Below are positions 1 through 64,000 of a stretch of 64,000 nt of DNA, piece after piece. The notes below the pieces were generated by a model that was not told the origin of the DNA, did no database searches, and saw only the letters and a program-made list of their open reading frames with translations. The stretch is from Teredinibacter turnerae. GTDB taxonomy: Bacteria; Pseudomonadota; Gammaproteobacteria; Pseudomonadales; Cellvibrionaceae. The stretch is taken from positions 1,798,001 to 1,862,000 of the forward strand of contig NZ_CP149817.1 in the NCBI RefSeq assembly GCF_037935975.1, written 5' to 3'. The position numbers were made by a program, and so were the translations under genes. The first letter of the stretch is position 1. Each line of letters opens with the position of its first letter.

Positions 1-491
1 ACCTGATACCCCTCGATGTACACATACTTCGACTGTTTCAACGCGCTTTCATCTACATCGTCGAAGCAGAGTTGTTCGCTAATGCCCAGAAAGGTGTTCA
101 TAGTGCGTTCGGCGTCGGGTGTAATCATCACCAGGCATTTGCCAGTGATGCCGTCGTTACTGCCATTGCTACTGTGATACTGCACCCCGGCACTGGCCAG
201 GTCTGCCAGATAAAATTCGCCGTTTTCGTCGTTCGCGACACGACAGGAGTAAAAGGTGTGCGAACCAAAATAGCTGGCGGCGATAATGCTATTCGCTGCT
301 GAGCCACCGCTGGCACGCTTTGAAGCGACCAAATGGCCTTTGAGCGATGCCATAAGTTCATGTTGGCGAGGCTCATCTACCAGAGTCATTACCCCTTTTT
401 CGACGCTCAACGCCGATAAGTCACCGTCTGATACTTCCACTTCCGTGTCTAAAAGCGCGGCGCCCAGGCCGTAGATGTCGATTTGAGTCAT
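1..491 (-). CDS. PfkB-family kinase, adenosine kinase type (incomplete at window edge)
   Basis: N-terminal 163 codons of a leftward gene whose 3' end lies beyond base 1. The translation begins MTQIDIYGLGAALLDTEVEV and contains the PfkB substrate-binding signature around residues 60-75 (RASGGSAANSIIAASYFG), followed by SCRVANDENGEFY and TGKCLVMITPDAERTMNTFLG. These match the N-terminal half of PfkB sugar/nucleoside kinases, especially the bacterial adenosine kinase-like group. The family transfers phosphate from ATP to a ribose-type hydroxyl. The C-terminal catalytic GAGD motif is outside the window, so substrate and completeness cannot be judged. The ATG at 491 fits the family N-terminus; an AGGAA lies about 12 bases upstream. 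Confidence 0.85.
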   Translation of the reverse strand, partial: MTQIDIYGLGAALLDTEVEVSDGDLSALSVEKGVMTLVDEPRQHELMASLKGHLVASKRASGGSAANSIIAASYFGSHTFYSCRVANDENGEFYLADLASAGVQYHSSNGSNDGITGKCLVMITPDAERTMNTFLGISEQLCFDDVDESALKQSKYVYIEGYQ

Positions 492-841
492 TGCGTTATC
501 GGTTCCTGTTTTCGGTTGGGTCGCAGATTATAGCGTTTGGAAAGCACAAGCGATATGTGCAAAAATTGGCGCGCGAGGCATCTAATTTGCACAGCGGTTT
601 TTACCGTGCAATATTTGCTGCATTGCGCGACGAGTGGCGTAAATAAACGCCTATCTATTGCAATTATTCTGGGGTATGGGAGCTATAGTTAAAAAATCAG
701 CCTCAGACGATAACAGTGTTGCTCTGCAATAGGTGTCGGGTTTGTTTACGATTTAACGTTTCTTCGCAGTTATTACGGGTGATCTGCCAGGTAACGTGGT
801 AAGTTTCCTAAAAGAACAAGATCCGGATTTTCAGAGGCATT
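492..841. other. Divergent intergenic region, no gene seen
   Basis: About 350 bases between the leftward kinase and the rightward DUF1631 gene, so it should hold two promoters. I see no convincing near-consensus promoter. One imperfect hairpin is present: TTGCAC (587-592) pairs with GTGCAA (606-611), with a GGT/ACC inner stem and a three-base bulge. Its role is unknown. No small ORF with a credible ribosome site was found. Confidence 0.5.
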
Positions 842-3112
842 ATGTCAAGATTGATTCGAGATAATAATAATGATGGTGGCGATCAGGAGCGTCGAGCGTC
901 GGCTTTGACGCGCCTCGATAGCGCAGATGTGTTGACGCATTTGAAAGCGTGCCAGGGCTTGGCTGCGGAGCACGCTCGCACCGCTTTTCGAGAATATTTA
1001 AAAACCCTGGACGATGCGTTAAATAACGAGATTGATCGCGCAAAAACCGATAAAGAGGCGCGCGAGTACAACGAGGTGCAACGGTTGTTGCGCCAGAGCC
1101 GTGCGGAGCTGGAACGGTATTTTTGCGGCTACCTTTCTGAGGGTTTTGTTAAATTCAAAAAAGGCGAATTACACACGCGAATTGGCAGTGAAAATGAGGG
1201 GGAGTTATCGTTGGTTAACAACGAAGAACTCGAGGAAACTATTGCAATATCCTCCATTACCCAGCGCGCCGATGCTTATTTCGCAGAGCCATTGTGGGCG
1301 TTAAACCAACGTTTTGCCGTGTTGAATGGCGGCGATCATGTCACCGAGAGCTCAAACCCCGCAGCGCCGGTACAGTTTTGTGAATCCTTGCGGAAAGCGC
1401 TTAAGCTGGTGCCTCTCGATCAAAAATCGAAACATCTCGCCTACAAAATTTACGACGATCAGTTGCTCGGCTCTGTTGCAAAAATCAGTGAAGACATCAA
1501 TCAGTATTTGCAGGGGCAGGGGGTGCTGCCCCATCTGAAATATACGATTCCCTCGGGAGCTGCGCCCGCATCTGCTCTCCAGGAAGATGGCGATATGGCA
1601 GCGTCAGACGTAATGGTTAATATGCCAGCGCCGGAGAGTATGCCCGACCCGAGCCTGCCGCCGGAAGAGTACCAGGCGAGTCTGTTGCAGGCGATTCGTG
1701 GCCTTCAAAATGAGTTGGTCGCGGGGGCTACAGCGCCACTTCCCGAAAATGGTGTGGTGGTATCCTCCAACGATTTATTGGCAGCGTTACAGTCGCTACA
1801 AGGTGTGGGCGGTCAGCCAGTCGATTCAGCAACGTTGGGCAGTAATCTGGTGCCGCTGGACGTTAATCAGATTCATTCTCGACTCCATGCCCAGTTGCAA
1901 GAAAGCAATAAAGATGGGGCGATGAAAAAGAATGATATGCAGACCATCGATCTGGTCGGCATGTTATTCGAGTATATGTTAAATGATGAAAATCTACCGG
2001 ACTCTATTAAAGCGCTATTGAGTTATTTGCACACGCCGTTTCTAAAGATTGCGTTTATCGACCCCGGTTTTTTCGAACAAGCAGAACACCCGGCCCGGGT
2101 GCTGCTGAATAATCTGGCGGAAGCTGGCGCAAGTTGGGTCGCCAACGATGGCACTGCGCAATACGATATGTACAACAAAATAAAAAATGTTGTGCACCGT
2201 ATCTTAAATGAGTTCGAGAACGACGTAAAAATGATTACGGAGTTGTTGCTTGAATTCAGTAGTTACACCAAGAACATCATTCGCCGCCAGGAGCTCATGG
2301 AGAAGCGTGCGACCGAAAAAGCGCAGGGCGAGGAAAAGCTGCGCGAAGTTAAGTTGCGGGTAAATGATGAGATCAGCGAGCGTACAGAGGGCAAGGAGCT
2401 GCCCTCCGCCGTGCTGCTGTTTTTATTGCAACCCTGGTCTGATTTTTTGAGTTTTGCTTTACTCCGCTATGGCGAGAAATCTGATCGTTGGTTAAAAGCC
2501 CTGGCGATTGCAGATGAGCTGCTTTGGTGTATTGAACCCAAGGACCTCGAAGCAGACAAGTCTCGTCAGATGGAGGCTCACGACGAGCTTGTGGCAGCAA
2601 TCGAGTCAGGCTTTGAAACTATAGGCTATGATCAAGCGAAGGGGCGCAAATTAGTGGAAGCGTTATCTTCGCTAATGAAGCTGGCGATGCAGAGTAAAAA
2701 GGCCGAGCCTGCGCCTGCTCCCATGCGTGACAAGCTGGAACGTATCGCTGCTGAAAAAGCGGGTACCACTGACGTAAGGCACGAGAATTGTTCGCCGGAA
2801 GAAGAGCAGATGGTCGATAGCCTTAAAATGATTGAATTCGGTACCTGGTTTGAATTTGACGGTGGCAAGCGCTTGAAAGTGGCTTGGTATAACGCGCGAA
2901 CCTCCCATTATATGCTCGTGGATCAGATGGGTAAGCGTGTGGATATGATGTCGGGTTTGGTGCTGGCGCGCCAAATGATCAGTGGTAAAGCGAAGATCAT
3001 TTCCGGCAGTTCAAAACCTTTCTTTGAAAGAGCGCTGGAAAACATTTTCCAAAAGCTGAATGAAAAAGCCGAGGCGAACGGTAAGCTCGGGGGAGAGAAT
3101 GAGTCAGAGTGA
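842..3112 (+). CDS. DUF1631 family protein (first of two paralogues)
   Basis: Large (756 aa), mostly helical, soluble-looking protein without signal peptide. It has the DUF1631 layout: an acidic N-terminal helical part, a low-complexity Pro/Ala linker (about 240-320), a conserved central block around 375-480 (DLVGMLFEYMLNDENLPDSI, SYLHTPFLKIAFIDPGFF) and a C-terminal beta-rich segment after about 660 (GTWFEFDGGKRLKVAWYNAR, YMLVDQMGKRV). The C-terminal segment looks like a PilZ-type small barrel, which is inference. The function of the family is not established. The stop overlaps the start of the PilZ gene by 14 bases, so the two are probably translated together. A second DUF1631 gene lies at 47736. 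The name thymidine phosphorylase sometimes given to this family has no support in the sequence. Confidence 0.85.
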   Translation: MSRLIRDNNNDGGDQERRASALTRLDSADVLTHLKACQGLAAEHARTAFREYLKTLDDALNNEIDRAKTDKEAREYNEVQRLLRQSRAELERYFCGYLSEGFVKFKKGELHTRIGSENEGELSLVNNEELEETIAISSITQRADAYFAEPLWALNQRFAVLNGGDHVTESSNPAAPVQFCESLRKALKLVPLDQKSKHLAYKIYDDQLLGSVAKISEDINQYLQGQGVLPHLKYTIPSGAAPASALQEDGDMAASDVMVNMPAPESMPDPSLPPEEYQASLLQAIRGLQNELVAGATAPLPENGVVVSSNDLLAALQSLQGVGGQPVDSATLGSNLVPLDVNQIHSRLHAQLQESNKDGAMKKNDMQTIDLVGMLFEYMLNDENLPDSIKALLSYLHTPFLKIAFIDPGFFEQAEHPARVLLNNLAEAGASWVANDGTAQYDMYNKIKNVVHRILNEFENDVKMITELLLEFSSYTKNIIRRQELMEKRATEKAQGEEKLREVKLRVNDEISERTEGKELPSAVLLFLLQPWSDFLSFALLRYGEKSDRWLKALAIADELLWCIEPKDLEADKSRQMEAHDELVAAIESGFETIGYDQAKGRKLVEALSSLMKLAMQSKKAEPAPAPMRDKLERIAAEKAGTTDVRHENCSPEEEQMVDSLKMIEFGTWFEFDGGKRLKVAWYNARTSHYMLVDQMGKRVDMMSGLVLARQMISGKAKIISGSSKPFFERALENIFQKLNEKAEANGKLGGENESE

Positions 3113-3455
3113 GAGCGAAAGTGATAGCCGAAAAATAGCCCGTTCGCATATTCAACAGGTTATCCTGGTGCGCGATGTGTATCGCGATGTGGAGATCGGG
3201 CGCGTAGTCAATCTCCATGAAGAAGGTTTTATGCTTATTGGTGGGCCGAATATTCGGGAGAACTGTGTGTACCAATTGAAATTGGAGCTCACCGATGCGG
3301 TCGACGGGGTAAACATACTCGATGTGGGTGGGGAATGTTTATGGGTGAGGGAAGCGGCTGGCGAAGATCGCGTGTGGGCCGGTTTTCATATTGTGGATGT
3401 TGCGGCAGAAGATCTCACTATTCTCAAGCAGCTTAAGCTACCCCCGGAAGAATAA
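3099..3455 (+). CDS. PilZ domain protein
   Basis: A 118-residue protein made almost entirely of one PilZ domain. PilZ domains bind cyclic di-GMP through an RxxxR motif and a following (D/N)xSxxG strand. Here the N-terminal region contains SRKIARSHIQ and the strand GRVVNLHEEGFMLIGG; the usual D/NxSxxG is replaced by N-L-H-E-E-G, so binding is not assured. Later strands read NCVYQLKLEL and GECLWVREA. The start at 3099 is preceded by GGGGGAGAG and lies inside the end of the DUF1631 gene in another frame, suggesting translational coupling. An in-frame ATG at 3060 has no good ribosome site. This two-gene arrangement suggests that DUF1631 and PilZ proteins work together, possibly in envelope or motility signalling. 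Confidence 0.8.
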   Translation: MSQSESESDSRKIARSHIQQVILVRDVYRDVEIGRVVNLHEEGFMLIGGPNIRENCVYQLKLELTDAVDGVNILDVGGECLWVREAAGEDRVWAGFHIVDVAAEDLTILKQLKLPPEE

Positions 3456-3530
3456 GTGCTACCGTATTTCTGTTTTAGCTTGGTCTTGTCTGCTTGACGC
3501 TAGTGCCGCCCCGGCCGGAGAAGCGCGGAG

Positions 3531-3550
3531 CGGGCGAGTACGGGCGAGTA
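3531..3550. repeat. Tandem 10-bp repeat
   Basis: CGGGCGAGTA occurs twice in direct succession in the 120-base gap between the convergent PilZ gene and hemL. It sits in a GC-rich stretch with no U-run, so it is not an obvious terminator. Two copies only; may be chance. Confidence 0.6.
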
Positions 3551-3575
3551 GCTCACACGCTTGTGGCTAGGCTCT

Positions 3576-4859
3576 TTATTTTATGTTTGCGAAAACTTTG
3601 CGGGCAGCATTTACAGTGAAATCGATGTCGTCGTCACTATGGCTAACCGACATAAAACCGGCTTCATAGGATGCCGGTGCCAGGTAAACACCCTCGTCCA
3701 GCATACCGTGGAAATAGCGATTAAATCTCTCCGTGTTGCAGGCCATTACCTGCTGGTAATTGGTGATCTTCTCTTCTTCCGTGAAAAAACCGCCCCACAT
3801 AGAGCCTACGTAATTGGTGGTAAATCCGATTCCTGCTTCTTTGGCGGCTGACTCCAGGTCGCGACACAGGGCTGCGGTTTTATCAAAAATGGGTTGGTAG
3901 AAGCCCACCGCGCTGATTTTTTCCAGGGTTTTTAATCCCGCTGCCATCGCGACGGGATTACCCGATAAGGTTCCCGCCTGATAAACAGGCCCAACTGGAG
4001 CAATAAAATCCATAATACGTTCACTGCCACCGAATGCGCCAACTGGCATGCCGCCTCCGATAACTTTACCCAGCGTGGTAATGTCCGGTTGTACCTGGTA
4101 GTAGCCTTGCGCACCACTCAGCCCCAGACGGAAGCCAGTCATTACCTCGTCAAAAATAAGCAGCGCATCGGCTTGGGTGCAGGCTTCGCGAAGTGCTTGC
4201 AAAAATCCTGGCTCCGGCGGAATGCAGTTCATGTTGCCTGCGACTGGCTCAACAATAACGCAGGCGATCTCGTTCCCCCGCTCGCGAAATAGCTGCCTGA
4301 CCTGTTCGATATTGTTGTAAGTGAGTGTGATCGTATGCTCTGCGAGGCAAGCCGGAACGCCGGGTGAACTGGGCACGCCCAGCGTGAGGGCGCCGCTGCC
4401 TGCTTTGATCAGTAAAGAATCGGAGTGGCCGTGATAGCAGCCCTCGAACTTCACGATTTTGTCGCGCCCGGTATAGCCGCGGGCGAGGCGAATTGCGCTC
4501 ATCGTGGCCTCAGTTCCCGAGTTCACAAAACGCACTTTGTCCATGCCGGGCATAATGTCGCAGATTTTTTCTGCCAGTTCGGTTTCAATTTCGGTGGGGG
4601 CGCCAAAACTCAGGCCTTTATCCAGTTTTGCGCGTACCGCATCTAATACGTCGTCGTCGCCGTGCCCCAATAACATTGGTCCCCAGGACAATACATAGTC
4701 GACATAGCGCTTGCCGTGAATGTCGTATACGTAAGCGCCTTTTGCGTGATCAATAAATACCGGGTCGCCGCCAACAGCCTTGAATGCCCGCACAGGAGAG
4801 TTGACACCGCCCGGGATGGTTTTTTTGGCGCGGGCGTAGACTTCGGAAAAATTACTCAT
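3576..4859 (-). CDS. hemL: Glutamate-1-semialdehyde 2,1-aminomutase
   Basis: Converts glutamate-1-semialdehyde to 5-aminolevulinate in the C5 pathway of haem synthesis; cytosolic PLP enzyme. The 427 residues match the family length. Signatures seen: N-terminal [21 protein letters not shown], the cofactor region [34 protein letters not shown], and the PLP-lysine segment [18 protein letters not shown] with Lys at residue 265. Start ATG at 4859 overlaps the end of thiE by 8 bases, so it is the last gene of a leftward thiD-thiE-hemL group. The thiD-thiE-hemL order is known from Pseudomonas relatives. Presence of HemL indicates the glutamate route to ALA. Confidence 0.97.
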
Positions 4860-5490
4860 GATGGGACAGGCTCCTAAATAGCATTTCGGCTCGGGATTTT
4901 ACATTATTGCCGTCAAAAAGACTGTTGCAGCACGCGAGGCTGTCCGCTCCGGCACGGTACACCTCAAGTGCATTTGTGGCATCAATGCCGCCTATCGCGA
5001 CGATAGGTAGCTGAAACTGTGTTTTTGCCTTTTGTAACACCGATAGTGGCGCGACTGGTGCGTTGGGTTTAGTGCTCGAGCGAAAAAAACGGCCGAAGGC
5101 GAGATAACTGGCGCCCTCATCTGCTGCCTTGCGGGCGAGCGCAAGATCGCTGTGGCAGGTGACCCCGATCAATACTTCGGGCCCAAGAATCGCGCGAGCC
5201 TGGCCAACGGGCATATCACTCTGGCCGAGGTGCACACCGTGCGCCCCGATGCGCTGGGCCAGATGGACGTCGTCATTCACAATAAGCACAGCGTTCAAGG
5301 TTTGGCAGAGCGCCATAAGGCGCTCGGCTTGCTTGAGTTTGGTGTCTGGGTCCAGGTGCTTCGCGCGGTATTGAATCCAACTGACACCGGAGAGGATTGC
5401 AGTTTCCACAGCTGTGGCAAGTTGGTCGGTCGTGGGCAGCAAGCCGCTATCGGTTATACCGTAAATACGCGGCAAAGAATGTGTGAGCAT
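4852..5490 (-). CDS. thiE: Thiamine-phosphate synthase
   Basis: Couples hydroxymethylpyrimidine diphosphate to the thiazole phosphate to give thiamine monophosphate. The 212-residue TIM-barrel protein shows the family blocks in order: RIYGITD near the start, [11 protein letters not shown] (about 35-45), [52 protein letters not shown] and [26 protein letters not shown]. Diphosphate- and Mg-binding residues of the family (NDD, HLGQ.D) are present. It lies 13 bases downstream of thiD and overlaps hemL, so it is operonic. A diverged ThiE-like domain also forms the C-terminal half of the Nudix protein at 38700; this gene is the canonical enzyme. Confidence 0.96.
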
Positions 5491-5503
5491 TGTTTAAAAC
5501 AGG

Positions 5504-6346
5504 TCAGTGGTTTTTTGTTTTGGTGGGGATTTTATCGCAGGATTCAATATTTTTATCAGCCCAGAAAAAGCGGTGGGGCGTGTGAGTAGCATAGCCGAGC
5601 GGGCGCGCGGCGCGAATGGTTTGCCAGGTAAAATTTTGTGCCTGCTGAATTGCCACGAGAGGATCACCGCTATGCGCAAGGTATGCCGCGGTGCTCATTG
5701 TCAGGGTTGTGCTGGTCCCGTGGCAGGTGGGAGGCTCCTGTTCCCAGTTGTAGTGTTCAACCAGACCTTTTTGGGAGTAGCTGCTGTTGCGAAAATTGGG
5801 CTGTGCTTCGCCGGTACCCGTAATCAAAGTGTATTCGCAGCCGGTGCCAGCAATGGCCTGGGCCGTTGTTGCTATAGTGTCCGACTGACGGGAAACCACT
5901 CGGGCTTCATATACCGAAAAAATCCCCACTTTCACCAGCGGAAAAATAAGGGTGAAAAGGGCGTCCGCAAGGCCGCTTTGCTGCTCATCCATTTTGTCCC
6001 AGATATACAGAGTGGGGTGAGCGACTACAGGAATAGAAGCATAATCGCGCAAAATCGTATGCACGGCTTCGACGTTTGTCACTGAACCTAGAAAGCCCAG
6101 CTTGATAGTTGCCACGTTCATATTTTCCAGAACGGAGCGCGCTTGCGAAATCAAGAGTGTGGACGAAACCGCATGGGATTCCGCATTGCTGTTAACACCC
6201 TCTGCAACCAAGGTGGTGGCGACCGGTGCACAATGGCAGCCGAGACTGGCTGCGGTTTCTATGTCGGCTTGCAGGCCTCCAGTCCCGGAAGGGTCCAGTG
6301 CTGCGAAGGTGAGAATAATCGGAGGATTGTTGCCAGTGCTTTCCAT
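5504..6346 (-). CDS. thiD: Hydroxymethylpyrimidine/phosphomethylpyrimidine kinase
   Basis: Ribokinase-superfamily enzyme that phosphorylates HMP twice for thiamine synthesis. The 280-residue sequence has the early substrate motif ILTFAALDPSGTGGLQADIETAASLG, the CHCAPVATTLVAEGV segment, and the C-terminal anion-hole/catalytic block CHGTSTTLTMSTAAYLAHSG, where the usual GTGCTLSSA is altered to GTSTTLTMS. Catalytic Cys of the canonical GxGCxxS is therefore absent, as in some gammaproteobacterial homologues, so I call the function with slightly lower certainty. First gene of the thiD-thiE-hemL set; hemJ ends 74 bases upstream on the same strand. No TPP riboswitch is recognisable in that gap. Confidence 0.88.
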   Translation of the reverse strand: MESTGNNPPIILTFAALDPSGTGGLQADIETAASLGCHCAPVATTLVAEGVNSNAESHAVSSTLLISQARSVLENMNVATIKLGFLGSVTNVEAVHTILRDYASIPVVAHPTLYIWDKMDEQQSGLADALFTLIFPLVKVGIFSVYEARVVSRQSDTIATTAQAIAGTGCEYTLITGTGEAQPNFRNSSYSQKGLVEHYNWEQEPPTCHGTSTTLTMSTAAYLAHSGDPLVAIQQAQNFTWQTIRAARPLGYATHTPHRFFWADKNIESCDKIPTKTKNH

Positions 6347-6420
6347 GATCGGTTTCTGCCCTTGTGTTACTGGCGGAGTCTATCACATGAAAAACGCTGG
6401 CATGATAACTTCTAGCGCCA

Positions 6421-6846
6421 TTAACCGGGCTGCTTTAAAACAACCAGTAATACGCAGGCTACAAGAACAAGAGTGGGATATTCGTTGAACCAGCGAAAAA
6501 ACACGTGGGATTTTGTGCATTCGTCACGAGCGAATTGCTTCAATAAAGCACCGCACATGTGATGGTAAATCACCAGGGTGACGACGAAGGTCATTTTGAT
6601 ATGAAACCAGCCGCTGTGCATATAGTAGCTCCAGTTGTAGCTGGTAGCCCATATGCCAAATACCAAAGTGGCGACCATGGAAGGAATTCCAATACCCCGA
6701 TACAGGCGTCGTTCCATTATTTTAAACTGCTCTTTGATCGCGGGATTATCGGTCATTGCGTGATAGACGAAGAGTCGTGGCAAGTAAAACAGTACTGCGA
6801 ACCAACAAACCACACTGATAATGTGGAGCGCTTTAACCCATAACAT
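6421..6846 (-). CDS. hemJ: Protoporphyrinogen oxidase HemJ
   Basis: Small (141 aa) four-helix membrane protein of the UPF0093/HemJ family, which oxidises protoporphyrinogen IX to protoporphyrin IX. It starts MLWVKALHIISVVCWFAVLFYLPRLFVYH, with the conserved helix-1 His (residue 8) and the FYLPRLFVYH signature, then RLYRGIGIPSMVATLVFG, a helix beginning WFHIKMTFVVTLVIYHHMCG with the conserved Lys, and a final hydrophobic helix VLVACVLLVVLKQPG. It overlaps the end of the upstream chloride channel gene by 14 bases and is followed by thiD and then hemL, placing two tetrapyrrole genes in one leftward block. Confidence 0.92.
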   Translation of the reverse strand: MLWVKALHIISVVCWFAVLFYLPRLFVYHAMTDNPAIKEQFKIMERRLYRGIGIPSMVATLVFGIWATSYNWSYYMHSGWFHIKMTFVVTLVIYHHMCGALLKQFARDECTKSHVFFRWFNEYPTLVLVACVLLVVLKQPG

Positions 6847-8653
6847 TTTTTAGTTCCTTAGGTTGATAATAATTTTGTATTGCCGCCAGGGTGACAATCC
6901 CCTGGGTTTTACCCGCAGACAGGCCATAGCTGCCCGCGACATAAAGTCCATCGGCTCCAGTCTGGTGGAATAGCTCCAGCGCCTGAATCAAATTGGCAGT
7001 GTCTTCGATGGCGATAACGGAAAGGCGGTGGCCAGGGATTTCCAGCAGATCCAATGTGGCAATTTGTTCTTCCTCGCTGGGTGGGGGGCTCTCTTTGCGT
7101 TTTTCTAATTCGATAGCGAGATCCGCGGCGCGCAACGCGATTTTCTCGCCATCATCGTCGAATAGTATCCACATTGGGTTAGCCTGTAGCAGCTGATTGG
7201 CGAGTGCGGGTTGAAGTTTGCGCGAACACGTGAGAAAGCGATTGTCCATAATGCTTCGCACTCCCGCGCGGCGCAACGCTTGCCGTGCCGGGCCGAAATC
7301 CAGCTGCCGGCCAGAGTGATTCAACTGTTCAATAAAAATGCTGTTCAAGCGAAAAAATTGTCGGGTGGAAACACAGGCAACCACAATCACCAGCATAGCC
7401 GGAAATATCATATGAGGGTTGTAGCTTAGTTCCAGTACGGCGACCAGCGCAGCGAGCGGCGCATTCAGCGTTGCCGCCATCATGCCCGCCATGCCGAGCA
7501 CCGCATAAAAGCTTGCGTTGGTCTGTTGTTCCGGTACCAATAGGGGCAGAAGAGTGCCTACCACACCGCCCACGCAAGCACCGATAAACATGAGTGGGCC
7601 AATAACGCCACCGGGTACGCCCAGGCCAATGACGACTGGCGTAACCGCCAGCTTTGCGGCAGCAATAATTAACAGGCTATATACCGTTAATTTACCGGCA
7701 AGCGCGGCGTTAACCGTGTCGTAGCCCAGGCCCATTATTTCGGGCACAAATATGGCAACCGCGGCGGTGTAGAAGCCGGCTGCGAACAGGCGCAGGAATA
7801 CCGGATGTTTGCCAAATTGCAGCGCAAAAATATTCAGCCGGATATAAACAGCAGCGCAGAGAGCGATGAGTAGCCCGAAAAACACCATATATGGCAGTTC
7901 GAGCAGGCTCGTCATATCGCTGCTGCCGACCAGGAGTGCGTGTTTACCAAACACCGCCTGACTTACTGCCGTGCCCATGACCGATGCGAGAATAACGGGT
8001 ACGAAGCCGACTATGGTGTATTCCATCATGATTACCTCCATGGCAAAGATGACACCGGCCATTGGCGTATCGAAAGACGCGGCGATTGCTGCTGCGACAC
8101 CGCATCCGACCAGGGTGTGCATGCTGTTGCTCGGCAGGCGCAACCACTGTCCAAGCTGACTTGCGGCGCCTGCGCCCAGGTGTACAGCGGGCCCCTCTCG
8201 ACCGACAGACTGGCCACTAACCAGCGCGACCACCGCGCCGGCAAATTGCACTACACAGTTTCCCAAAGGCAGTTTGCCCTGGTGATTGTGGGTGCGGTCG
8301 AGCACGTGGCCAACGCTGGTCTCGCGGTACTTCTTGCCGGCCAGTTTGAGCACCAGTGCGAGAGCGAGAATGCCGGCAAAAATAATAATGACCCTATCGC
8401 GAGGGGAGAAGCTTTCGAAGTTATCCGGTTGCCCATCCATGAAGTAGGTGAGTGGCTGTTCTGTGAGCAGGCGAAATACCACAATTACGCCACCGGTAAA
8501 AAGGCCGACGATCAGCCCCAAAATTGTTAACTGTGGCAGCGCATCGATGTAAGCCAGGGAATGACGGAAGCGGTTGAAAAAGTTTTCGGGTGAGGTGCTG
8601 GAGTTAGGGGAGGAACTCGTGCTGTGCTGGCGGTTGTGGTTGCTATTGCTCAA
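6833..8653 (-). CDS. CLC-family chloride channel/transporter with C-terminal CBS region
   Basis: A CLC membrane protein with about ten hydrophobic helices between residues 45 and 440 and a soluble CBS-like tail (about 460-600). The gating motif GREGP is intact in SGQSVGREGPAVHLGAGAASQ, but the usual GSGIP filter loop is replaced by RETSVGHV, and the third motif reads GVPGGVIGPLMF. At the position of the proton-path glutamate of E. coli ClcA (FIIEEM) this protein has FAMEVI, so Val replaces that Glu by eye alignment. I chose the TTG at 8653 because GTGGAGAAG lies 7-8 bases upstream; a longer form from GTG at 8767 adds 38 residues without a good ribosome site. Overlaps hemJ by 14 bases. Confidence 0.88.
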   Translation of the reverse strand: MSNSNHNRQHSTSSSPNSSTSPENFFNRFRHSLAYIDALPQLTILGLIVGLFTGGVIVVFRLLTEQPLTYFMDGQPDNFESFSPRDRVIIIFAGILALALVLKLAGKKYRETSVGHVLDRTHNHQGKLPLGNCVVQFAGAVVALVSGQSVGREGPAVHLGAGAASQLGQWLRLPSNSMHTLVGCGVAAAIAASFDTPMAGVIFAMEVIMMEYTIVGFVPVILASVMGTAVSQAVFGKHALLVGSSDMTSLLELPYMVFFGLLIALCAAVYIRLNIFALQFGKHPVFLRLFAAGFYTAAVAIFVPEIMGLGYDTVNAALAGKLTVYSLLIIAAAKLAVTPVVIGLGVPGGVIGPLMFIGACVGGVVGTLLPLLVPEQQTNASFYAVLGMAGMMAATLNAPLAALVAVLELSYNPHMIFPAMLVIVVACVSTRQFFRLNSIFIEQLNHSGRQLDFGPARQALRRAGVRSIMDNRFLTCSRKLQPALANQLLQANPMWILFDDDGEKIALRAADLAIELEKRKESPPPSEEEQIATLDLLEIPGHRLSVIAIEDTANLIQALELFHQTGADGLYVAGSYGLSAGKTQGIVTLAAIQNYYQPKELKNVMG

Positions 8654-9028
8654 ATAGTCTTCTCCACGAGTGAGAGCTGAAAGGAGTCCAGGGCCTGGTA
8701 GCACGCGTTCTATTCGCGCAGCCAGAACCAGTATTCTCAGGTTGAAAACGGAGCGCCGTTCGGACACTTCAGATTGTCACCCAGCCAACTATAGACCCGA
8801 AAATGCAGGCTATTCTCGGTCTGGTTTTTTGCGCGGCGGCCGAAGCCACGACCGCTGCGTTATCGCTAAAACACGCTCTGCAAGTATCTATGGCAAATCT
8901 TCGCAGGCTGCACTGTCCGATAAATTAGTGTGAACAGGCCCCATAACGTGGCAGCCTTTCTTTCGATTTATCATAAAGAACATTATCATACGCCATCAAA
9001 TTCGTCATGATTAGAATTGGAGTCGCAG
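8654..9028. other. Divergent promoter region between clc and argC
   Basis: About 375 bases without a supported gene, between leftward clc and rightward argC; part may code if clc starts at the GTG at 8767. An imperfect hairpin (AGACCCGA near 8793, TCGGTCT ending 8822) is followed by a T6 run and could stop rightward transcription. I could not identify a convincing ARG box or sigma-70 promoter. Confidence 0.4.
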
Positions 9029-10069
9029 GTGATCAAAGTTGGTATTGTCGGTGGAACAGGGTATACGGGTGTTGAGCTATTGCGTTTACTGGCGGTTCAT
9101 CCGAAGGTGGAGGTAACACTTATCACTTCTCGGGCGGAGGCTGGTAAATGTGTCACCCAGTTGTTCCCAACTCTGCGCGGCCACTACGATGACCTTTACT
9201 TCAGTGAGCCAGAGAGTCATGCACTGGGGGCCTGTGATTTGGTGTTTTTTGCCACACCGCATGGGGTTGCACAGGCTATGATGAAAGAGGTTCTTGCGGC
9301 CGGTGTACGCGCAATTGACTTGTCTGCGGACTTCCGCATTCGGGATATAGAGGTCTGGGAAAAGTGGTACGGCCAACAACACGGTTGCCCTGAATTGGTA
9401 GCGCAAGCTGTGTATGGACTACCAGAGATCCACCGTGATCAGATTAAAGATGCACAACTCATCGCCTGCCCGGGTTGTTACCCCACGTCAATCCAGCTGG
9501 GTTTTTATCCGCTATTGGCGAACGATTTAATTGATCCCCGGTCTTTGATAGCCAGTAGTGCCTCCGGCGTGAGCGGTGCGGGCAAGCAGGCAAAAGTGGA
9601 CCTGCTGATGGCGGAAATGGGCGAAAGCTTCAAAACATACGCTGCCGGCGGTCACCGCCACCTGCCGGAAATTGAACAGGGGTTGCGCGATATGCAAACC
9701 CCCGATGCTGCTGAACCGGAACTCACGTTTGTGCCACACCTATTACCGATGATTCGCGGGATACATTCCACCTTGTTTGCGCGTCTTACAGAAAACGTGG
9801 ATTTGCAGGCATTGTTCGAAGATTTTTACGCAAATGAACCGTTCGTCGATGTGTTGCCTCAGGGTGTGTTGCCGGAGACCCGAAGTGTAAAAAGCAGCAA
9901 CATATGTCGTCTTGCCGTGCTGGAGCCCCAGTCGCGCGGTACTGTGGTAGTTACCTCGGTAATAGACAACCTGACTAAAGGTGCGTCCGGGCAGGGAATA
10001 CAGAATATGAATATTATGTTTGGTTTTGATGAAGCGATGGGCCTGGCGGCACCAGCGCTGTTGCCTTAG
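9029..10069 (+). CDS. argC: N-acetyl-gamma-glutamyl-phosphate reductase
   Basis: NADPH-dependent reduction of N-acetylglutamyl phosphate to the semialdehyde, third step of arginine synthesis; cytosolic. The N-terminal Rossmann motif is [21 protein letters not shown], followed by the dinucleotide/phosphate region FFATPHGVA and the catalytic block [19 protein letters not shown] with the active-site Cys. [11 protein letters not shown] and [11 protein letters not shown] are also family signatures. GTG at 9029 is chosen because GGAG (9019-9022) sits at correct spacing and the protein then begins at the normal place; a TTG at 9017 would add four residues. argC before a DUF6776 gene, bactofilin and erpA is a known order in pseudomonads. 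argJ of the same pathway is at 37520. Confidence 0.97.
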
Positions 10070-10165
10070 CAAAGCAAGGTTCGGCACTCAGCTGGGCCTG
10101 ACCTAAAAACGCCTGGCAACCGCCTACGCGAAGAATAATAAGTACTTCTTTGGATACATAGTCGA

Positions 10166-10906
10166 ATGACAGTAGTTAAAGGCACCAAGCAATTTCCCTT
10201 GCGAGTCGTGCGCGATAGACCGGTGCTGCGTGCGTTGTCATACGTCCTGTTTGTCGCCGTGGTGTGTGGTACCGGTTACCTGAGCTATAACCTGGGGCAT
10301 TCAAAAGGGATGGCTGGCCGCGAGCAGGCGCTGGACGATGTCACCCGCTTGAGCGCAGCCTTGTTGACGCGTTCAAACCAGGTGGCGGAGCTGGAGCAGC
10401 AGATTGAGAACTTCAATCTCGGGGCTGAGATTGATCGCCAGGCAAATGAAGATGTGCGCCAGGAAGTTATCGAGCTCAAAGATCAGCTGGCAAAATTGCA
10501 GGAAGACAACAGTTTTTACCGAAACCTGATGGCGCCGAGTGGTAATAAAGTCGGGTTGAGTTTTGGTGCGGTTGAGATAGTCGATACAGATGTCGCCCGG
10601 CAATACAATTATAAAGTGGTGTTGCAGCAGCTCGCGGTAAATCATCAGCTTTTAAATGGCTACCTTATTGCGAAAGTGGTAGGTCGCCAGAACGGTGCAG
10701 AGGTCACCTTGCCTCTAAAAGATTTGTCGGAACAAGTCTCCGAAAATCGTATCAAACTGCGGTTCAAGTACTTTCAAACTGTTCAGGGGCGCCTTGCGCT
10801 GCCAGAAGGGTTTGAGCCAGAGCGACTGGAGTTGGAGGCTACATCAACGGGAAGTCGCGGCGTGACCGTGGAAAAACGTTTCGGATGGCTGGTTGAGGAG
10901 GCCTAA
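10166..10906 (+). CDS. DUF6776 family membrane protein with coiled coil
   Basis: 246 residues: a basic N-terminus, one transmembrane segment at about 22-42 (ALSYVLFVAVVCGTGYLSYNLGH), a long coiled coil at about 50-115 (QVAELEQQIENFNLG, EVIELKDQLAKLQEDNSFYRNLM) and a C-terminal beta-rich domain (FGAVEIVDTDVARQYNYKVV, LRFKYFQTVQGRLALPEGFEPE). Topology suggests an inner-membrane protein with the coil and C-terminal domain in the periplasm. This resembles the DUF6776 proteins located next to bactofilin in Pseudomonas relatives. It ends 3 bases before the bactofilin start, so the pair is co-translated and may act together. Molecular function unknown. Confidence 0.8.
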   Translation: MTVVKGTKQFPLRVVRDRPVLRALSYVLFVAVVCGTGYLSYNLGHSKGMAGREQALDDVTRLSAALLTRSNQVAELEQQIENFNLGAEIDRQANEDVRQEVIELKDQLAKLQEDNSFYRNLMAPSGNKVGLSFGAVEIVDTDVARQYNYKVVLQQLAVNHQLLNGYLIAKVVGRQNGAEVTLPLKDLSEQVSENRIKLRFKYFQTVQGRLALPEGFEPERLELEATSTGSRGVTVEKRFGWLVEEA

Positions 10907-10909
10907 TCC

Positions 10910-11377
10910 ATGTTTGGTAAGAAAAAAGACAGTCCTTTCGCGAATGGCGGCCATACGTTGTTTGACAATGCCCTGGAAATCGTGGGCGATGTGCGCTTTG
11001 GCGGAACCTTGGATATTGAAGGTCGTGTAAAAGGCAACGTGGTCGCAGATGCGGCTTCCGATGCGCTGGTGCGAGTGCGCTCCCGTGGTGAAGTGACAGG
11101 CGAAATTCGCGCTCCCAAAATCATTATTAACGGGCGTGTGAATGGCGATGTGCATTGTGCCAAACACCTGGAGTTAGCCGCCAATGCCGTGGTGGACGGG
11201 AATGTGTACTACAAGGTGATCGAGATGGTTAAAGGCGCGTCGGTGAATGGCAAGCTTATGCATATTGGAGACGAAGATAGCGCGGCCGGTAAGGATGCCG
11301 CAGCGACGCCAAGTGCCGATAGCGCGTCGGTCACCTCTCTGCAAACCGATGCATTGGCGTCCAGAGCTAAATCTTGA
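10910..11377 (+). CDS. Bactofilin (polymer-forming cytoskeletal protein)
   Basis: 155-residue bactofilin (DUF583 family). The core at about 18-115 shows the repeating right-handed beta-helix pattern: LEIVGDVRFGGTLDIEGRVKGNVVAD, VRVRSRGEVTGEIRAPKIIINGRVNGDVHCAKHLELAANAVVDGNVYYKVIEMVKGASVNGKLMH. Flanking tails are short and disordered (Ala/Ser/Asp-rich at the C-terminus). Bactofilins self-assemble into nucleotide-free filaments at the membrane and can recruit peptidoglycan hydrolases or motility factors. The membrane coiled-coil gene just upstream is a plausible anchor; that is inference from spacing. Ribosome site GAGGAGG precedes the ATG at 10910. Confidence 0.93.
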   Translation: MFGKKKDSPFANGGHTLFDNALEIVGDVRFGGTLDIEGRVKGNVVADAASDALVRVRSRGEVTGEIRAPKIIINGRVNGDVHCAKHLELAANAVVDGNVYYKVIEMVKGASVNGKLMHIGDEDSAAGKDAAATPSADSASVTSLQTDALASRAKS

Positions 11378-11462
11378 TACTTGACTGAAACACTCGGGTA
11401 CTCGGATAATTTGGTTCGAATGCAATAAGCGCGACAGTATAGCGCGGACAATTGAGGCAGAA

Positions 11463-11819
11463 ATGATGAGTGGTGTCGAGGAGTTTGTTCCAGAGCCCCT
11501 GTTGGTAACCCAGAACGCGGTTTCCAAAGTGAAAGATCTTATTGATGAAGAAGGCAATCCAGAGCTCAAGTTGCGAGTCTATGTAACGGGTGGTGGGTGC
11601 TCCGGTTTCCAATATGGGTTTGCATTTGATGAGGTCAGCGCGGACGACGATGCTCTGATCAAAAAATCTGGCGTTACCGTCTTGGTGGATTCTATGAGTT
11701 ACCCCTACTTGGTGGGCGCCACACTGGATTACCAGGAGGGCCTGCAAGGTTCGCGCTTTACGGTCGAAAACCCAAATGCGTCATCGACCTGCGGTTGTGG
11801 ATCTTCATTTTCGATCTAG
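11463..11819 (+). CDS. erpA: Iron-sulfur cluster insertion protein ErpA
   Basis: A-type Fe-S carrier protein (118 aa) that passes clusters to apo-enzymes, notably IspG/IspH in E. coli. The three conserved cysteines are present in [15 protein letters not shown] and the C-terminal CGCGSSFSI. The N-terminus [35 protein letters not shown] is typical of ErpA rather than IscA. Two adjacent ATGs (11463, 11466) both lie at usable distance from GAGG; the first is used. Together with argC, DUF6776 and bactofilin it follows the order found in pseudomonads. Confidence 0.95.
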
Positions 11820-11825
11820 CTTGTA

Positions 11826-12332
11826 ATGCTGCGTCCGCTTGCCATGCTTTTTGTAGGTTTGCTCCTCTCTCCGGGTGTTTTAGCGGACGTCCCCCCCGCG
11901 CGTTTCGAAGGACGGGCGAAGCACTTGGATTCATTGGCGGCGCCGGCCCTTGCAGTCGCTGAGCTGGGCGAGCAGGGTTATCTGGCACGTATAGACCTTA
12001 ATTCCCCCGCCGATGTAGAAAGCGCACTACTGCGTGCGGAGTCGTGGTTCCATTCCGGTAAGTTGGCGCCCGGCCAGCCTCCATTGGCGTTTGTGATTCA
12101 CGGCCCGGAGGTTGCCATTTTTTTTCGGGAAAACTACCAAAAATATCGTCCTATTGTAGATCTTGCTGCCAAACTCAGCGCCTTTGAGGTGGTGGACGTG
12201 CGCGTATGCGAGACTAGCACCAGCGATCTGGACCACACCAGGGGTCATTTACAGCCTTTTGTTGACACAGTCCCTTTCGGCCCGGCAGAGATAGAGCGAC
12301 TGGTCAGTGAGGAAAATTACCTATATTTTTGA
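11826..12332 (+). CDS. Periplasmic DsrE/DsrF-like protein
   Basis: 168 residues with an evident signal peptide (MLRPLAMLFVGLLLSPGVLA, likely cleaved before DVPP). The mature part fits the DsrE/F-like fold: a strand with PPLAFVIHGPEVAIFF, then YQKYRPIVDLAAKLSAFEVVDVRVCETSTSDL with the single Cys after strand 3, and the closing FVDTVPFGPAEIERLVSEENYLYF. Cytoplasmic DsrE proteins relay sulfur through such a Cys; the exported subgroup has no settled role. It begins 6 bases after erpA and ends just before rnpB. No partner sulfurtransferase is nearby. Confidence 0.72.
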   Translation: MLRPLAMLFVGLLLSPGVLADVPPARFEGRAKHLDSLAAPALAVAELGEQGYLARIDLNSPADVESALLRAESWFHSGKLAPGQPPLAFVIHGPEVAIFFRENYQKYRPIVDLAAKLSAFEVVDVRVCETSTSDLDHTRGHLQPFVDTVPFGPAEIERLVSEENYLYF

Positions 12333-12376
12333 TCGTTCTCTTGTGCTTTAGTCATTGGCTTTGTACTCTTCGCTTC

Positions 12377-12722
<346 letters not shown>

Positions 12723-12731
12723 AATTCTATT

Positions 12732-12760
12732 AACACCCGGCAGTGTTACTGCCGGGTGTT
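12732..12760 (+). terminator. Hairpin after rnpB
   Basis: Perfect 13-bp stem, AACACCCGGCAGT with ACTGCCGGGTGTT, loop of three bases. It starts 10 bases after the rnpB P1 helix. The following bases are CCACCTTTAA, so the U-run is poor, but position and stability point to termination or 3'-end protection of the RNase P RNA. Confidence 0.75.
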
Positions 12761-12885
12761 CCACCTTTAAATCTTCGCATCAAGCGAAGGTATCGTTGCT
12801 CAAGTGGGCGCGTGTTGTCGGCTGGTATACGGAAGAACAGGCCGGCGCCCGAGGGAATTATGCCCTGTGGTGAAAAGGAAAACGC

Positions 12886-14892
12886 ATGTTGGATGTCATC
12901 TGGAACCCTGAACTCTCCGATATCGACATTAATGATCTTGGCGAAGAAATGGCCAGCTATCAGCGCAGCATGCTGGGTTGTGGTCATGGGTTCTGGGAGT
13001 GGGATCTCGGTACAAACAAGCTGCGCTGGTACGGCACTTTCTGGCGCGAGTTGGGTTATAGCGAGCTCGACATCCAGACGATGACTGCGCCCGAAGTATT
13101 GTTGAAGTATATTCACCCAGACGACAGAGCCGTCTTCCAGCAGGCAGTTACAGCGACTATCCGTGAAGGTGTCGCGTTAGACCTGTGCTACAGACTGCAG
13201 GCGAAAGCCGGTTACTATTTATGGGTTAGGGTAAATGGTCAGGGGTTTCGTGACGCGTCAGGCTGGACCCACCAGTTGGCTGGGGCCAACTACAACATCT
13301 CTCAATTAAAGCAAACTGAACAGGCGCTGCGGGCGAGTGAAGCACGTTACTCGCGTATTATCGCTGGTACTCGCGATGGCGTTTGGGATTGGAGCTTCGA
13401 AAATAACGTTATTTCCTTCTCTGATATTTGCTGGGAACAAATAGGTTTCACCGCGGAAGACGTTCGCGAGCGCAATTTGACATCAATTGCCGACTGGGAA
13501 GCACGCATGAGCCCGGTGGATGTGAAACGGTTTAAAGAGGCATTGCGCAAACATATTCTTGAGCGTGCTCCATTCGATATTGAGTACCAGATTAAGGCGA
13601 AAGATGGAACTCAGCGTTGGATAAGGGCTCGCGCGGAGGCGACCTATAACAAGGAGGGGCGCGCGGTAAAAATTTCGGGCAGTAATATGGATATTACTGA
13701 ATTAAAAAACACGCAGCTTGCCGTAGTTCAGGCAAAAGTGGCTGCAGAGCAGGCTAATCAGGCCAAGTCAGAGTTTCTCTCAAGTATGAGCCATGAATTG
13801 CGCACGCCGTTGAACGCAATCCTGGGTTACGTGCAGCTTTTTGACTATGACACCAACCTCACGCCCGATCAGTGCGACAACCTGCAAGAGGTGAAGAAAG
13901 CCGGCACCCATCTGCTACACCTGATCAACGAAGTGCTCGACCTGGCAAAGATCGAAGCAGGGCGGATGACGTTATCGATGGAGCCGGTATATCCCCAGCG
14001 GTTGCTGGACGAAGCTGTTCGATTGGTGTCGCCACTGGCGCAAGAGCAGGGGATCACGATTGAGCGTGATGCCCAGCAGCATGAGCAATCGGCTATTTTC
14101 GCCGACAACACCCGGCTCAAGCAGGCGCTGTTAAATTTGATTTCCAACGCGGTGAAATACAACACCAAAGACGGCAGCGTGAATATTTCGCTCACCACTG
14201 TGGGAGACGATAGTTTGCGCATCACGGTCACGGATACTGGGCGCGGCATTCCCGATGCTCTGCAAGCGCAGGTGTTTGAACCTTTTAATCGACTGCACGC
14301 TGAGCTTGGCGCGGTGGAGGGGAGTGGCGTCGGATTGGTTATCACCAAGCGACTCGTGGAAATGATGGGCGGTACCCTGGGGTTTCACAGTGAGGTGGGC
14401 ATTGGCTCTCGCTTTTGGATGGATCTGCCGCTGGCGAAAGAGGGTGCCAAATCCGTTTCAGTTCAAGCGGATGACGCATTCGCCCGCACACGAAAACTGC
14501 TCAATCTCGCGGAGCCTAAACGTATTTTGTATATCGAAGATAATCCTGCGAATACACGGCTGTTTGAGAAAATTATCCAGCGCTTCGAATTGTTGTCGGT
14601 CAAAACAGTGATGGAGCCCCTCTTGGGGTTGTACGAAGCCCGCACATCTCCGCCGGACCTGATCGTACTGGATATCAACTTGCCAGATCTGGATGGGTAC
14701 CAGGTACTGGAAGTACTCAAAAACGATTATTTAACCCGTGGAATCCCCGTGGTGGCTTTGTCAGCAAATGCGATGTCGCAGGATGTTGAGAAAGGCCTGC
14801 AAGCGGGCTTTGTTGATTACTTGACTAAACCGGTGGATGTTAACCGCTTGGTCGATGTGCTCAACCGGCATCTTGGTGGTGAGGACAGTTGA
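12886..14892 (+). CDS. Soluble PAS-PAS hybrid histidine kinase with receiver domain
   Basis: 668 residues, no transmembrane segment. Domains in order: PAS/PAC 1 (about 30-140; GHGFWEWDLGTNKLRWYGTF ... FHPDD-like IHPDDRAVFQQ), PAS/PAC 2 (about 155-275; DGVWDWSFENNVISFSD ... KDGTQRWIRARAEATYNKEGR), a short coil, HisKA with phospho-accepting His303 in SHELRTPLNAILGY, HATPase_c (NLISNAVKYN, DTGRGIPDALQAQVFEPFNR, GSGVGLVITKRLVEMMGG), and a C-terminal receiver whose phospho-acceptor is Asp596 (LDINLPDLDGYQVL) with the later Lys in DYLTKPVD. A cytoplasmic signal such as redox, light or a ligand is likely, but no cofactor motif is evident. No separate response regulator is adjacent. It lies between rnpB and mraZ, a site where Pseudomonas has no kinase. 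Confidence 0.93.
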   Translation: MLDVIWNPELSDIDINDLGEEMASYQRSMLGCGHGFWEWDLGTNKLRWYGTFWRELGYSELDIQTMTAPEVLLKYIHPDDRAVFQQAVTATIREGVALDLCYRLQAKAGYYLWVRVNGQGFRDASGWTHQLAGANYNISQLKQTEQALRASEARYSRIIAGTRDGVWDWSFENNVISFSDICWEQIGFTAEDVRERNLTSIADWEARMSPVDVKRFKEALRKHILERAPFDIEYQIKAKDGTQRWIRARAEATYNKEGRAVKISGSNMDITELKNTQLAVVQAKVAAEQANQAKSEFLSSMSHELRTPLNAILGYVQLFDYDTNLTPDQCDNLQEVKKAGTHLLHLINEVLDLAKIEAGRMTLSMEPVYPQRLLDEAVRLVSPLAQEQGITIERDAQQHEQSAIFADNTRLKQALLNLISNAVKYNTKDGSVNISLTTVGDDSLRITVTDTGRGIPDALQAQVFEPFNRLHAELGAVEGSGVGLVITKRLVEMMGGTLGFHSEVGIGSRFWMDLPLAKEGAKSVSVQADDAFARTRKLLNLAEPKRILYIEDNPANTRLFEKIIQRFELLSVKTVMEPLLGLYEARTSPPDLIVLDINLPDLDGYQVLEVLKNDYLTRGIPVVALSANAMSQDVEKGLQAGFVDYLTKPVDVNRLVDVLNRHLGGEDS

Positions 14893-15183
14893 TCTAGGCT
14901 TTTCCCCAGGCTTGTGTATATTTGCCTGTTTTTCATGACGAATGTCGCACCATTCTTTCCTTTCGGCGCTGATTCCTTGTCTCTGGCGCCATATTCCCTG
15001 CATCTATAAGCAACCATTCTACTAAACCTAAACAGTCTTGAACTTAAAGTAAATTCTAGAAGCTCGACTTAAGTCATTGCTTAATACCGTGTTTTTCGTC
15101 ATCAAGGCAGCTGTACATAGTGTGGTCACATTATAAAAGTGTCGATATTTCAAGGGCTTAGCTCAATCAGTCTCGAGTTTTTC

Positions 15184-15211
15184 TTGACTTTGCAGCTATG
15201 GGAAATATAGT
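15184..15211 (+). promoter_or_regulatory. Predicted sigma-70 promoter of the mra/dcw cluster
   Basis: TTGACT (15184-15189), 16-base spacer, TATAGT (15206-15211). Transcription would start near 15218, at the first MraZ box. The remaining part of the 412-base gap between the kinase and mraZ (14893-15183) holds nothing I can identify. Confidence 0.75.
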
Positions 15212-15219
15212 GTGCATAA

Positions 15220-15254
15220 GTGGTATTAAGTGGTGATTAGTGGTGTTTTGTGGA
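15220..15254 (+). promoter_or_regulatory. MraZ operator: four direct GTGG repeats at 10-bp period
   Basis: GTGGT at 15220, 15230 and 15240 and GTGGA at 15250, each exactly 10 bases apart. MraZ is known to bind tandem GTGG(G/T)-type repeats one helical turn apart upstream of its own gene and to repress the cluster. The boxes cover the predicted transcription start. A further GTGGGG at 15271 is one base out of register. Confidence 0.85.
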
Positions 15255-15304
15255 GCTAGGAACGGCTCCTGTGGGGAAACGGGTACTAAGGCGGCACAAT
15301 CAAC

Positions 15305-15748
15305 GTGTTTCAAGGCAATCAAGCGATCAATATGGACGCCAAAGGGCGTATGGCAATTCCGGCGATGCACCGGGATGCGCTTGCGTCTGCCTGTGGCGGA
15401 AGGATCGTAATGACGGCCCATACCGAGGATCGCTGCATTCTCATTTATCCAGAGCCTGAGTGGCAGGACATTCTGCCAAAAATTGAGGCTCTCCCCACCT
15501 TTAATAAGGCCGCACTCCGTGCTCAGCGCCTGCTCCTTGGTTACGCCTGTGCCATGGAGTTGGATGGCAACGGACGGGTGCTGGTGCCTCCTACACTGCG
15601 CAACTACGCCAACCTGGATAAAAAGCTCATGCTGGTTGGGATGGGCAAAAAATTTGAGCTATGGAGCGAAGAGTCATGGTGGGCCTCAGTGGCTGACCTG
15701 GATGTGGACGAAGAGCTGCCAGCAGAAATGCTTTCGCTTTCACTGTAG
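15305..15748 (+). CDS. mraZ: Transcriptional regulator MraZ
   Basis: First gene of the dcw cluster; DNA-binding protein of the AbrB/SpoVT superfamily that forms a ring and represses its own operon. 147 residues with the two tandem MraZ repeats: [25 protein letters not shown] (1-25) and [44 protein letters not shown] (about 80-125). Each contains the D-x-x-G-R-(M/V) DNA-contact motif. Start is GTG at 15305, about 50 bases after the predicted operator; the ribosome site is weak (AAGG, 13 bases upstream). rsmH follows after 8 bases. Confidence 0.96.
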
Positions 15749-15756
15749 GTAACGTA

Positions 15757-16692
15757 GTGACACAAGAGATTCATTACTCAGTGCTCCTAAAGGAGTCGGT
15801 GGACGCGTTGGTGACAAATGCTGACGGGGTGTACATCGACGGGACTTTTGGGCGGGGTGGGCACAGCCGTGCGATTCTGCAAAAACTCTCACCTAAGGGC
15901 AGATTGCTGGGGTTCGACAAGGATCCGGACGCTGTTGCATTCGGGCGTGAATTGGCTGGCAGCGATAAGCGGTTTTCAATGGTGCACGACTCCTTTGTGA
16001 ATATGGCGTCCCATTGGGCTTCTGTTGCGCAAGCGAAAAACTGGTCGTTAAGCGGTGTGTTGCTTGATCTTGGCGTGTCGTCTCCCCAGTTGGACCAGGC
16101 GGAGCGTGGCTTCAGCTTTATGCACGATGGTCCACTGGATATGCGGATGGATAATTCCTCTGGCCAGACGGCGGCTGAGTGGATAAACACGGCGGAAGAG
16201 AGTGAGCTGGCGTTCGTTATAAAAGAGTATGGCGAGGAGCGCTTTGCTCGGCGAATGGCGAGGGCAATTGTTGCTGAGCGTGAAAAATCGCCCATCACTC
16301 AAACGCTAAGGCTGGCAAATATTGTGAGCGAAGCGAACCCCAAATGGGAGAAGGGCAAGCATCCGGCGACACGCGCTTTTCAAGCGATAAGAATATTTAT
16401 AAATCGTGAGTTGGATGATTTAACGGCGACGCTTGCGCAATCTCTGGAAATATTGCCCTCTGGCGGCAGGCTGGTTGTTATTAGCTTTCATTCGCTCGAG
16501 GACCGTATCGTAAAGCGTTTTATGCGTGATCAGGCGCGCGGCAAGCAGTTCCCCGCGGGCATGCCCGTTACTGAGGATATGCTTGAAAAAACATTGAAAA
16601 CGCTAGGCAAAGCACAGCGCGCCGGAGACAGAGAACTGGCGGAAAATATACGTTCACGGAGTGCAACTTTGCGCGTGGCAGAAAAACTATAG
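15757..16692 (+). CDS. rsmH: 16S rRNA (cytosine1402-N4)-methyltransferase
   Basis: SAM-dependent methyltransferase (MraW/RsmH) acting on C1402 in the ribosomal P site. 311 residues, normal length. Motifs: [36 protein letters not shown] (SAM motif I), [47 protein letters not shown], and the late [23 protein letters not shown] start at 15757, 8 bases after mraZ with GTAGGTAACG in between. ftsL begins 7 bases after its stop. Confidence 0.97.
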
Positions 16693-16699
16693 GTGAGTG

Positions 16700-17020
16700 A
16701 TGGGCGGTCGAGGTTCTGGCAAAAAGACACAGCTAAAGCAGCAGGTTTCCGTGTTGGGAAATCTGCTGTTTTTGGGTTTGTGGTTTGGTGCTTTCGGCAG
16801 TGCAGTCGGTGTTGTCTACTCCTCTTTTAAAGCTCGCCAATCGACGCATCAACTGGAAATGCTGCGCAAGGAGTCCAATACATTGCAGGTGCGGTCTGGC
16901 CAGTACTTACTCGAAAAAAGTACTTGGGCAGCCTATGCGCGGGTAGAGGATATAGCGGTTAACAAGCTAAAAATGCAGGTACCTGACTCTTCCAAAACAG
17001 TGCTGGTAAAACGTCAATGA
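16700..17020 (+). CDS. ftsL: Cell division protein FtsL
   Basis: Bitopic division protein that forms a periplasmic coiled coil with FtsB and joins FtsQ and the FtsWI synthase at the septum. 106 residues: basic cytoplasmic N-terminus (MGGRGSGKKTQLKQQ), one transmembrane helix (about 17-38), then a leucine-zipper-like coil (THQLEMLRKESNTLQVRSGQYLLEKSTWAAYARVEDIAVNKLKM) and the short C-terminal VPDSSKTVLV. Identified by position plus this architecture, as FtsL sequences diverge strongly. ATG at 16700 follows AGGTGAG; a GTG directly before it (16697) is possible. ATGA overlap with ftsI. Confidence 0.92.
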   Translation: MGGRGSGKKTQLKQQVSVLGNLLFLGLWFGAFGSAVGVVYSSFKARQSTHQLEMLRKESNTLQVRSGQYLLEKSTWAAYARVEDIAVNKLKMQVPDSSKTVLVKRQ

Positions 17021-18723
17021 AAGTAGCCAAAGCAGTGTCAATGTGGCGTGTGTGGGCGATGGTGTTTGTGATGGCATCGCTTCCGCTGGCGCTCGTCTGG
17101 CATTTGGCGAAGCTGCAGGTTGTCCCTGCACAGGACAAAGGTTATGAATTTCTGCAGAGTGAGGGTGAGGCCCGCACTCAGCGCAGCGAGGTATTAAATG
17201 CGTACCGTGGCGTTATTACAGACCGCAACGGCGAACTTCTGGCGGTAAGTACACCGGTGACCTCGATTTACGCAAATCCACAGCGACTCAACCCGGAACA
17301 GCACAATGCTCTGGCCAAAGCACTAGGGGAGTCGCCGAAAAAACTAAGTGCGCGTATTGCTAAATACGCAAACAAACAATTTATGTATTTGGCTCGTCAC
17401 CTGCCCCCACAGGAAGCCGAGACCGTATTGCGACACCGCTTTGCCGGTGTTTTCAGTGAAACCGAATACCAGCGTTTTTATCCCGCTGGCGAAGTTGCGG
17501 CGCATGTGGTCGGTTTTACTAACATCGATGATCACGGACAGGAAGGCATTGAACTCGCGTTCGACCAGTATCTAGCAGGTTCTCCTGGTGCGAAACAGGT
17601 GGTTAAAGATTTAAAAGGAAACATCGTCAGGGAAGACGGGTTGCTTAAGGCCCCCGTTTCCGGACAGGACATTACGCTCAGCCTGGATTTACGTCTGCAA
17701 TACCTGGCTTACCGCGAACTGGCTAGCGCAGTTAAAAAGCAGGGCGCTAAATCCGGTTCTGTTGTGGTTATGGATGTAAAAACCGGTGAAGTTCTGGCGA
17801 TGGCGAACCAGCCAGCGTACAACCCAAACGACCGCAGTTCCATTAAACCTGCGCAGTTGCGCAATCGCGCACTCACCGATGTGTTCGAGCCGGGCTCTAC
17901 CGTTAAGCCCCTGACTATGATGGCTGCCTTGGAATCGGGTAAGTACCACCTTAACGATACCATTAACACCAGTCCAGGTTATGTCATGGTCGGACGTAAA
18001 GCGCTTTTAGATCCGAAAGACTACGGCGTTATGAATCTGACGAAGATCATTACAAAATCCAGTCAGGTGGGCATTACTAAAATTGCTCTCAGCCTGGAGC
18101 CGTTGCAGATTCGCGATATGTTTTACCGCATGGGTCTGGGGCAAAGTTCCGGCACGGGATTTCCCGGCGAGAGCATTGGTGTGTTACCAAATCGCAATCG
18201 CTGGCATCCGATTGAGGTGGCGACGCTGGCGTTCGGCTACGGGTTAAATGTGAATACCGTGCAACTGGCTCAGGCATATGCGGCGATCGCGGACGGCGGC
18301 CAATTTAAGAGTGCAAGTTTGCTAAAAGTTGATATGTCAGCCGTGGCGAAGCACGCGGCAGTTAACGAGACTATCGCACAAGAAGTGCTGAATATGATGA
18401 AGACAGTTCCACAACCAGGTGGCACTGCAACGCGGGCACAAATTGACGCTTATCCGGTGGCGGGAAAAACGGGCACCGCTCACAAAGTCTCCAGTGATGG
18501 ATATGCCGATGATCGCCACACTGCGCTCTTCGCGGGTGTAGCTCCGGCCGATAATCCGCGTCTGGTCGCGATTGTCGTTATTAATGAGCCAAGTGATGGG
18601 CATTATTTTGGTGGCGAAGCGGCAGCGCCAGTGTTCGCAAAAATTGTAGAAGAGAGCTTAAAAGTATTACGGGTAACCCCAGAGTTGCCAGCCCTGCAAA
18701 CTGCACAGGTGGTAGGGTTTTGA
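17017..18723 (+). CDS. ftsI: Septal peptidoglycan transpeptidase FtsI (PBP3)
   Basis: Class B penicillin-binding protein that cross-links septal peptidoglycan together with FtsW. 568 residues: N-terminal membrane anchor (about 10-30), the PBP dimer/pedestal domain (RGVITDRNGELLAVSTPVTSIYANP, VVGFTNIDDHGQEGIELAFDQYL), and the transpeptidase domain. Active-site motifs: Ser294-x-x-Lys297 (FEPGSTVKPLTMM) and KTGT at 484 (VAGKTGTAHK). The second motif, usually SxN, reads Ser348-Ser349-Gln350 (ITKSSQVGITKIAL), a Gln in place of Asn. No signal peptidase site is expected. Start overlaps the ftsL stop (ATGA). Confidence 0.96.
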   Translation: MKVAKAVSMWRVWAMVFVMASLPLALVWHLAKLQVVPAQDKGYEFLQSEGEARTQRSEVLNAYRGVITDRNGELLAVSTPVTSIYANPQRLNPEQHNALAKALGESPKKLSARIAKYANKQFMYLARHLPPQEAETVLRHRFAGVFSETEYQRFYPAGEVAAHVVGFTNIDDHGQEGIELAFDQYLAGSPGAKQVVKDLKGNIVREDGLLKAPVSGQDITLSLDLRLQYLAYRELASAVKKQGAKSGSVVVMDVKTGEVLAMANQPAYNPNDRSSIKPAQLRNRALTDVFEPGSTVKPLTMMAALESGKYHLNDTINTSPGYVMVGRKALLDPKDYGVMNLTKIITKSSQVGITKIALSLEPLQIRDMFYRMGLGQSSGTGFPGESIGVLPNRNRWHPIEVATLAFGYGLNVNTVQLAQAYAAIADGGQFKSASLLKVDMSAVAKHAAVNETIAQEVLNMMKTVPQPGGTATRAQIDAYPVAGKTGTAHKVSSDGYADDRHTALFAGVAPADNPRLVAIVVINEPSDGHYFGGEAAAPVFAKIVEESLKVLRVTPELPALQTAQVVGF

Positions 18724-18725
18724 AC

Positions 18726-20249
18726 ATGGTGACCATTCAAACCGCAACTGCGAAGCGCCTGCACACATTATTCGAAAATGTCGTGTGTGAGCGAGTGGCC
18801 GAACACAATCCGGAAATCAGCGGGTTAAGTTTGGACAGTCGCAGCATCGCTGCTGGTGAGCTTTTTTGTGCGGTGAAAGGCCATAGCGTCGATGGACGGC
18901 AGTTTATTTCATCTGCGATCAGTCGCGGTGCTACCGCGGTGGTCGCGGATGCTTCAGACGATTTTGATTTTAGCTCGGTACCCGATGATATTCCTTTGGT
19001 GCTGGTAAAAAATTTAGGTCGGGCGCTGAGTTTAATTGCAGGGAATTTTTACGATCACCCTTCCCGATCTGTACGTGTTATTGGTGTTACCGGCACCAAT
19101 GGCAAAACCACCTGTGTCCAACTGCTCATGCAGTTATTCAATCAGTTAGGTGAAAAAGCCGCAAGCATTGGCACCATGGGTTACGGCTTTTCACAGGGCA
19201 CACTAAACGACTTTGGATTGACCACGCCAGATGCAATTGCCTGCCAGCGGGTGCTAGCGCAATTGCGAAATGCTGGCGCAACGTTCGTAGCCATGGAAGT
19301 ATCGTCCCACGCCCTGGAGCAGGGAAGGGTAGATGCCGTGAATTTTGAAGGCGCCGTATTTACCAATATTAGCCGTGACCACCTCGATTACCACGGAACG
19401 TTTGAACACTACATCGCTGCGAAAACCCGTTTATTCACGTTCGACGCATTGCGTTTTGCGGTGATTAATGGTGACGACGTTGCCGGTAGTGCGTTATCGA
19501 CTGCATCCACTGCCGAATCGTCTTTCTTATACGGGTCAGAATCTGGCAACACAGTAGTCGCGAAAGATATTTCGCCCTCACCAAAAGGCGTGGCCGCGAA
19601 AATTTCGAGTGCATGGGGCGAGGCAAATATCCAGTCATGCCTGATAGGTAACTTCAATATTTTAAATTTGCTCGCGGTAATTACCACGGCCTGTGCTGCA
19701 GGCTACTCACTGCCAGCGGTAGCAGAACAAGTGCAACACCTTCAACCCGCAAGAGGGCGAATGCAGCGTGTTGCTGTAGACGGTGGTGATGTCACTGTGT
19801 GTGTCGATTACGCCCATACACCGGACGCACTGGAAAAAGCGTTGCTGGCATTGCGCGCACAAGCCGCGAATGACGTGTGGGTGGTATTTGGCTGCGGCGG
19901 CGACCGGGACAAAGGCAAGCGCGCGCAGATGGGGCGAATCGCTCTAGAGCATGCGGATGCAGTTGTGGTGACGTCTGATAATCCTCGCACCGAAAACCCC
20001 GCCACGATTATCGATGATGTAGTTTCCGGTATTCCCGCTTCAGATGAACGAGTGACAAGCATTGTAGATCGCTCAGCGGCAATTGAGTTTGCCATTATGC
20101 AGGCAAAGAGCGGCGATACCGTGTTAGTTGCGGGTAAGGGCCACGAAGACTATCAAATTGTGGGTACAGTTAAGCGGCACTTTGACGATTGTGAAGTGAG
20201 CAGTCAGTGTTTATATGCACGGATGTCCCGGCAAGAGGTGCAGCGGTGA
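18726..20249 (+). CDS. murE: UDP-MurNAc-Ala-Glu:meso-diaminopimelate ligase
   Basis: Adds meso-diaminopimelate to UDP-MurNAc-L-Ala-D-Glu using ATP. About 507 residues. Mur ligase motifs: N-terminal GLSLDSRSIAAGELFCAVKG, P-loop GVTGTNGKTTCVQLLMQLF, TTPDAIACQRVL, carbamoyl-Lys region MEVSSHALEQGRVDAVNFEGAVFTNISRDHLDYHG, and the specificity loop SDNPRTENPATIIDD, whose DNPR is diagnostic for the DAP-adding enzyme. ATG at 18726 has TAGGG upstream; a TTG at 18720 overlapping the ftsI stop is the alternative. Overlaps murF by 4 bases. Confidence 0.97.
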   Translation: MVTIQTATAKRLHTLFENVVCERVAEHNPEISGLSLDSRSIAAGELFCAVKGHSVDGRQFISSAISRGATAVVADASDDFDFSSVPDDIPLVLVKNLGRALSLIAGNFYDHPSRSVRVIGVTGTNGKTTCVQLLMQLFNQLGEKAASIGTMGYGFSQGTLNDFGLTTPDAIACQRVLAQLRNAGATFVAMEVSSHALEQGRVDAVNFEGAVFTNISRDHLDYHGTFEHYIAAKTRLFTFDALRFAVINGDDVAGSALSTASTAESSFLYGSESGNTVVAKDISPSPKGVAAKISSAWGEANIQSCLIGNFNILNLLAVITTACAAGYSLPAVAEQVQHLQPARGRMQRVAVDGGDVTVCVDYAHTPDALEKALLALRAQAANDVWVVFGCGGDRDKGKRAQMGRIALEHADAVVVTSDNPRTENPATIIDDVVSGIPASDERVTSIVDRSAAIEFAIMQAKSGDTVLVAGKGHEDYQIVGTVKRHFDDCEVSSQCLYARMSRQEVQR

Positions 20250-21622
20250 AACTGTCGCAATTGAAACTGGATAGCGCTAAGCGTTTGGTGGGAGGTGACG
20301 CAGAATTTTTTTGTGTGAGCACGGATACCCGATCGCTGCAACCGGGTGATTTGTTTGTGGCGTTGCGCGGTGAACATTTTGATGGCCATGCTTACATTGC
20401 TCAGGCTATCGATAAGGGCGCGTGCGCCGTTGTTGTTGACACTGTGCAGACGGAAATTGCAGTACCGCAATGGGTTGTGAAAGATACTGTTCGCGCATTG
20501 GGTTTTATTGCCGCCAATAAACGCGCTGCGTTTGAAGGGACTGTTGTCGGGCTTACCGGGAGCAGCGGTAAAACGTCGGTGAAGGGAATGTTAGAGGCGG
20601 TTTGTCAACTGGCTGGACCGACTGTAGCTACTGCCGGTAATTTAAATAATCACATCGGCGTACCGCAAACGCTCATGCGCCTGGAACAGCAAGCATTTGC
20701 CATTGTCGAGGCGGGTACCAGTGGTTTTGGCGAAATCGCCTATTTAACAAGTTTGATCCAGCCAGAGGTTGCGCTGGTGAACAATGTTATGCCTGCTCAT
20801 ATGGCGGGTTTTGGATCGCTCGACGCAATCGCACAGGAAAAAGGTGATATTTATGGCGGTAGTAATTTGCGCTGTGCGGTAATAAACCTCGACGACAACT
20901 ATGCTCAGGAATTTTTGGCGCGAAATGGCGGAAATATAACCATTGGTTTTACCGTTAACCCCGCTCAGTGCGATAAAAATGAGCGTGTGGATACGCTGAT
21001 ATACGGGGAACACCTAGCACCGGACGACATCGGTTGTTACAGCTTCGATCTCGTTTTAGCAGGTAATCGGTTTCCGGTAAATCTACAGGTACCGGGTAAG
21101 CACTCGGTGTACAACGCACTTGCTGCGGCAGCCTGCGCGGTGGCGCTTGGCGTCTCGCAAGAGCTTATTGCAAAGGGGGTTTCTCAGTTTCAGGGCGTTG
21201 CAGGCCGAATGCAGCGAGTGAACACGACCTGCTGCCATACGTTAATTAACGATACCTATAACGCTAACCCCGGTTCCATGCGTGCCGCCGTTAATTATTT
21301 GGCTCACGCAAAACACAGTGTCATGGTGGTGGGGGATATGGGTGAGCTCGGCAGTGATGAGCTGGCCCAGCATTTTGATCTTGGGCGTTACGCGAAAAGT
21401 CAGAAAATTAACAATCTGTTCGCGGTTGGTGAATTATCCAAACAGACTGTCGCCGGATTTGGTGAGGGCGCTACATGGTTCGAGGACAAAGTCGCGCTGG
21501 TTACTGCTTTGCAGCAGCAAGACCTGAGTGATTCTGTCGTACTGGTTAAAGGTTCTCGCAGTGCGAAAATGGAAGAGGTTATCGAACTATTGGTTAAAAA
21601 TAATGAGGTGTCGCAGTGTTAG
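20246..21622 (+). CDS. murF: UDP-MurNAc-tripeptide:D-Ala-D-Ala ligase
   Basis: Adds D-Ala-D-Ala to complete the cytoplasmic pentapeptide precursor. 458 residues. Motifs: [28 protein letters not shown]-loop [59 protein letters not shown], and [16 protein letters not shown], characteristic of MurF. GTG start at 20246 overlaps the murE stop (GTGA) with AAGAGG upstream. An earlier in-frame ATG at 20207 would add 13 atypical residues inside murE and is rejected. Confidence 0.97.
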
Positions 21623-22698
21623 TTTGGCTTGCCAGTTTCTTAGAAAACTATGTCAGTGGGTTTGGCGTTTTTCAATACCTTACATTGCGAGCAATTCTTG
21701 GCGTACTCACTGCGTTAGGTTTGTCGATGGTGTTGGGCCCCTGGGTTATTCGGAAGCTTAACGAATTACAAATTGGGCAAGCGATTCGCGATGACGGCCC
21801 GCAGTCACATTTGAGCAAATCTGGAACCCCAACAATGGGCGGAACGTTGATTTTATTTTCTATCGTTACCGCGACTTTGCTGTGGGCGGATTTAAGCAAT
21901 AGGTATGTTCTGGCCGTGCTGTTCGTAACCGTCACCTTTGGCCTTATTGGCTGGGTGGATGATTACCGCAAAGTGGTCGAGAAAAATTCTAAAGGCTTAC
22001 CCGCAAAGTGGAAGTATTTTTGGCAATCCACATGCGGGTTTATTGTTGCTGTTGCGCTATTTGTAACCGCGCAGACACCGGCGGAAACGACCCTGTACAT
22101 TCCGTTCTTTAAAAATGTCGCGTGGCAGATGGGTGTAGTGTATGTCTTTGTTACCTATTTGATGATTGTCGGTTTCAGCAACGCGGTAAACCTAACCGAC
22201 GGACTTGACGGCCTCGCTATTATGCCGACGGTGATGGTGGGCTCCGCGCTTGGCGTGATTGCCTATCTGGTGGGTAACGCAAATTTTTCTGAGTATCTGC
22301 ACATAGCGTTTGTCCCCGGCTCTGGCGAACTTGTCGTTTACTGTGCGGCGCTAGCGGGCGCTGGCCTTGGATTTCTGTGGTTTAACACTTATCCCGCACA
22401 AGTATTTATGGGGGATGTCGGTGCCTTGGCATTGGGTGCAGCGTTGGGTGTTATTGCAGTAATTGTTCGGCATGAAATTGTGTTTTTTATTATGTCCGGC
22501 ATATTTGTTATGGAGACGGTTTCCGTCATTTTGCAAGTTGGCTCTTATAAGCTTACCGGACGGCGCATATTCAGGATGGCGCCATTGCACCATCACTTTG
22601 AGTTAAAGGGTTGGCCAGAGCCGCGTGTGATTGTGCGGTTTTGGATAATTACAGTGATCTTGGTTTTATTCGGATTGGCAACGTTAAAAATACGGTAA
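21616..22698 (+). CDS. mraY: Phospho-MurNAc-pentapeptide transferase
   Basis: Integral membrane enzyme that moves phospho-MurNAc-pentapeptide to undecaprenyl phosphate, forming lipid I. 360 residues with ten hydrophobic helices. Signatures: [23 protein letters not shown], the Asp-rich [44 protein letters not shown] with the catalytic Asp, [23 protein letters not shown] and the [21 protein letters not shown] loop. GTG start at 21616 overlaps the murF stop by 7 bases. Confidence 0.98.
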
Positions 22699-22707
22699 TA
22701 CCTCTTT

Positions 22708-24069
22708 ATGAACGGTCTGTTGGCAAGTGATAAATATGTGGTGATAGTGGGGCTCGGTGCAACCGGGCTTTCTGTCGCTCGTTATTTGCACCTGCGTGGA
22801 GAGCGTTTTTCGGTAGTGGATACCAGAGAGCAACCGCCTGGGGCCGACGAGCTCATGGCGCTGAACAATAATGTGGACCATCACTTCGGCGCGATTGAGC
22901 AACCCCAGATAGATCTGTTGTTAAACGCCACCGAGATCGTGTTGAGCCCGGGCGTCGACAGACGCACTGACTTTATACAGGCCGCGCTTAACAACAAGGT
23001 GCCCATCGTTGGCGATATCGAGCTGTTTTTGCGAGAAGTCCAAGTACCTGTTGTGGGTATTACAGGTTCGAATGGCAAATCGACGGTTACCACGTTGATG
23101 GCGGCGGTAGGCGCAAAAGCGGGTTTTAAAACCTGTGCGGCCGGAAATATAGGGTTGCCGGTGTTAGATGCGCTTCAGGAAAACGCGGAGCTTTACATAT
23201 TGGAGCTTTCCAGTTTTCAGCTTGAAAGCGTCAGTCGGCCTGGGCTAACGGTCGCATGCATGCTCAATGTTAGCGAAGATCATATGGATCGCTACAACCG
23301 TTTCGTCGATTACTGCATGGCAAAACAGCGTATTTATTTTGGTACACAAAATGTTGTTTATAACATCGACGATAAATTAACCCAGCCACCTATAGTTGAC
23401 GGAGTCGCTCGGCGCGGATTCAGTTTGAATAGGCCCATAGAAGAAGGTGAAAGCGCGTTCTACTTCTCCTCCGATACCGGGAATCTGTGTGCGGGCAACG
23501 ATCAGATCGTAAACATCGATCAATTAAAAGTATTTGGTCGTCACAATGTCGCTAATGTATTGGCTGTGTTCGCAATGGCCGATGCATTGAATATTCCGCG
23601 TGCATCTACACGCGATGCAGTGCGGGAATTCAGCGGTCTCGATCATCGATGCCAGTGGGTTGCGAAAAAACGCGATGTTACATTTATTAATGATTCCAAG
23701 GCGACTAATGTCGGCGCAGCTCAGGCGGCGATTACTGGCTTGGCTCCCAGCTTCAAGCGGATATTGTTGATTGCAGGTGGCGATGGCAAAGGCGCAAATT
23801 TTGCCAGCTTCGGCAAGCTGGTTGATGCCCGGGTTGCAGTTCTCATATTAATAGGGCGTGACGCGGACGCGATTGCTGATTCTGTTGCAGGCCCAACACA
23901 CATAGTGCGGGCTCAAACGATGACAGAGGCCGTGCATGTTGCATTTTCTTCGGCGGAAGCGGGCGATTTGGTCCTGCTATCACCTGCCTGCGCGAGCTTC
24001 GATATGTTCGCTGGATTTGAAGACAGGGGACGACAGTTTGCCGCTGCCGTGGAGGGATTAACGGAGTGA
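22708..24069 (+). CDS. murD: UDP-MurNAc-L-alanine:D-glutamate ligase
   Basis: Adds D-Glu to UDP-MurNAc-L-Ala. 453 residues. N-terminal UDP-binding Rossmann fold (VVIVGLGATGLSVARYLHLRG), P-loop VVGITGSNGKSTVTTLMAAV, CAAGNIGLPVLDAL, ELYILELSSFQLESV, ACMLNVSEDHMDRY and the C-terminal FINDSKATNVGAAQAAITGL and LLSPACASFDMFAGFEDRG, all family signatures. Ends in a GTGA overlap with ftsW. Confidence 0.98.
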   Translation: MNGLLASDKYVVIVGLGATGLSVARYLHLRGERFSVVDTREQPPGADELMALNNNVDHHFGAIEQPQIDLLLNATEIVLSPGVDRRTDFIQAALNNKVPIVGDIELFLREVQVPVVGITGSNGKSTVTTLMAAVGAKAGFKTCAAGNIGLPVLDALQENAELYILELSSFQLESVSRPGLTVACMLNVSEDHMDRYNRFVDYCMAKQRIYFGTQNVVYNIDDKLTQPPIVDGVARRGFSLNRPIEEGESAFYFSSDTGNLCAGNDQIVNIDQLKVFGRHNVANVLAVFAMADALNIPRASTRDAVREFSGLDHRCQWVAKKRDVTFINDSKATNVGAAQAAITGLAPSFKRILLIAGGDGKGANFASFGKLVDARVAVLILIGRDADAIADSVAGPTHIVRAQTMTEAVHVAFSSAEAGDLVLLSPACASFDMFAGFEDRGRQFAAAVEGLTE

Positions 24070-25205
24070 TTTCGCAAGCATTGGCAAGTATTTCTGTTGA
24101 AAATACGACGATGGATCGCAGCCTCATTGTCGCAGCCGCACTCCTGTTGAGCGTAGGCATGGTTATGGTCGCATCAAGTTCCATGGACTTTGCCTTTGCG
24201 ACTTATGGAGACCCTTGGTTTTTTGTTAAAAAACAATGCCTGTTTTTGTGTGTTGGTATCTTGGGCGGAGCGATAATCGCATCTGTGCCCACCGATATCT
24301 GGCAAAAATATGCCAGCGTATTGTTATTGGTGGGCTTGATTTTGTTGCTTGCGGTGCTGGTGCCAGGAATCGGGAAGGTGGTAAACGGCAGTCGGCGCTG
24401 GTTAGATTTGGGTCCGGTCGGTATTCAAGCCTCCGAACTGGCGAAATTTTGTTTCATTATTTATTTTGCGAGCTACCTGGCACGCAAAAATGAAGAGGTT
24501 AAAGCCCGCTGGGCTGGATTCTTCAAAATGGTGATGGTACTGGGGCTTGCGGCAGTTTTGCTGTTGCTTGAACCCGATTTCGGCAGTGCCGTAGTGTTGA
24601 GTATGACGCTCTCGTGCATGATGTTTGTCGCGGGGATTCCGGTATTTCGCTTTGCCATAATTGCGCTGTTTGGCTTGGCCAGTATGTTTTCGTTGGCCTA
24701 CTTGTCCCCCTATCGATGGGAGCGGATCGTCGCATTTATGGACCCTTGGTCACGTCAGTTTGATAGCGGATATCAGTTGGTGCAGTCGTTGATTGCATTC
24801 GGGAGAGGTGAATGGTTCGGCGCGGGTTTAGGTAACAGCTTGCAGAAATTATTTTTCCTGCCGGAGGCGCACACAGATTTTATATTTGCAATCTATGCAG
24901 AAGAGTTTGGTTTTGTCGGAGCCATTCTGCTGGTGCTCCTCTATGGTTTTTTTGTATGGCGTATGGTAGCGCTCGCCAGAGTAGCGCTGAACAGACAGAA
25001 GCTTTTCAGTGGGTTCTTGGTATTCGGCATTGCAGGGATGTTTGCCATACAGGCGTTTATCAATATGGGAGTCGCTTCGGGGTTACTGCCCACAAAAGGT
25101 TTGACGTTACCCTTAATCAGTTACGGCGGAAGCAGCCTGCTGATTTGCTGTCTGCTTATTGCCCTCGTATTTCGAGTTTCCTGGGAGGAGAGCGAAATTG
25201 AGTAA
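24066..25205 (+). CDS. ftsW: Septal peptidoglycan glycosyltransferase FtsW
   Basis: SEDS-family polymerase that works with FtsI (PBP3) in septal wall synthesis. 379 residues, about ten membrane helices. Conserved regions: MVMVASSSMDFA, GSRRWLDLGPVGIQASELAKFCFIIYFASYLARK, LLLEPDFGSAVVLSMTLSCMMF (the Asp after EP is the family catalytic candidate), DPWSRQFDSGYQLVQSLIAFGRGEWFGAGLGNSLQKLFFLPEAHTDFIFAIYAEEFGF, and LLPTKGLTLPLISYGGSSLL. GTG start at 24066 overlaps the murD stop. Confidence 0.97.
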   Translation: MISQALASISVENTTMDRSLIVAAALLLSVGMVMVASSSMDFAFATYGDPWFFVKKQCLFLCVGILGGAIIASVPTDIWQKYASVLLLVGLILLLAVLVPGIGKVVNGSRRWLDLGPVGIQASELAKFCFIIYFASYLARKNEEVKARWAGFFKMVMVLGLAAVLLLLEPDFGSAVVLSMTLSCMMFVAGIPVFRFAIIALFGLASMFSLAYLSPYRWERIVAFMDPWSRQFDSGYQLVQSLIAFGRGEWFGAGLGNSLQKLFFLPEAHTDFIFAIYAEEFGFVGAILLVLLYGFFVWRMVALARVALNRQKLFSGFLVFGIAGMFAIQAFINMGVASGLLPTKGLTLPLISYGGSSLLICCLLIALVFRVSWEESEIE

Positions 25206-26319
25206 CTCAAGAGTGCTGATAATGGCTGGTGGAACTGGAGGGCATATATTTCCAGGGCTGGCGCTTGCAGCGGAGTTACAGGCACGAGGGATTTCTGTCG
25301 AATGGCTGGGTACCCGCCGTGGGTTGGAGTCGCGATTGGTGCGTGATGCTGGCATCGCATTACATTTTATTGATATAGAGGGTGTTCGTGGACGCGGCCT
25401 TGCTGCTTTGTTAAAAGCGCCATTTTTAGTGCTGATGGCGATTATCCAGGCAGCGAAAGTTATTCGCCAGTTTAATCCAGCGGTGGTTGTTGGATTGGGT
25501 GGTTTTGTGGCCGGCCCTGGCGGTGCAGCCGCAAAAATATTAGGTAAGCCTTTAGTGATTCACGAGCAAAACGCGATTGCTGGTACGACGAATAAACTTT
25601 TATCGCATATTGCAGATCGCGTGTTATCCGCGTTCCCAAATGTGTTTGCCAAGGCAGAAGTGATAGGTAACCCGGTACGCCGAGACATTGCGGAAATCAG
25701 TGAGCCTAAAAAGCGCATCTCGATGGCATCGAAGCAACTGAATATTCTGGTTTTAGGTGGCAGTCGAGGCGCCAGAGCAATCAATCAGCTTATGCCTGAA
25801 GCGTTGAGTAATGTTTTTTCACTAAGCGCTACTCACAGTGCAGCCAAAGTTTCCGTGCTTCATCAAGCGGGTGATGCACTGATCGACGAAACGCTCGAAG
25901 CATACAAACTTCACAAAATTGAGTTGGGTGATCAGGTGCAAGTAACGGCTTTTGTCGATGATATGGCCGCAAAGCTCGCTTGGGCAAATTTGGTTATTTG
26001 TCGCAGTGGGGCTTTGACCGTGTCGGAATTATCTGCGGTAGGAGTGGCTTCTTTGTTGGTACCGTTTCCGTACGCGATTGATGATCATCAGACCGTTAAT
26101 GGGCAATTTCTGGTAGATGCGGGTGCCGCGAAGATGTGGCAGCAAAGCGAACTCTCCGCGGAAATTCTCGCGGCCCAAATTATTGAGTTTTCCGAAAAGC
26201 CAGAGGCGTTATTGCAAATGGCTGAACATGCGCGAGCGGAGGCAAAGCCGGAGACAACGGTGCGTTTTGCGGATGTTTGTCAAACATTTATCACCTCTGA
26301 GTTAGTGGGAAAGGTTTAG
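25198..26319 (+). CDS. murG: UDP-GlcNAc:lipid I N-acetylglucosaminyltransferase
   Basis: Peripheral membrane GT28 enzyme that converts lipid I to lipid II. 373 residues from the chosen TTG. Motifs: [107 protein letters not shown] and [42 protein letters not shown] at 25198 has GGGAGGAGAG 6-8 bases upstream and overlaps the ftsW stop by 8 bases; an ATG at 25159 lies well inside ftsW and lacks such a site. Confidence 0.97.
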
Positions 26320-26321
26320 TT

Positions 26322-27743
26322 ATGCAGCAGCCGGATATTCATTTTATTCCAGAAATGCGACGTATCAGGCGCATTCACTTTGTTGGTGTCGGCGGCGCAG
26401 GTATGAGCGGGATCGCTGAAGTGCTGCACAATCAAGGTTATTTCATTTCCGGCTCGGATTTGCGGGAATCGGATGTCACTCGTCGTTTATCTACAATGGG
26501 CATGACCATATATGTTGGGCATCATGCAAAAAATGTCCATGGCGCAGATGTTGTAGTCAATTCGAGTGCCGTTGACGAGGCGAACCCAGAATTGCTAGAA
26601 GCGCGGCAGCAACGTATCCCGGTGGTGCGCCGAGCGGAAATGCTGGGCGAGTTAATGCGTTATCGCCACGGAATTGCGGTCGCCGGTACTCACGGTAAAA
26701 CCACGACGACAAGTCTGATTGCCAGCATTTTTGCGGAGGGCGACAAAGATCCCACATTTGTAATTGGTGGTTTGTTGAATAGCGCAGGTACAAACGCCGC
26801 ACTGGGTGCAAGCCGTTATTTGGTGGCAGAAGCGGACGAGAGCGACGCATCATTTTTACATTTGCAGCCGATGGTTGCGATTGTGACAAATATCGATGCG
26901 GACCACATGGATACCTATGGGGGCGACTTTGGCACCCTCAAAAAAACGTTCGTCGAGTTTTTGCACAATTTGCCTTTCTACGGGGTCGCCGTCATGTGCG
27001 GGGATGACCCTGTGATCACCAGCTTGATACCGGACATAGCAAGAACGGTAATTACATACGGTTTTTCTGAGGACTGTGACTTTAAAGCGTACGACGTGAA
27101 GCAGGAATCGGGTAAACAGCGATTTAAAATTAAGCGCCCAGATGGAGAACCGCTCGATATTTATTTGAATATGCCGGGTCAGCACAATGTTTTGAATGCG
27201 ACCGCGGCGGTTGCGGTCGCGACTGATGAAGGTATAGACGATATCGCGATCCAGCAAGGGCTTGCTCAATTCATGGGGGTGGGGCGTAGATTCCAAATTT
27301 ATGGTGACTACCCGCTACCGCAAGGTGGCTCGGTAATGTTGGTGGATGATTATGGTCATCACCCACGTGAGGTTGCGGCGACTATTCGTGCCGTAAGAGA
27401 CGGCTGGCCCGACCGGCGGTTATTTATGGTCTATCAACCACACCGCTATACCCGTACGCGCGATCTCTATGAAGATTTCGTGGAGGTTTTGTCGAGTGTC
27501 GATCAATTGGTACTGCTGGAAGTTTATGCTGCAGGAGAAGAGCCTATTCCTGGTGCAGATGGCAGACACTTAAGTCGTACAATACGCACCCGTGGCCTGG
27601 TAGATCCGATATTTGTGGAGGGTATTGAAGGTGTCCCTGCTGTTGTGAAGGATCTGGTCAAACCTGGGGATATCATTATTACTCAGGGGGCGGGAAATGT
27701 TGGCAGCCTGGCGCCGACATTAGCCAAGAAGAAATTTGCTTAA
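26322..27743 (+). CDS. murC: UDP-MurNAc:L-alanine ligase
   Basis: First amino-acid ligase of peptidoglycan precursor synthesis. 473 residues. Motifs: [29 protein letters not shown] (UDP-binding), [21 protein letters not shown] (P-loop), [49 protein letters not shown] and [16 protein letters not shown]; the GHHP motif is typical of MurC. It starts 2 bases after murG and is followed by ddl. Confidence 0.98.
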
Positions 27744-27763
27744 CTGTGAGCGGAGAATTTAAC

Positions 27764-28723
27764 GTGACGATGTACCAGCCGGGATTTAAAAATTTTGTAA
27801 ATTCTGGAAATAGTTTCGGAAAAGTTGCAGTACTTTATGGTGGAACTTCTGCCGAACGAGATGTTTCGTTAAAAAGTGGGCGCGCAGTAGCGAACGGTTT
27901 ACGCGAGCAGGGCATTGATATTTTAGAATTGGATATTGGCAAACAAGGTGTTGCGCAAATATTAGCTGCAAAATTTGATCGTGCTTTTATTGCATTGCAT
28001 GGAGAAGGTGGTGAAGACGGGAAGGTGCAGGCGTTGTTGCAATTGCTTGGAATCCCTTTTACAGGCAGCTTGCACACCGCGTCTGCTATCGCTATGGATA
28101 AACTCAAAACCAAACAAATTTGGTTGAGCGCAAGCTTACCTACGCCGGATTATCGGGTATTGCAATCGTCCGATGATTTTGCGGCTTGTTTGCAAGCACT
28201 TGGAGGGTCTGTATTTGTGAAGCCCGTGCATGAGGGCTCAAGTATTGGTATGACCTGTGCTAATAATAAAGAAGAGTTAAAGGCGGCTTTTGAAGCAGCG
28301 GAAAAATTTGATAGCGAAGTGTTTGCAGAATCAACCGTGGTAGGGCGTGAATTTACAGTTGCCATTCTGGGGGAAACGGTGCTGCCCCCCATTGAGTTGT
28401 TACCGAGTAACCGATTTTATGACTACGACGCGAAATATATTTCTAACGAAACCCGCTATCTTTGCCCGTGCAATTTAACGCCGGACAAAAACCATGAATT
28501 GTGTGAGCTCGCGTTAAAGTCATTCAAAATGATCGGGTGTTCGGGGTGGGGCCGCGTAGATGCCCTGCAGGACGAAGCAGGTAATTTTCACTTGCTTGAA
28601 GTGAACACTGTGCCGGGAATGACAGATCATAGTTTGGTTCCAATGGCGGCGCGAGCAGCCGGATTAAGTTTTAGCGAACTGGTGGCTGAAATTCTGTACC
28701 TTTCGACCTCGGATGCAGGGTGA
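27764..28723 (+). CDS. ddl: D-alanine--D-alanine ligase
   Basis: ATP-grasp enzyme making D-Ala-D-Ala for MurF. About 319 residues. Signatures: KVAVLYGGTSAERDVSLKSGRAV, ALHGEGGEDGKVQALLQLLGIPFTGS, FVKPVHEGSSIGMTC, and the C-terminal GCSGWGRVDALQDEAGNFHLLEVNTVPGMTDHSLVPMAARAAG with the metal-binding E-x-N. Family consensus at the first Gly-rich loop is HGxxGEDG; it is intact. GTG at 27764 has GGAG at good spacing; ATG at 27770 and GTG at 27746 are alternatives. Located in the ddlB position of the cluster. Confidence 0.96.
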   Translation: MTMYQPGFKNFVNSGNSFGKVAVLYGGTSAERDVSLKSGRAVANGLREQGIDILELDIGKQGVAQILAAKFDRAFIALHGEGGEDGKVQALLQLLGIPFTGSLHTASAIAMDKLKTKQIWLSASLPTPDYRVLQSSDDFAACLQALGGSVFVKPVHEGSSIGMTCANNKEELKAAFEAAEKFDSEVFAESTVVGREFTVAILGETVLPPIELLPSNRFYDYDAKYISNETRYLCPCNLTPDKNHELCELALKSFKMIGCSGWGRVDALQDEAGNFHLLEVNTVPGMTDHSLVPMAARAAGLSFSELVAEILYLSTSDAG

Positions 28724-28725
28724 AA

Positions 28726-29607
28726 ATGAAAGATATGAAGCCTGGGACTCGCGCTCAGAGGGGCAAAGCGGATAAAAATAAATCCGGAAGCGGCAGGGCT
28801 AAGGCTGCAACAAGAGGCGCGAGTTCAAAGCCGCGCGTGCGGCCCAGTAAGGAACCGCGAAGCTGGCGTGCCCTCTTTTTGCCGTTACGTTTTTTGGTGA
28901 TAACTGCGTTTTTTGGCGTGCTGATTTTTGGTGTTAATTGGTCGAAGGGTCTGCACAAGATACAGACCGCGGTTAATCGGCCCGTGTCGAGTATTTCCGT
29001 GAAGGGCGAGTTTAGTCACTTGACTAAAGATTATCTGCAACAGGTGGTCATCAAGCAGATGAATGGTGACTTCGTCGACCTCGACTTACGGTCTATGCGG
29101 GCCGCATTAGAGGCTGAGCCCTGGGTGCAAACTGCGAATGTTCGCAGAATCTGGCCGGATAGGCTGGAAATTTCGATACAGGAGCAAAAACCCATTGCGC
29201 GATGGGGTAGGGAAGGATTTATTAATGCGCAGGGCCGCTTGATCGACGTTGAAGACAATTCCGCATTGGCAGGGTTGCCAGTGTTTTACGGGCCACGATC
29301 AAAAAGCAACGAAATCGCGCAAACATATTTGGCAACGGCGGAAATTTTATCGGCATCAGGCTTTGGCTTGATGGGCATACAAGTCGATGAAACACTTTCA
29401 TGGCGAATTTATCTGACGGATAATGTGGAACTAATTATTGGTCAATATGACGTGCTTGAAAAACTCAACAATTTTTTACTGGTATATCAGAACAATTTAG
29501 AAGAGAAAAAGGATCAGTTGGCTCGAGTGGATATGCGTTATGATCACGGAATGGCCGTTTCCTGGAAACCAAAACCAGATGTGCCACAATTACAAGCGAG
29601 TCGATAA
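28726..29607 (+). CDS. ftsQ: Cell division protein FtsQ
   Basis: Bitopic divisome protein linking FtsBL to later components. About 293 residues: a long basic cytoplasmic tail (about 1-45, rich in Lys, Arg, Ser), one transmembrane helix (about 50-72, FLPLRFLVITAFFGVLIFGVNW), a POTRA domain (PVSSISVKGEFSHLTKDYLQQVVIKQMNGDFVDLDL ... LEAEPWVQTANVRRIWPDRLEISIQEQKPIARWG) and the FtsQ beta domain (FINAQGRLIDV, LPVFYGP). ATG at 28726 is 6 bases downstream of a GTG (28720) that overlaps the ddl stop. The TAA stop overlaps the ATG of a 15-codon minicistron. Confidence 0.95.
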   Translation: MKDMKPGTRAQRGKADKNKSGSGRAKAATRGASSKPRVRPSKEPRSWRALFLPLRFLVITAFFGVLIFGVNWSKGLHKIQTAVNRPVSSISVKGEFSHLTKDYLQQVVIKQMNGDFVDLDLRSMRAALEAEPWVQTANVRRIWPDRLEISIQEQKPIARWGREGFINAQGRLIDVEDNSALAGLPVFYGPRSKSNEIAQTYLATAEILSASGFGLMGIQVDETLSWRIYLTDNVELIIGQYDVLEKLNNFLLVYQNNLEEKKDQLARVDMRYDHGMAVSWKPKPDVPQLQASR

Positions 29608-29654
29608 TGAATGTTGCGTTGGAACGAATGAGTCAGCTTAAGGCGGGTAAATAA
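29607..29654 (+). CDS. Possible 15-codon coupling minicistron between ftsQ and ftsA
   Basis: An ATG shares its first base with the ftsQ stop (TAATG); the frame reads MNVALERMSQLKAGK and stops with TAA directly before the ftsA ATG (TAAATG). The whole 47-base gap is therefore an open frame fitted exactly between the two genes. AAGGCGGG inside it serves as the ftsA ribosome site. It may simply carry ribosomes from ftsQ to ftsA; a product is not assumed. A random 15-codon open frame is not rare, so evidence rests on the exact fit. Confidence 0.4.
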   Translation: MNVALERMSQLKAGK

Positions 29655-30881
29655 ATGGCGCATGCAAATAGTGGACGTATGATTGTCGGCTTGGATATAG
29701 GTACATCCAAAGTTGTCGCCATTGTCGGAGAAATTTCGCCCGAGGGTGATCTTGCAGTCGTCGGTATAGGTTCACATAAATCTGTGGGCATGAAAAAAGG
29801 TGTAGTCGTCAATATTGAGTCTACCGTGCAATCGATTCAGCGCGCAGTTGAAGAGGCTGAGTTAATGGCTGGCTGCGAAATACATTCTGTGTATGTTGGA
29901 ATCGCCGGCAGTCATATTCGCAGTCTGAATTCACACGGCATAGTCGCGATAAAAGATCGTGAAGTATTTCCGCAGGATCTGGATCGGGTAATCGATGCGG
30001 CCCAGGCGGTGGCCATTCCTGCGGATCAAAAAATACTGCATATTTTGCCGCAGGAATATTTGATTGATGACCAGGAAGGTGTGAAAGAACCTCTGGGGAT
30101 GTCCGGGGTACGCCTGGAAGCTAAGGTTCACCTGGTTACCTGTGCTGTGAATGCTGCCCAAAATATTGAGAAATGTATCCGTCGTTGTGGCCTGGAAGTC
30201 GAGGACGTCATTCTGGAACAGCTGGCTTCCAGTTACTCCGTGTTGACGGATGATGAAAAAGAATTGGGTGTTTGCCTGGTCGATATTGGCGGCGGCACGA
30301 CGGACATTGCAATTTTTACTGAGGGTGCAATACGTCATACAGGTGTGATTCCCATCGCTGGGGACCAGGTGACGAATGATATTGCCATGGCGCTGCGCAC
30401 TCCGACGCAACACGCGGAAGAAATCAAAATTAAATATGCGTGTGCATTGGCCAAGCTGACCGGCGCCGAGGAAACTATAAAAGTACCCAGTGTAGGTGAT
30501 CGCCCTGCGAGGAATTTATCGCGGCAGGCGCTGGCAGAAGTTGTGGAGCCGCGCTATGACGAATTGTTTACTCTGGTGCAAGCAGAGCTGCGTCGCAGTG
30601 GTTTCGAAGATCTGGTTGCCGCTGGCATTGTATTGACCGGCGGCACCTCGAAAATGGAAGGGGTCGTTGAACTGGCCGAAGAAATTTTTCACATGCCGGT
30701 TCGACTTGGTGCACCCACCAATATTAAAGGTTTAAAAGATATTGTAGATAACCCGATTTATTCAACGGGTGTTGGGCTGTTGCTATACGGTATGCAGCAA
30801 TCGGGCGAGTCTGTATTCAGCCAGGAACCTCGTGCGAGCTTTTTTAGCCGCATGAAATCCTGGTTTAACAAGAATCTCTAG
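29655..30881 (+). CDS. ftsA: Cell division protein FtsA
   Basis: Actin-like ATPase that tethers FtsZ to the membrane and recruits later division proteins. 408 residues. Motifs: phosphate 1 MIVGLDIGTSKVVAIVGEI, the 1C subdomain (EAELMAGCEIHSVYVGIAGSHIRSLNSHG), phosphate 2 GVCLVDIGGGTTDIAIF, adenosine motif GIVLTGGTSKMEGVVELAE and the C-terminal amphipathic membrane-targeting helix (SFFSRMKSWFNKNL). Ribosome site AAGGCGGG. Followed after 56 bases by ftsZ. Confidence 0.98.
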   Translation: MAHANSGRMIVGLDIGTSKVVAIVGEISPEGDLAVVGIGSHKSVGMKKGVVVNIESTVQSIQRAVEEAELMAGCEIHSVYVGIAGSHIRSLNSHGIVAIKDREVFPQDLDRVIDAAQAVAIPADQKILHILPQEYLIDDQEGVKEPLGMSGVRLEAKVHLVTCAVNAAQNIEKCIRRCGLEVEDVILEQLASSYSVLTDDEKELGVCLVDIGGGTTDIAIFTEGAIRHTGVIPIAGDQVTNDIAMALRTPTQHAEEIKIKYACALAKLTGAEETIKVPSVGDRPARNLSRQALAEVVEPRYDELFTLVQAELRRSGFEDLVAAGIVLTGGTSKMEGVVELAEEIFHMPVRLGAPTNIKGLKDIVDNPIYSTGVGLLLYGMQQSGESVFSQEPRASFFSRMKSWFNKNL

Positions 30882-30937
30882 TGGCAGAACTCTGCTACTG
30901 AGTGTTTTAGTCAAAAGGGGAAAAGAGGGGAACTCTT

Positions 30938-32107
30938 ATGTTTGAATTAGTTGATAGCATTCCGCAAAACGCAGTAATCAAAGTTGTCGGTGTGGGTGGT
31001 GGCGGCGGAAACGCAGTCAAGCACATGATTTCCAATGCCGTAGACGGTGTTGAGTTTATCTGCGCAAATACCGATGCGCAGGCGTTGAAAGATGTTGATG
31101 CGCGCACTGTACTGCAGTTGGGTCACGGCATTACCAAAGGGTTGGGCGCTGGCGCAAATCCTGATATCGGTCGACAGGCTGCGATGGAAGATCGTGAGCG
31201 TATTACAGAAGTGCTGCAAGGTGCAGACATGGTGTTTATCACCGCCGGTATGGGTGGTGGTACAGGAACTGGTGGTGCGCCTGTGGTTGCAGAGATCGCC
31301 AAAGAGTTGGGTATTCTAACGGTGGCAATTGTCACCAAGCCTTTTCCATTCGAAGGGCGCAAGCGTATGAAGATTGCCGATGAGGGAATCAAACAGCTTC
31401 AGGATCGCGTTGACTCTTTGATCACTATTCCTAACGAGAAGTTGTTAGCGGTACTCGGCAAGGCCACAACCTTACTCGACGCGTTCAAAGCTGCAAACGA
31501 TGTGTTGTTGGGCGCTGTTCAGGGCATTGCAGATTTGATTATCCGCCCGGGCATGATCAACGTGGATTTCGCTGATGTGCGAACAGTGATGTCCGAAATG
31601 GGCATGGCGATGATGGGAAGCGGAAGCGCAGCGGGTGAGAACCGCGCTCGCGAAGCTGCAGAAGCGGCAATCCGCAGCCCTCTGCTTGAAGATATTAATT
31701 TGCAGGGTGCACGCGGGATTTTGGTAAACATCACCGCCGGTATGGACCTGAGTTTGGGTGAGTTTACGGAAGTTGGCGATACCATCGAAGAGTTTGCCTC
31801 TCACGACGCGACGGTTGTCGTAGGTACGGTGATCGATCCGGAAATGAGCAACGAACTGCGGGTAACCGTGGTTGCAACTGGCCTGGGTGCTGAAGTGAAG
31901 GCTGAGAAGCCTGCGCCTGCAAAGGTAGTGGACAACACTCGCACAGCGGATGGCCGCCCGAACTACTCTGCGCTCGATAAACCAACAGTCATTCGCAATA
32001 CCAAAACTGCTGCCAGCTCTGCTGCAGCAGTCGCACAGCTCGAAGAAGCAGATAAAAACCTGGAATACCTGGACATTCCTGCGTTTTTGCGACGTCAGGT
32101 CGACTAA
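30938..32107 (+). CDS. ftsZ: Cell division GTPase FtsZ
   Basis: Tubulin homologue that forms the Z-ring. 389 residues. GTP-binding elements: [18 protein letters not shown] (about 16-33), CANTDAQAL, the tubulin signature [28 protein letters not shown], and the T7 loop region [24 protein letters not shown] variable linker (about 320-375) leads to the conserved C-terminal peptide [12 protein letters not shown] that binds FtsA and ZipA. AGGGGAAAAGAGGGG precedes the ATG at 30938. Confidence 0.99.
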
Positions 32108-32128
32108 GCAAGCACTGCTCTTTATATG

Positions 32129-32149
32129 GTGTGCGCTAGCCCCGCACAC
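32129..32149 (+). terminator. Hairpin downstream of ftsZ
   Basis: GTGTGCG pairs with CGCACAC around a seven-base loop, 22 bases after the ftsZ stop. The following TAACCGGTTTT has only a short T-run, so this is a weak terminator or an RNA 3'-end stabiliser. Confidence 0.45.
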
Positions 32150-32161
32150 TAACCGGTTTTG

Positions 32162-32309
32162 CAGACGGAGATGGAGCAGAAGATTCCAGAGGGAAGGCGT
32201 TTTGAGTTTCCCCCTCAACTTGCCACTCTGGACACAGCACATGGATGTACGCCTTCCTGCTCCGTTGTCTGACGGGTACATGGGAACTTTTAGCCCCATC
32301 TCTCGTCTG
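32162..32309. other. 148-bp structured or inverted-repeat element between ftsZ and lpxC
   Basis: Imperfect terminal repeats: CAGACG-GAGATGG (32162-32174) against CCATCTC-T-CGTCTG (32296-32309), 13 bp with one bulge. Directly inside, AGCAG (32175-32179) pairs with CTGCT (32257-32261) and GAAGGCG (32193-32199) with CGCCTTC (32250-32256). Small hairpins TTGAG/CTCAA (32202-32218) and CCGT/ACGG (32262-32275) fill the branches. CCAGAG (32186-32191) can also pair with CTCTGG (32226-32231), which would cross the GAAGGCG helix as a pseudoknot. No coding frame or known RNA family is recognised. It could be a small structured RNA, an lpxC leader, or a nonautonomous repeat element. The rest of the ftsZ-lpxC gap (to 32473) is unremarkable. 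Confidence 0.5.
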
Positions 32310-32473
32310 TAAATTTGAACTTGTGCGCAATTTTTCACTTGAAATTAGGCGTTTGCGAACCGATCAAGGATCATGTGATCCAGTATTTTGAACCATACGC
32401 GACTTAGTAAATTCGTTTAATAACGACCTTTAGTAGTTCAGCGTTGCGTGTGGGTAAAAAATGCACAGAACAT

Positions 32474-32503
32474 TTGGTTTTGCGGTCGGCACTCTGCTAT
32501 GAT
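32474..32503 (+). promoter_or_regulatory. Candidate sigma-70 promoter for lpxC
   Basis: TTGGTT (32474-32479), 18-base spacer, TATGAT (32498-32503); start would be near 32510, about 32 bases before the lpxC ATG. The -10 is good, the -35 moderate. Confidence 0.5.
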
Positions 32504-32541
32504 GCGCGCCGCTTTCGAGCCCCTTTTTTGAGACTGCATGA

Positions 32542-33453
32542 ATGATCAAACAACGTACGTTGAAGAATGAAATCCGAGCAACCGGCGTAGGCCTGCACAC
32601 CGGCCAGAAGGTTTACCTGACCTTGCGCCCAGCCCCAATCGATGCGGGCATCGTATTTCGTCGCGTGGATCTCAGCCCTGCAGTCGATATTCCCGCTCAC
32701 GCAGAAAATGTTGGTGATACCACGCTTTCTACCACGCTGGTCAGCGGCGATGCGCGCGTTTCAACGGTAGAGCACCTGATGTCCGCAATGGCGGGCCTGG
32801 GCATCGATAATGCTATTGTTGAGGTGAGCGCTGACGAAGTGCCCATTATGGACGGGAGTGCCGGGCCGTTTGTTTTTCTTATCCAGTCGGCGGGTATTCA
32901 AGAGCAGAATGCGCCCAAGAAATTCATCCGAATCAAGAAAAAAGTTGTGGTGAAAGACGGCGAAAAAGAGGCTGCTTTTTATCCGTTCAATGGCTTTAAG
33001 GTCTCTTTCGGTATCGATTTCGATCACCCGGTATTTAAAGGTCGCAAACTAGACGCGACTATTGATTTTTCGAGTACGTCATTCGTCAAAGAAATATCCC
33101 GTGCACGCACCTTCGGTTTCATGCATGAGATCGAGTACCTGCGCTCGAAAGGCCTGGTGAAGGGCGGTAGTCTGGACAACGCGGTTGTGGTCGACAAATA
33201 CCGCATTATGAACGAGGACGGCTTGCGCTATGACGACGAGTTCGTCAAGCACAAGGTGCTCGATGCCATTGGTGATTTGTATTTGCTTGGCACCAGTTTA
33301 ATAGGCGAATACCGGGCTTACAAAAGCGGTCACGGGTTGAATAATCAGGTGTTACGCGAGCTTATGAAGCGAGAGGACGCCTGGGAGTTGGTTACGTTCG
33401 ACGAGGAAGAAACCGCTCCAATCTCCTACATTAAGCCATTATTGGCGGTCTAA
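32542..33453 (+). CDS. lpxC: UDP-3-O-acyl-N-acetylglucosamine deacetylase
   Basis: Zinc enzyme that commits precursor to lipid A synthesis. 303 residues, the normal length. Motifs: [53 protein letters not shown] with the first zinc His, [43 protein letters not shown] and [17 protein letters not shown], which gives the second zinc His, Asp ligand and GHxxN-type base region ([13 protein letters not shown]). It ends the dcw block as in other gammaproteobacteria. The C-terminal tail ([21 protein letters not shown]) resembles the segment through which FtsH degrades LpxC in E. coli, but no claim is made here. Confidence 0.98.
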
Positions 33454-33459
33454 CACGAC

Positions 33460-33486
33460 AGCCTGACTTATGCCAATAGTCGGGCT
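33460..33486 (+). terminator. Hairpin downstream of lpxC
   Basis: AGCCTGACT pairs with AGTCGGGCT (one G-U) around a nine-base loop, 7 bases after the stop. No U-run follows, so intrinsic termination is uncertain. Confidence 0.4.
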
Positions 33487-33694
33487 ATCACTCCGGTCCC
33501 TTATAAAGTTAAGTTGGAATTTTGTGGCTGAATATGCCATAGTTCGGCCGTTTCGTCACAAATAGCCAGAGCTGGCAATCCTCAACTTGCAGCCGGGGCG
33601 GAAGTGAGCAACTATTCAGGCAGGCAGCTTGATTAAAGTTTGGTCCGGCTGAATTTGCTTGAGGGTTGTGCAGAGTTATTGCGCCAAAAGATTA

Positions 33695-34627
33695 ATGAAG
33701 ATAATCGTCGTCAGTAAACGTCACGGCAGCACCCGCAGCTTTACGCTGGGAGGGTGGACTCGTGCCCTATTGTCCGCCTGTATGGTGGGCATACCCGTGG
33801 GTGCCGTGACTCTGGCCGTTTCACAACACCTCAGCTCGAATTCGTCCGATATCCTCACCGCAGAATCTACAGACGCCTGGGAAGAAACCCTGGTAGAGCA
33901 ACAGTCGCAGGTAGAGCGAGCGAAGCAGGATTCAGAGCGTAAGCTCGCCGCGTTGACGCTGCGCGTAGCAGAACTTCAGGCGCGCCTGGTGCGGCTGGAT
34001 GCTCTCGGTGAGCGACTGACAACCATGGCCAAGCTCGATACCGGAGAGTTCGATTTTGGTCGTTCGCCCGCGCGTGGCGGGCCAGAACAAGATATTGACG
34101 AGACGACCTACGCGGCGCCAGATTTCCAGGAAGCACTGGAGCAACTGGGTGCTCAGATAGAAGACCGGCAGCAGCAGTTGGATACACTCGAGGCCCTTCT
34201 CGCCAAGCGCAAGCTGCAGAACGATGTCTTTCTCGCTGGCAGACCTATTAAAAAAGGCTGGATGTCGTCACGCTATGGTCGTCGCAGCGACCCTTTCACG
34301 GGGCGAATTGCCTGGCATGCGGGTGTTGATTTCGCCGGTAAAGAAGGGTCGGATATTATTGCCGTGGCATCCGGCGTGGTTACCTGGTCTGGCGAACGTT
34401 ACGGTTATGGCCAGATGGTGGAGGTTAACCACGGTAATGGTTTTTCCACCCGTTATGCGCACTGTAAGGAAAACCTGGTTAAAGTTGGCGATGTAATAAA
34501 GAAAGGCCAGGTTATTGCGCTTATGGGTTCAAGCGGTCGCTCCACTGGCCCACATGTTCATTTCGAAGTCTACAAAAATGGTCGTACCGTCGACCCGGCA
34601 ACCTATATTCATCGGGCCAGTCGTTAA
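33695..34627 (+). CDS. Membrane-anchored M23 peptidase (LytM domain)
   Basis: 310 residues from ATG 33695: basic N-terminus MKIIVVSKRHGSTRSFTLGGWTR, one transmembrane segment (about 25-45), a periplasmic coiled coil (about 65-170, EETLVEQQSQVERAKQDSERKLAALTLRVAELQARLVRLDAL) and a C-terminal M23 domain. Zinc ligands of the active type are visible: H-x-G-V-D (AWHAGVDFAG) and H-V-H (TGPHVHFEVYKNGRTVDP), with the first His of the HVH motif present, so the enzyme is probably an active endopeptidase on peptidoglycan cross-links. An upstream TTG at 33659 would add 12 residues. The gene sits between lpxC and secA, as in Pseudomonas. A role in wall remodelling is inferred from the family. Confidence 0.9.
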   Translation: MKIIVVSKRHGSTRSFTLGGWTRALLSACMVGIPVGAVTLAVSQHLSSNSSDILTAESTDAWEETLVEQQSQVERAKQDSERKLAALTLRVAELQARLVRLDALGERLTTMAKLDTGEFDFGRSPARGGPEQDIDETTYAAPDFQEALEQLGAQIEDRQQQLDTLEALLAKRKLQNDVFLAGRPIKKGWMSSRYGRRSDPFTGRIAWHAGVDFAGKEGSDIIAVASGVVTWSGERYGYGQMVEVNHGNGFSTRYAHCKENLVKVGDVIKKGQVIALMGSSGRSTGPHVHFEVYKNGRTVDPATYIHRASR

Positions 34628-34725
34628 GTTTTCTTCTTCTCTCCGGCGTTTACGCCTGCTCAAAACACTTCATATTTATTAGATAAATACGTAGGGCGCA
34701 TGCCCCTCCAATAGTTGGATTTTCT

Positions 34726-37461
34726 ATGATAGGCAAACTCTTCCGGGCCGTATTTGGCTCGAAAAACGATCGTGAGTTGAAAAGAATGGGTAAGTTGGTG
34801 CGCAAAATTAACGCGCTCGAACCCGAATTTGAACCGCTGGATGATACACAATTAAAGGCGAAGACCACCGAGTTTCGCGAGCGCTTTAACAGCGGTGAAA
34901 CACTAGATCAACTACTGCCTGAGGCTTTCGCTGCTGCGCGGGAGGCGAGTAAACGCGCGATGGGCATGCGTCATTTTGACGTGCAGTTGATTGGCGGCAT
35001 TACGCTGCACGAAGGCCGGATCGCAGAGATGAAAACCGGTGAGGGTAAGACGCTGGTCGCCACTTTGGCCGCGTACCTCAACGGAATCCCCGGTAAAGGT
35101 GTTCATATCGTCACGGTGAACGATTATTTGGCGAGACGCGATGCGAACTGGATGCGACCGGTGTACGAAGCACTGGGAATGTCGGTGGGGTCGATTGTAT
35201 CCATGCAGGACCCAGCTGAAAAACGCGAGGCCTACGCGGCAGATATTACTTACGGAACCAACAACGAATACGGATTTGATTATTTGCGCGATAACATGGC
35301 GCTGCGTAAAGAAGATCGTATGCAGCGACCGCTGGCATACGCCGTAGTGGACGAGGTGGATTCGATTCTGATTGATGAGGCGCGTACGCCTCTGATTATC
35401 TCTGGTGCAGCTGAAGACAGCTCGGTGCTCTATCAGGCGATTAACAAGCTGATTCCTTCGTTGAAACGCCAGCCGGAGGCGCCGGAAGGTGAAGAGCCCT
35501 CAGAGCTCGGCGATTTCACGATTGATGAGAAAATGCGTTCCATTGAGCTAACCGAAGACGGTCATCAACTGGTGGAAGAGCTACTGATAAAAAATGGGTT
35601 GCTCGGTGAAAACGAGAGCTTGTACCACGCATCTAACCTGAGCTTGCTGCACCATATTTTGTCCGGGTTGCGTGCGCATCACCTGTACCACAAAAACGTG
35701 GAGTACATCGTCCAAAACGGGCAGGTGGTGCTTATTGATGAACACACCGGCCGCACTATGCCGGGCCGTCGGCTCTCTGAAGGTTTGCATCAGGCTATTG
35801 AGGCAAAAGAAGGAGTTGCGATTCAGGCGGAAAGCCAAACTATGGCATCCACCACTTTCCAGAATTATTTCCGCATCTACGACAAGCTCGCCGGAATGAC
35901 CGGTACTGCCGACACTGAAGCGTTCGAATTTCGTCAGATTTATGGGTTGGACGTGGTTGTTATTCCTACCAATCGCCCGGTTGCGCGTAAGGATCTGAAC
36001 GACCTGATTTTTCTGAGTGTGGAGGACAAGTACGACGCGATTATCGAGGATGTGAATGAATTCCGCGGCAAGAACGCGCCCGTACTGGTGGGTACGGCGT
36101 CGGTGGAAACCTCGGAAGAAATGTCTAAACGGCTGACTAAAGCCGGTATCGCGCACGAAGTGCTTAACGCGAAACAGCACGAGCGTGAAGCAGACATTAT
36201 TGCGCAGGCGGGACGGCCAGGTGCGGTAACTATCGCAACTAACATGGCCGGACGTGGTACCGATATTGTGCTGGGAGGTAAGTGGCAGGCGGAAATCGAT
36301 AAGCTTGAAAATCCCACTGAAGAGCAGATCGCGGCGATTAAAGAGGATTGGAAAAAACGCCACGACATTGTCCTGGAGGCTGGGGGCTTGCATATTATCG
36401 GTACAGAGCGCCACGAATCCCGTCGTATCGACAACCAGTTGCGCGGCCGCGCGGGGCGCCAGGGCGACCCAGGTTTATCCCGGTTCTATCTCTCACTGGA
36501 AGATAATCTAATGCGGATTTTTGCCTCTGATCGCATGCGCGCGATTATGCAAACGCTGGGTATGGAAAAAGGCGAAGCGATTGAGCACCGAATGGTGACG
36601 AATGCAATCGAAAAAGCGCAGCGCAAGGTCGAGGGTCGTAACTTTGATTACCGTAAACAGCTGCTCGAATATGATGATGTTGCCAATGATCAGCGTCGTG
36701 TGGTCTATGCGCAGCGCAACGAACTGCTCGAAGCAGAGGACATCGAAGAGGCGATTCACGGCATTCGCGAGGATGTGATCGCCGTTCAAATGGAGAGTTT
36801 CGTTCCTCCGCACAGTGTGGAAGAGCAGTGGGATATTAAAGGCCTGGAACAGACGCTGTTAAACGATTACGGTGTAACTGTGCCTTTGCAGCAGTGGCTG
36901 GACGAAGACAGCAAAATGGATGAAGAAGGGCTGCGCACCAAGCTCACCGAAGTGATGAACGAGATTTATGCGCGTAAATGTGAGGCCATTGGCTCCGCCA
37001 TGCGCACGCTCGAAAAGCAATTAATGTTGCAGGTATTGGATACCCTGTGGAAAGAACACTTGCAGAATATGGATGCGTTGCGCCAAGGCATTAACCTGCG
37101 TGCTTACGCACAGCGCAACCCCAAGCAAGAGTACAAGCGTGAGTCATTTGCTCTGTTTGAAGAGATGCTGCAGAACCTGAAGTTGGACTTAACACGGGTA
37201 TTGTTCCGTGTGCAGCCTATCAGTGAAGAGCAGCTGGCTGAGATGGAGCGCCGCCGTCAGGCGGAAGCCGCTGCGCGCAAGATTCAGTTGCAGCACGAAC
37301 AGGTTTCCGGCTTGGAGCCCGAAGCGGCTGAAGCACCCAGCGCAGGTGAGGCGCGACCTGAACAGCCCTATGTTCGTGCAGGAAGAAAAGTAGGGCGCAA
37401 CGATCCTTGCCCCTGTGGTTCTGGTAAGAAGTTCAAGGCGTGTCACGGTAAATTAGGCTAA
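34726..37461 (+). CDS. secA: Preprotein translocase ATPase SecA
   Basis: Motor of the Sec export pathway. 911 residues, full length. NBD1 Walker [20 protein letters not shown] (about 101-119), Walker [21 protein letters not shown], the preprotein-crosslinking domain, NBD2 with [17 protein letters not shown] and [18 protein letters not shown], then the helical wing/scaffold regions. The C-terminal SecB-binding zinc tail [21 protein letters not shown] is complete. It stands alone between the M23 gene and argJ. Confidence 0.99.
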
Positions 37462-37469
37462 TTATTGCT

Positions 37470-37493
37470 GCGCGCAGCTGTTTGCCTGCGCGC
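37470..37493 (+). terminator. Hairpin downstream of secA
   Basis: GCGCGCA (37470-37476) pairs with TGCGCGC (37487-37493), loop of ten, followed by CCTTTAT. It begins 9 bases after the secA stop and lies 27 bases before argJ. Moderate candidate for a rho-independent terminator. Confidence 0.5.
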
Positions 37494-37519
37494 CCTTTAT
37501 AACGGCGGCAGAGACAATT

Positions 37520-38737
37520 ATGGCAGTGGGTGAACTCGTTCTACCAGACGTGCGTCCGGTAGCTGGTGTGCGTTTGGGGGTGGCGATCGCAGGGATTAAA
37601 CAATCGGTAAGGCCCGATTGTGTATTGATCGCTTTGAGCCCGGGAACTCGGGTCGCAGGTGTGTTCACGCAGAATGCGTTTTGCGCCGCGCCGGTTACCC
37701 TGTGTCGACAACATATTGGCGATAAGTCGCGGTATCTCCTGATCAACTCAGGCAACGCCAATGCCTGCACGGGCGAGGATGGGATGCGTGCGGCTCTTCA
37801 GACGATGGCCGCAGTGGCCGCCGAAGGCGACGTTGCACCAGAAGCGGTGCTGCCGTTTTCGACAGGCGTTATTGGCAACCTATTGCCCGCTGAAAAAATA
37901 GTGAATCAGGTTCCTTCCTTGTTTGCGGACTTGGCCGAGGAAGGCTGGCAGCGTGCGGCGCGAGCGATGATGACCACGGATACACGCCCCAAGCTGGCGA
38001 GTAAAACACTCACGATCGCGGAACAACGGGTCACTATCACGGGCATGTCGAAAGGCGCCGGTATGATTAAGCCGAATATGGCCACTATGCTGGGTTTTAT
38101 CGCGACAGATGCCGTAGTGTCGCAATCGCTTCTGGAGGACATCTCACGTATAGCTGCGAATCGGTCGTTTAACCGTATTACGATTGATGGCGATACTTCA
38201 ACCAACGACGCCTGTATTCTCATGGCGACGGCAAACGCGGGCCACCCGGAAATCGTCTCCAGAGAGTGTGAAGAATACGGCCTTTTACTCGACGCTGTGT
38301 GTGAAATCTACCAGTCATTGGCACAGCAAATTGTGCGCGATGGTGAGGGTGCAACGAAATTTGTCACTGTTAAGGTTGAAGGTGGCGCCACTAACAACGA
38401 ATCTCTCGCAGTCGCTTATGCCATTGCCCACTCACCGCTGATTAAGACAGCGTTGTTCGCTTCCGACCCTAATTGGGGACGGATTGTCGCAGCTATTGGC
38501 TATGCAGATGTACCTGAACTGGATGCGTCTAAGGTGAAAGTCTGGCTGGATGAGGTTCAAATTGTTGCTGATGGCGGGTGTGCTGCCGGGTATACCGAAG
38601 AAGCCGGTCAAGCGGTGTTTAATCAGCCGGAGTTCGCTATTCGGGTAGATCTCGGCCGAGGTGAGTGTACCGAAACGATTTGGACTTCGGATCTCTCACA
38701 TGAATACGTCACCATCAATGCCGAATATCGCACCTAA
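37520..38737 (+). CDS. argJ: Bifunctional glutamate N-acetyltransferase / amino-acid acetyltransferase
   Basis: Transfers acetyl from N-acetylornithine to glutamate (and often from acetyl-CoA), closing the cyclic arginine pathway. 405 residues. Motifs: GVRLGVAIAGIKQSVRPD, GVFTQNAFCAAPV, INSGNANACTGEDG, the self-cleavage site MIKPNMATMLGF with nucleophile Thr189, DGDTSTNDACILMATANAG and the C-terminal DLGRGECTETIWTSDLSHEYVTINAEYRT. The precursor is expected to split before Thr189. The end overlaps the start of the Nudix-ThiE gene by about 38 bases. Confidence 0.98.
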   Translation: MAVGELVLPDVRPVAGVRLGVAIAGIKQSVRPDCVLIALSPGTRVAGVFTQNAFCAAPVTLCRQHIGDKSRYLLINSGNANACTGEDGMRAALQTMAAVAAEGDVAPEAVLPFSTGVIGNLLPAEKIVNQVPSLFADLAEEGWQRAARAMMTTDTRPKLASKTLTIAEQRVTITGMSKGAGMIKPNMATMLGFIATDAVVSQSLLEDISRIAANRSFNRITIDGDTSTNDACILMATANAGHPEIVSRECEEYGLLLDAVCEIYQSLAQQIVRDGEGATKFVTVKVEGGATNNESLAVAYAIAHSPLIKTALFASDPNWGRIVAAIGYADVPELDASKVKVWLDEVQIVADGGCAAGYTEEAGQAVFNQPEFAIRVDLGRGECTETIWTSDLSHEYVTINAEYRT

Positions 38738-39683
38738 AGTTATACACGTTGCAGTTGGTGTTGTCCGCAATGCCGAAGGCGAGGTACTCATTGCCAAGCG
38801 CCAAACCGGGCAGCACCTCGCTGGTTTTTGGGAGTTTCCCGGAGGGAAGGTCGAACAGGGTGAATGCGTAACCACTGCGCTGGCTCGAGAGCTGCGCGAA
38901 GAGCTTGGGATTGAGGTTTCCGAAGCACAACCGCTCATCACAATCCCATACGATTACCCAGAAAAACGTGTGCTATTGGACGTTCACGAAGTCACTCAAT
39001 ACAGCGGCTTGCCAGTGAGTGGTGAAGGGCAGTCGATTCGCTGGGTCGCTCAGTCTGATCTCGGTGATTACACTTTTCCACCAGCCAACGCTCCAATTGT
39101 CACTGCCGTTCAGTTGCCCGCTGTGTTTTGTATTAGCGGTGAGTTTGAAAGTTTCGCGGCGCTGCGTAACCGGTGTAGTTCTCTACAGTCTCAGAGGATC
39201 ACCCATATCCAGTTACGTGCACCGCATCTCGAACCCGCAGAGTATCTCAATGTGTATCGCCGTCTGGCTGGTGAGCTTGAAGGGGTTTCGTTATTTGCCA
39301 ATACGGATTGGCGTCATCCAGATGTTTCGCATGTCGAGCAAACGCCGCGATACATTCATATGTCCGGTCGCGTTTTACGCGCGGGCTATAAGCCTAAGCC
39401 TGCCGCAGGCGGGATCATCAGCGCGGCTTGTCACGATGTGGACGAACTTAAACTGGCTGAAAACGCTGGCGCACACTTCGTATTTTTCTCTCCCGTGAAG
39501 CCAACTTTGAGTCATCCGCAAACGCCGGGTGTTGGTTGGGAAGCATTGCGAGATTTTTGCGCAGTTGCGACAGTACCAGTCTATGCACTGGGTGGTTTGA
39601 GCGAGTTAGATATCAGCCAGGCACGGCAATGCGGTGCGCAGGGAATAGCGGCCATCTCTGCTCTATGGGGCCGCAATCAGTAA
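38700..39683 (+). CDS. Nudix hydrolase (MutT) fused to a ThiE-like domain
   Basis: 327 residues, two domains. The N-terminal half (about 8-135) is MutT-like: VAVGVVRNAEGEVLIAKRQTGQHLAGFWEFPGGKVEQGECVTTALARELREELGIEV contains the full Nudix box GX5EX7REUXEEXGU. The C-terminal half (about 145-325) is a TMP-synthase/TenI-type barrel: ITHIQLRAPHLEPAEYL, VSLFANTDWRHPDVSHV, YIHMSGRVLRAG, GIISAACHDVDELKLAENAGAHFVFFSPVKPTLSHP, VYALGGLSELDISQARQCGAQGIAAISALW. This fusion is known in pseudomonads and related bacteria; the MutT part is assigned to 8-oxo-dGTP cleanup. Several ThiE diphosphate-binding residues differ (HMSG for HLGQ), so thiamine synthesis is unlikely. Start at 38700 or 38718, inside argJ. 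Confidence 0.88.
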   Translation: MNTSPSMPNIAPKVIHVAVGVVRNAEGEVLIAKRQTGQHLAGFWEFPGGKVEQGECVTTALARELREELGIEVSEAQPLITIPYDYPEKRVLLDVHEVTQYSGLPVSGEGQSIRWVAQSDLGDYTFPPANAPIVTAVQLPAVFCISGEFESFAALRNRCSSLQSQRITHIQLRAPHLEPAEYLNVYRRLAGELEGVSLFANTDWRHPDVSHVEQTPRYIHMSGRVLRAGYKPKPAAGGIISAACHDVDELKLAENAGAHFVFFSPVKPTLSHPQTPGVGWEALRDFCAVATVPVYALGGLSELDISQARQCGAQGIAAISALWGRNQ

Positions 39684-39877
39684 CCCTCCGAATCGTCCTC
39701 AGACCAGGCATCACTTTCCAGTGTGTTGCCCTCGATCACGTTTTTTTCCGTAGCCCAACCACCAAAATCTATGGTTTTGCAGCGATCGCTGCAAAAAGGG
39801 CGGTATGGGAATTCATCGGTCATTAGCACCTGTTTGTCACAGGTTGGGCACTTTACTGCCAGCGTTTTAATGGTCAT
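39677..39877 (-). CDS. yacG: DNA gyrase inhibitor YacG (zinc-finger)
   Basis: 66-residue protein with one zinc finger of four Cys: VKCPTCDKQVL near the N-terminus and FCSDRCKTIDFGGWATEKN. In E. coli YacG binds GyrB and blocks DNA binding. The acidic tail (ESDAWSEDDSEGY) is common in the family. It overlaps coaE by 11 bases and converges on the Nudix-ThiE gene with a 7-base overlap. The yacG-coaE-pilD order is that of Pseudomonas. Confidence 0.94.
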   Translation of the reverse strand: MTIKTLAVKCPTCDKQVLMTDEFPYRPFCSDRCKTIDFGGWATEKNVIEGNTLESDAWSEDDSEGY

Positions 39878-40475
39878 TGAGCGTAATATCAGCCAGTTGC
39901 AGGTAACGAAGGTGCAACGCGTCTACTTGGGAGAGCGTTTGCTCGAGGCTGCCAGCATTATCGACAATATCGTCTGCATGTTTCAAGCGCTCTGTTCTGG
40001 GCATTTGGCTGGCAATAATTTTCTCGATCATCCCGCGGTCTGCATTATCCCGAGCGCTCGCGCGGGTGACTTGCTCTGCCACTGGCAGGTCGACAATCAG
40101 CACCCGATTGACGTTGTAGTGGCCAGACTCCAGTAATAGAGGAGCCGAAAGAATCGCGTAGGGGCCTGGCGCCGCCTGAATACGCGCTTCGATCTCGGTG
40201 CGGATTAGCGGATGGGTTAACGACTCGAGCCAGTGTCTCTCCGATTCGTTGGAGAATATAATTTTTCTGAGTGCCTGGCGATCGAGTGAGCCGTTGGCCA
40301 GGAGGATTTCCGGGCCAAAATGCGCAGTGATTTTTTCCAGCCCTTCGGAGCCCGGTGCGACTACTTCCCTGGCGATGGTGTCTGCGTCAACCACCACTAT
40401 GCCGTGGTGTTCGAATCTTTGCGATACGGTGGTTTTGCCGCTGCCGATACCGCCTGTTAGCCCGACAACGAACAC
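39867..40475 (-). CDS. coaE: Dephospho-CoA kinase
   Basis: Last step of coenzyme A synthesis: phosphorylates the 3'-OH of dephospho-CoA. 202 residues, normal length. P-loop VVGLTGGIGSGKTTVSQRF at the N-terminus, VVDADTIAREVVAPGSEGL, LDRQALRKIIFSN, HPLIR and LLLESGHYNVNRVLIVDLPVAEQVTRASARDN. The start is GTG at 40475, sharing one base with the pilD stop, so it is co-translated with the pilus genes. Confidence 0.97.
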   Translation of the reverse strand: MFVVGLTGGIGSGKTTVSQRFEHHGIVVVDADTIAREVVAPGSEGLEKITAHFGPEILLANGSLDRQALRKIIFSNESERHWLESLTHPLIRTEIEARIQAAPGPYAILSAPLLLESGHYNVNRVLIVDLPVAEQVTRASARDNADRGMIEKIIASQMPRTERLKHADDIVDNAGSLEQTLSQVDALHLRYLQLADITLNDH

Positions 40476-41362
40476 TAGCCGACCTTGGCAAATTGCAGGT
40501 AGGCTTGAGTTATCTTGTCACCCCAGAAAAATGCAATCCAACCGGCGATCGCCAAGTAAGGCCCAAACGGAATGGGGACGTTCTTGTCTCGTCCCTGGAT
40601 AAGGATGCCTGCAATACCAATTACTGCACCCACCAGGGATGAAAGAATGATAACCAGCGGCAGCATTTGCCACCCCATCCAAGCTCCCAGGGCGGCGAGT
40701 AATTTAAAGTCGCCGAAGCCCATACCTTCTTTGCCGGTGAGTATTTTGAACAACCAATACACAGACCATAGCGATAGATAGCCCGCGGCGGCGCCGTATA
40801 ACGCACTGTGTAAATCGACAAATAAACCGCCGCTGTTGGCCAGAAGCCCCAACCATAACAACGGCAGGGTAATGTTGTCCGGCAGCAGCTTATGGTCGAT
40901 ATCGATCATTGTGAGGGAGATAAGGCACCAGGTGAACACTGCAACCAGCAGCCCTTCAAGTGAAAGCCCATAACTATAAAAACAAAATCCCGTTAGCAGG
41001 CCCGTCGCCAACTCCACAAGCGGATACCTGATAGCGATCGGGCTCTTGCAACTCGCGCAGCGCCCCTTCAGCAGGATGTAGCTCAAAATGGGAATGTTTT
41101 GCCAGGGTTGAACTTTAGCTTTGCATTTCGGGCAGTGAGACGCCGGGAAAGCGATGTTGAAGGTTGTGTCGGAGGTGCCCAACTCTGAATTATTCTTCAG
41201 AAACTCCTCGCATTCTCTTTTCCACGATTGGAGCATGGAGAGGGGCAGGCGGTAGATTACCACGTTGAGGAAGCTACCCACGACTAGGCCAAAAGCAAGG
41301 ATGAATAATATAACGCCCAGCATTAGGCTGGGCGTAGCGGTTAAATCGTCAAAAATTTGCAC
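40475..41362 (-). CDS. pilD: Type IV prepilin peptidase/N-methyltransferase
   Basis: Inner-membrane aspartic protease that cleaves the prepilin leader and methylates the new N-terminus; also needed for type II secretion pseudopilins. 295 residues, about eight hydrophobic helices. Cytoplasmic zinc loop with paired Cys: HCPKCKAKVQPWQNIPILSYILLKGRCASCKSPIAIRYP. The two catalytic Asp are in SLTMIDIDHKLLPDNITLPLLW and EGMGFGDFKLLAALGAWMGW. GTG start at 41362 immediately follows the pilC stop. Confidence 0.97.
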   Translation of the reverse strand: MQIFDDLTATPSLMLGVILFILAFGLVVGSFLNVVIYRLPLSMLQSWKRECEEFLKNNSELGTSDTTFNIAFPASHCPKCKAKVQPWQNIPILSYILLKGRCASCKSPIAIRYPLVELATGLLTGFCFYSYGLSLEGLLVAVFTWCLISLTMIDIDHKLLPDNITLPLLWLGLLANSGGLFVDLHSALYGAAAGYLSLWSVYWLFKILTGKEGMGFGDFKLLAALGAWMGWQMLPLVIILSSLVGAVIGIAGILIQGRDKNVPIPFGPYLAIAGWIAFFWGDKITQAYLQFAKVG

Positions 41363-42577
41363 TTATACAACCTGCCCCATCTGGAATATTGGCAGGTACA
41401 TAGCGATCATCAATCCACCAACCAGTATGCCGAGAACAGACATGATCATCGGCTCCAGCAAGGAGGTCAAACTATCGACGAGGTTGTCTACTGCTTCTTC
41501 GTAGTAAGATGCAACTTTGTCCAACATTTCGTCTAATGCTCCTGACTCCTCTCCAATAGTTGCCATTTGAACTAGCATCGCAGGGAACACTTTTGTGTGA
41601 TTGATTGCAACGTTTAACTGCGTTCCGGTGGAGACTTCCTCCCTAATCTGTAGAACGGCCTTTTCGTATATGGAGTTGCCTGTAGCGCCGGCCACGGAGA
41701 GCAGCGCATCTATCAGCGGAACGCCGGCGGAAAACGTTGTAGATAACGTCCTGCTAAAACGAGCGACAATTGACTGGTAAAGGATATTGCCTACTACGGG
41801 TATTTTTAGACTTATTTTATCAATGAAATCGCGAAATGCTTTGCTCCTGGATTTCAGCTTGCCAAAGCTGACGAAAAAAATGATAAGCGTAACCAGTATG
41901 ATAAACCAGTATTGCTGGGCAAGCTCAGACAGGTGAAGCACGAATAGTGTAAATGCAGGTAAATCTGCACCGAAACTGGTAAATGTTTCTGCAAACTGCG
42001 GCACAACTTTCACTAACAAAATTCCGGTAACGACAACGGCTACAACGAGTACTGCTATAGGGTAAGTCATTGCCTTTTTAATTTTAGCTTTGAGTTGTTC
42101 TGTTTTTTCCTTATACATTGCAATCCGATCTAGCATTGTTTCCAAGGCGCCGGATTGTTCGCCAGATTCGACTAGGTTGCAAAATAATTCGTCAAAATAT
42201 TTGGGATGCTTGCGTAATGAGGCCGCGAACCCTCCACCGGAAGCTACATCTTCCTTAATTGAAAGAATTAATTCCGCTAGAGTTTTGTTTTCTGCGCCTC
42301 CTGCGACGATATCAAAGCTTTGCACAAGAGGAACACCTGCCTTCATCATGGTGGCCATTTGCCTTGTAAATAAGGCAATATCCATAGGGGTTATCTTTTT
42401 CTTGCCGCCACTAAACAAAGGTTTGGGTTTCTTACGAACTGCGTTTGCTCGAATTCCTTGTTTCAGTAGTTGCGCTTTAGCCATTGCGCTACTCTGACTG
42501 GAAACTTCGCCACTGACTTTGTTCCCTCTTTTATCGACTCCTTTATAAACAAATAGCTCGGAGCTTGCGGTTGCCAT
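41363..42577 (-). CDS. pilC: Type IV pilus inner-membrane platform protein
   Basis: GspF/PilC-type platform protein that couples PilB/PilT ATPases to the pilus. 404 residues with two T2SSF repeats: TRQMATMMKAGVPLVQSFDIVAGGAEN (about 70-95) and VARFSRTLSTTFSAGVPLIDALLSVAGATGN (about 270-300). The N-terminus FVYKGVDKRGNKVSGEVSSQSSAMAKAQLLKQGI is typical. Three membrane helices near 180-200, 220-240 and 385-400. It is 3 bases downstream of pilB and abuts pilD. Confidence 0.97.
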   Translation of the reverse strand: MATASSELFVYKGVDKRGNKVSGEVSSQSSAMAKAQLLKQGIRANAVRKKPKPLFSGGKKKITPMDIALFTRQMATMMKAGVPLVQSFDIVAGGAENKTLAELILSIKEDVASGGGFAASLRKHPKYFDELFCNLVESGEQSGALETMLDRIAMYKEKTEQLKAKIKKAMTYPIAVLVVAVVVTGILLVKVVPQFAETFTSFGADLPAFTLFVLHLSELAQQYWFIILVTLIIFFVSFGKLKSRSKAFRDFIDKISLKIPVVGNILYQSIVARFSRTLSTTFSAGVPLIDALLSVAGATGNSIYEKAVLQIREEVSTGTQLNVAINHTKVFPAMLVQMATIGEESGALDEMLDKVASYYEEAVDNLVDSLTSLLEPMIMSVLGILVGGLMIAMYLPIFQMGQVV

Positions 42578-42580
42578 AGG

Positions 42581-44308
42581 TTAGTCCTTGGTTACTCGGT
42601 TTGCTTCTTCTAGGCTGGTAACGCCCATTGCCGCCTTTCGTAAGGCAGAGGTTCTTAAATCGTGAAAGCCTGCCTTTCTCGCCGCGTCGGCAATTTGTAT
42701 AGAATTGCCGCCTTCCATGATAATTCGCGAGATTTCATCGGTGATGCGTACCACCTCGTATATCCCCACCCGTCCTTTATAGCCTTCATTGCATTTGTCG
42801 CAACCCACAGGGTGAAAAAGTGTGATTTCGTTCTTTTCCATGCCAATATTATCGAAGCCTTCCTCGTGCAAAATCTCGTCGGGAATGTCCGTTGCGGGTT
42901 TTTTGCAGGAGCTGCAAAGCCTACGAGCGAGACGCTGTGCGATGATCAAGCTCACGGTCGTGGCGACGTTGAAGGTGGGTACACCCATGTTGAGCAGTCG
43001 GGTAAGCGTTTCTGGGGCGCTGTTGGTGTGTAGGGTCGATAGTACTAAGTGACCTGTTTGCGCGGCTTTAATGCCGATTTCGGCGGTTTCCAGGTCGCGG
43101 ATCTCCCCGACCATTACGATATCGGGGTCTTGCCGAAGGAACGAGCGCAGCGCTTCGGCGAACGTGAGCCCAACTTTGGTATTCATATTGACCTGGTTGA
43201 TGCCTTCCAGGTTGATCTCCACAGGATCTTCTGCGGTAGAGATGTTGCGCTCGGTGGTATTGAGAATATTCAGGCCGGTATAGAGCGATACGGTTTTGCC
43301 TGAGCCTGTCGGGCCTGTGACTAAAATCATACCCTGAGGCTGCGCCAGCGCATCGAGGTACATTTGTTTCTGCTCTTCCTCGTAACCCAGGGCGTCGATA
43401 CCGAGCTTCGCGCTTGAAGGGTCCAAAATACGTAGAACAATTTTCTCACCAAACAGCGTTGGCAAGCTGTTAACCCGAAAATCAATCGCGCGGGTTTTGG
43501 ATATTTTCATCTTTATCCGGCCGTCCTGAGGGACTCTGCGCTCGGAAATATCCATTTGCGACATCACTTTTAAGCGTGCCGCCAGGCGAGTGGCCAGGTT
43601 GACCGGAGGACGGGCAACCTCTTTCAGAATACCGTCTGCGCGAAATCGTACGCGGTAGGCTTTTTCATAGGGTTCAAAATGAATATCTGATGCGCCGAGC
43701 TTAATAGCGTCAAGCAGAACCTTGTTTACAAAGCGCACTATCGGAGCCTCGTCAGCCTCGGATGTGTCGTCCTGGCTACCCCCTCCGTCTTCGTCAACTG
43801 CTTCGATATCAAGCGAGTCTAACGCTTCCTCGTCCAGGCCACCCAATGCATCCCCAATTCCCTCTTCCTCTGCATGAAGGAAGGCTTCAATCGCGGCATG
43901 AAGCTTATCTGCTTCAGCCAGAAGCGCTTCGGTATTCAGACCTGTGTTAAATTTGATTTCGTCAAGGGCATGGAGGTTGGTGGGGTCTGAAAGTGCAAGG
44001 AACAAGCGATTGCCACGCTTGTATAAGGGCAATGCATGGTGCTTATGAATAAGTTTGGCGTCTACTACACCTTTGACAGAAGAGGTATCGTTTATACACT
44101 GAAGATCAATGAGTGGTGTACCGAATTCGTCCGCGGCGGACTCCGCAATTTGCCGACTGTCTAGAGAACTGTTTTTGACCAAGTATAGCGCTAGCGGGAT
44201 TTTGTCTTTAGCTGCGCCGGTAATGGCTTTCTGCGCATCTTCTTCTGAGATGAGGCTGTCTCGGACGAGTCGGCGTGCCAATCCGCTGAGATTTGCTGAA
44301 CTATTCAT
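42581..44308 (-). CDS. pilB: Type IV pilus assembly ATPase
   Basis: Hexameric ATPase that powers pilus extension. 575 residues from the ATG at 44308 (an ATG at 44335 adds 9 untypical residues). N-terminal MshEN-type domain (GLARRLVRDSLISEEDAQKAI, ALPLYKRGNRLFLALSDPTNLHALDEIKF), an acidic linker, then the ATPase core: SDIHFEPYEKAYRVRFRADGIL, Walker A GPTGSGKTVSLY with Lys338, Asp box EDPVEINLEGINQV, Walker B QDPDIVMVGEIRDLETAEIGIKAAQTGHLVLSTLHTNSA, and a tetra-Cys zinc site (CSSCKKPA, CDKCNEGYKGR). Divergent from pilA. Confidence 0.97.
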   Translation of the reverse strand: MNSSANLSGLARRLVRDSLISEEDAQKAITGAAKDKIPLALYLVKNSSLDSRQIAESAADEFGTPLIDLQCINDTSSVKGVVDAKLIHKHHALPLYKRGNRLFLALSDPTNLHALDEIKFNTGLNTEALLAEADKLHAAIEAFLHAEEEGIGDALGGLDEEALDSLDIEAVDEDGGGSQDDTSEADEAPIVRFVNKVLLDAIKLGASDIHFEPYEKAYRVRFRADGILKEVARPPVNLATRLAARLKVMSQMDISERRVPQDGRIKMKISKTRAIDFRVNSLPTLFGEKIVLRILDPSSAKLGIDALGYEEEQKQMYLDALAQPQGMILVTGPTGSGKTVSLYTGLNILNTTERNISTAEDPVEINLEGINQVNMNTKVGLTFAEALRSFLRQDPDIVMVGEIRDLETAEIGIKAAQTGHLVLSTLHTNSAPETLTRLLNMGVPTFNVATTVSLIIAQRLARRLCSSCKKPATDIPDEILHEEGFDNIGMEKNEITLFHPVGCDKCNEGYKGRVGIYEVVRITDEISRIIMEGGNSIQIADAARKAGFHDLRTSALRKAAMGVTSLEEANRVTKD

Positions 44309-44528
44309 AGTTGTAATGCCCCGGTGCAGGATCAATAGTGCGATTTGCGACAGATTTAGATAAAAGATATACCAACGTCAGACTATAAACTTTACCATCT
44401 TTTTTAAATTCGGCCAGTAACCTACTGTTAATTTTAAGTTTTTTAGTGAGGTAATTGGCATTCGTCATGGGCTTTGCGGCGATATGCGATCTCGCAAAGG
44501 TGCGGGCATCTATCCCTTACTTAAACAG

Positions 44529-44597
44529 GACAGTAAGTGACAATTTAGGGCATATGCGCGGGTGGCGTGACTATTGGTTAGCGTGGTAGCTACGACA
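44529..44597 (-). promoter_or_regulatory. Candidate PilR upstream sites for pilA
   Basis: Three TGTC cores on the lower strand (GACA on the upper strand at 44529, 44539 and 44594), the first two 10 bases apart, lying 50-120 bases upstream of the sigma-54 -24 element. TGTC-type motifs are the reported core of PilR binding in P. aeruginosa. An inverted repeat CTTACT/AGTAAG (44516-44537) overlaps them. The rest of the pilB-pilA gap (44309-44646) has no gene. Confidence 0.4.
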
Positions 44598-44646
44598 AAA
44601 GCCTAGTTTTATCCGCCAAATTGTTTAGTGATTCACAATTGTGATG

Positions 44647-44663
44647 TTGGCACCAAAATTGTA
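44647..44663 (+). promoter_or_regulatory. Sigma-54 (RpoN) promoter of pilA
   Basis: TTGGCAC (44647-44653), five bases, TTGTA (44659-44663), against the consensus TTGGCAC-N5-TTGCA; only the -12 GC is GT. Transcription would start near 44674, giving a 33-base leader with CGGAGGAG before the pilA ATG. pilA is RpoN/PilR-controlled in Pseudomonas. Confidence 0.75.
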
Positions 44664-44706
44664 TTTGTTCGGCTGTATCTCAATAATCCTTCGGAGGAGT
44701 TTAATT

Positions 44707-45204
44707 ATGAATCGAGTACAACAAGGTTTTACATTGATCGAACTGATGATCGTAGTTGCGATTATCGGTATTCTCGCTGCGGTAGCTCTGCCTGCGTACC
44801 AGGACTACACTGTACGAGCAAAGGTTTCTGAAGGTGCGATTGCCGCGAGCGCTTTGAAAGTAGGCGTAACTGAAATGCTGGCTAACGATGGTATGGCTGG
44901 TGTTGGCCGTTACGCGACGGAAGTTGCTGCGGCGGTAGCGGCGAACGAACTTCAAACCGATAAAATCACTAACGTTGTGGTTACCCCGGCTACTGGCGAG
45001 ATTGTCATTACTTTGGGTGGGATTGCTCAATTGACTGCTGGTGCTGACGATCTTGCTTACGTGCCTTTCATCAACGGTGCCGCCATTTCTGACGCGAACT
45101 CTACAGGTAGCGTGCAATGGGCGTGTCGTGCAACTGCACAGGCTGGTGAACTCGCCGCAGCAACAACCATTAACGCAAAATATCTGCCTGCTGAATGCCG
45201 TTAA
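44707..45204 (+). CDS. pilA: Type IVa major pilin
   Basis: Structural subunit of the pilus fibre. 165 residues. Prepilin leader MNRVQQG with cleavage before Phe8, followed by the canonical hydrophobic helix [22 protein letters not shown] with Glu5 of the mature protein. The C-terminal domain is small and Ala-rich, with a D-loop bounded by two Cys (WACRAT and LPAECR at the end). CGGAGGAG precedes ATG 44707; a longer frame upstream is not used because it would bury the leader. The downstream TfpX gene fits pilin types that need an accessory protein. Confidence 0.96.
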
Positions 45205-45245
45205 TTTGATAGTCATTTAATTTACTGCATTTTTAGATCAAAAAA

Positions 45246-45269
45246 GTCGCGTTAATCGCGGCTTTTTTT
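45246..45269 (+). terminator. Rho-independent terminator after pilA
   Basis: GTCGCG (45246-45251) pairs with CGCGGC (45257-45262, one G-U) over a TTAAT loop, preceded by A6 and followed by T7. It lies 40 bases after the pilA stop and would allow strong pilA expression relative to the downstream accessory gene. Confidence 0.85.
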
Positions 45270-45295
45270 ATTGGGTTTTCGATATTGTTCTCACT

Positions 45296-46048
45296 ATGTT
45301 AAAGGCAAAGCTAAAAGCAGCTGTATTACATTTTGTGTTTACTGTTTTAATTGCTCTCTGCTCTGCTTTTTTGATCTTTATTGTATGGTATCCCACCCCT
45401 TACACAGCTATTTCGGGCGGATTTCGATTGTGGGTAATACTGACGTTGGTTGAGCTTAGTTTGGGCCCGCTAATGTCTATTGTGATTTATAACCCGCTCA
45501 AAAAAATAAGAGAGTTGATTTGTGATTATGCGCTAGTTGGTTTAGTGCAAGTAGCCGCTCTAAGCTATGGCGTTTACGTATTATATAGCGCGAGGCCGCT
45601 CTTTATGGTGTTTGTTAAAGACCGGTTCGAAGTGGTGACGGCATCGGACTTGACTCCGCGCCTACAGAGCGAAGCGGCGAAATGGCGCGCAAGCTGGGCT
45701 GGGCCGACAGTTTTAGGGGTTCGCTCGTCTAAAACTGCATCTGAACAACACGAATTGATGTTTGATACTGTTTCAAGTGGCGTGGGCGTACATCTCAGGC
45801 CAAAATACTACACTGACCTAGATGTAGATGACGTTTTATCTGCTTGCAAACCTGTGAATAGTCTGATCACGGCTGTTGGTCACTCTTATGGGGTGGAGTC
45901 TACGGTTAAGTTATCTCAGCTACTGCCTCGTGAGGACTATTGTTGGCTTCCAGTTGTTAATGGCACCGGTTATTGGACTGTGATACTCGACAAAAATTTA
46001 AACTTCGTAAAGTTTTTTCCTATCGATCCTTGGGAGCTGCGAAACTAG
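45296..46048 (+). CDS. TfpX/TfpZ-type pilin accessory protein
   Basis: 250 residues. N-terminal part has three to four hydrophobic helices (LHFVFTVLIALCSAFLIFIVWY, LWVILTLVELSLGPLMSIVIYN, YALVGLVQVAALSYGVYVLYSARPLFMVFVKDRFEVV), followed by a soluble, probably periplasmic domain (about 105-250). This architecture and the phrases YPTPY, GPLMSIVIYNP and ARPLFMVFVKDRFEVV match the TfpX/TfpZ (FimB-like) proteins encoded next to certain pilins, which modulate pilin surface display and assembly. Base composition looks more AT-rich than the flanking genes, as often seen at variable pilin loci. Separated from pilA by a terminator, so read-through or its own promoter is needed. Confidence 0.85.
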   Translation: MLKAKLKAAVLHFVFTVLIALCSAFLIFIVWYPTPYTAISGGFRLWVILTLVELSLGPLMSIVIYNPLKKIRELICDYALVGLVQVAALSYGVYVLYSARPLFMVFVKDRFEVVTASDLTPRLQSEAAKWRASWAGPTVLGVRSSKTASEQHELMFDTVSSGVGVHLRPKYYTDLDVDDVLSACKPVNSLITAVGHSYGVESTVKLSQLLPREDYCWLPVVNGTGYWTVILDKNLNFVKFFPIDPWELRN

Positions 46049-46079
46049 CTACTCAGAAAAGTATGTATGCTTTTCCTTA

Positions 46080-46934
46080 CTATACAGTCATATTTTTGTC
46101 GATCCTCATCGACAAATCCACAGCCACACAATTCTTCGTCAAATCCCCGGTAGAAATATAATCCACGTTTAAACCGCCGAGCTGCTTTACTTTCTCCAGG
46201 GTAACATTGCCGGAGACTTCGTACTTGGCAGTTTTCTCTATTTTTTGGGTTTGCTCGTACATTTCGGTGGTGAAGTTGTCGAGCATAACGACGTCGACAC
46301 CTGCGTTGAGTGCCTGCTGGAGTTCATCCAGTGTTTCCGCTTCAACTTCCACCAGTTTGCCTGGCGCGATTTGACGGGCTTTGGCAACAGCTTCAGCGAT
46401 GCCGCCGCAGGCAGCAATGTGGTTTTCTTTTATTAAGAACGCGTCGAACAAGCCTATGCGGTGATTATGGCAGCCGCCACAGGCGACAGCGTATTTTTGC
46501 GCGGTGCGCAACCCTGGAATCGTTTTTCTCGTGTCCAGGATTTTAGTTGGTGTGCCTTCCACCAATTTCGCATAGGCGGCTGCTTTGGTGGCGATGCCTG
46601 AAAGCAGTTGCAGAAAGTTCATTGCGGTGCGTTCGCCCGTGAGCAAAATACGGGTGTTGCCCGACAGCGTCACCAGAGGGGTGTTCGCCTTAACTGCTTG
46701 ACCATCCTCTACATGCCAGTTGATTTCGTCCAAACCACCGAGTTGAGCAAAGGTTTCGTTCAGCCATGCAACGCCACACACAACACAGTCTTCGCGAGTA
46801 ATAATCGTTGCTGTGTCAGTTTTGTTTTCGTCGATGAGCATTGCCGTTATATCGCCTGTGCCAACGTCTTCTTGCAGGGCAGTCGCAACAGTGCGTGTGA
46901 TGTCGGGGCGGATATCGTCGAGCAGTAAATTCAT
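46080..46934 (-). CDS. nadC: Nicotinate-nucleotide pyrophosphorylase (carboxylating)
   Basis: Converts quinolinate and PRPP to nicotinate mononucleotide in de novo NAD synthesis. 284 residues. Motifs: ALQEDVGTGDITAMLI, LTGERTAMNFLQLLSGIAT, ILDTRKTIPGLRTAQKYAVACGGCHNHRIGLFDAFLIKENHIAACGGI, VEVEAETLDELQQALNAGVDVVMLDNFTTEMY and EVSGNVTLEKVKQLGGLNVDYISTGDLTK. Convergent with the TfpX gene. Position beside pilA is as in Pseudomonas. Confidence 0.98.
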   Translation of the reverse strand: MNLLLDDIRPDITRTVATALQEDVGTGDITAMLIDENKTDTATIITREDCVVCGVAWLNETFAQLGGLDEINWHVEDGQAVKANTPLVTLSGNTRILLTGERTAMNFLQLLSGIATKAAAYAKLVEGTPTKILDTRKTIPGLRTAQKYAVACGGCHNHRIGLFDAFLIKENHIAACGGIAEAVAKARQIAPGKLVEVEAETLDELQQALNAGVDVVMLDNFTTEMYEQTQKIEKTAKYEVSGNVTLEKVKQLGGLNVDYISTGDLTKNCVAVDLSMRIDKNMTV

Positions 46935-46947
46935 TTTGATAAGGCGC

Positions 46948-47481
46948 TTAATTCTTGGAGTTGAGGTGTTGGGTTAGAGTGAGAAAGCGGCCGCTCTGAG
47001 CGAAGTCGAGTGTCTTGAGTGCGCTCATGCCAAGCAGAATTTCATCGCCATTCATGCCGGGGTTCAGCGCTGCTCTAACGTTCTGCAATTCTATCGGCCC
47101 CAGACGTAAGGCGTCTATATTGGTTGATCTCACCTGAACAACACCGTTTGCCGTTTGCACAGCGTAGCTGGCCCCGGGTTGTAAGCCTAGTTCTCTACCC
47201 AGGTTAGCGGGAACCGAAACCATTGTTGCTCCAGTGTCTAGCAAGAAAGTCACGGGTTTGCCGTTTATATAACCGGAGGCAACATAGTGATGGTAGTTGT
47301 TGCGCTCGAGCGTGACAGTACGGGACTGTCCGTTATCAGTGCCCTCCAACTGGGTATTGGGGTTATACCATTGCGCTTCTTTGCGACTAAAGAATAGGGT
47401 GAGTCCACCCAGTATGAGAAGCCACACTATGGCAAGCATGCCTTTTCCTAGGCGCTTCCCGGGTGGCTGATTGTCTGACAT
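46948..47481 (-). CDS. Membrane-anchored retropepsin-like aspartic protease
   Basis: 177 residues: short cytoplasmic tail, one transmembrane helix (about 14-31, GMLAIVWLLILGGLTLFFS), then a single-lobe retropepsin-like domain with the active-site triad FLLDTGATMVSVPANLGRELGL (about residues 80-102) and a hydrophobic strand DEILLGMSALKTLDF near the end. Matches the clan AA DTGA-type family. Single-lobe enzymes act as dimers; the substrate is unknown. It begins upstream of nadC with a 13-base gap, so the two are probably co-transcribed. Confidence 0.88.
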   Translation of the reverse strand: MSDNQPPGKRLGKGMLAIVWLLILGGLTLFFSRKEAQWYNPNTQLEGTDNGQSRTVTLERNNYHHYVASGYINGKPVTFLLDTGATMVSVPANLGRELGLQPGASYAVQTANGVVQVRSTNIDALRLGPIELQNVRAALNPGMNGDEILLGMSALKTLDFAQSGRFLTLTQHLNSKN

Positions 47482-47657
47482 AGATGGCGTTCGACTCTTT
47501 TTGTTTAATTTGCGACCAAATATACAGGTTTGATTATAACAGTGGTTTTAGGTGAAAAGGAGAAGTTTTAAGCGCGTCACGAATTACAAAATCCGTTGTG
47601 ATTTATGTCTCGACTTACTCAGACTGCCATAGGCGTCTTTCTTAAGAGGATTATACT

Positions 47658-47684
47658 AGTTCTGGTAAAGAACTCTCATGAGTT
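47658..47684. promoter_or_regulatory. Overlapping inverted repeats upstream of the second DUF1631 gene
   Basis: AGTTCT-N5-AGAACT (47658-47674) overlaps AACTC-N4-GAGTT (47671-47684), about 50-75 bases before the GTG start at 47736. Possible regulator site or RNA hairpin in a 254-base divergent gap that otherwise shows nothing clear. Confidence 0.35.
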
Positions 47685-47735
47685 GTTATGTATGAGCGAA
47701 GTGCGGCAGTTGGCCGCAATTTGGGGAGGCCGTAA

Positions 47736-50051
47736 GTGGCTGATCATGCCAAAAAAGTTGCTAATGTGAAGGTAGTTCATTTGGAGCCGGAAAGCGCGCG
47801 CCTGGCGAAAGCGCGTATTGCGCGATTGCCTGCCGCAGTACACGCCATACATGAGAAGGGCAAGTTTTTGCTTGCCGCACGCCTCAAGCAGTTTTTTGAT
47901 CGCGCTGACGATTCCCTGTTCGAATTGGCGGACAAGGCCACTACCAACGCAGAACAGAACATTTATTTCGATTCGATGCGTGAAGTACGCGTTCAGAGAC
48001 GCGGAATTGAGCGCCGATTTGCTATCGAGATAGACGCAGCATTCGCAAACCTGGCGACAGGGGCGATGCCAGAGACTCCCGAAGTTGATGAAGCATTTAC
48101 TGCTGACGCCTTATCGCTGGTTCAGAATGACGACTTGGAACAAATGGTGGCGATTGAGTCGTCCGTCAGTCGCGCGAACAGCGAGTACGCAGAGCAGGTT
48201 CAGCAGCTGAGCTTGCGCCTGGATACCTTGGTGTCCGTTAAGGTTTTCGAAAAAAACAATCCGCTTGGCCCCAGTGTGTTGGCGAACGGATTTATGGCGC
48301 AAGCTAAGCGCCTTGATATCGACCTCAAAGCCAAGCTGGTTTTGTTTAAGCTGTTTGATAAAACTGTGATGCACAATTTGGGTGGCGTGTACGAAGCGGT
48401 CAACCAGATACTTATCGACCACAATATCCTACCATCGCTGACCACTGCGGCTCGTCGTCAAGCGAGCGCACCCGCGCCAGCGCAAACCACGCCGGGAGGA
48501 GACGCAACCCCGGAACTTACGCAAGCCTTACAGGGGCTGTTGAATCCGGCGGGCGCAAGACCTGCAACTGAACCACAACTAAATGAACTCGTCAGTATGC
48601 TGTCGATGGTGCAACAAGCGCCTGCCGTCAGCGAACGTGCACAAACCGGCGTCAGTAGCTTGCAGTTGATTGAAGAGCTGTATAAAAACAAGGGCGGGCA
48701 AGCCTCGATTAGCGCGACTGAGCGCGAAGTAATGAACCTGGTCGACATGTTGTTCAAGTTCATTCTGGCAGATCGCAATCTCTCGCAGCCGATGAAAGAG
48801 CTGCTCGCGTTAATGCAAATTCCGGTTATTAAAGTCTCGCTGCTGGACAAGTCCTTTTTTGCAAAGGGCGGCCATTCTGCGCGCAAGTTGTTGAACGATA
48901 TGGCCACGGCGGCATTGGGGTGGCAAGGTACTGACGGCCGTCGCGACGCGCTGTACACAAAAATGCAGTCGATTGTTGATCAGCTGTTGACGTCTTTCGA
49001 CTCCGACGTGTCAATTTTTAACGATCTTCACGCAGATTTTTCCTCGTTCGTCGAAAAAGAGCGGCGCCGCGCAGAAGTCATCGAGAAAAGGACGCTAGAC
49101 GCTGAAGATGGTAAGGCAAGAGCAGAAGTTGCGCGCACAGTGGTATCGATTGAAATAGAGTTGCGTACAGTTGACGAGCGTTTGCCTCAAGTTGTTGCAG
49201 AGCTGATTAACGGCCCTTGGAACAACGTAATGTTTGTGACTTATCTCAAGTACGGGCATAAAGCGCGTGAATGGCAGTCCGTGTTGTCGACGCTGGACGA
49301 TCTGGTATGGAGCACCAAAATTCCGCGTACCAACGATGCAAGAAAACAACTTATTCGCCTGATACCAGAACTGTTAAAGCGACTGCGCAGTGGCCTGGAC
49401 TCTATCTCGTTCAATCCGTTCCAAATGTCTGAGTTGTTCAAGAAGCTCGAAGACGTTCATTTGAACGCGATTCGCGGGAAGGCGGAGGCCGATGCGCCGA
49501 CACCTCGCGCCGCTATCGACAAGCGCAGCGCGCCTAAGGTGAGTTCAGCTTCAAACGACAACGAAGTGCTGGCGCCGATTCCGGAAACCGCTAAGCGGCA
49601 GAGTGCGCCGCCCCCCACCGTAAAAGCGGAGGTCACACCTGGAGAAATACCTGCGGCGCCAGCTGTTAATCCGCAGAGTGTGGCTGGAACTCAGAGTAAG
49701 CCGGTTGCCAAGGCGAGCTCTGCCACCGACGCCGAACAAGTGCGTCAGTCGCCGCCGCCAACCGCTGCCGACAACGCTGATTTACAACAGGTGGAGACGT
49801 TTGGTCAGGGTGGCTGGTTCGAAATGGTGGACGAGAAGGGCGAATCAACCCGTTGTCGTTTAGCGGCAATTATTAAGCCCACCGGCAAATATATTTTTGT
49901 AAACCGCAGTGGTATGAAAGTCGCTGAACATACTAAATACGAGCTTGCAGAACTGCTTGGTGCGAAGCGCTTGCGTGCCTTGGATAACACGATGTTGTTC
50001 GATCGCGCGTTGGAGACCGTTGTCTCGAGCTTGCGTAAACCGCAGCCCTAG
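47736..50051 (+). CDS. DUF1631 family protein (second paralogue)
   Basis: 771 residues, soluble, helical. Shares the layout of the protein at 842: central block ATEREVMNLVDMLFKFILADRNLSQPMKELLALMQIPVIKVSLLDKSFFAKGGHSARKLLNDMA (compare DLVGMLFEYMLNDENLPDSI and FLKIAFIDPGFF there), an Ala/Pro-rich linker (about 580-680) and a C-terminal beta segment GGWFEMVDEKGESTRCRLAAIIKPTGKYIFVNRSGMKVAEHTKYELAELL. GTG start with GGGGAGG upstream. Lies between nadC/protease and ampD, the conserved DUF1631 position in Pseudomonas, so this copy is probably the orthologous one and the copy at 842 the extra paralogue. Function unknown. Confidence 0.87.
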   Translation: MADHAKKVANVKVVHLEPESARLAKARIARLPAAVHAIHEKGKFLLAARLKQFFDRADDSLFELADKATTNAEQNIYFDSMREVRVQRRGIERRFAIEIDAAFANLATGAMPETPEVDEAFTADALSLVQNDDLEQMVAIESSVSRANSEYAEQVQQLSLRLDTLVSVKVFEKNNPLGPSVLANGFMAQAKRLDIDLKAKLVLFKLFDKTVMHNLGGVYEAVNQILIDHNILPSLTTAARRQASAPAPAQTTPGGDATPELTQALQGLLNPAGARPATEPQLNELVSMLSMVQQAPAVSERAQTGVSSLQLIEELYKNKGGQASISATEREVMNLVDMLFKFILADRNLSQPMKELLALMQIPVIKVSLLDKSFFAKGGHSARKLLNDMATAALGWQGTDGRRDALYTKMQSIVDQLLTSFDSDVSIFNDLHADFSSFVEKERRRAEVIEKRTLDAEDGKARAEVARTVVSIEIELRTVDERLPQVVAELINGPWNNVMFVTYLKYGHKAREWQSVLSTLDDLVWSTKIPRTNDARKQLIRLIPELLKRLRSGLDSISFNPFQMSELFKKLEDVHLNAIRGKAEADAPTPRAAIDKRSAPKVSSASNDNEVLAPIPETAKRQSAPPPTVKAEVTPGEIPAAPAVNPQSVAGTQSKPVAKASSATDAEQVRQSPPPTAADNADLQQVETFGQGGWFEMVDEKGESTRCRLAAIIKPTGKYIFVNRSGMKVAEHTKYELAELLGAKRLRALDNTMLFDRALETVVSSLRKPQP

Positions 50052-50204
50052 GGCTTGGTAACACATCCCGAATAGTTATATAGCACGCCGCATCACCCTG
50101 GTTGCGGCGCACTTCGCCTTCCATTTTGTTTCAATTATTCACCCGTGGAATTTTCCCTCGCAGTGGCGCCTTCGGTTATCATGCTCGGCGGTAGGGAGAA
50201 TTTT

Positions 50205-50747
50205 ATGCGTATTTCTAATGGCTGGTTGCAAGAGGTTCGCCACGTGGCGTCACCTAACTACAACGCGCGCCCCCCTGGGTCTGACATCTCGCTCCTCGTT
50301 ATCCACAATATCAGTCTACCGCCGGGAAAATTCGAGGGTGATGCGGTCGAGCGGTTTTTCACAAACGGCTTACCTCCTGACGAGCATCCTTTCTACTCAT
50401 CTATTGCAGACATGAGAGTCTCGGCACACTGCTTTGTGCGACGCAACGGCGAGATTATTCAGTTTGTCAGTTTCGCCGAACGCGCCTGGCATGCGGGGCG
50501 ATCCAGTTTTTATGGTGAGACCGAGTGCAACGACTTTGCAATTGGGGTGGAGTTGGAGGGGACAGACTCGACACCCTATACTGATGAGCAATACGCCAGT
50601 TTGGCAAGTCTGACTGAGGCCCTGCAGGCCGCGTATCCAAAAATAACAAAAAGCCGTATTACCGGCCATGCTGACATTGCGCCGGAGAGAAAAACAGACC
50701 CGGGGCCAGCGTTCGACTGGTCGCGATATTTTGCGTTGCTGCCATAG
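50205..50747 (+). CDS. ampD: 1,6-anhydro-N-acetylmuramyl-L-alanine amidase
   Basis: Cytosolic zinc amidase that removes the peptide from anhydro-muropeptides during wall recycling; loss derepresses AmpC in species that have it. 180 residues from ATG 50205 (GGGAG upstream). Motifs: LLVIHNISLPPGKFEGDAVERFFTNG with the first zinc His, RVSAHCFVRRNGEIIQFVSFAERAWHAGRSSFYGETECNDFAIGVELEG and the C-terminal ITGHADIAPERKTDPGPAFDW with the second His, catalytic Lys and Asp ligand. No signal peptide, in agreement with AmpD rather than AmiD. An earlier ATG at 50145 adds 20 atypical residues. Confidence 0.96.
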   Translation: MRISNGWLQEVRHVASPNYNARPPGSDISLLVIHNISLPPGKFEGDAVERFFTNGLPPDEHPFYSSIADMRVSAHCFVRRNGEIIQFVSFAERAWHAGRSSFYGETECNDFAIGVELEGTDSTPYTDEQYASLASLTEALQAAYPKITKSRITGHADIAPERKTDPGPAFDWSRYFALLP

Positions 50748-50761
50748 TGTTGGGGACTGCT

Positions 50762-51601
50762 ATGAATTTATTTATTGTTATCTTGAGCATTGCGTTTCTT
50801 CAGGTGTGGGGCGCTGCAAACCCGTTACACAAAGACAAGTGGTTTGCTGTTTGGGCGGATTGGTGTGAAGCCTTAGTTAAAGGTCACTCTGCTTTCGCGT
50901 TTATCTTTGCTGTGCTGCTGCCGTTTTTCGCGATAGTCGCAGTACAGGGCTTTTTACTCTGGTTTTCGCCTTGGTTACTCTTACCCTTGGGAATGCTGGT
51001 TTTGCTCTATAGCTTTGGTCGCGGAGAGTTTGCAGACATCGTCAGCGAGTATACCAAGGCCTGCTATATAGAAGATTGGCCGTCTGCGTTAGAGCGCGCC
51101 CGGCGTCTTGGGGTTGATGTAGAGAATCTTGCTGATAACGACTGGCCCACGCTTCACAAGCACGTATTAGATGAAGCCGGTTATCGAGGGTTCGAGCGCA
51201 TGTTTGCAATTCTCTTCTGGTGTTTCAGTTTTGGGCCAGCGGTTGCTTTTTTATATCGCCTGAATTTTCTCTACTCACATAACTTGCGCCCGGATAACCC
51301 ACAGGCTCAGAAATTACTGTGGGTGCTCGAATGGCCCGCTGTGCGCTTACTGGGCCTCTCGTTCGCTCTTACCGGCAACTTCGTTGGCTGCTTTCAGCGC
51401 TGGAAGGAATGTTTTTTCTGCGCCCGGCGAAGCACTGTCGCGGTACTCAGCCCGCTTATTCTGGGGGCGCTATTGGTGGACGACAGCATGACCCAAACTG
51501 ACGAGGTAACGCGCAAAGAGCTGAATCTCCTCACGAGCCTTTACACTCGAACGCTCTGGCTTTGGTTGGCTGCCGCTGCAGTTTTAATTATTGTGGTCTA
51601 A
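50762..51601 (+). CDS. ampE: AmpE family membrane protein
   Basis: 279-residue inner-membrane protein of the AmpE/CobD-like family. Four to five hydrophobic segments: MNLFIVILSIAFLQVWG (1-17), AFAFIFAVLLPFFAIVAVQGFLLWF, WLLLPLGMLVLLYSFGRGEF, FAILFWCFSFGPAVAFLYRLNFL and LWLWLAAAAVLIIVV. Cytoplasmic signature SFGRGEFADIVSEYTKACYIEDWPSALERARRLGVD. Co-occurs with ampD as a two-gene operon in many gammaproteobacteria and was proposed to sense or signal in beta-lactamase induction; the biochemical role is unsettled. ATG 50762 with GGGG upstream, 14 bases after ampD. Confidence 0.92.
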   Translation: MNLFIVILSIAFLQVWGAANPLHKDKWFAVWADWCEALVKGHSAFAFIFAVLLPFFAIVAVQGFLLWFSPWLLLPLGMLVLLYSFGRGEFADIVSEYTKACYIEDWPSALERARRLGVDVENLADNDWPTLHKHVLDEAGYRGFERMFAILFWCFSFGPAVAFLYRLNFLYSHNLRPDNPQAQKLLWVLEWPAVRLLGLSFALTGNFVGCFQRWKECFFCARRSTVAVLSPLILGALLVDDSMTQTDEVTRKELNLLTSLYTRTLWLWLAAAAVLIIVV

Positions 51602-51776
51602 AACAGCTCGGGTAATATGGGGCGGCTATTTTTGGCGTGTATTGGCTATCGAAATAACGGGTAGAGGGTTAGTGAGTGATAACGCCTTAGCCCTTTGTTT
51701 TAGGGTGTTTGGCGTCAAAAATTCTATATTTGGCGCCACTAATTCCATTTTGGTTTTGTGACAGACAGCAAAGCGC

Positions 51777-51805
51777 TTGACCTTGTAAATTCATCGTCCT
51801 ATGAT
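51777..51805 (+). promoter_or_regulatory. Near-consensus sigma-70 promoter in the ampE-ampG gap
   Basis: TTGACC (51777-51782), exactly 17 bases, TATGAT (51800-51805). Start would be near 51812, reading rightward toward the 3' end of ampG. No protein-coding gene with a ribosome site follows. Bases 51602-51776 show no feature beyond a weak hairpin near the end of ampE. Confidence 0.6.
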
Positions 51806-51938
51806 GGGAACACTTACCGGTCGGCTGTATGTATATACAGTTCTCCCCGAAATGCACGGATGCGGCCATAGTACCCTTGAGGCGCCGATTTGGTGCCTAC
51901 CCCTTGAGCTGATAGCTGCGCCGGCCGGTAAGATTCCC
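51806..51938. other. 133-bp inverted-repeat element, possible small RNA
   Basis: Terminal arms GGGAA-CA-CTTACCGGTCGG (51806-51824) and CCGGCCGGTAAG-A-TTCCC (51921-51938) pair over 17 bp with one G-U and a small internal loop. Inside are a CTGTAT/ATACAG hairpin (51825-51840, also a LexA-like box), an AGGCGCC/GGTGCCT hairpin (51880-51898) and AGCT-GAT-AGCT. The 12-bp inner arm begins at the predicted transcription start of the promoter at 51777. No known RNA family is recognised. On the other strand it would be the 3' untranslated region of ampG. Confidence 0.5.
51825..51840. promoter_or_regulatory. LexA-like box
   Basis: CTGTATGTATATACAG fits the gammaproteobacterial SOS box CTGT-N8-ACAG with an AT-rich centre. 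It sits 13-28 bases downstream of the predicted start of the promoter at 51777, a position where LexA can repress. It is also a hairpin inside the surrounding inverted-repeat element, so its palindromic nature has another possible explanation. Confidence 0.5.
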
Positions 51939-51953
51939 ACCGTTATACCCTTG

Positions 51954-53252
51954 CTATTCCCTAGTTCGCTTTTTATACACGACTATGGCCAGTAACACGG
52001 CCGGTATACCCATGATTGCCGCATATCCGAAAAAGCCGGCGTAGCCAATATGATCCACTACGACACCGGAGAATCCACTTTGGAACTTGCCAGGCAGGGT
52101 CATAAGGGAGGAGAAAAGTGCTGATTGCGTGGCTGTATAAGCGCGATTGGTTAGCGACGCGATGTAGGCGATAAAGCCTGTCGCTGCCAAGCCTCCGCTC
52201 AGGTTGTCCGCACTTATTGCCGCGATAAGCCATGGCAGTTCCGGGCCGGTGTAGGCTAGCTGAACGAACAATAGATTGGTGCTCGCCACGAGTATTGCGC
52301 CTGCGATCAGGGTGCGGTGTACGCCATAACGTGCGACACACAAACCGCCGACAAATCCGCCCACAATGGTCATGATGAACCCGAACAGCTTGCTCACGCT
52401 GGCGATTTCGGTTTTGCTGAAGCCTAGATCCAGGTAGAAGGGATTGGCCATAATCCCCATCGTTATATCGCTCAATCGGTATAGCCCAATAAACGCAAGA
52501 ATCAAGAGAGCGAATTGGCCATTACGCTTAAAAAAGTCAACAAATGGGGCAACTACCGTTTCGTACAGCCATTCGTGGGAAAATAGTGTCAGAGGTTTAC
52601 CTGTGCGCGCGGCCGGTATCGGCTCGGCGATCGCCAGCGACACCAGCATTGCACCAAACATGAGAGCAGCCATGCTGGTGTAGGCGGTGGCCCAAGTGCT
52701 GGTGTCTGCTATGAGAAGACTGCCTGCCCCCGCGACGAGCAGGGCGAGCCGGTAACCGAGTATATATGTTGCTGCCATAGCGCCCTGGTATTCTTCACTT
52801 GCACTTTCGATGCGGTAAGCGTCTATGACGATGTCCTGGGTGGCGGATGCAAACGCGATGAGCACTGCACAGAGCGCAACCATAACCAAGTGCTGCTCCG
52901 GGTCGCTCGCGGCCATCAGCAGCAGGCCGATGGCGATAACGCCCTGGGCGAGCAGCAGCCAGCTACGTCGCTTACCAAGCCAGCGAGTTAAAAATGGCAG
53001 CGGCAACTGATCGACCACCGGTGCCCACAGCACTTTTACGGAGTAGGTAATGCCTACCCAGCCAAAAAATCCGATTGCAGAACGACTCACCTCCGCGTCT
53101 CTCAGCCAGGCGCTCAGTGTCGAAAATACCAGCAGGTAGGGCAGGCCGGCGGAGAATCCCAGGAGCAGTAGGGTGATCACTGGGCGGTGGGTGTAGAGCT
53201 TAAGCGCCCCCGTCCAGGAGCGGTGAGACTGTTTGTCCAAAAGGTTGTCCAA
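51954..53252 (-). CDS. ampG: AmpG-type muropeptide permease (MFS)
   Basis: Major facilitator protein of 432 residues with about 12 hydrophobic helices. The AmpG family imports GlcNAc-anhydroMurNAc peptides released during wall turnover. Family phrases: LLLGFSAGLPYLLVFSTLSAWLRDAEVSRSAIGFFGWVGITYSVKVLWAPVVDQ, FASATQDIVIDAYRIESASEEYQGAMAATYILGYRLA, RNGQFALLILAFIGLYRLSDITMGIMANPFYLDLGFSKTEIASV and the STSLTN-like YIASLTNRAYTATQSALFSSL. The start is probably the TTG at 53252, with a poor ribosome site. Neighbouring ampD supplies the next recycling step. Confidence 0.92.
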   Translation of the reverse strand: MDNLLDKQSHRSWTGALKLYTHRPVITLLLLGFSAGLPYLLVFSTLSAWLRDAEVSRSAIGFFGWVGITYSVKVLWAPVVDQLPLPFLTRWLGKRRSWLLLAQGVIAIGLLLMAASDPEQHLVMVALCAVLIAFASATQDIVIDAYRIESASEEYQGAMAATYILGYRLALLVAGAGSLLIADTSTWATAYTSMAALMFGAMLVSLAIAEPIPAARTGKPLTLFSHEWLYETVVAPFVDFFKRNGQFALLILAFIGLYRLSDITMGIMANPFYLDLGFSKTEIASVSKLFGFIMTIVGGFVGGLCVARYGVHRTLIAGAILVASTNLLFVQLAYTGPELPWLIAAISADNLSGGLAATGFIAYIASLTNRAYTATQSALFSSLMTLPGKFQSGFSGVVVDHIGYAGFFGYAAIMGIPAVLLAIVVYKKRTRE

Positions 53253-53370
53253 TAAGCGGTATCAGGAAGTCAGAACACTACGCATATTTAACACTAAGCG
53301 CCAGTCCCCTTGTTATTCCCGGGTTAGGCCTCACCTTTGTTCGTCTTAGCTTTTTATTTTTGGAGCCGTT

Positions 53371-53808
53371 GTGAGAATTTTCACTCTGTTGTTTATTGCC
53401 GTGCCTATCCTTGAGATGTGGCTGTTGATCAAGGTCGGCAGTTTGATTGGGGCTCTACCCACCATTGGTCTGGTTTTTTTGACTGCCATGCTGGGTCTGG
53501 CACTGTTGCGGCAGCAGGGCATTCAAACCCTGTTTCGCGCGCAGCAACGGATGCAACGCGGTGAGTTGCCCGCCTCAGAAATGGTTGAGGGTATCTTCCT
53601 CGCAGTCGGTGGCGCTTTGTTGCTTACCCCGGGATTCTTCACGGACGCGGTCGGTTTTTGCTGTCTGCTGCCAGGTGTGCGCCAGATAATTTTAGGCTGG
53701 GCGTTAAAGAATGCGGTATTTGGCAAGGTGACCGTTCGCCCTGACGGCTCTCATGGCACTGGCGAGTCACATACCACCATCGAAGGGGATTACAAGCGTG
53801 AGGATTAG
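53371..53808 (+). CDS. fxsA: FxsA family membrane protein
   Basis: 145 residues; the first 100 or so form the FxsA domain with two to three hydrophobic stretches: MRIFTLLFIAVPILEMWLLIKVGSLIGALPTIGLVFLTAMLGLALLRQQG and GIFLAVGGALLLTPGFFTDAVGFCCLLPGVRQII. Cytoplasmic tail about 40 residues. In E. coli FxsA overproduction relieves exclusion of phage T7 by F plasmids; its normal role is unclear. GTG start at 53371 preceded by GGAGCC. Lies upstream of groES as in Pseudomonas. Confidence 0.92.
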   Translation: MRIFTLLFIAVPILEMWLLIKVGSLIGALPTIGLVFLTAMLGLALLRQQGIQTLFRAQQRMQRGELPASEMVEGIFLAVGGALLLTPGFFTDAVGFCCLLPGVRQIILGWALKNAVFGKVTVRPDGSHGTGESHTTIEGDYKRED

Positions 53809-53861
53809 CTTGGCTTCGCTCGGAACGGCGCAAATTTATGCTTAATATTTTGAAAATGGGT

Positions 53862-53889
53862 GTTGAAATCAAGAAAACGGTACCCATCT
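53862..53889 (+). promoter_or_regulatory. Sigma-32 heat-shock promoter of groESL
   Basis: GTTGAAA (53862-53868), 14-base spacer, CCCATCT (53883-53889), close to the RpoH consensus CTTGAAA-N(13-14)-CCCATnT. Start near 53897, about 105 bases before groES. Confidence 0.8.
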
Positions 53890-53909
53890 TGGGGAACACG
53901 AAGGCTTTT

Positions 53910-53963
53910 GTGCCCCTGAGTTAACTCAGGGGCACGCTAAAACAATGCCCCTCAACCGGGCAT
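53910..53963 (+). promoter_or_regulatory. Structured groESL leader: perfect palindrome plus competing hairpin
   Basis: A 26-bp perfect palindrome (53910-53935; arm GTGCCCCTGAGTT) is followed by an ATGCCC/GGGCAT hairpin (53945-53963). AGGGGCA at 53928-53934 can pair with TGCCCCT upstream (53911-53917) or downstream (53946-53952), so the leader could switch between two folds. Not a CIRCE element, whose arms are TTAGCACTC. Role could be mRNA stability, attenuation or protein binding. Confidence 0.55.
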
Positions 53964-54002
53964 AAAAGTGTTGATATAACGTGAAATCTGGAGAAATCAT
54001 CA

Positions 54003-54293
54003 ATGAATATTCGTCCTTTACACGATCGTGTTGTGGTTCGCCGCAAGGAAGAAGAAGAAAAATCTGCTGGTGGCATTGTTTTGCCTGGTTCGGCTAAAGA
54101 AAAGCCAAACCAAGGTGAAGTCGTAGCCGTTGGTTCCGGCCGCGTTTTGGACAACGGAGAGACTCGCCCTGTAGACGTAAAAGTGGGTGACACTGTGGTG
54201 TTCGGCAAGTACGCCGGTAGCGACACTATCGAGATTAACGGCGAAGAGCTGGTAATCCTCAGTGAGAGCGACATCAAAGCGATTATCGAGTAA
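54003..54293 (+). CDS. groES: Co-chaperonin GroES
   Basis: Heptameric lid of the GroEL folding chamber. 96 residues: [53 protein letters not shown] contains the mobile loop ([11 protein letters not shown]) that contacts GroEL; the C-terminus [32 protein letters not shown] is canonical. CTGGAG precedes the ATG. groEL follows after 62 bases in one operon. Confidence 0.99.
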
Positions 54294-54343
54294 GTCTCGC
54301 TTCAACACTGTAACTGTTAACGATCAATATTCTAGCTAGTTAA

Positions 54344-55996
<1,653 letters not shown>

Positions 55997-56034
55997 GCTG
56001 GGGCTTCATCAGTATTTACCCAAGTCAAAAAGAG

Positions 56035-56058
56035 CGGCCCCCCAGGGGCCGTTTCTTT
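56035..56058 (+). terminator. Rho-independent terminator after groEL
   Basis: CGGCCCC (56035-56041) pairs with GGGGCCG (56045-56051) over a CCA loop, followed by TTTCTTTAT. Lies 39 bases after the groEL stop. Confidence 0.85.
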
Positions 56059-56251
56059 ATGATCGATAAAATCTGACTACACCGTCGATCAATTACGCTC
56101 CTGCCCGTGGAGCGTTGAATTTAAGTAAAATCGGGCCATCTAAGATATTTAACGTGTGGCGGGGTGTTCATCCACCTTCATTGTTCGTGCGTAATCAATC
56201 ATGGCGTAGATCTTGCGCTGTATCAGGACCCAATCCAAGAGGAAAGCAATT

Positions 56252-56833
56252 ATGGCATTTGAATTACCAGAACTTCCCTACGAGCGCGGTGCGCTTGCTC
56301 CGCATATATCCGAAGAAACCCTCGACTTTCACTACGGCAAGCATCACAAAACCTACGTTGATAAATTAAACGGTCTGGTTCCTGGTACTGAGTTCGAAGG
56401 TAAAACCCTCGAAGAAGTTGTAAAAACCTCAAGCGGTGGTGTTTTTAACAACGCAGCGCAGATCTGGAACCACACGTTTTACTGGAACTGCCTGAGCCCC
56501 AACGGCGGCGGTGAGCCAACGGGTGCCATTGCTGACGCGATCAATTCCGCGTTTGGCTCATTTGCAGATTTCAAAGAAAAATTCACCACCTCGGCTATAA
56601 ATAACTTTGGCTCAAGCTGGACTTGGTTGGTCAAGAAAGCAGATGGCAGCGTAGAAATTGTTAATACTTCAAACGCCGCGACTCCACTGACGGACGACAC
56701 TCTGACCCCTCTGTTGACAGTGGACCTGTGGGAGCATGCGTACTACATCGACTACCGCAATGCGCGCCCCTCCTACATGGACGCATTCTGGAACCTGGTT
56801 AACTGGGATTTTGTGAACGCAAACTTCGCATAA
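56252..56833 (+). CDS. sodB: Superoxide dismutase, iron type
   Basis: Converts superoxide to oxygen and peroxide; cytosolic. 193 residues from ATG 56252, which is preceded by AAGAGGAAAG; an ATG at 56213 adds 13 residues without family match. Metal ligands: His27 region (LDFHYGKHHKTYVDKLN), His around 74 (QIWNHTFYWNCLSP), and DLWEHAYYIDYRNARPSYMDAFWNLVNWDFVN with Asp and His. The phrases AAQIWNHTFYWNCL and FGSSWTWLV favour the Fe rather than Mn form. It has its own terminator. Confidence 0.97.
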   Translation: MAFELPELPYERGALAPHISEETLDFHYGKHHKTYVDKLNGLVPGTEFEGKTLEEVVKTSSGGVFNNAAQIWNHTFYWNCLSPNGGGEPTGAIADAINSAFGSFADFKEKFTTSAINNFGSSWTWLVKKADGSVEIVNTSNAATPLTDDTLTPLLTVDLWEHAYYIDYRNARPSYMDAFWNLVNWDFVNANFA

Positions 56834-56851
56834 TTTCAGCCTCCGAAGTAC

Positions 56852-56890
56852 AACAACAAAGCACGCGTAAAGCGTGCTTTGTTGTTTTCG
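56852..56890 (+). terminator. Rho-independent terminator after sodB
   Basis: Perfect 15-bp stem, AACAACAAAGCACGC (56852-56866) with GCGTGCTTTGTTGTT (56872-56886), loop GTAAA, then TT. It starts 19 bases after the sodB stop. Confidence 0.9.
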
Positions 56891-56941
56891 GAACTGCAAA
56901 ATCCGTGGGTCCAGCTGGATGTACCCTGAATAGGCCGCGGC

Positions 56942-56963
56942 CCGAACAAACCCGATTGTTCGG
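56942..56963. repeat. Inverted repeat between sodB and the coiled-coil gene
   Basis: CCGAACAA and TTGTTCGG form a perfect 8-bp repeat around ACCCGA. It could be a regulator site for the next gene or a second transcript end. The remaining part of the gap (56891-57203) has a TAGCGCTA palindrome near 57070 but no gene. Confidence 0.4.
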
Positions 56964-57203
56964 CTGTCAAAAATATTACAAGGTAGCGTGTTCTAGCCTG
57001 GAGCTCAGTCAAGAGCTGCGAATGAGCGAGCGGTGGTAGCGCGGCGCAGATGCGAAATAACGTGCTGTTAGCGCTAGCGTGACTCCTATTGTTTTCTGGG
57101 TTTCACTGCTAACTCGTTGAAACTGCTAGAATAGCGCGAAAATTGTTTAGGCGTCAGTGTATAGCTGGCGCACCTGGTTTTTAAATTCAATTTGCTGACT
57201 TTT

Positions 57204-57965
57204 ATGACTGAAAGAAAAGAACCCACCATTAGTGCCATTCGCCCAGACCCTGATGAAATTGCCCGCCGTCAACGTCCGTCATCCGGCGCGAACCGCGCTG
57301 TAAAAAGCGATACGCGAGCTGCAGTACCTGCGCAGCCCGCTTCGTCGAAACCCAGCGGTGCTGGGGTTTCGATTGTTGGCGTCATTGCCCTCCTAGTAGC
57401 GTTTGTCGCTTTGGGTGGGGTAGCTTATATGTATCAACAAAACCAGCTGCTAGTGGCACAACTAAGCTCGGCGGATAGCCGGATTGTCGATTTGGAGAAG
57501 CAGTTAGAGATGACGGGCGACGAGTCTACCGCGTCCATGGCGGCAGTTCAGGCTAAACTCAAATGGGCTGACTCGGAGATTCGCAAACTGTGGGGCGTGT
57601 CTTACGATACTAACCGCAAAGCGATTGCAGCCAACACAGACAAGATTTCAGCACTAACAAAATCCGCCGGTTCAGTGGACAGCAAAATTGCAACAGCCCT
57701 GAAAGGGCCAAAGGCTGATATCAAGTTGATTAACGATCTTATCGAAGGCCAGCAATCTGCGATTTCCTCGGTGGAAACGCGCGCGTCGCAGGGGGTGGCT
57801 CAGGTCCAGGCATTGACCGATACGCTGCGCAAACTGGAAAAAAGCGAGGCGGCGCTACAATCGCGGATTAAAACCAACGAGGAAGCCATTGAAGCTATTG
57901 ACGCTTTCCGTCGAACGGTGAACCAACAACTGTTGCAGTTGCGCGCTGGGTCGACGGCACCATAA
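57204..57965 (+). CDS. Single-pass membrane protein with coiled coil
   Basis: 253 residues, not assigned to a characterised family. Order: a charged cytoplasmic N-terminus (TERKEPTISAIRPDPDEIARRQRPSS), a Pro/Ala/Ser stretch, one transmembrane helix (about 55-77, VSIVGVIALLVAFVALGGVAYMY), then an extended periplasmic coiled coil (about 80-250: LVAQLSSADSRIVDLEKQLEMTGDES, AKLKWADSEIRKLWGVSYDTNRKAI, SQGVAQVQALTDTLRKLEKSEAALQSRIKTNEEAIEAIDAFRRTVNQQLLQLR). It resembles hypothetical proteins next to fumarase in related genomes. The start at ATG 57204 is preferred over TTG 57192. Role unknown; such proteins often tether or scaffold envelope complexes. Confidence 0.7.
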   Translation: MTERKEPTISAIRPDPDEIARRQRPSSGANRAVKSDTRAAVPAQPASSKPSGAGVSIVGVIALLVAFVALGGVAYMYQQNQLLVAQLSSADSRIVDLEKQLEMTGDESTASMAAVQAKLKWADSEIRKLWGVSYDTNRKAIAANTDKISALTKSAGSVDSKIATALKGPKADIKLINDLIEGQQSAISSVETRASQGVAQVQALTDTLRKLEKSEAALQSRIKTNEEAIEAIDAFRRTVNQQLLQLRAGSTAP

Positions 57966-58076
57966 GCCGATATTGGGTCTTTAACTTGATCCAAACCTGC
58001 GGCGCGCGACGCTTGCTGGGCTAAAATGCCCAGCACTCCATTTCTACGCATACCACCAATCAACGTTGGAATTGTT

Positions 58077-59597
58077 ATGACTACCATCATTCGTCAGCAA
58101 GATATTATTGATAGCGTTGCCGATGCGCTTCAGTTCATTTCGTATTACCACCCGAAAGATTTTATCGACGCCGTCCATGAGGCGTATAAGAAGGAAGCAA
58201 ACCCTGCCGCCAAAGATGCCATGGCCCAAATTCTGATTAATTCGCGTATGTGCGCGCAGGGCCATCGTCCCATATGCCAGGACACGGGCATCGTCACTGT
58301 ATTTGTTAATGTGGGCATGGATACCAAAATTGATGCTGACATGAGTTTTGATGACATCATCAATGAAGGCGTACGCCGCGCTTATAAGCACCCGGATAAC
58401 GTTCTGCGCGCGTCCATTCTTTCCGACCCGGACGGCGCGCGTAAAAATACCGGCGACAACACGCCTGCGGTGATTCACTACAAAATGGTTCCGGGCAATA
58501 CCGTTGACATTCATGTTGCGGCTAAAGGCGGTGGCTCCGAGGCAAAAACCAAATTCGCGATGCTGAACCCGTCGGACTCGGTTGTTGACTGGGTATTAAA
58601 TGTTGTCCCACAAATGGGAGCGGGCTGGTGTCCTCCCGGCATGCTTGGAATTGGCATAGGTGGCACTGCTGAAAAGGCCATGTTGCTGGCGAAAGAAGCG
58701 CTTCTCGACCCTGTTGATATCCAGGAGTTGCGCGAACGCGGTGCGGAGAATCGCTCGGAGGCATTGCGTCTTGAGTTGATGGATAAGGTCAATGGCTTGG
58801 GTATTGGCGCGCAGGGGTTAGGTGGCTTAACAACGGTTTTGGACGTGAAAGTCAAAGACTACCCGACTCACGCGGCGAACAAAGCCATTGCCGTGATTCC
58901 AAACTGTGCGGCTACCCGTCACGCACACTTTACCCTGGATGGTTCCGGGCCGGCACTTCAGACGCCGCCCAGTCTGGAAGACTGGCCGGAAGTCAGCTGG
59001 GAAGTCGGTGATTCTGTCGAGCGTGTCGATTTAAACACAATAACAGCGGACGACATCACCCGCTGGAAGCCCGGTCAAACCCTGCTGCTGAACGGGAAGT
59101 TGCTGACCGGGCGTGACGCAGCCCATAAGCGTCTTGTGGATATGATCGAAAAAGGTGAGCCCATGCCTGTGGACTTCACCAACAAATTTATTTACTACGT
59201 TGGCCCGGTCGACCCGGTTGGTGATGAGGTTGTTGGCCCCGCAGGGCCCACGACGGCCACACGGATGGACAAATTTACCCGTACAGTGCTGGAAAAGACC
59301 GGTCTGATCGGTATGGTGGGTAAGGCTGAGCGGGGTCCTGTTGCGATCGAGGCAATCAGAGACAATAAAGCGGTCTACCTGATGGCTGTTGGAGGTGCTG
59401 CTTACCTGGTGTCGAAGGCCATTGTTAACGCGAAGGTTCTCGCGTTCGAGGATCTGGGTATGGAAGCCATCTACGAGTTTGATGTGAAAGATATGCCGGT
59501 AACTGTAGCGGTAGATAGCGAAGGCGTATCGGTTCACCAAACCGGGCCGAAGGAGTGGAAAGCGAAAATCGAAGAAGGTGTGGTGACGGTCAAGTAG
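58077..59597 (+). CDS. Fumarate hydratase, class I (iron-sulfur)
   Basis: Interconverts fumarate and malate in the citric acid cycle using an oxygen-sensitive 4Fe-4S cluster. 506 residues, both alpha and beta regions in one chain. Cluster and active-site phrases: GHRPICQDTGIVTVFVNVG, GGGSEAKTKFAMLNPSDS, PQMGAGWCPPGMLGIGIGGTAEKAMLLAKEALL, IPNCAATRHAHFTLDGSG, and in the beta part GPTTATRMDKFTRTVLEKTGLIGMVGKAERGP. ATG at 58077 is used; an earlier ATG at 58026 adds 17 unrelated residues. phhB follows after 10 bases. Confidence 0.95.
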   Translation: MTTIIRQQDIIDSVADALQFISYYHPKDFIDAVHEAYKKEANPAAKDAMAQILINSRMCAQGHRPICQDTGIVTVFVNVGMDTKIDADMSFDDIINEGVRRAYKHPDNVLRASILSDPDGARKNTGDNTPAVIHYKMVPGNTVDIHVAAKGGGSEAKTKFAMLNPSDSVVDWVLNVVPQMGAGWCPPGMLGIGIGGTAEKAMLLAKEALLDPVDIQELRERGAENRSEALRLELMDKVNGLGIGAQGLGGLTTVLDVKVKDYPTHAANKAIAVIPNCAATRHAHFTLDGSGPALQTPPSLEDWPEVSWEVGDSVERVDLNTITADDITRWKPGQTLLLNGKLLTGRDAAHKRLVDMIEKGEPMPVDFTNKFIYYVGPVDPVGDEVVGPAGPTTATRMDKFTRTVLEKTGLIGMVGKAERGPVAIEAIRDNKAVYLMAVGGAAYLVSKAIVNAKVLAFEDLGMEAIYEFDVKDMPVTVAVDSEGVSVHQTGPKEWKAKIEEGVVTVK

Positions 59598-59607
59598 AGG
59601 CCGCGTT

Positions 59608-59979
59608 GTGCCTATTGAGATTCCGGCGGCTGAGTTGGCGACCGCGCACTGCGAAAGTTGCGGCAAGGGCGTGCCGTCTTTGACTGCGCCCGAGCAAGCT
59701 GCAATGTTAAAAGTGCTCGATGGTTGGCGGCTGGAATCTTTGCCCGATACTCCTGCGGCGTTTATTAAAGATTTTCAGTTTGCGAATTTCTCGGACGCAC
59801 TGCATTTCGTTAACGAACTGGGGGTTGTTGCGGAGCAGGAGTCGCACCACCCCTTGCTAACGCTCACCTGGGGGCGGGTCACTGTCAGCTGGTGGACGCA
59901 CAGTATTGGCTCGATACACCGCAACGATGCGGTTATGGCGGCAAAGACAGATGCCGTGTACCAGCAGCGATTCGCTTGA
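59608..59979 (+). CDS. phhB: Pterin-4a-carbinolamine dehydratase
   Basis: Recycles tetrahydropterin after aromatic amino-acid hydroxylation and can act as a transcription cofactor (DCoH-like). 123 residues. The signature E-x3-HHP-x-W-x-H-x-D is visible: VVAEQESHHPLLTLTWGRVTVSWWTHSIGSIHRNDAVMAAKTDAVY. N-terminal extension (AHCESCGKGVPSLTAPEQ) holds a CxxC of unknown meaning, common in gammaproteobacterial forms. GTG start at 59608. No phenylalanine hydroxylase is in the window. Confidence 0.93.
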   Translation: MPIEIPAAELATAHCESCGKGVPSLTAPEQAAMLKVLDGWRLESLPDTPAAFIKDFQFANFSDALHFVNELGVVAEQESHHPLLTLTWGRVTVSWWTHSIGSIHRNDAVMAAKTDAVYQQRFA

Positions 59980-60275
59980 TTTTAATGGCCTGGCTCCGCA
60001 GGCCAACTCGGCCCATATAGCCATTCGCTTTAATTATTCCCAACATTACGCGTTTTTATTCCAAAACTCCCTTTCGAACTCTCTGCACCTGGCATATTCA
60101 CCATTATACTTGGCGGTAGGATTGGCGTATAAATTGTGCTCGAGCGTACTCGGGGCGCAGATTTAACGGCAGCCAGGAAACTGTACGACGCTGGACTTGT
60201 CTTACTATGCACCGTAAATAGCGCAGCGGCGGTTTGCGCTGGGCGATTCGCCCTGACTACATCAGGTACAACGAT
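59980..60275. other. Intergenic region downstream of phhB
   Basis: Contains a GGCCTG/CAGGCC hairpin (59987-60004) eight bases after the phhB stop, without a U-run, and a GGGCG/CGCCC hairpin (60241-60253) just before the next gene. No supported ORF and no clear promoter. Confidence 0.4.
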
Positions 60276-60461
60276 ATGGCGGAAATACTCGAGTTTAAGA
60301 AGAAAACGCCGGCAGAGGTTCACAAGGGAAAATCGCTCTGCCGACATGGCTTTCACAAGTGGATTATCAAGCAGGAAAAACAGTTTGATTCCCAGCAAGG
60401 CAAGCTGGTAACCGTCTACAAGTGTGAGCGCTGCGGCAAGTCGAAAGTGAAGGCGCTTTAA
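60276..60461 (+). CDS. Small Cys-rich protein, possible zinc ribbon
   Basis: 61 residues beginning MAEILEFKKKTPAEVHKGKSLC with AGGT upstream of the ATG at 60276. Four potential metal ligands: Cys22 and His24/His27 in LCRHGFHKW and a C-terminal YKCERCGKSKVKAL. The CxxC knuckle followed by basic residues resembles zinc-ribbon mini-proteins found in related gammaproteobacteria. It is very basic, so nucleic-acid binding is possible. No known name. The stop lies inside a 12-bp hairpin. It converges with purN. Confidence 0.65.
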   Translation: MAEILEFKKKTPAEVHKGKSLCRHGFHKWIIKQEKQFDSQQGKLVTVYKCERCGKSKVKAL

Positions 60462-60474
60462 TAAGCGCCTTCAC
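60447..60474. terminator. Bidirectional hairpin between the Cys-rich gene and purN
   Basis: GTGAAGGCGCTT (60447-60458) pairs with AAGCGCCTTCAC (60463-60474) over TAAT; the loop contains the TAA stop of the small gene. Convergent position suits a shared terminator, though no strong U-run follows on either strand. Confidence 0.6.
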
Positions 60475-60515
60475 AGATTCATTGTTGCCCTTTTTGACGG
60501 GCCTGGTGCGGGCCG

Positions 60516-61166
60516 CTACGGCTCGCCTGAGTCAACCACCTCTCCATCCAAAAATGCTTTCCCGTCTTTCATGCTCAATCGACCTTCGGCAAACCAACCA
60601 ATAACGCGAGGGTAGAGCAGGTGTTCCTGTTCTAGCACCCGGGCTGCGAGGGTATCAGCCGTATCGTCGGATAACACAGGCACCCTGGCCTGGCTGATTA
60701 CCGGCCCGCCATCCAACTCAGCCGTGACAAAATGAACAGACACGCCGTGCTCCGCATCACCAGCCTCTAACGCTCGCTGATGTGTGTGCAGACCCTGATA
60801 TTTGGGCAATAACGAGGGGTGTATATTGATCATTTTGCCCAGGTAGTGATTGGTAAACTCCGCAGTGAGAATGCGCATGAAGCCGGCGAGCACAACGAGG
60901 TCCGGTTTGTATGCGTCAATCTGCGCGCTGAGTGCTTGGTCGAATGCTTCTCGACTCTCATAGGATTTGTGGTTGAGCACACGGGTTGCGATACCGGCCT
61001 GTGCTGCGCGCTCCAATCCCAGTACGCCTGCGCGATTGCTGATGACCGCGCAGATCTCTATCGGCAATTTCCCTGCGCTCTGTGCGTCGATTATGGCTTG
61101 TAAATTACTTCCGCTGCCGGAAATCAACACAACGATTCGGCACCGAGATAGGGTTTCACTATTCAC
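60516..61166 (-). CDS. purN: Phosphoribosylglycinamide formyltransferase
   Basis: Third step of purine synthesis: formylates GAR using 10-formyl-THF. 216 residues. Motifs: RIVVLISGSGSNLQAIIDAQ, VISNRAGVLGLERAAQAGI, PDLVVLAGFMRILTAEF, the catalytic INIHPSLLPKYQGLHTHQRALEAGDAEHGVSVHFVTAELDGGPVISQ with the N-x-H...D set (Asn-Ile-His and Asp of LDGGP). Starts with GTG at 61166; purM ends 9 bases upstream, so the two form an operon. Confidence 0.97.
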   Translation of the reverse strand: MNSETLSRCRIVVLISGSGSNLQAIIDAQSAGKLPIEICAVISNRAGVLGLERAAQAGIATRVLNHKSYESREAFDQALSAQIDAYKPDLVVLAGFMRILTAEFTNHYLGKMINIHPSLLPKYQGLHTHQRALEAGDAEHGVSVHFVTAELDGGPVISQARVPVLSDDTADTLAARVLEQEHLLYPRVIGWFAEGRLSMKDGKAFLDGEVVDSGEP

Positions 61167-61175
61167 TGGACGACC

Positions 61176-62234
61176 TTAGTTGCGGCGCAACTCAACCTGT
61201 TCTTCTCCGGCCGCGAGAGGCTCAATCTGGCCAATCACGAAAGGCGCTTCACCTGAGTCTCTGAGGAAGCTTATTGCGCGCTCAGCATCGTTTGCGCTCA
61301 CGCAGATGACCATGCCTACACCGCAGTTAAATGTGCGATACATTTCTGTTTCCGCTACGTTTCCTTTTTGTTGCAACCAGGAAAATACAGGGGGGAATTG
61401 CCAGCTAGCGCAGTCAATAACTGCTTTGGCGTTGTCTGGCAGTACGCGTGGAATATTTTCGGTTAAACCGCCACCTGTGATATGGCTCAGCGCTTTAACG
61501 TCTAATTCCGCAAAGAGTGCAAGCAAGGTTTTAACATAAATCCGCGTTGGCTCCATGAGCGCTTCACGCAGTGGTTTACCGCCGACATCTTCGTTAAGGT
61601 CGGCGTTACTGACTTCGAGAATTTTGCGGATAAGCGAGTAACCATTTGAGTGCGGGCCGCTTGAGGGAAGGCCGATCAGGGTATCGCCTGTTGCTACCTT
61701 GCTGCCGTCGATAATCTTGGTCTTCTCGACTATGCCAACGCAAAAGCCGGCGAGGTCGTAGTCGTCACCTTCGTACATGCCTGGCATTTCTGCGGTTTCA
61801 CCACCGACCAATGAGCAGCCCGAGAGCTCGCAGCCGTTGCCGATTCCCTCCACAACTTGCGCGGCAATATCGACAGAGAGCTTGCCCGTCGCATAATAGT
61901 CGAGGAAGAAAAGGGGCTCAGCGCCGCCCACAATCAAATCGTTCACACACATCGCAACCAGGTCAATGCCAATGGTGTCGTGCTTGTTAAGCTGCATCGC
62001 CAGTTTGAGTTTGGTGCCCACACCATCCGTGCCGGCAACCAGCACCGGCTGGTTGTAGCCCGTTGGGAGCTCGAACAGTGCGCCGAAGCCGCCAAGGCCC
62101 GCCATCACTTCCGGTCGTCGCGTGCGCTTGGCCACAGATTTAATGCGCTCTACAAGGTCATTGCCCGCATCGATATCAACGCCGGCGTCTTTGTAGCTAA
62201 GTGAGGGGGAATTGCTGGAGGATTGGTCTGTCAT
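61176..62234 (-). CDS. purM: Phosphoribosylformylglycinamidine cyclo-ligase
   Basis: AIR synthetase; closes the imidazole ring in purine synthesis. 352 residues. Motifs: [124 protein letters not shown] and [18 protein letters not shown]. Divergent from the DUF2066 gene, 185 bases apart. The purN-purM/DUF2066/hda arrangement is seen in Pseudomonas. Confidence 0.98.
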
Positions 62235-62418
62235 AGGGAAACGTCTGATCTTTTAATGATTAGCTAAAGCGTGCACCGTGAGTGGTCGCCTGTCTTAGAG
62301 GGCGTGCATTTTAACAGTTTCATTGCGATGAATCTCGGGAAAACTGTGTCTCGAAACGCTGTCGACCTGCGGCGGAGTTGGTACAATGCCGCGCGGATCA
62401 ACTTGGCTTGGAGAATTT

Positions 62419-63549
62419 ATGGCCCTACACACCCGTTATAACGCAGTATGGAACAAAATTTTTATTTTACTGACGGGCGCATGTTTTCTTAGCTTCGCAG
62501 CGCAAGCGGCAGAACAAAACTACTTCCAGGCCGAGGTCGCGGTGCAATCACAAAGTACGGCGGCCCGTAAGCAAGCGGCAGAGACAGCACTGGCAGAAGT
62601 GCTGGTACGTATGTCCGGCACGATGCAAGTGCTCGACAACCCTGTCATCAGTAAAACCCTGCCCAATGCCATTAGTTATGTTGAGCAGTTCCAGTACGCC
62701 CCCAACACCAACCAGATTCAGCGTTTTGATGGCTATAACGAAGTTCTCAGTCTGGAATTTTCGCCTGCCGCAGTGGAGCGCTTGTTGCGGCAAGAGGCGG
62801 GTATGCCATTTTGGCCGACCAACCGGCCTGGCACGCTGGTTTGGCTGGTGGAAGATAGCGCAAGCTACGGCCGCCAGTTGCTAGGCCCGGACGATATCCC
62901 GGCGGTGTTTGCCAGTCTGAATATGGCGGCGCAGCGGCGTGGCTTGCCGTTGAACTTTCCGCTGATGGATCTGGAGGATCAGTTAGCGCTGTCTGCGGAC
63001 CAGGTGTGGGAATTGGACGAAACCGCGATACTATCGGCGTCCGAGCGCTATGGCGCGGATGTTATTCTGGTTGGCCGTTACTCTTCCACCTCTTCAGGGC
63101 GTATTCTCGCTACGTGGCAGTTTTTTCATCGAGACGAAACTCAGGTGTACGACAGCCGTGCCGAGGACCTTGCCGAGTTGGGCGGTCAGGCACTTGATCC
63201 GCTTGCGGATTATTTAGGCGCGCGTTACGCAATCACCAATGCACCCGGTGAAACCAAGGCTCTGGTGATGCAGCTGGAAGGTGTAAGCGACTTTAAATCT
63301 TACCGGGGTGCAGTCGGCTACCTTGAAAATCTCGCGTTAACCACCAAAGTAGTGCTCGCTGCTGTGCGAAACGATACCTTATTGCTCCACTTGAGTTCTG
63401 ATGCGGGGGTCGATAAATTTATCAGCACCTTGGCTTTGGACTCGAAGTTGGTGCCGGTAAGCGCGCTCGCTGCCAGTGAAGAAGTCCCTGTTTGGATGCA
63501 GATTCCCAAAGGAACTGCGCAAAACCCGCTAATTTATCGTTGGCGTTGA
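62419..63549 (+). CDS. DUF2066 family exported protein
   Basis: 376 residues with a signal peptide (about 1-28, ending FLSFAAQAAEQ). The body matches DUF2066: YFQAEVAVQSQSTAARKQAAETALAEVLVRMSG near the mature N-terminus, then VEQFQYAP, EFSPAAVERLLRQEAGMPFWPTNRPGTLVWLVED, and RRGLPLNFPLMDLEDQLALSADQVWELDETAILSASERYGADVILVGRY. Family role unknown; exported or outer-membrane associated. ATG 62419 follows TTGGAGA; an earlier ATG at 62386 would put 11 residues before the signal. The hda start follows 25 bases later. Confidence 0.88.
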   Translation: MALHTRYNAVWNKIFILLTGACFLSFAAQAAEQNYFQAEVAVQSQSTAARKQAAETALAEVLVRMSGTMQVLDNPVISKTLPNAISYVEQFQYAPNTNQIQRFDGYNEVLSLEFSPAAVERLLRQEAGMPFWPTNRPGTLVWLVEDSASYGRQLLGPDDIPAVFASLNMAAQRRGLPLNFPLMDLEDQLALSADQVWELDETAILSASERYGADVILVGRYSSTSSGRILATWQFFHRDETQVYDSRAEDLAELGGQALDPLADYLGARYAITNAPGETKALVMQLEGVSDFKSYRGAVGYLENLALTTKVVLAAVRNDTLLLHLSSDAGVDKFISTLALDSKLVPVSALAASEEVPVWMQIPKGTAQNPLIYRWR

Positions 63550-63574
63550 GAGATGAGTTTTAGTTAGGAGTGAT

Positions 63575-64000
63575 ATGGCCGCCCAACCGCAGCAACTTAG
63601 CCTGGGAATTGCTCTGCACGAGGAGGCGACTTTCGCCAATTACCTCGCGGTGGGCTCCGCCAACCGCCAAGCCGTGGATGCGTTGGAAAAGGTCGCGTCA
63701 GGCGCGAGCCTGGAAAATACATTTGTGTGGGGCGCCCATGGCACAGGCTTGAGTCACCTCTTGCAAGCTGTTTGTCACCAGGCGTCGGACTGCGGCCGAA
63801 GCCTTCAATACTTTCCCATGGCCGACGTCCGCGGCTATGCGCCTGCGGCATTGTGCGAGGGTCTGGAAGACTTGGATTTGGTGTGTCTCGATGGTATCGA
63901 GCATATTTGTGGTTCGCGCGAGTGGGAGCAGAGCTTGTTTCACCTGTTTAACCGGATGCGGGATGCAGGCAAAACACTGGTTTTCTCCTCGCACGTGAGC
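63575..64000 (+). CDS. hda: Hda, regulator of DnaA inactivation (incomplete at window edge)
   Basis: First 142 codons of a DnaA-like AAA+ protein that, with the sliding clamp, stimulates hydrolysis of DnaA-ATP. The N-terminal clamp-binding motif QLSLGIAL (about residues 6-13) is visible. The Walker A region reads FVWGAHGTGLSHLLQAVCH, i.e. G-x4-G-x-S with the expected Lys of GKS/T altered to LS, which is usual in Hda. Then SLQYFPMADV and LDLVCLDGIEHICGSREWEQSLFHLFNRMRDAGKTLVFSS with the Walker B Asp. AGGAG precedes ATG 63575. The C-terminal half is outside the window. Confidence 0.93.
   Translation, partial: MAAQPQQLSLGIALHEEATFANYLAVGSANRQAVDALEKVASGASLENTFVWGAHGTGLSHLLQAVCHQASDCGRSLQYFPMADVRGYAPAALCEGLEDLDLVCLDGIEHICGSREWEQSLFHLFNRMRDAGKTLVFSSHVS

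Follow-up and report, generated by a model that had tools for sequence, protein, structure and literature searches.

The locus lies in the window, by which we mean the whole stretch of 64,000 nucleotides of Teredinibacter turnerae DNA that was analysed, in the gap between two genes of cell-wall recycling, an ampE-like gene (50747 to 51601, plus strand) and an ampG-like muropeptide transporter gene (51954 to 53252, minus strand). The upstream gene scores below the cut-off of the NCBIfam AmpE model and stands in the order ampD-ampE; the ampG-like gene, which is convergent, matches TIGR00901 at 528 bits. Within the gap, the plus strand carries a sigma-70 promoter (51777 to 51805) in which TTGACC (-35, 51777 to 51782) and TATGAT (-10, 51800 to 51805) are separated by a 17-nt spacer and agree with the consensus at 10 of 12 positions. 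A LexA (SOS) box, CTGTATGTATATACAG, follows at 51825 to 51840 (no strand is assigned to it), about +14 to +29 relative to the predicted start. An inverted repeat with a 13-nt core (51813 to 51825 and 51920 to 51932, 92% complementary) is extended outward by GGGAA/TTCCC (51806 to 51810 and 51934 to 51938) into a 133-nt element, and two hairpins lie inside, at 51854 to 51863 and 51880 to 51898. Promoter, box, and repeat element with its inner hairpins were all found where the initial annotation had placed them. Because the outer 5 bp of the repeat precede the predicted start and are kept in the nearest relative only, they probably fall outside the RNA that we predict at 51812 to 51940 on the plus strand, based on three covariance models (R1, R2, and R3) and with both ends inferred. 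A 64-aa open reading frame at 51801 to 51995 overlaps this RNA. Elsewhere in the window, the gap between ampE and the promoter holds a tandem pair of 21-nt units that are 76% alike (51708 to 51749), and a bacterial class A RNase P RNA is found at 12376 to 12727.

Taken singly, the promoter and the box are within chance expectation (0.9 promoter-like sites per 600 bases and 0.75 CTGT-N8-ACAG sites per window), and their significance comes from conservation. The locus occurs in single copy in its own genome (5.35 Mb, one contig). A DNA search of 57 relatives recovered diverged copies, some within its own genus and some from further genera of the family; the aligned copies have in common the promoter, arms of the type CTTACCGG..CGGTAAG, CTGT-N8-ACAG, a UUCUCCUC-type stretch, and GCANGGATGC. 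A covariance model built from 11 sequences found the RNA, once per genome, in 28 of 144 genomes of the family Cellvibrionaceae, related marine bacteria of 11 genera, and a second model, built from 26 distinct sequences, returned the identical 28 genomes. Outside the family, the first model found no member among 294 sampled genomes of the order, nor did the second find any convincing match in 369 genomes of the class, under strict filters that strongly diverged members could escape. Members had E values of 1e-10 or below, against noise at 0.002 and above (in the family scans, noise set in at about 3e-3 or above). Candidate loci with E values of 0.002 to 0.09 (L083, L102, and L104 to L108) were accordingly rejected as noise, and on inspection L083 and L102 lacked the anatomy of the RNA.

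A pattern holding the promoter and box geometry alone (TTGAC, TATNAT, and CTGTA-N6-TACAG-YTC) had 15 matches in 257 Gb of named genomes, every one of Cellvibrionaceae type (Exilibacterium, Pseudoteredinibacter, Pseudomaricurvus, Aestuariicella, Thalassocella, Marinagarivorans, and records titled Cellvibrionaceae). The RNA model matched all 15 sites, one of them clipped by the end of its stretch. No family in Rfam 15 exceeded its gathering threshold for this RNA, and the phage and plasmid collections that we searched held no match to it. The genome's 6S RNA is located elsewhere, which disposes of that identity.

The element folds well beyond what its composition would give, the 134-base stretch reaching z scores against shuffles of -5.0 on the plus strand and -2.65 on the minus strand. 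Over the family, the mean z was -4.2 on the RNA strand and -2.9 on the other, with the plus strand lower in 22 of 26 members. The terminal helix P1, formed by 51813 to 51825 and 51920 to 51932, is paired in 99.6% of cells across the 26 members and has compensatory changes in six of the nine pairs tested. The inner helix P2, in which CAGTTC (51838 to 51843) pairs with GAGCTG (51906 to 51911), has weaker support, with 85% of cells paired. For the structure as a whole, 8 pairs and 22 cells are changed on both sides, a result that none of 500 shuffles and no slid version equalled. An accessory hairpin, AGGCGCC..GGTGCCT (51880 to 51898), also has pair changes on both sides; it is confined to the seven members from the own genus and is absent from other genera. 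The 3' arm of P1 may double as a terminator stem, since in many members it is followed by a T tract. In the window copy, it is followed by G-poor, pyrimidine-rich DNA without a T tract, and no clear terminator was found there. We predict an RNA of about 100 to 140 nt across the family, starting near 51812 in the window and ending after the 3' arm.

Compared across the members, every reading frame is interrupted in at least one of them. An apparent mini-ORF, ATG-NNN-NNN-stop in the GGATG loop, seemed conserved in the first 11 members; it was rejected because the ATG is ACG in L067 and L078 to L080 and for want of a preceding Shine-Dalgarno sequence. With its own promoter, a conserved structure, and no conserved reading frame, the locus has the marks of a small-RNA gene. 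The gene-like conservation of helix, promoter, and box indicates that it is very probably a free-standing one, present in single copy.

The neighbourhood of the RNA bears on whether it might instead be an appendage of an adjacent gene. Wherever a contig shows the region, ampD-ampE lies upstream, directly or with another gene between. What lies downstream varies: a convergent ampG in the own genus and others, yajQ on the same strand about 125 to 475 nt after the RNA in several genera, and other genes elsewhere. The initial annotation had raised the possibilities of an RNA antisense to the 3' end of ampG and of an ampG 3'-untranslated region structure; an ampG terminator structure is a further variant. 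The stop codon of the convergent ampG at 51954, near the 3' end of the RNA, and the folding of the other strand, somewhat above chance, would suit such a cis-acting element. However, the predicted RNA finishes before the ampG coding region, the plus strand is the one that folds better in most members, and the RNA, its promoter, and its box are kept in many genera in which yajQ or another gene is downstream. We therefore consider a cis-acting element very unlikely. The constant neighbour is ampD-ampE and not ampG, and the suggested link between DNA damage and muropeptide import is likewise unsupported.

In the genera in which yajQ is co-directional, the RNA could in principle be a LexA-controlled leader of that gene or of another one downstream. 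The own genus has no co-directional gene in that position, and the terminal helix with its pyrimidine-rich tail resembles a transcription end, which makes a leader less credible still. Another suggestion, that of a mobile or dispersed repeat of the REP or ERIC kind, draws on the palindromic outline of the element and on the presence of REP-associated transposases in the genome; since the element has one copy per genome and comes after ampD-ampE on every contig that includes the region, that suggestion has a negligible chance of being right.

The promoter is present in all 28 RNA-bearing genomes, although it was not included in the first search models. It reads TTGAC[CG] (TTGCCA in one genus), then a spacer of 17 to 18 nt, then TANNNT, at the same place throughout. 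The box is equally constant, starting 18 to 20 nt past the -10 hexamer in every member, with CTGTA and TACAG invariant in 26 of 26 distinct members and the six bases between them variable, A/T prevailing. When the box was replaced by N in the covariance model, the identical 28 genomes were recovered, and no relative lacking the box was found among the family genomes; as the seeds of this masked model all carried the box, the test is a good one but not fully independent. Boxes of the same type stand upstream of lexA (CTGTATAAACAAACAG), recA, dinB, imuA, and dnaE2 in the own genome, from which, given established SOS biology, we infer that the host LexA uses a CTGTA-N6-TACAG-type operator. An operator of this type (CTGT-N8-ACAG) overlapping the promoter or next to it is expected of a gene in the SOS regulon, and the RNA locus has one.

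It has to be considered that the RNA may be structured but not under SOS control, with CTGTA-N6-TACAG retained as RNA structure or as an RNA-protein site only. The box does lie within the RNA, helix P2 includes its right half (CAG), and pairing of both halves is possible in some members, such that its conservation may in part be structural. Yet the left half, CTGTA, is invariant and has no conserved partner, while the real helices show compensatory changes; the inner bases vary in ways that disrupt hairpin pairing (CTGTACAAACATACAG); and the pattern equals that of the boxes at the host lexA, recA, dinB, imuA, and dnaE2 genes. On balance, an RNA without SOS control seems improbable, and LexA repression is the best explanation of the conserved box, because the same operator type stands at these SOS genes. 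The strength of the repression is assumed, the box being wholly downstream of the predicted start. Thus, the central proposal of the initial annotation, a structured small RNA controlled by LexA, is supported by the promoter and box in 28 of 28 genomes, by the matching boxes at host SOS genes, and by the compensatory changes in P1.

LexA-type boxes were also noted at other genes. Three near-identical REP-associated tyrosine transposase-like (RAYT) genes (L039, L040, and L050; box at 1501 to 1520, gene from 1544) have the box TACTGTATATTMARACAGTT 23 nt upstream of their start, and a fourth related gene (L048) has a box at 1501 to 1520, 14 nt upstream of its start. This suggests SOS control of the RAYT genes. 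An integron integrase gene (L047, 1533 to 2597; TIGR02249, 404 bits) has the box TACTGTATGTACAAACAGTT at 1501 to 1520, 12 nt upstream of its start.

Two conserved motifs hint at what the RNA may do. The first is a C/U-rich stretch, AGTTCTCCCC in the window (51839 to 51848) and typically UUCUCCUC, with the family consensus AGYTCTCCTC. Its CTCC part is predicted to be unpaired, and the mean unpaired probability is about 0.6 to 0.7 over the 3' part; being both conserved and mostly unpaired, it is likely to be an anti-Shine-Dalgarno-like pairing region. The second is a hairpin, GC-ACGGAT-GC (51854 to 51863), which fits CANGGAYG, the motif published for RsmA-type proteins (PMC11837529). In the general form GC-ANGGAY-GC, the C, the GGA, and the G are kept in 26 of 26 distinct members and the A in 25; N is filled by all four bases and Y by T in 22 members and C in 4. 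The full motif is fitted by 25 of the 26, the exception reading CTCGGATG, and a G-C pair of the stem has changed to A-U in three members. The hairpin is the only conserved GGA hairpin of the RNA, additional GGA being sporadic. Two CsrA genes are present in the own genome (L100 and L101).

These observations lead us to propose, with good though incomplete confidence, that the locus is a gene dedicated to a small RNA and controlled by LexA, whose product is induced by damage and most likely acts in trans. In the undamaged cell, LexA on the box would block the strong sigma-70 promoter. DNA damage would bring about RecA-stimulated self-cleavage of LexA and so free the promoter, and the RNA, closed by its own terminal helix, would accumulate. 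Its exposed AGYUCUCCUC would then pair with target mRNAs at their Shine-Dalgarno regions, and CsrA/RsmA would be bound by the ANGGAY hairpin. With one hairpin of the CsrA type, the RNA would more likely be acted on by CsrA, or deliver CsrA to its targets, than sequester it in bulk. A more ambitious proposal, which we regard as speculative and rather unlikely, is that of a new RNA family joining the SOS response to the Csr/Rsm network, in which the hairpin binds CsrA and the anti-Shine-Dalgarno stretch silences chosen mRNAs, with cell division as one candidate process. If so, the SOS checkpoint of the bacterial family would include an RNA-based arm.

We picked ftsZ beforehand as a target, by analogy with the SOS-induced RNA DinR. 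The ftsZ ribosome binding site has 10-bp complementarity to the RNA in several genera, and by contiguous pairing ftsZ ranked 3rd of 595, 4th of 302, and 19th of 270 gene starts; by duplex energy, its ranks in the same three sets were 19, 8, and 71. Cognate pairs of RNA and ftsZ were no better than swapped ones (permutation P of 0.36 and 0.47). Pairing z scores that had been computed with long gapped duplexes were left out of this assessment. We take ftsZ to be an unproven candidate. In most of these genomes, its ribosome binding site (near 30965 in the window; loci L109 to L124) is the small palindrome AAGAGGGGAACUCUUAUG, in which the Shine-Dalgarno sequence could be folded into the loop of a hairpin. 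A gene with weak likeness to SulA follows lexA (L035, 2115 to 2540); the small RNA may thus have a protein inhibitor of division alongside it.

Several known RNAs share individual features with the one described here. Like 6S RNA, it is closed by a terminal helix, but it is shorter and has no sequence match to it. With RsmX/Y/Z and CsrB-type RNAs it shares a CANGGAYG-type hairpin loop, and it differs in its LexA-box promoter and lack of an Rfam match; the sequestering RNAs of the CsrB/RsmZ type have several GGA hairpins whereas this RNA has one, and it is thus not of their class. With the hairpin conserved, a connection of DNA damage to the Csr network can be put to a direct test.

Among SOS-induced RNAs, DinR of Klebsiella pneumoniae is a regulatory RNA that acts on ftsZ, with a block of translation by pairing at the ribosome binding site proposed (PMC10907235). 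DinR derives from the dinI mRNA, from whose 3' end it is cut, while the Cellvibrionaceae RNA is served by a promoter and box of its own, and the ftsZ pairing of the latter is no better supported than any anti-Shine-Dalgarno stretch would give. Directly LexA-regulated small RNAs beyond those of toxin-antitoxin systems are said to be lacking (PMC10907235), and our literature search, which covered few subscription papers, brought up no account of such a free-standing RNA under LexA control. A parallel in control is IstR-2 of the E. coli tisB/istR locus, a small RNA made from its own LexA-controlled promoter (PMC2826370), as is predicted here. IstR-2 belongs to a toxin locus and contains the antitoxin IstR-1, whereas no toxin gene was found among the annotated neighbours of the present locus or within the RNA, the constant neighbour being ampD-ampE and the RNA holding no conserved small ORF. 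The two are unrelated in sequence and structure. LexA-repressed small RNAs are rare, and this one would be dedicated, toxin-free, and selectively kept across many genera of a family other than that of IstR-2, a test case for RNA control in the SOS response outside the enterobacteria.
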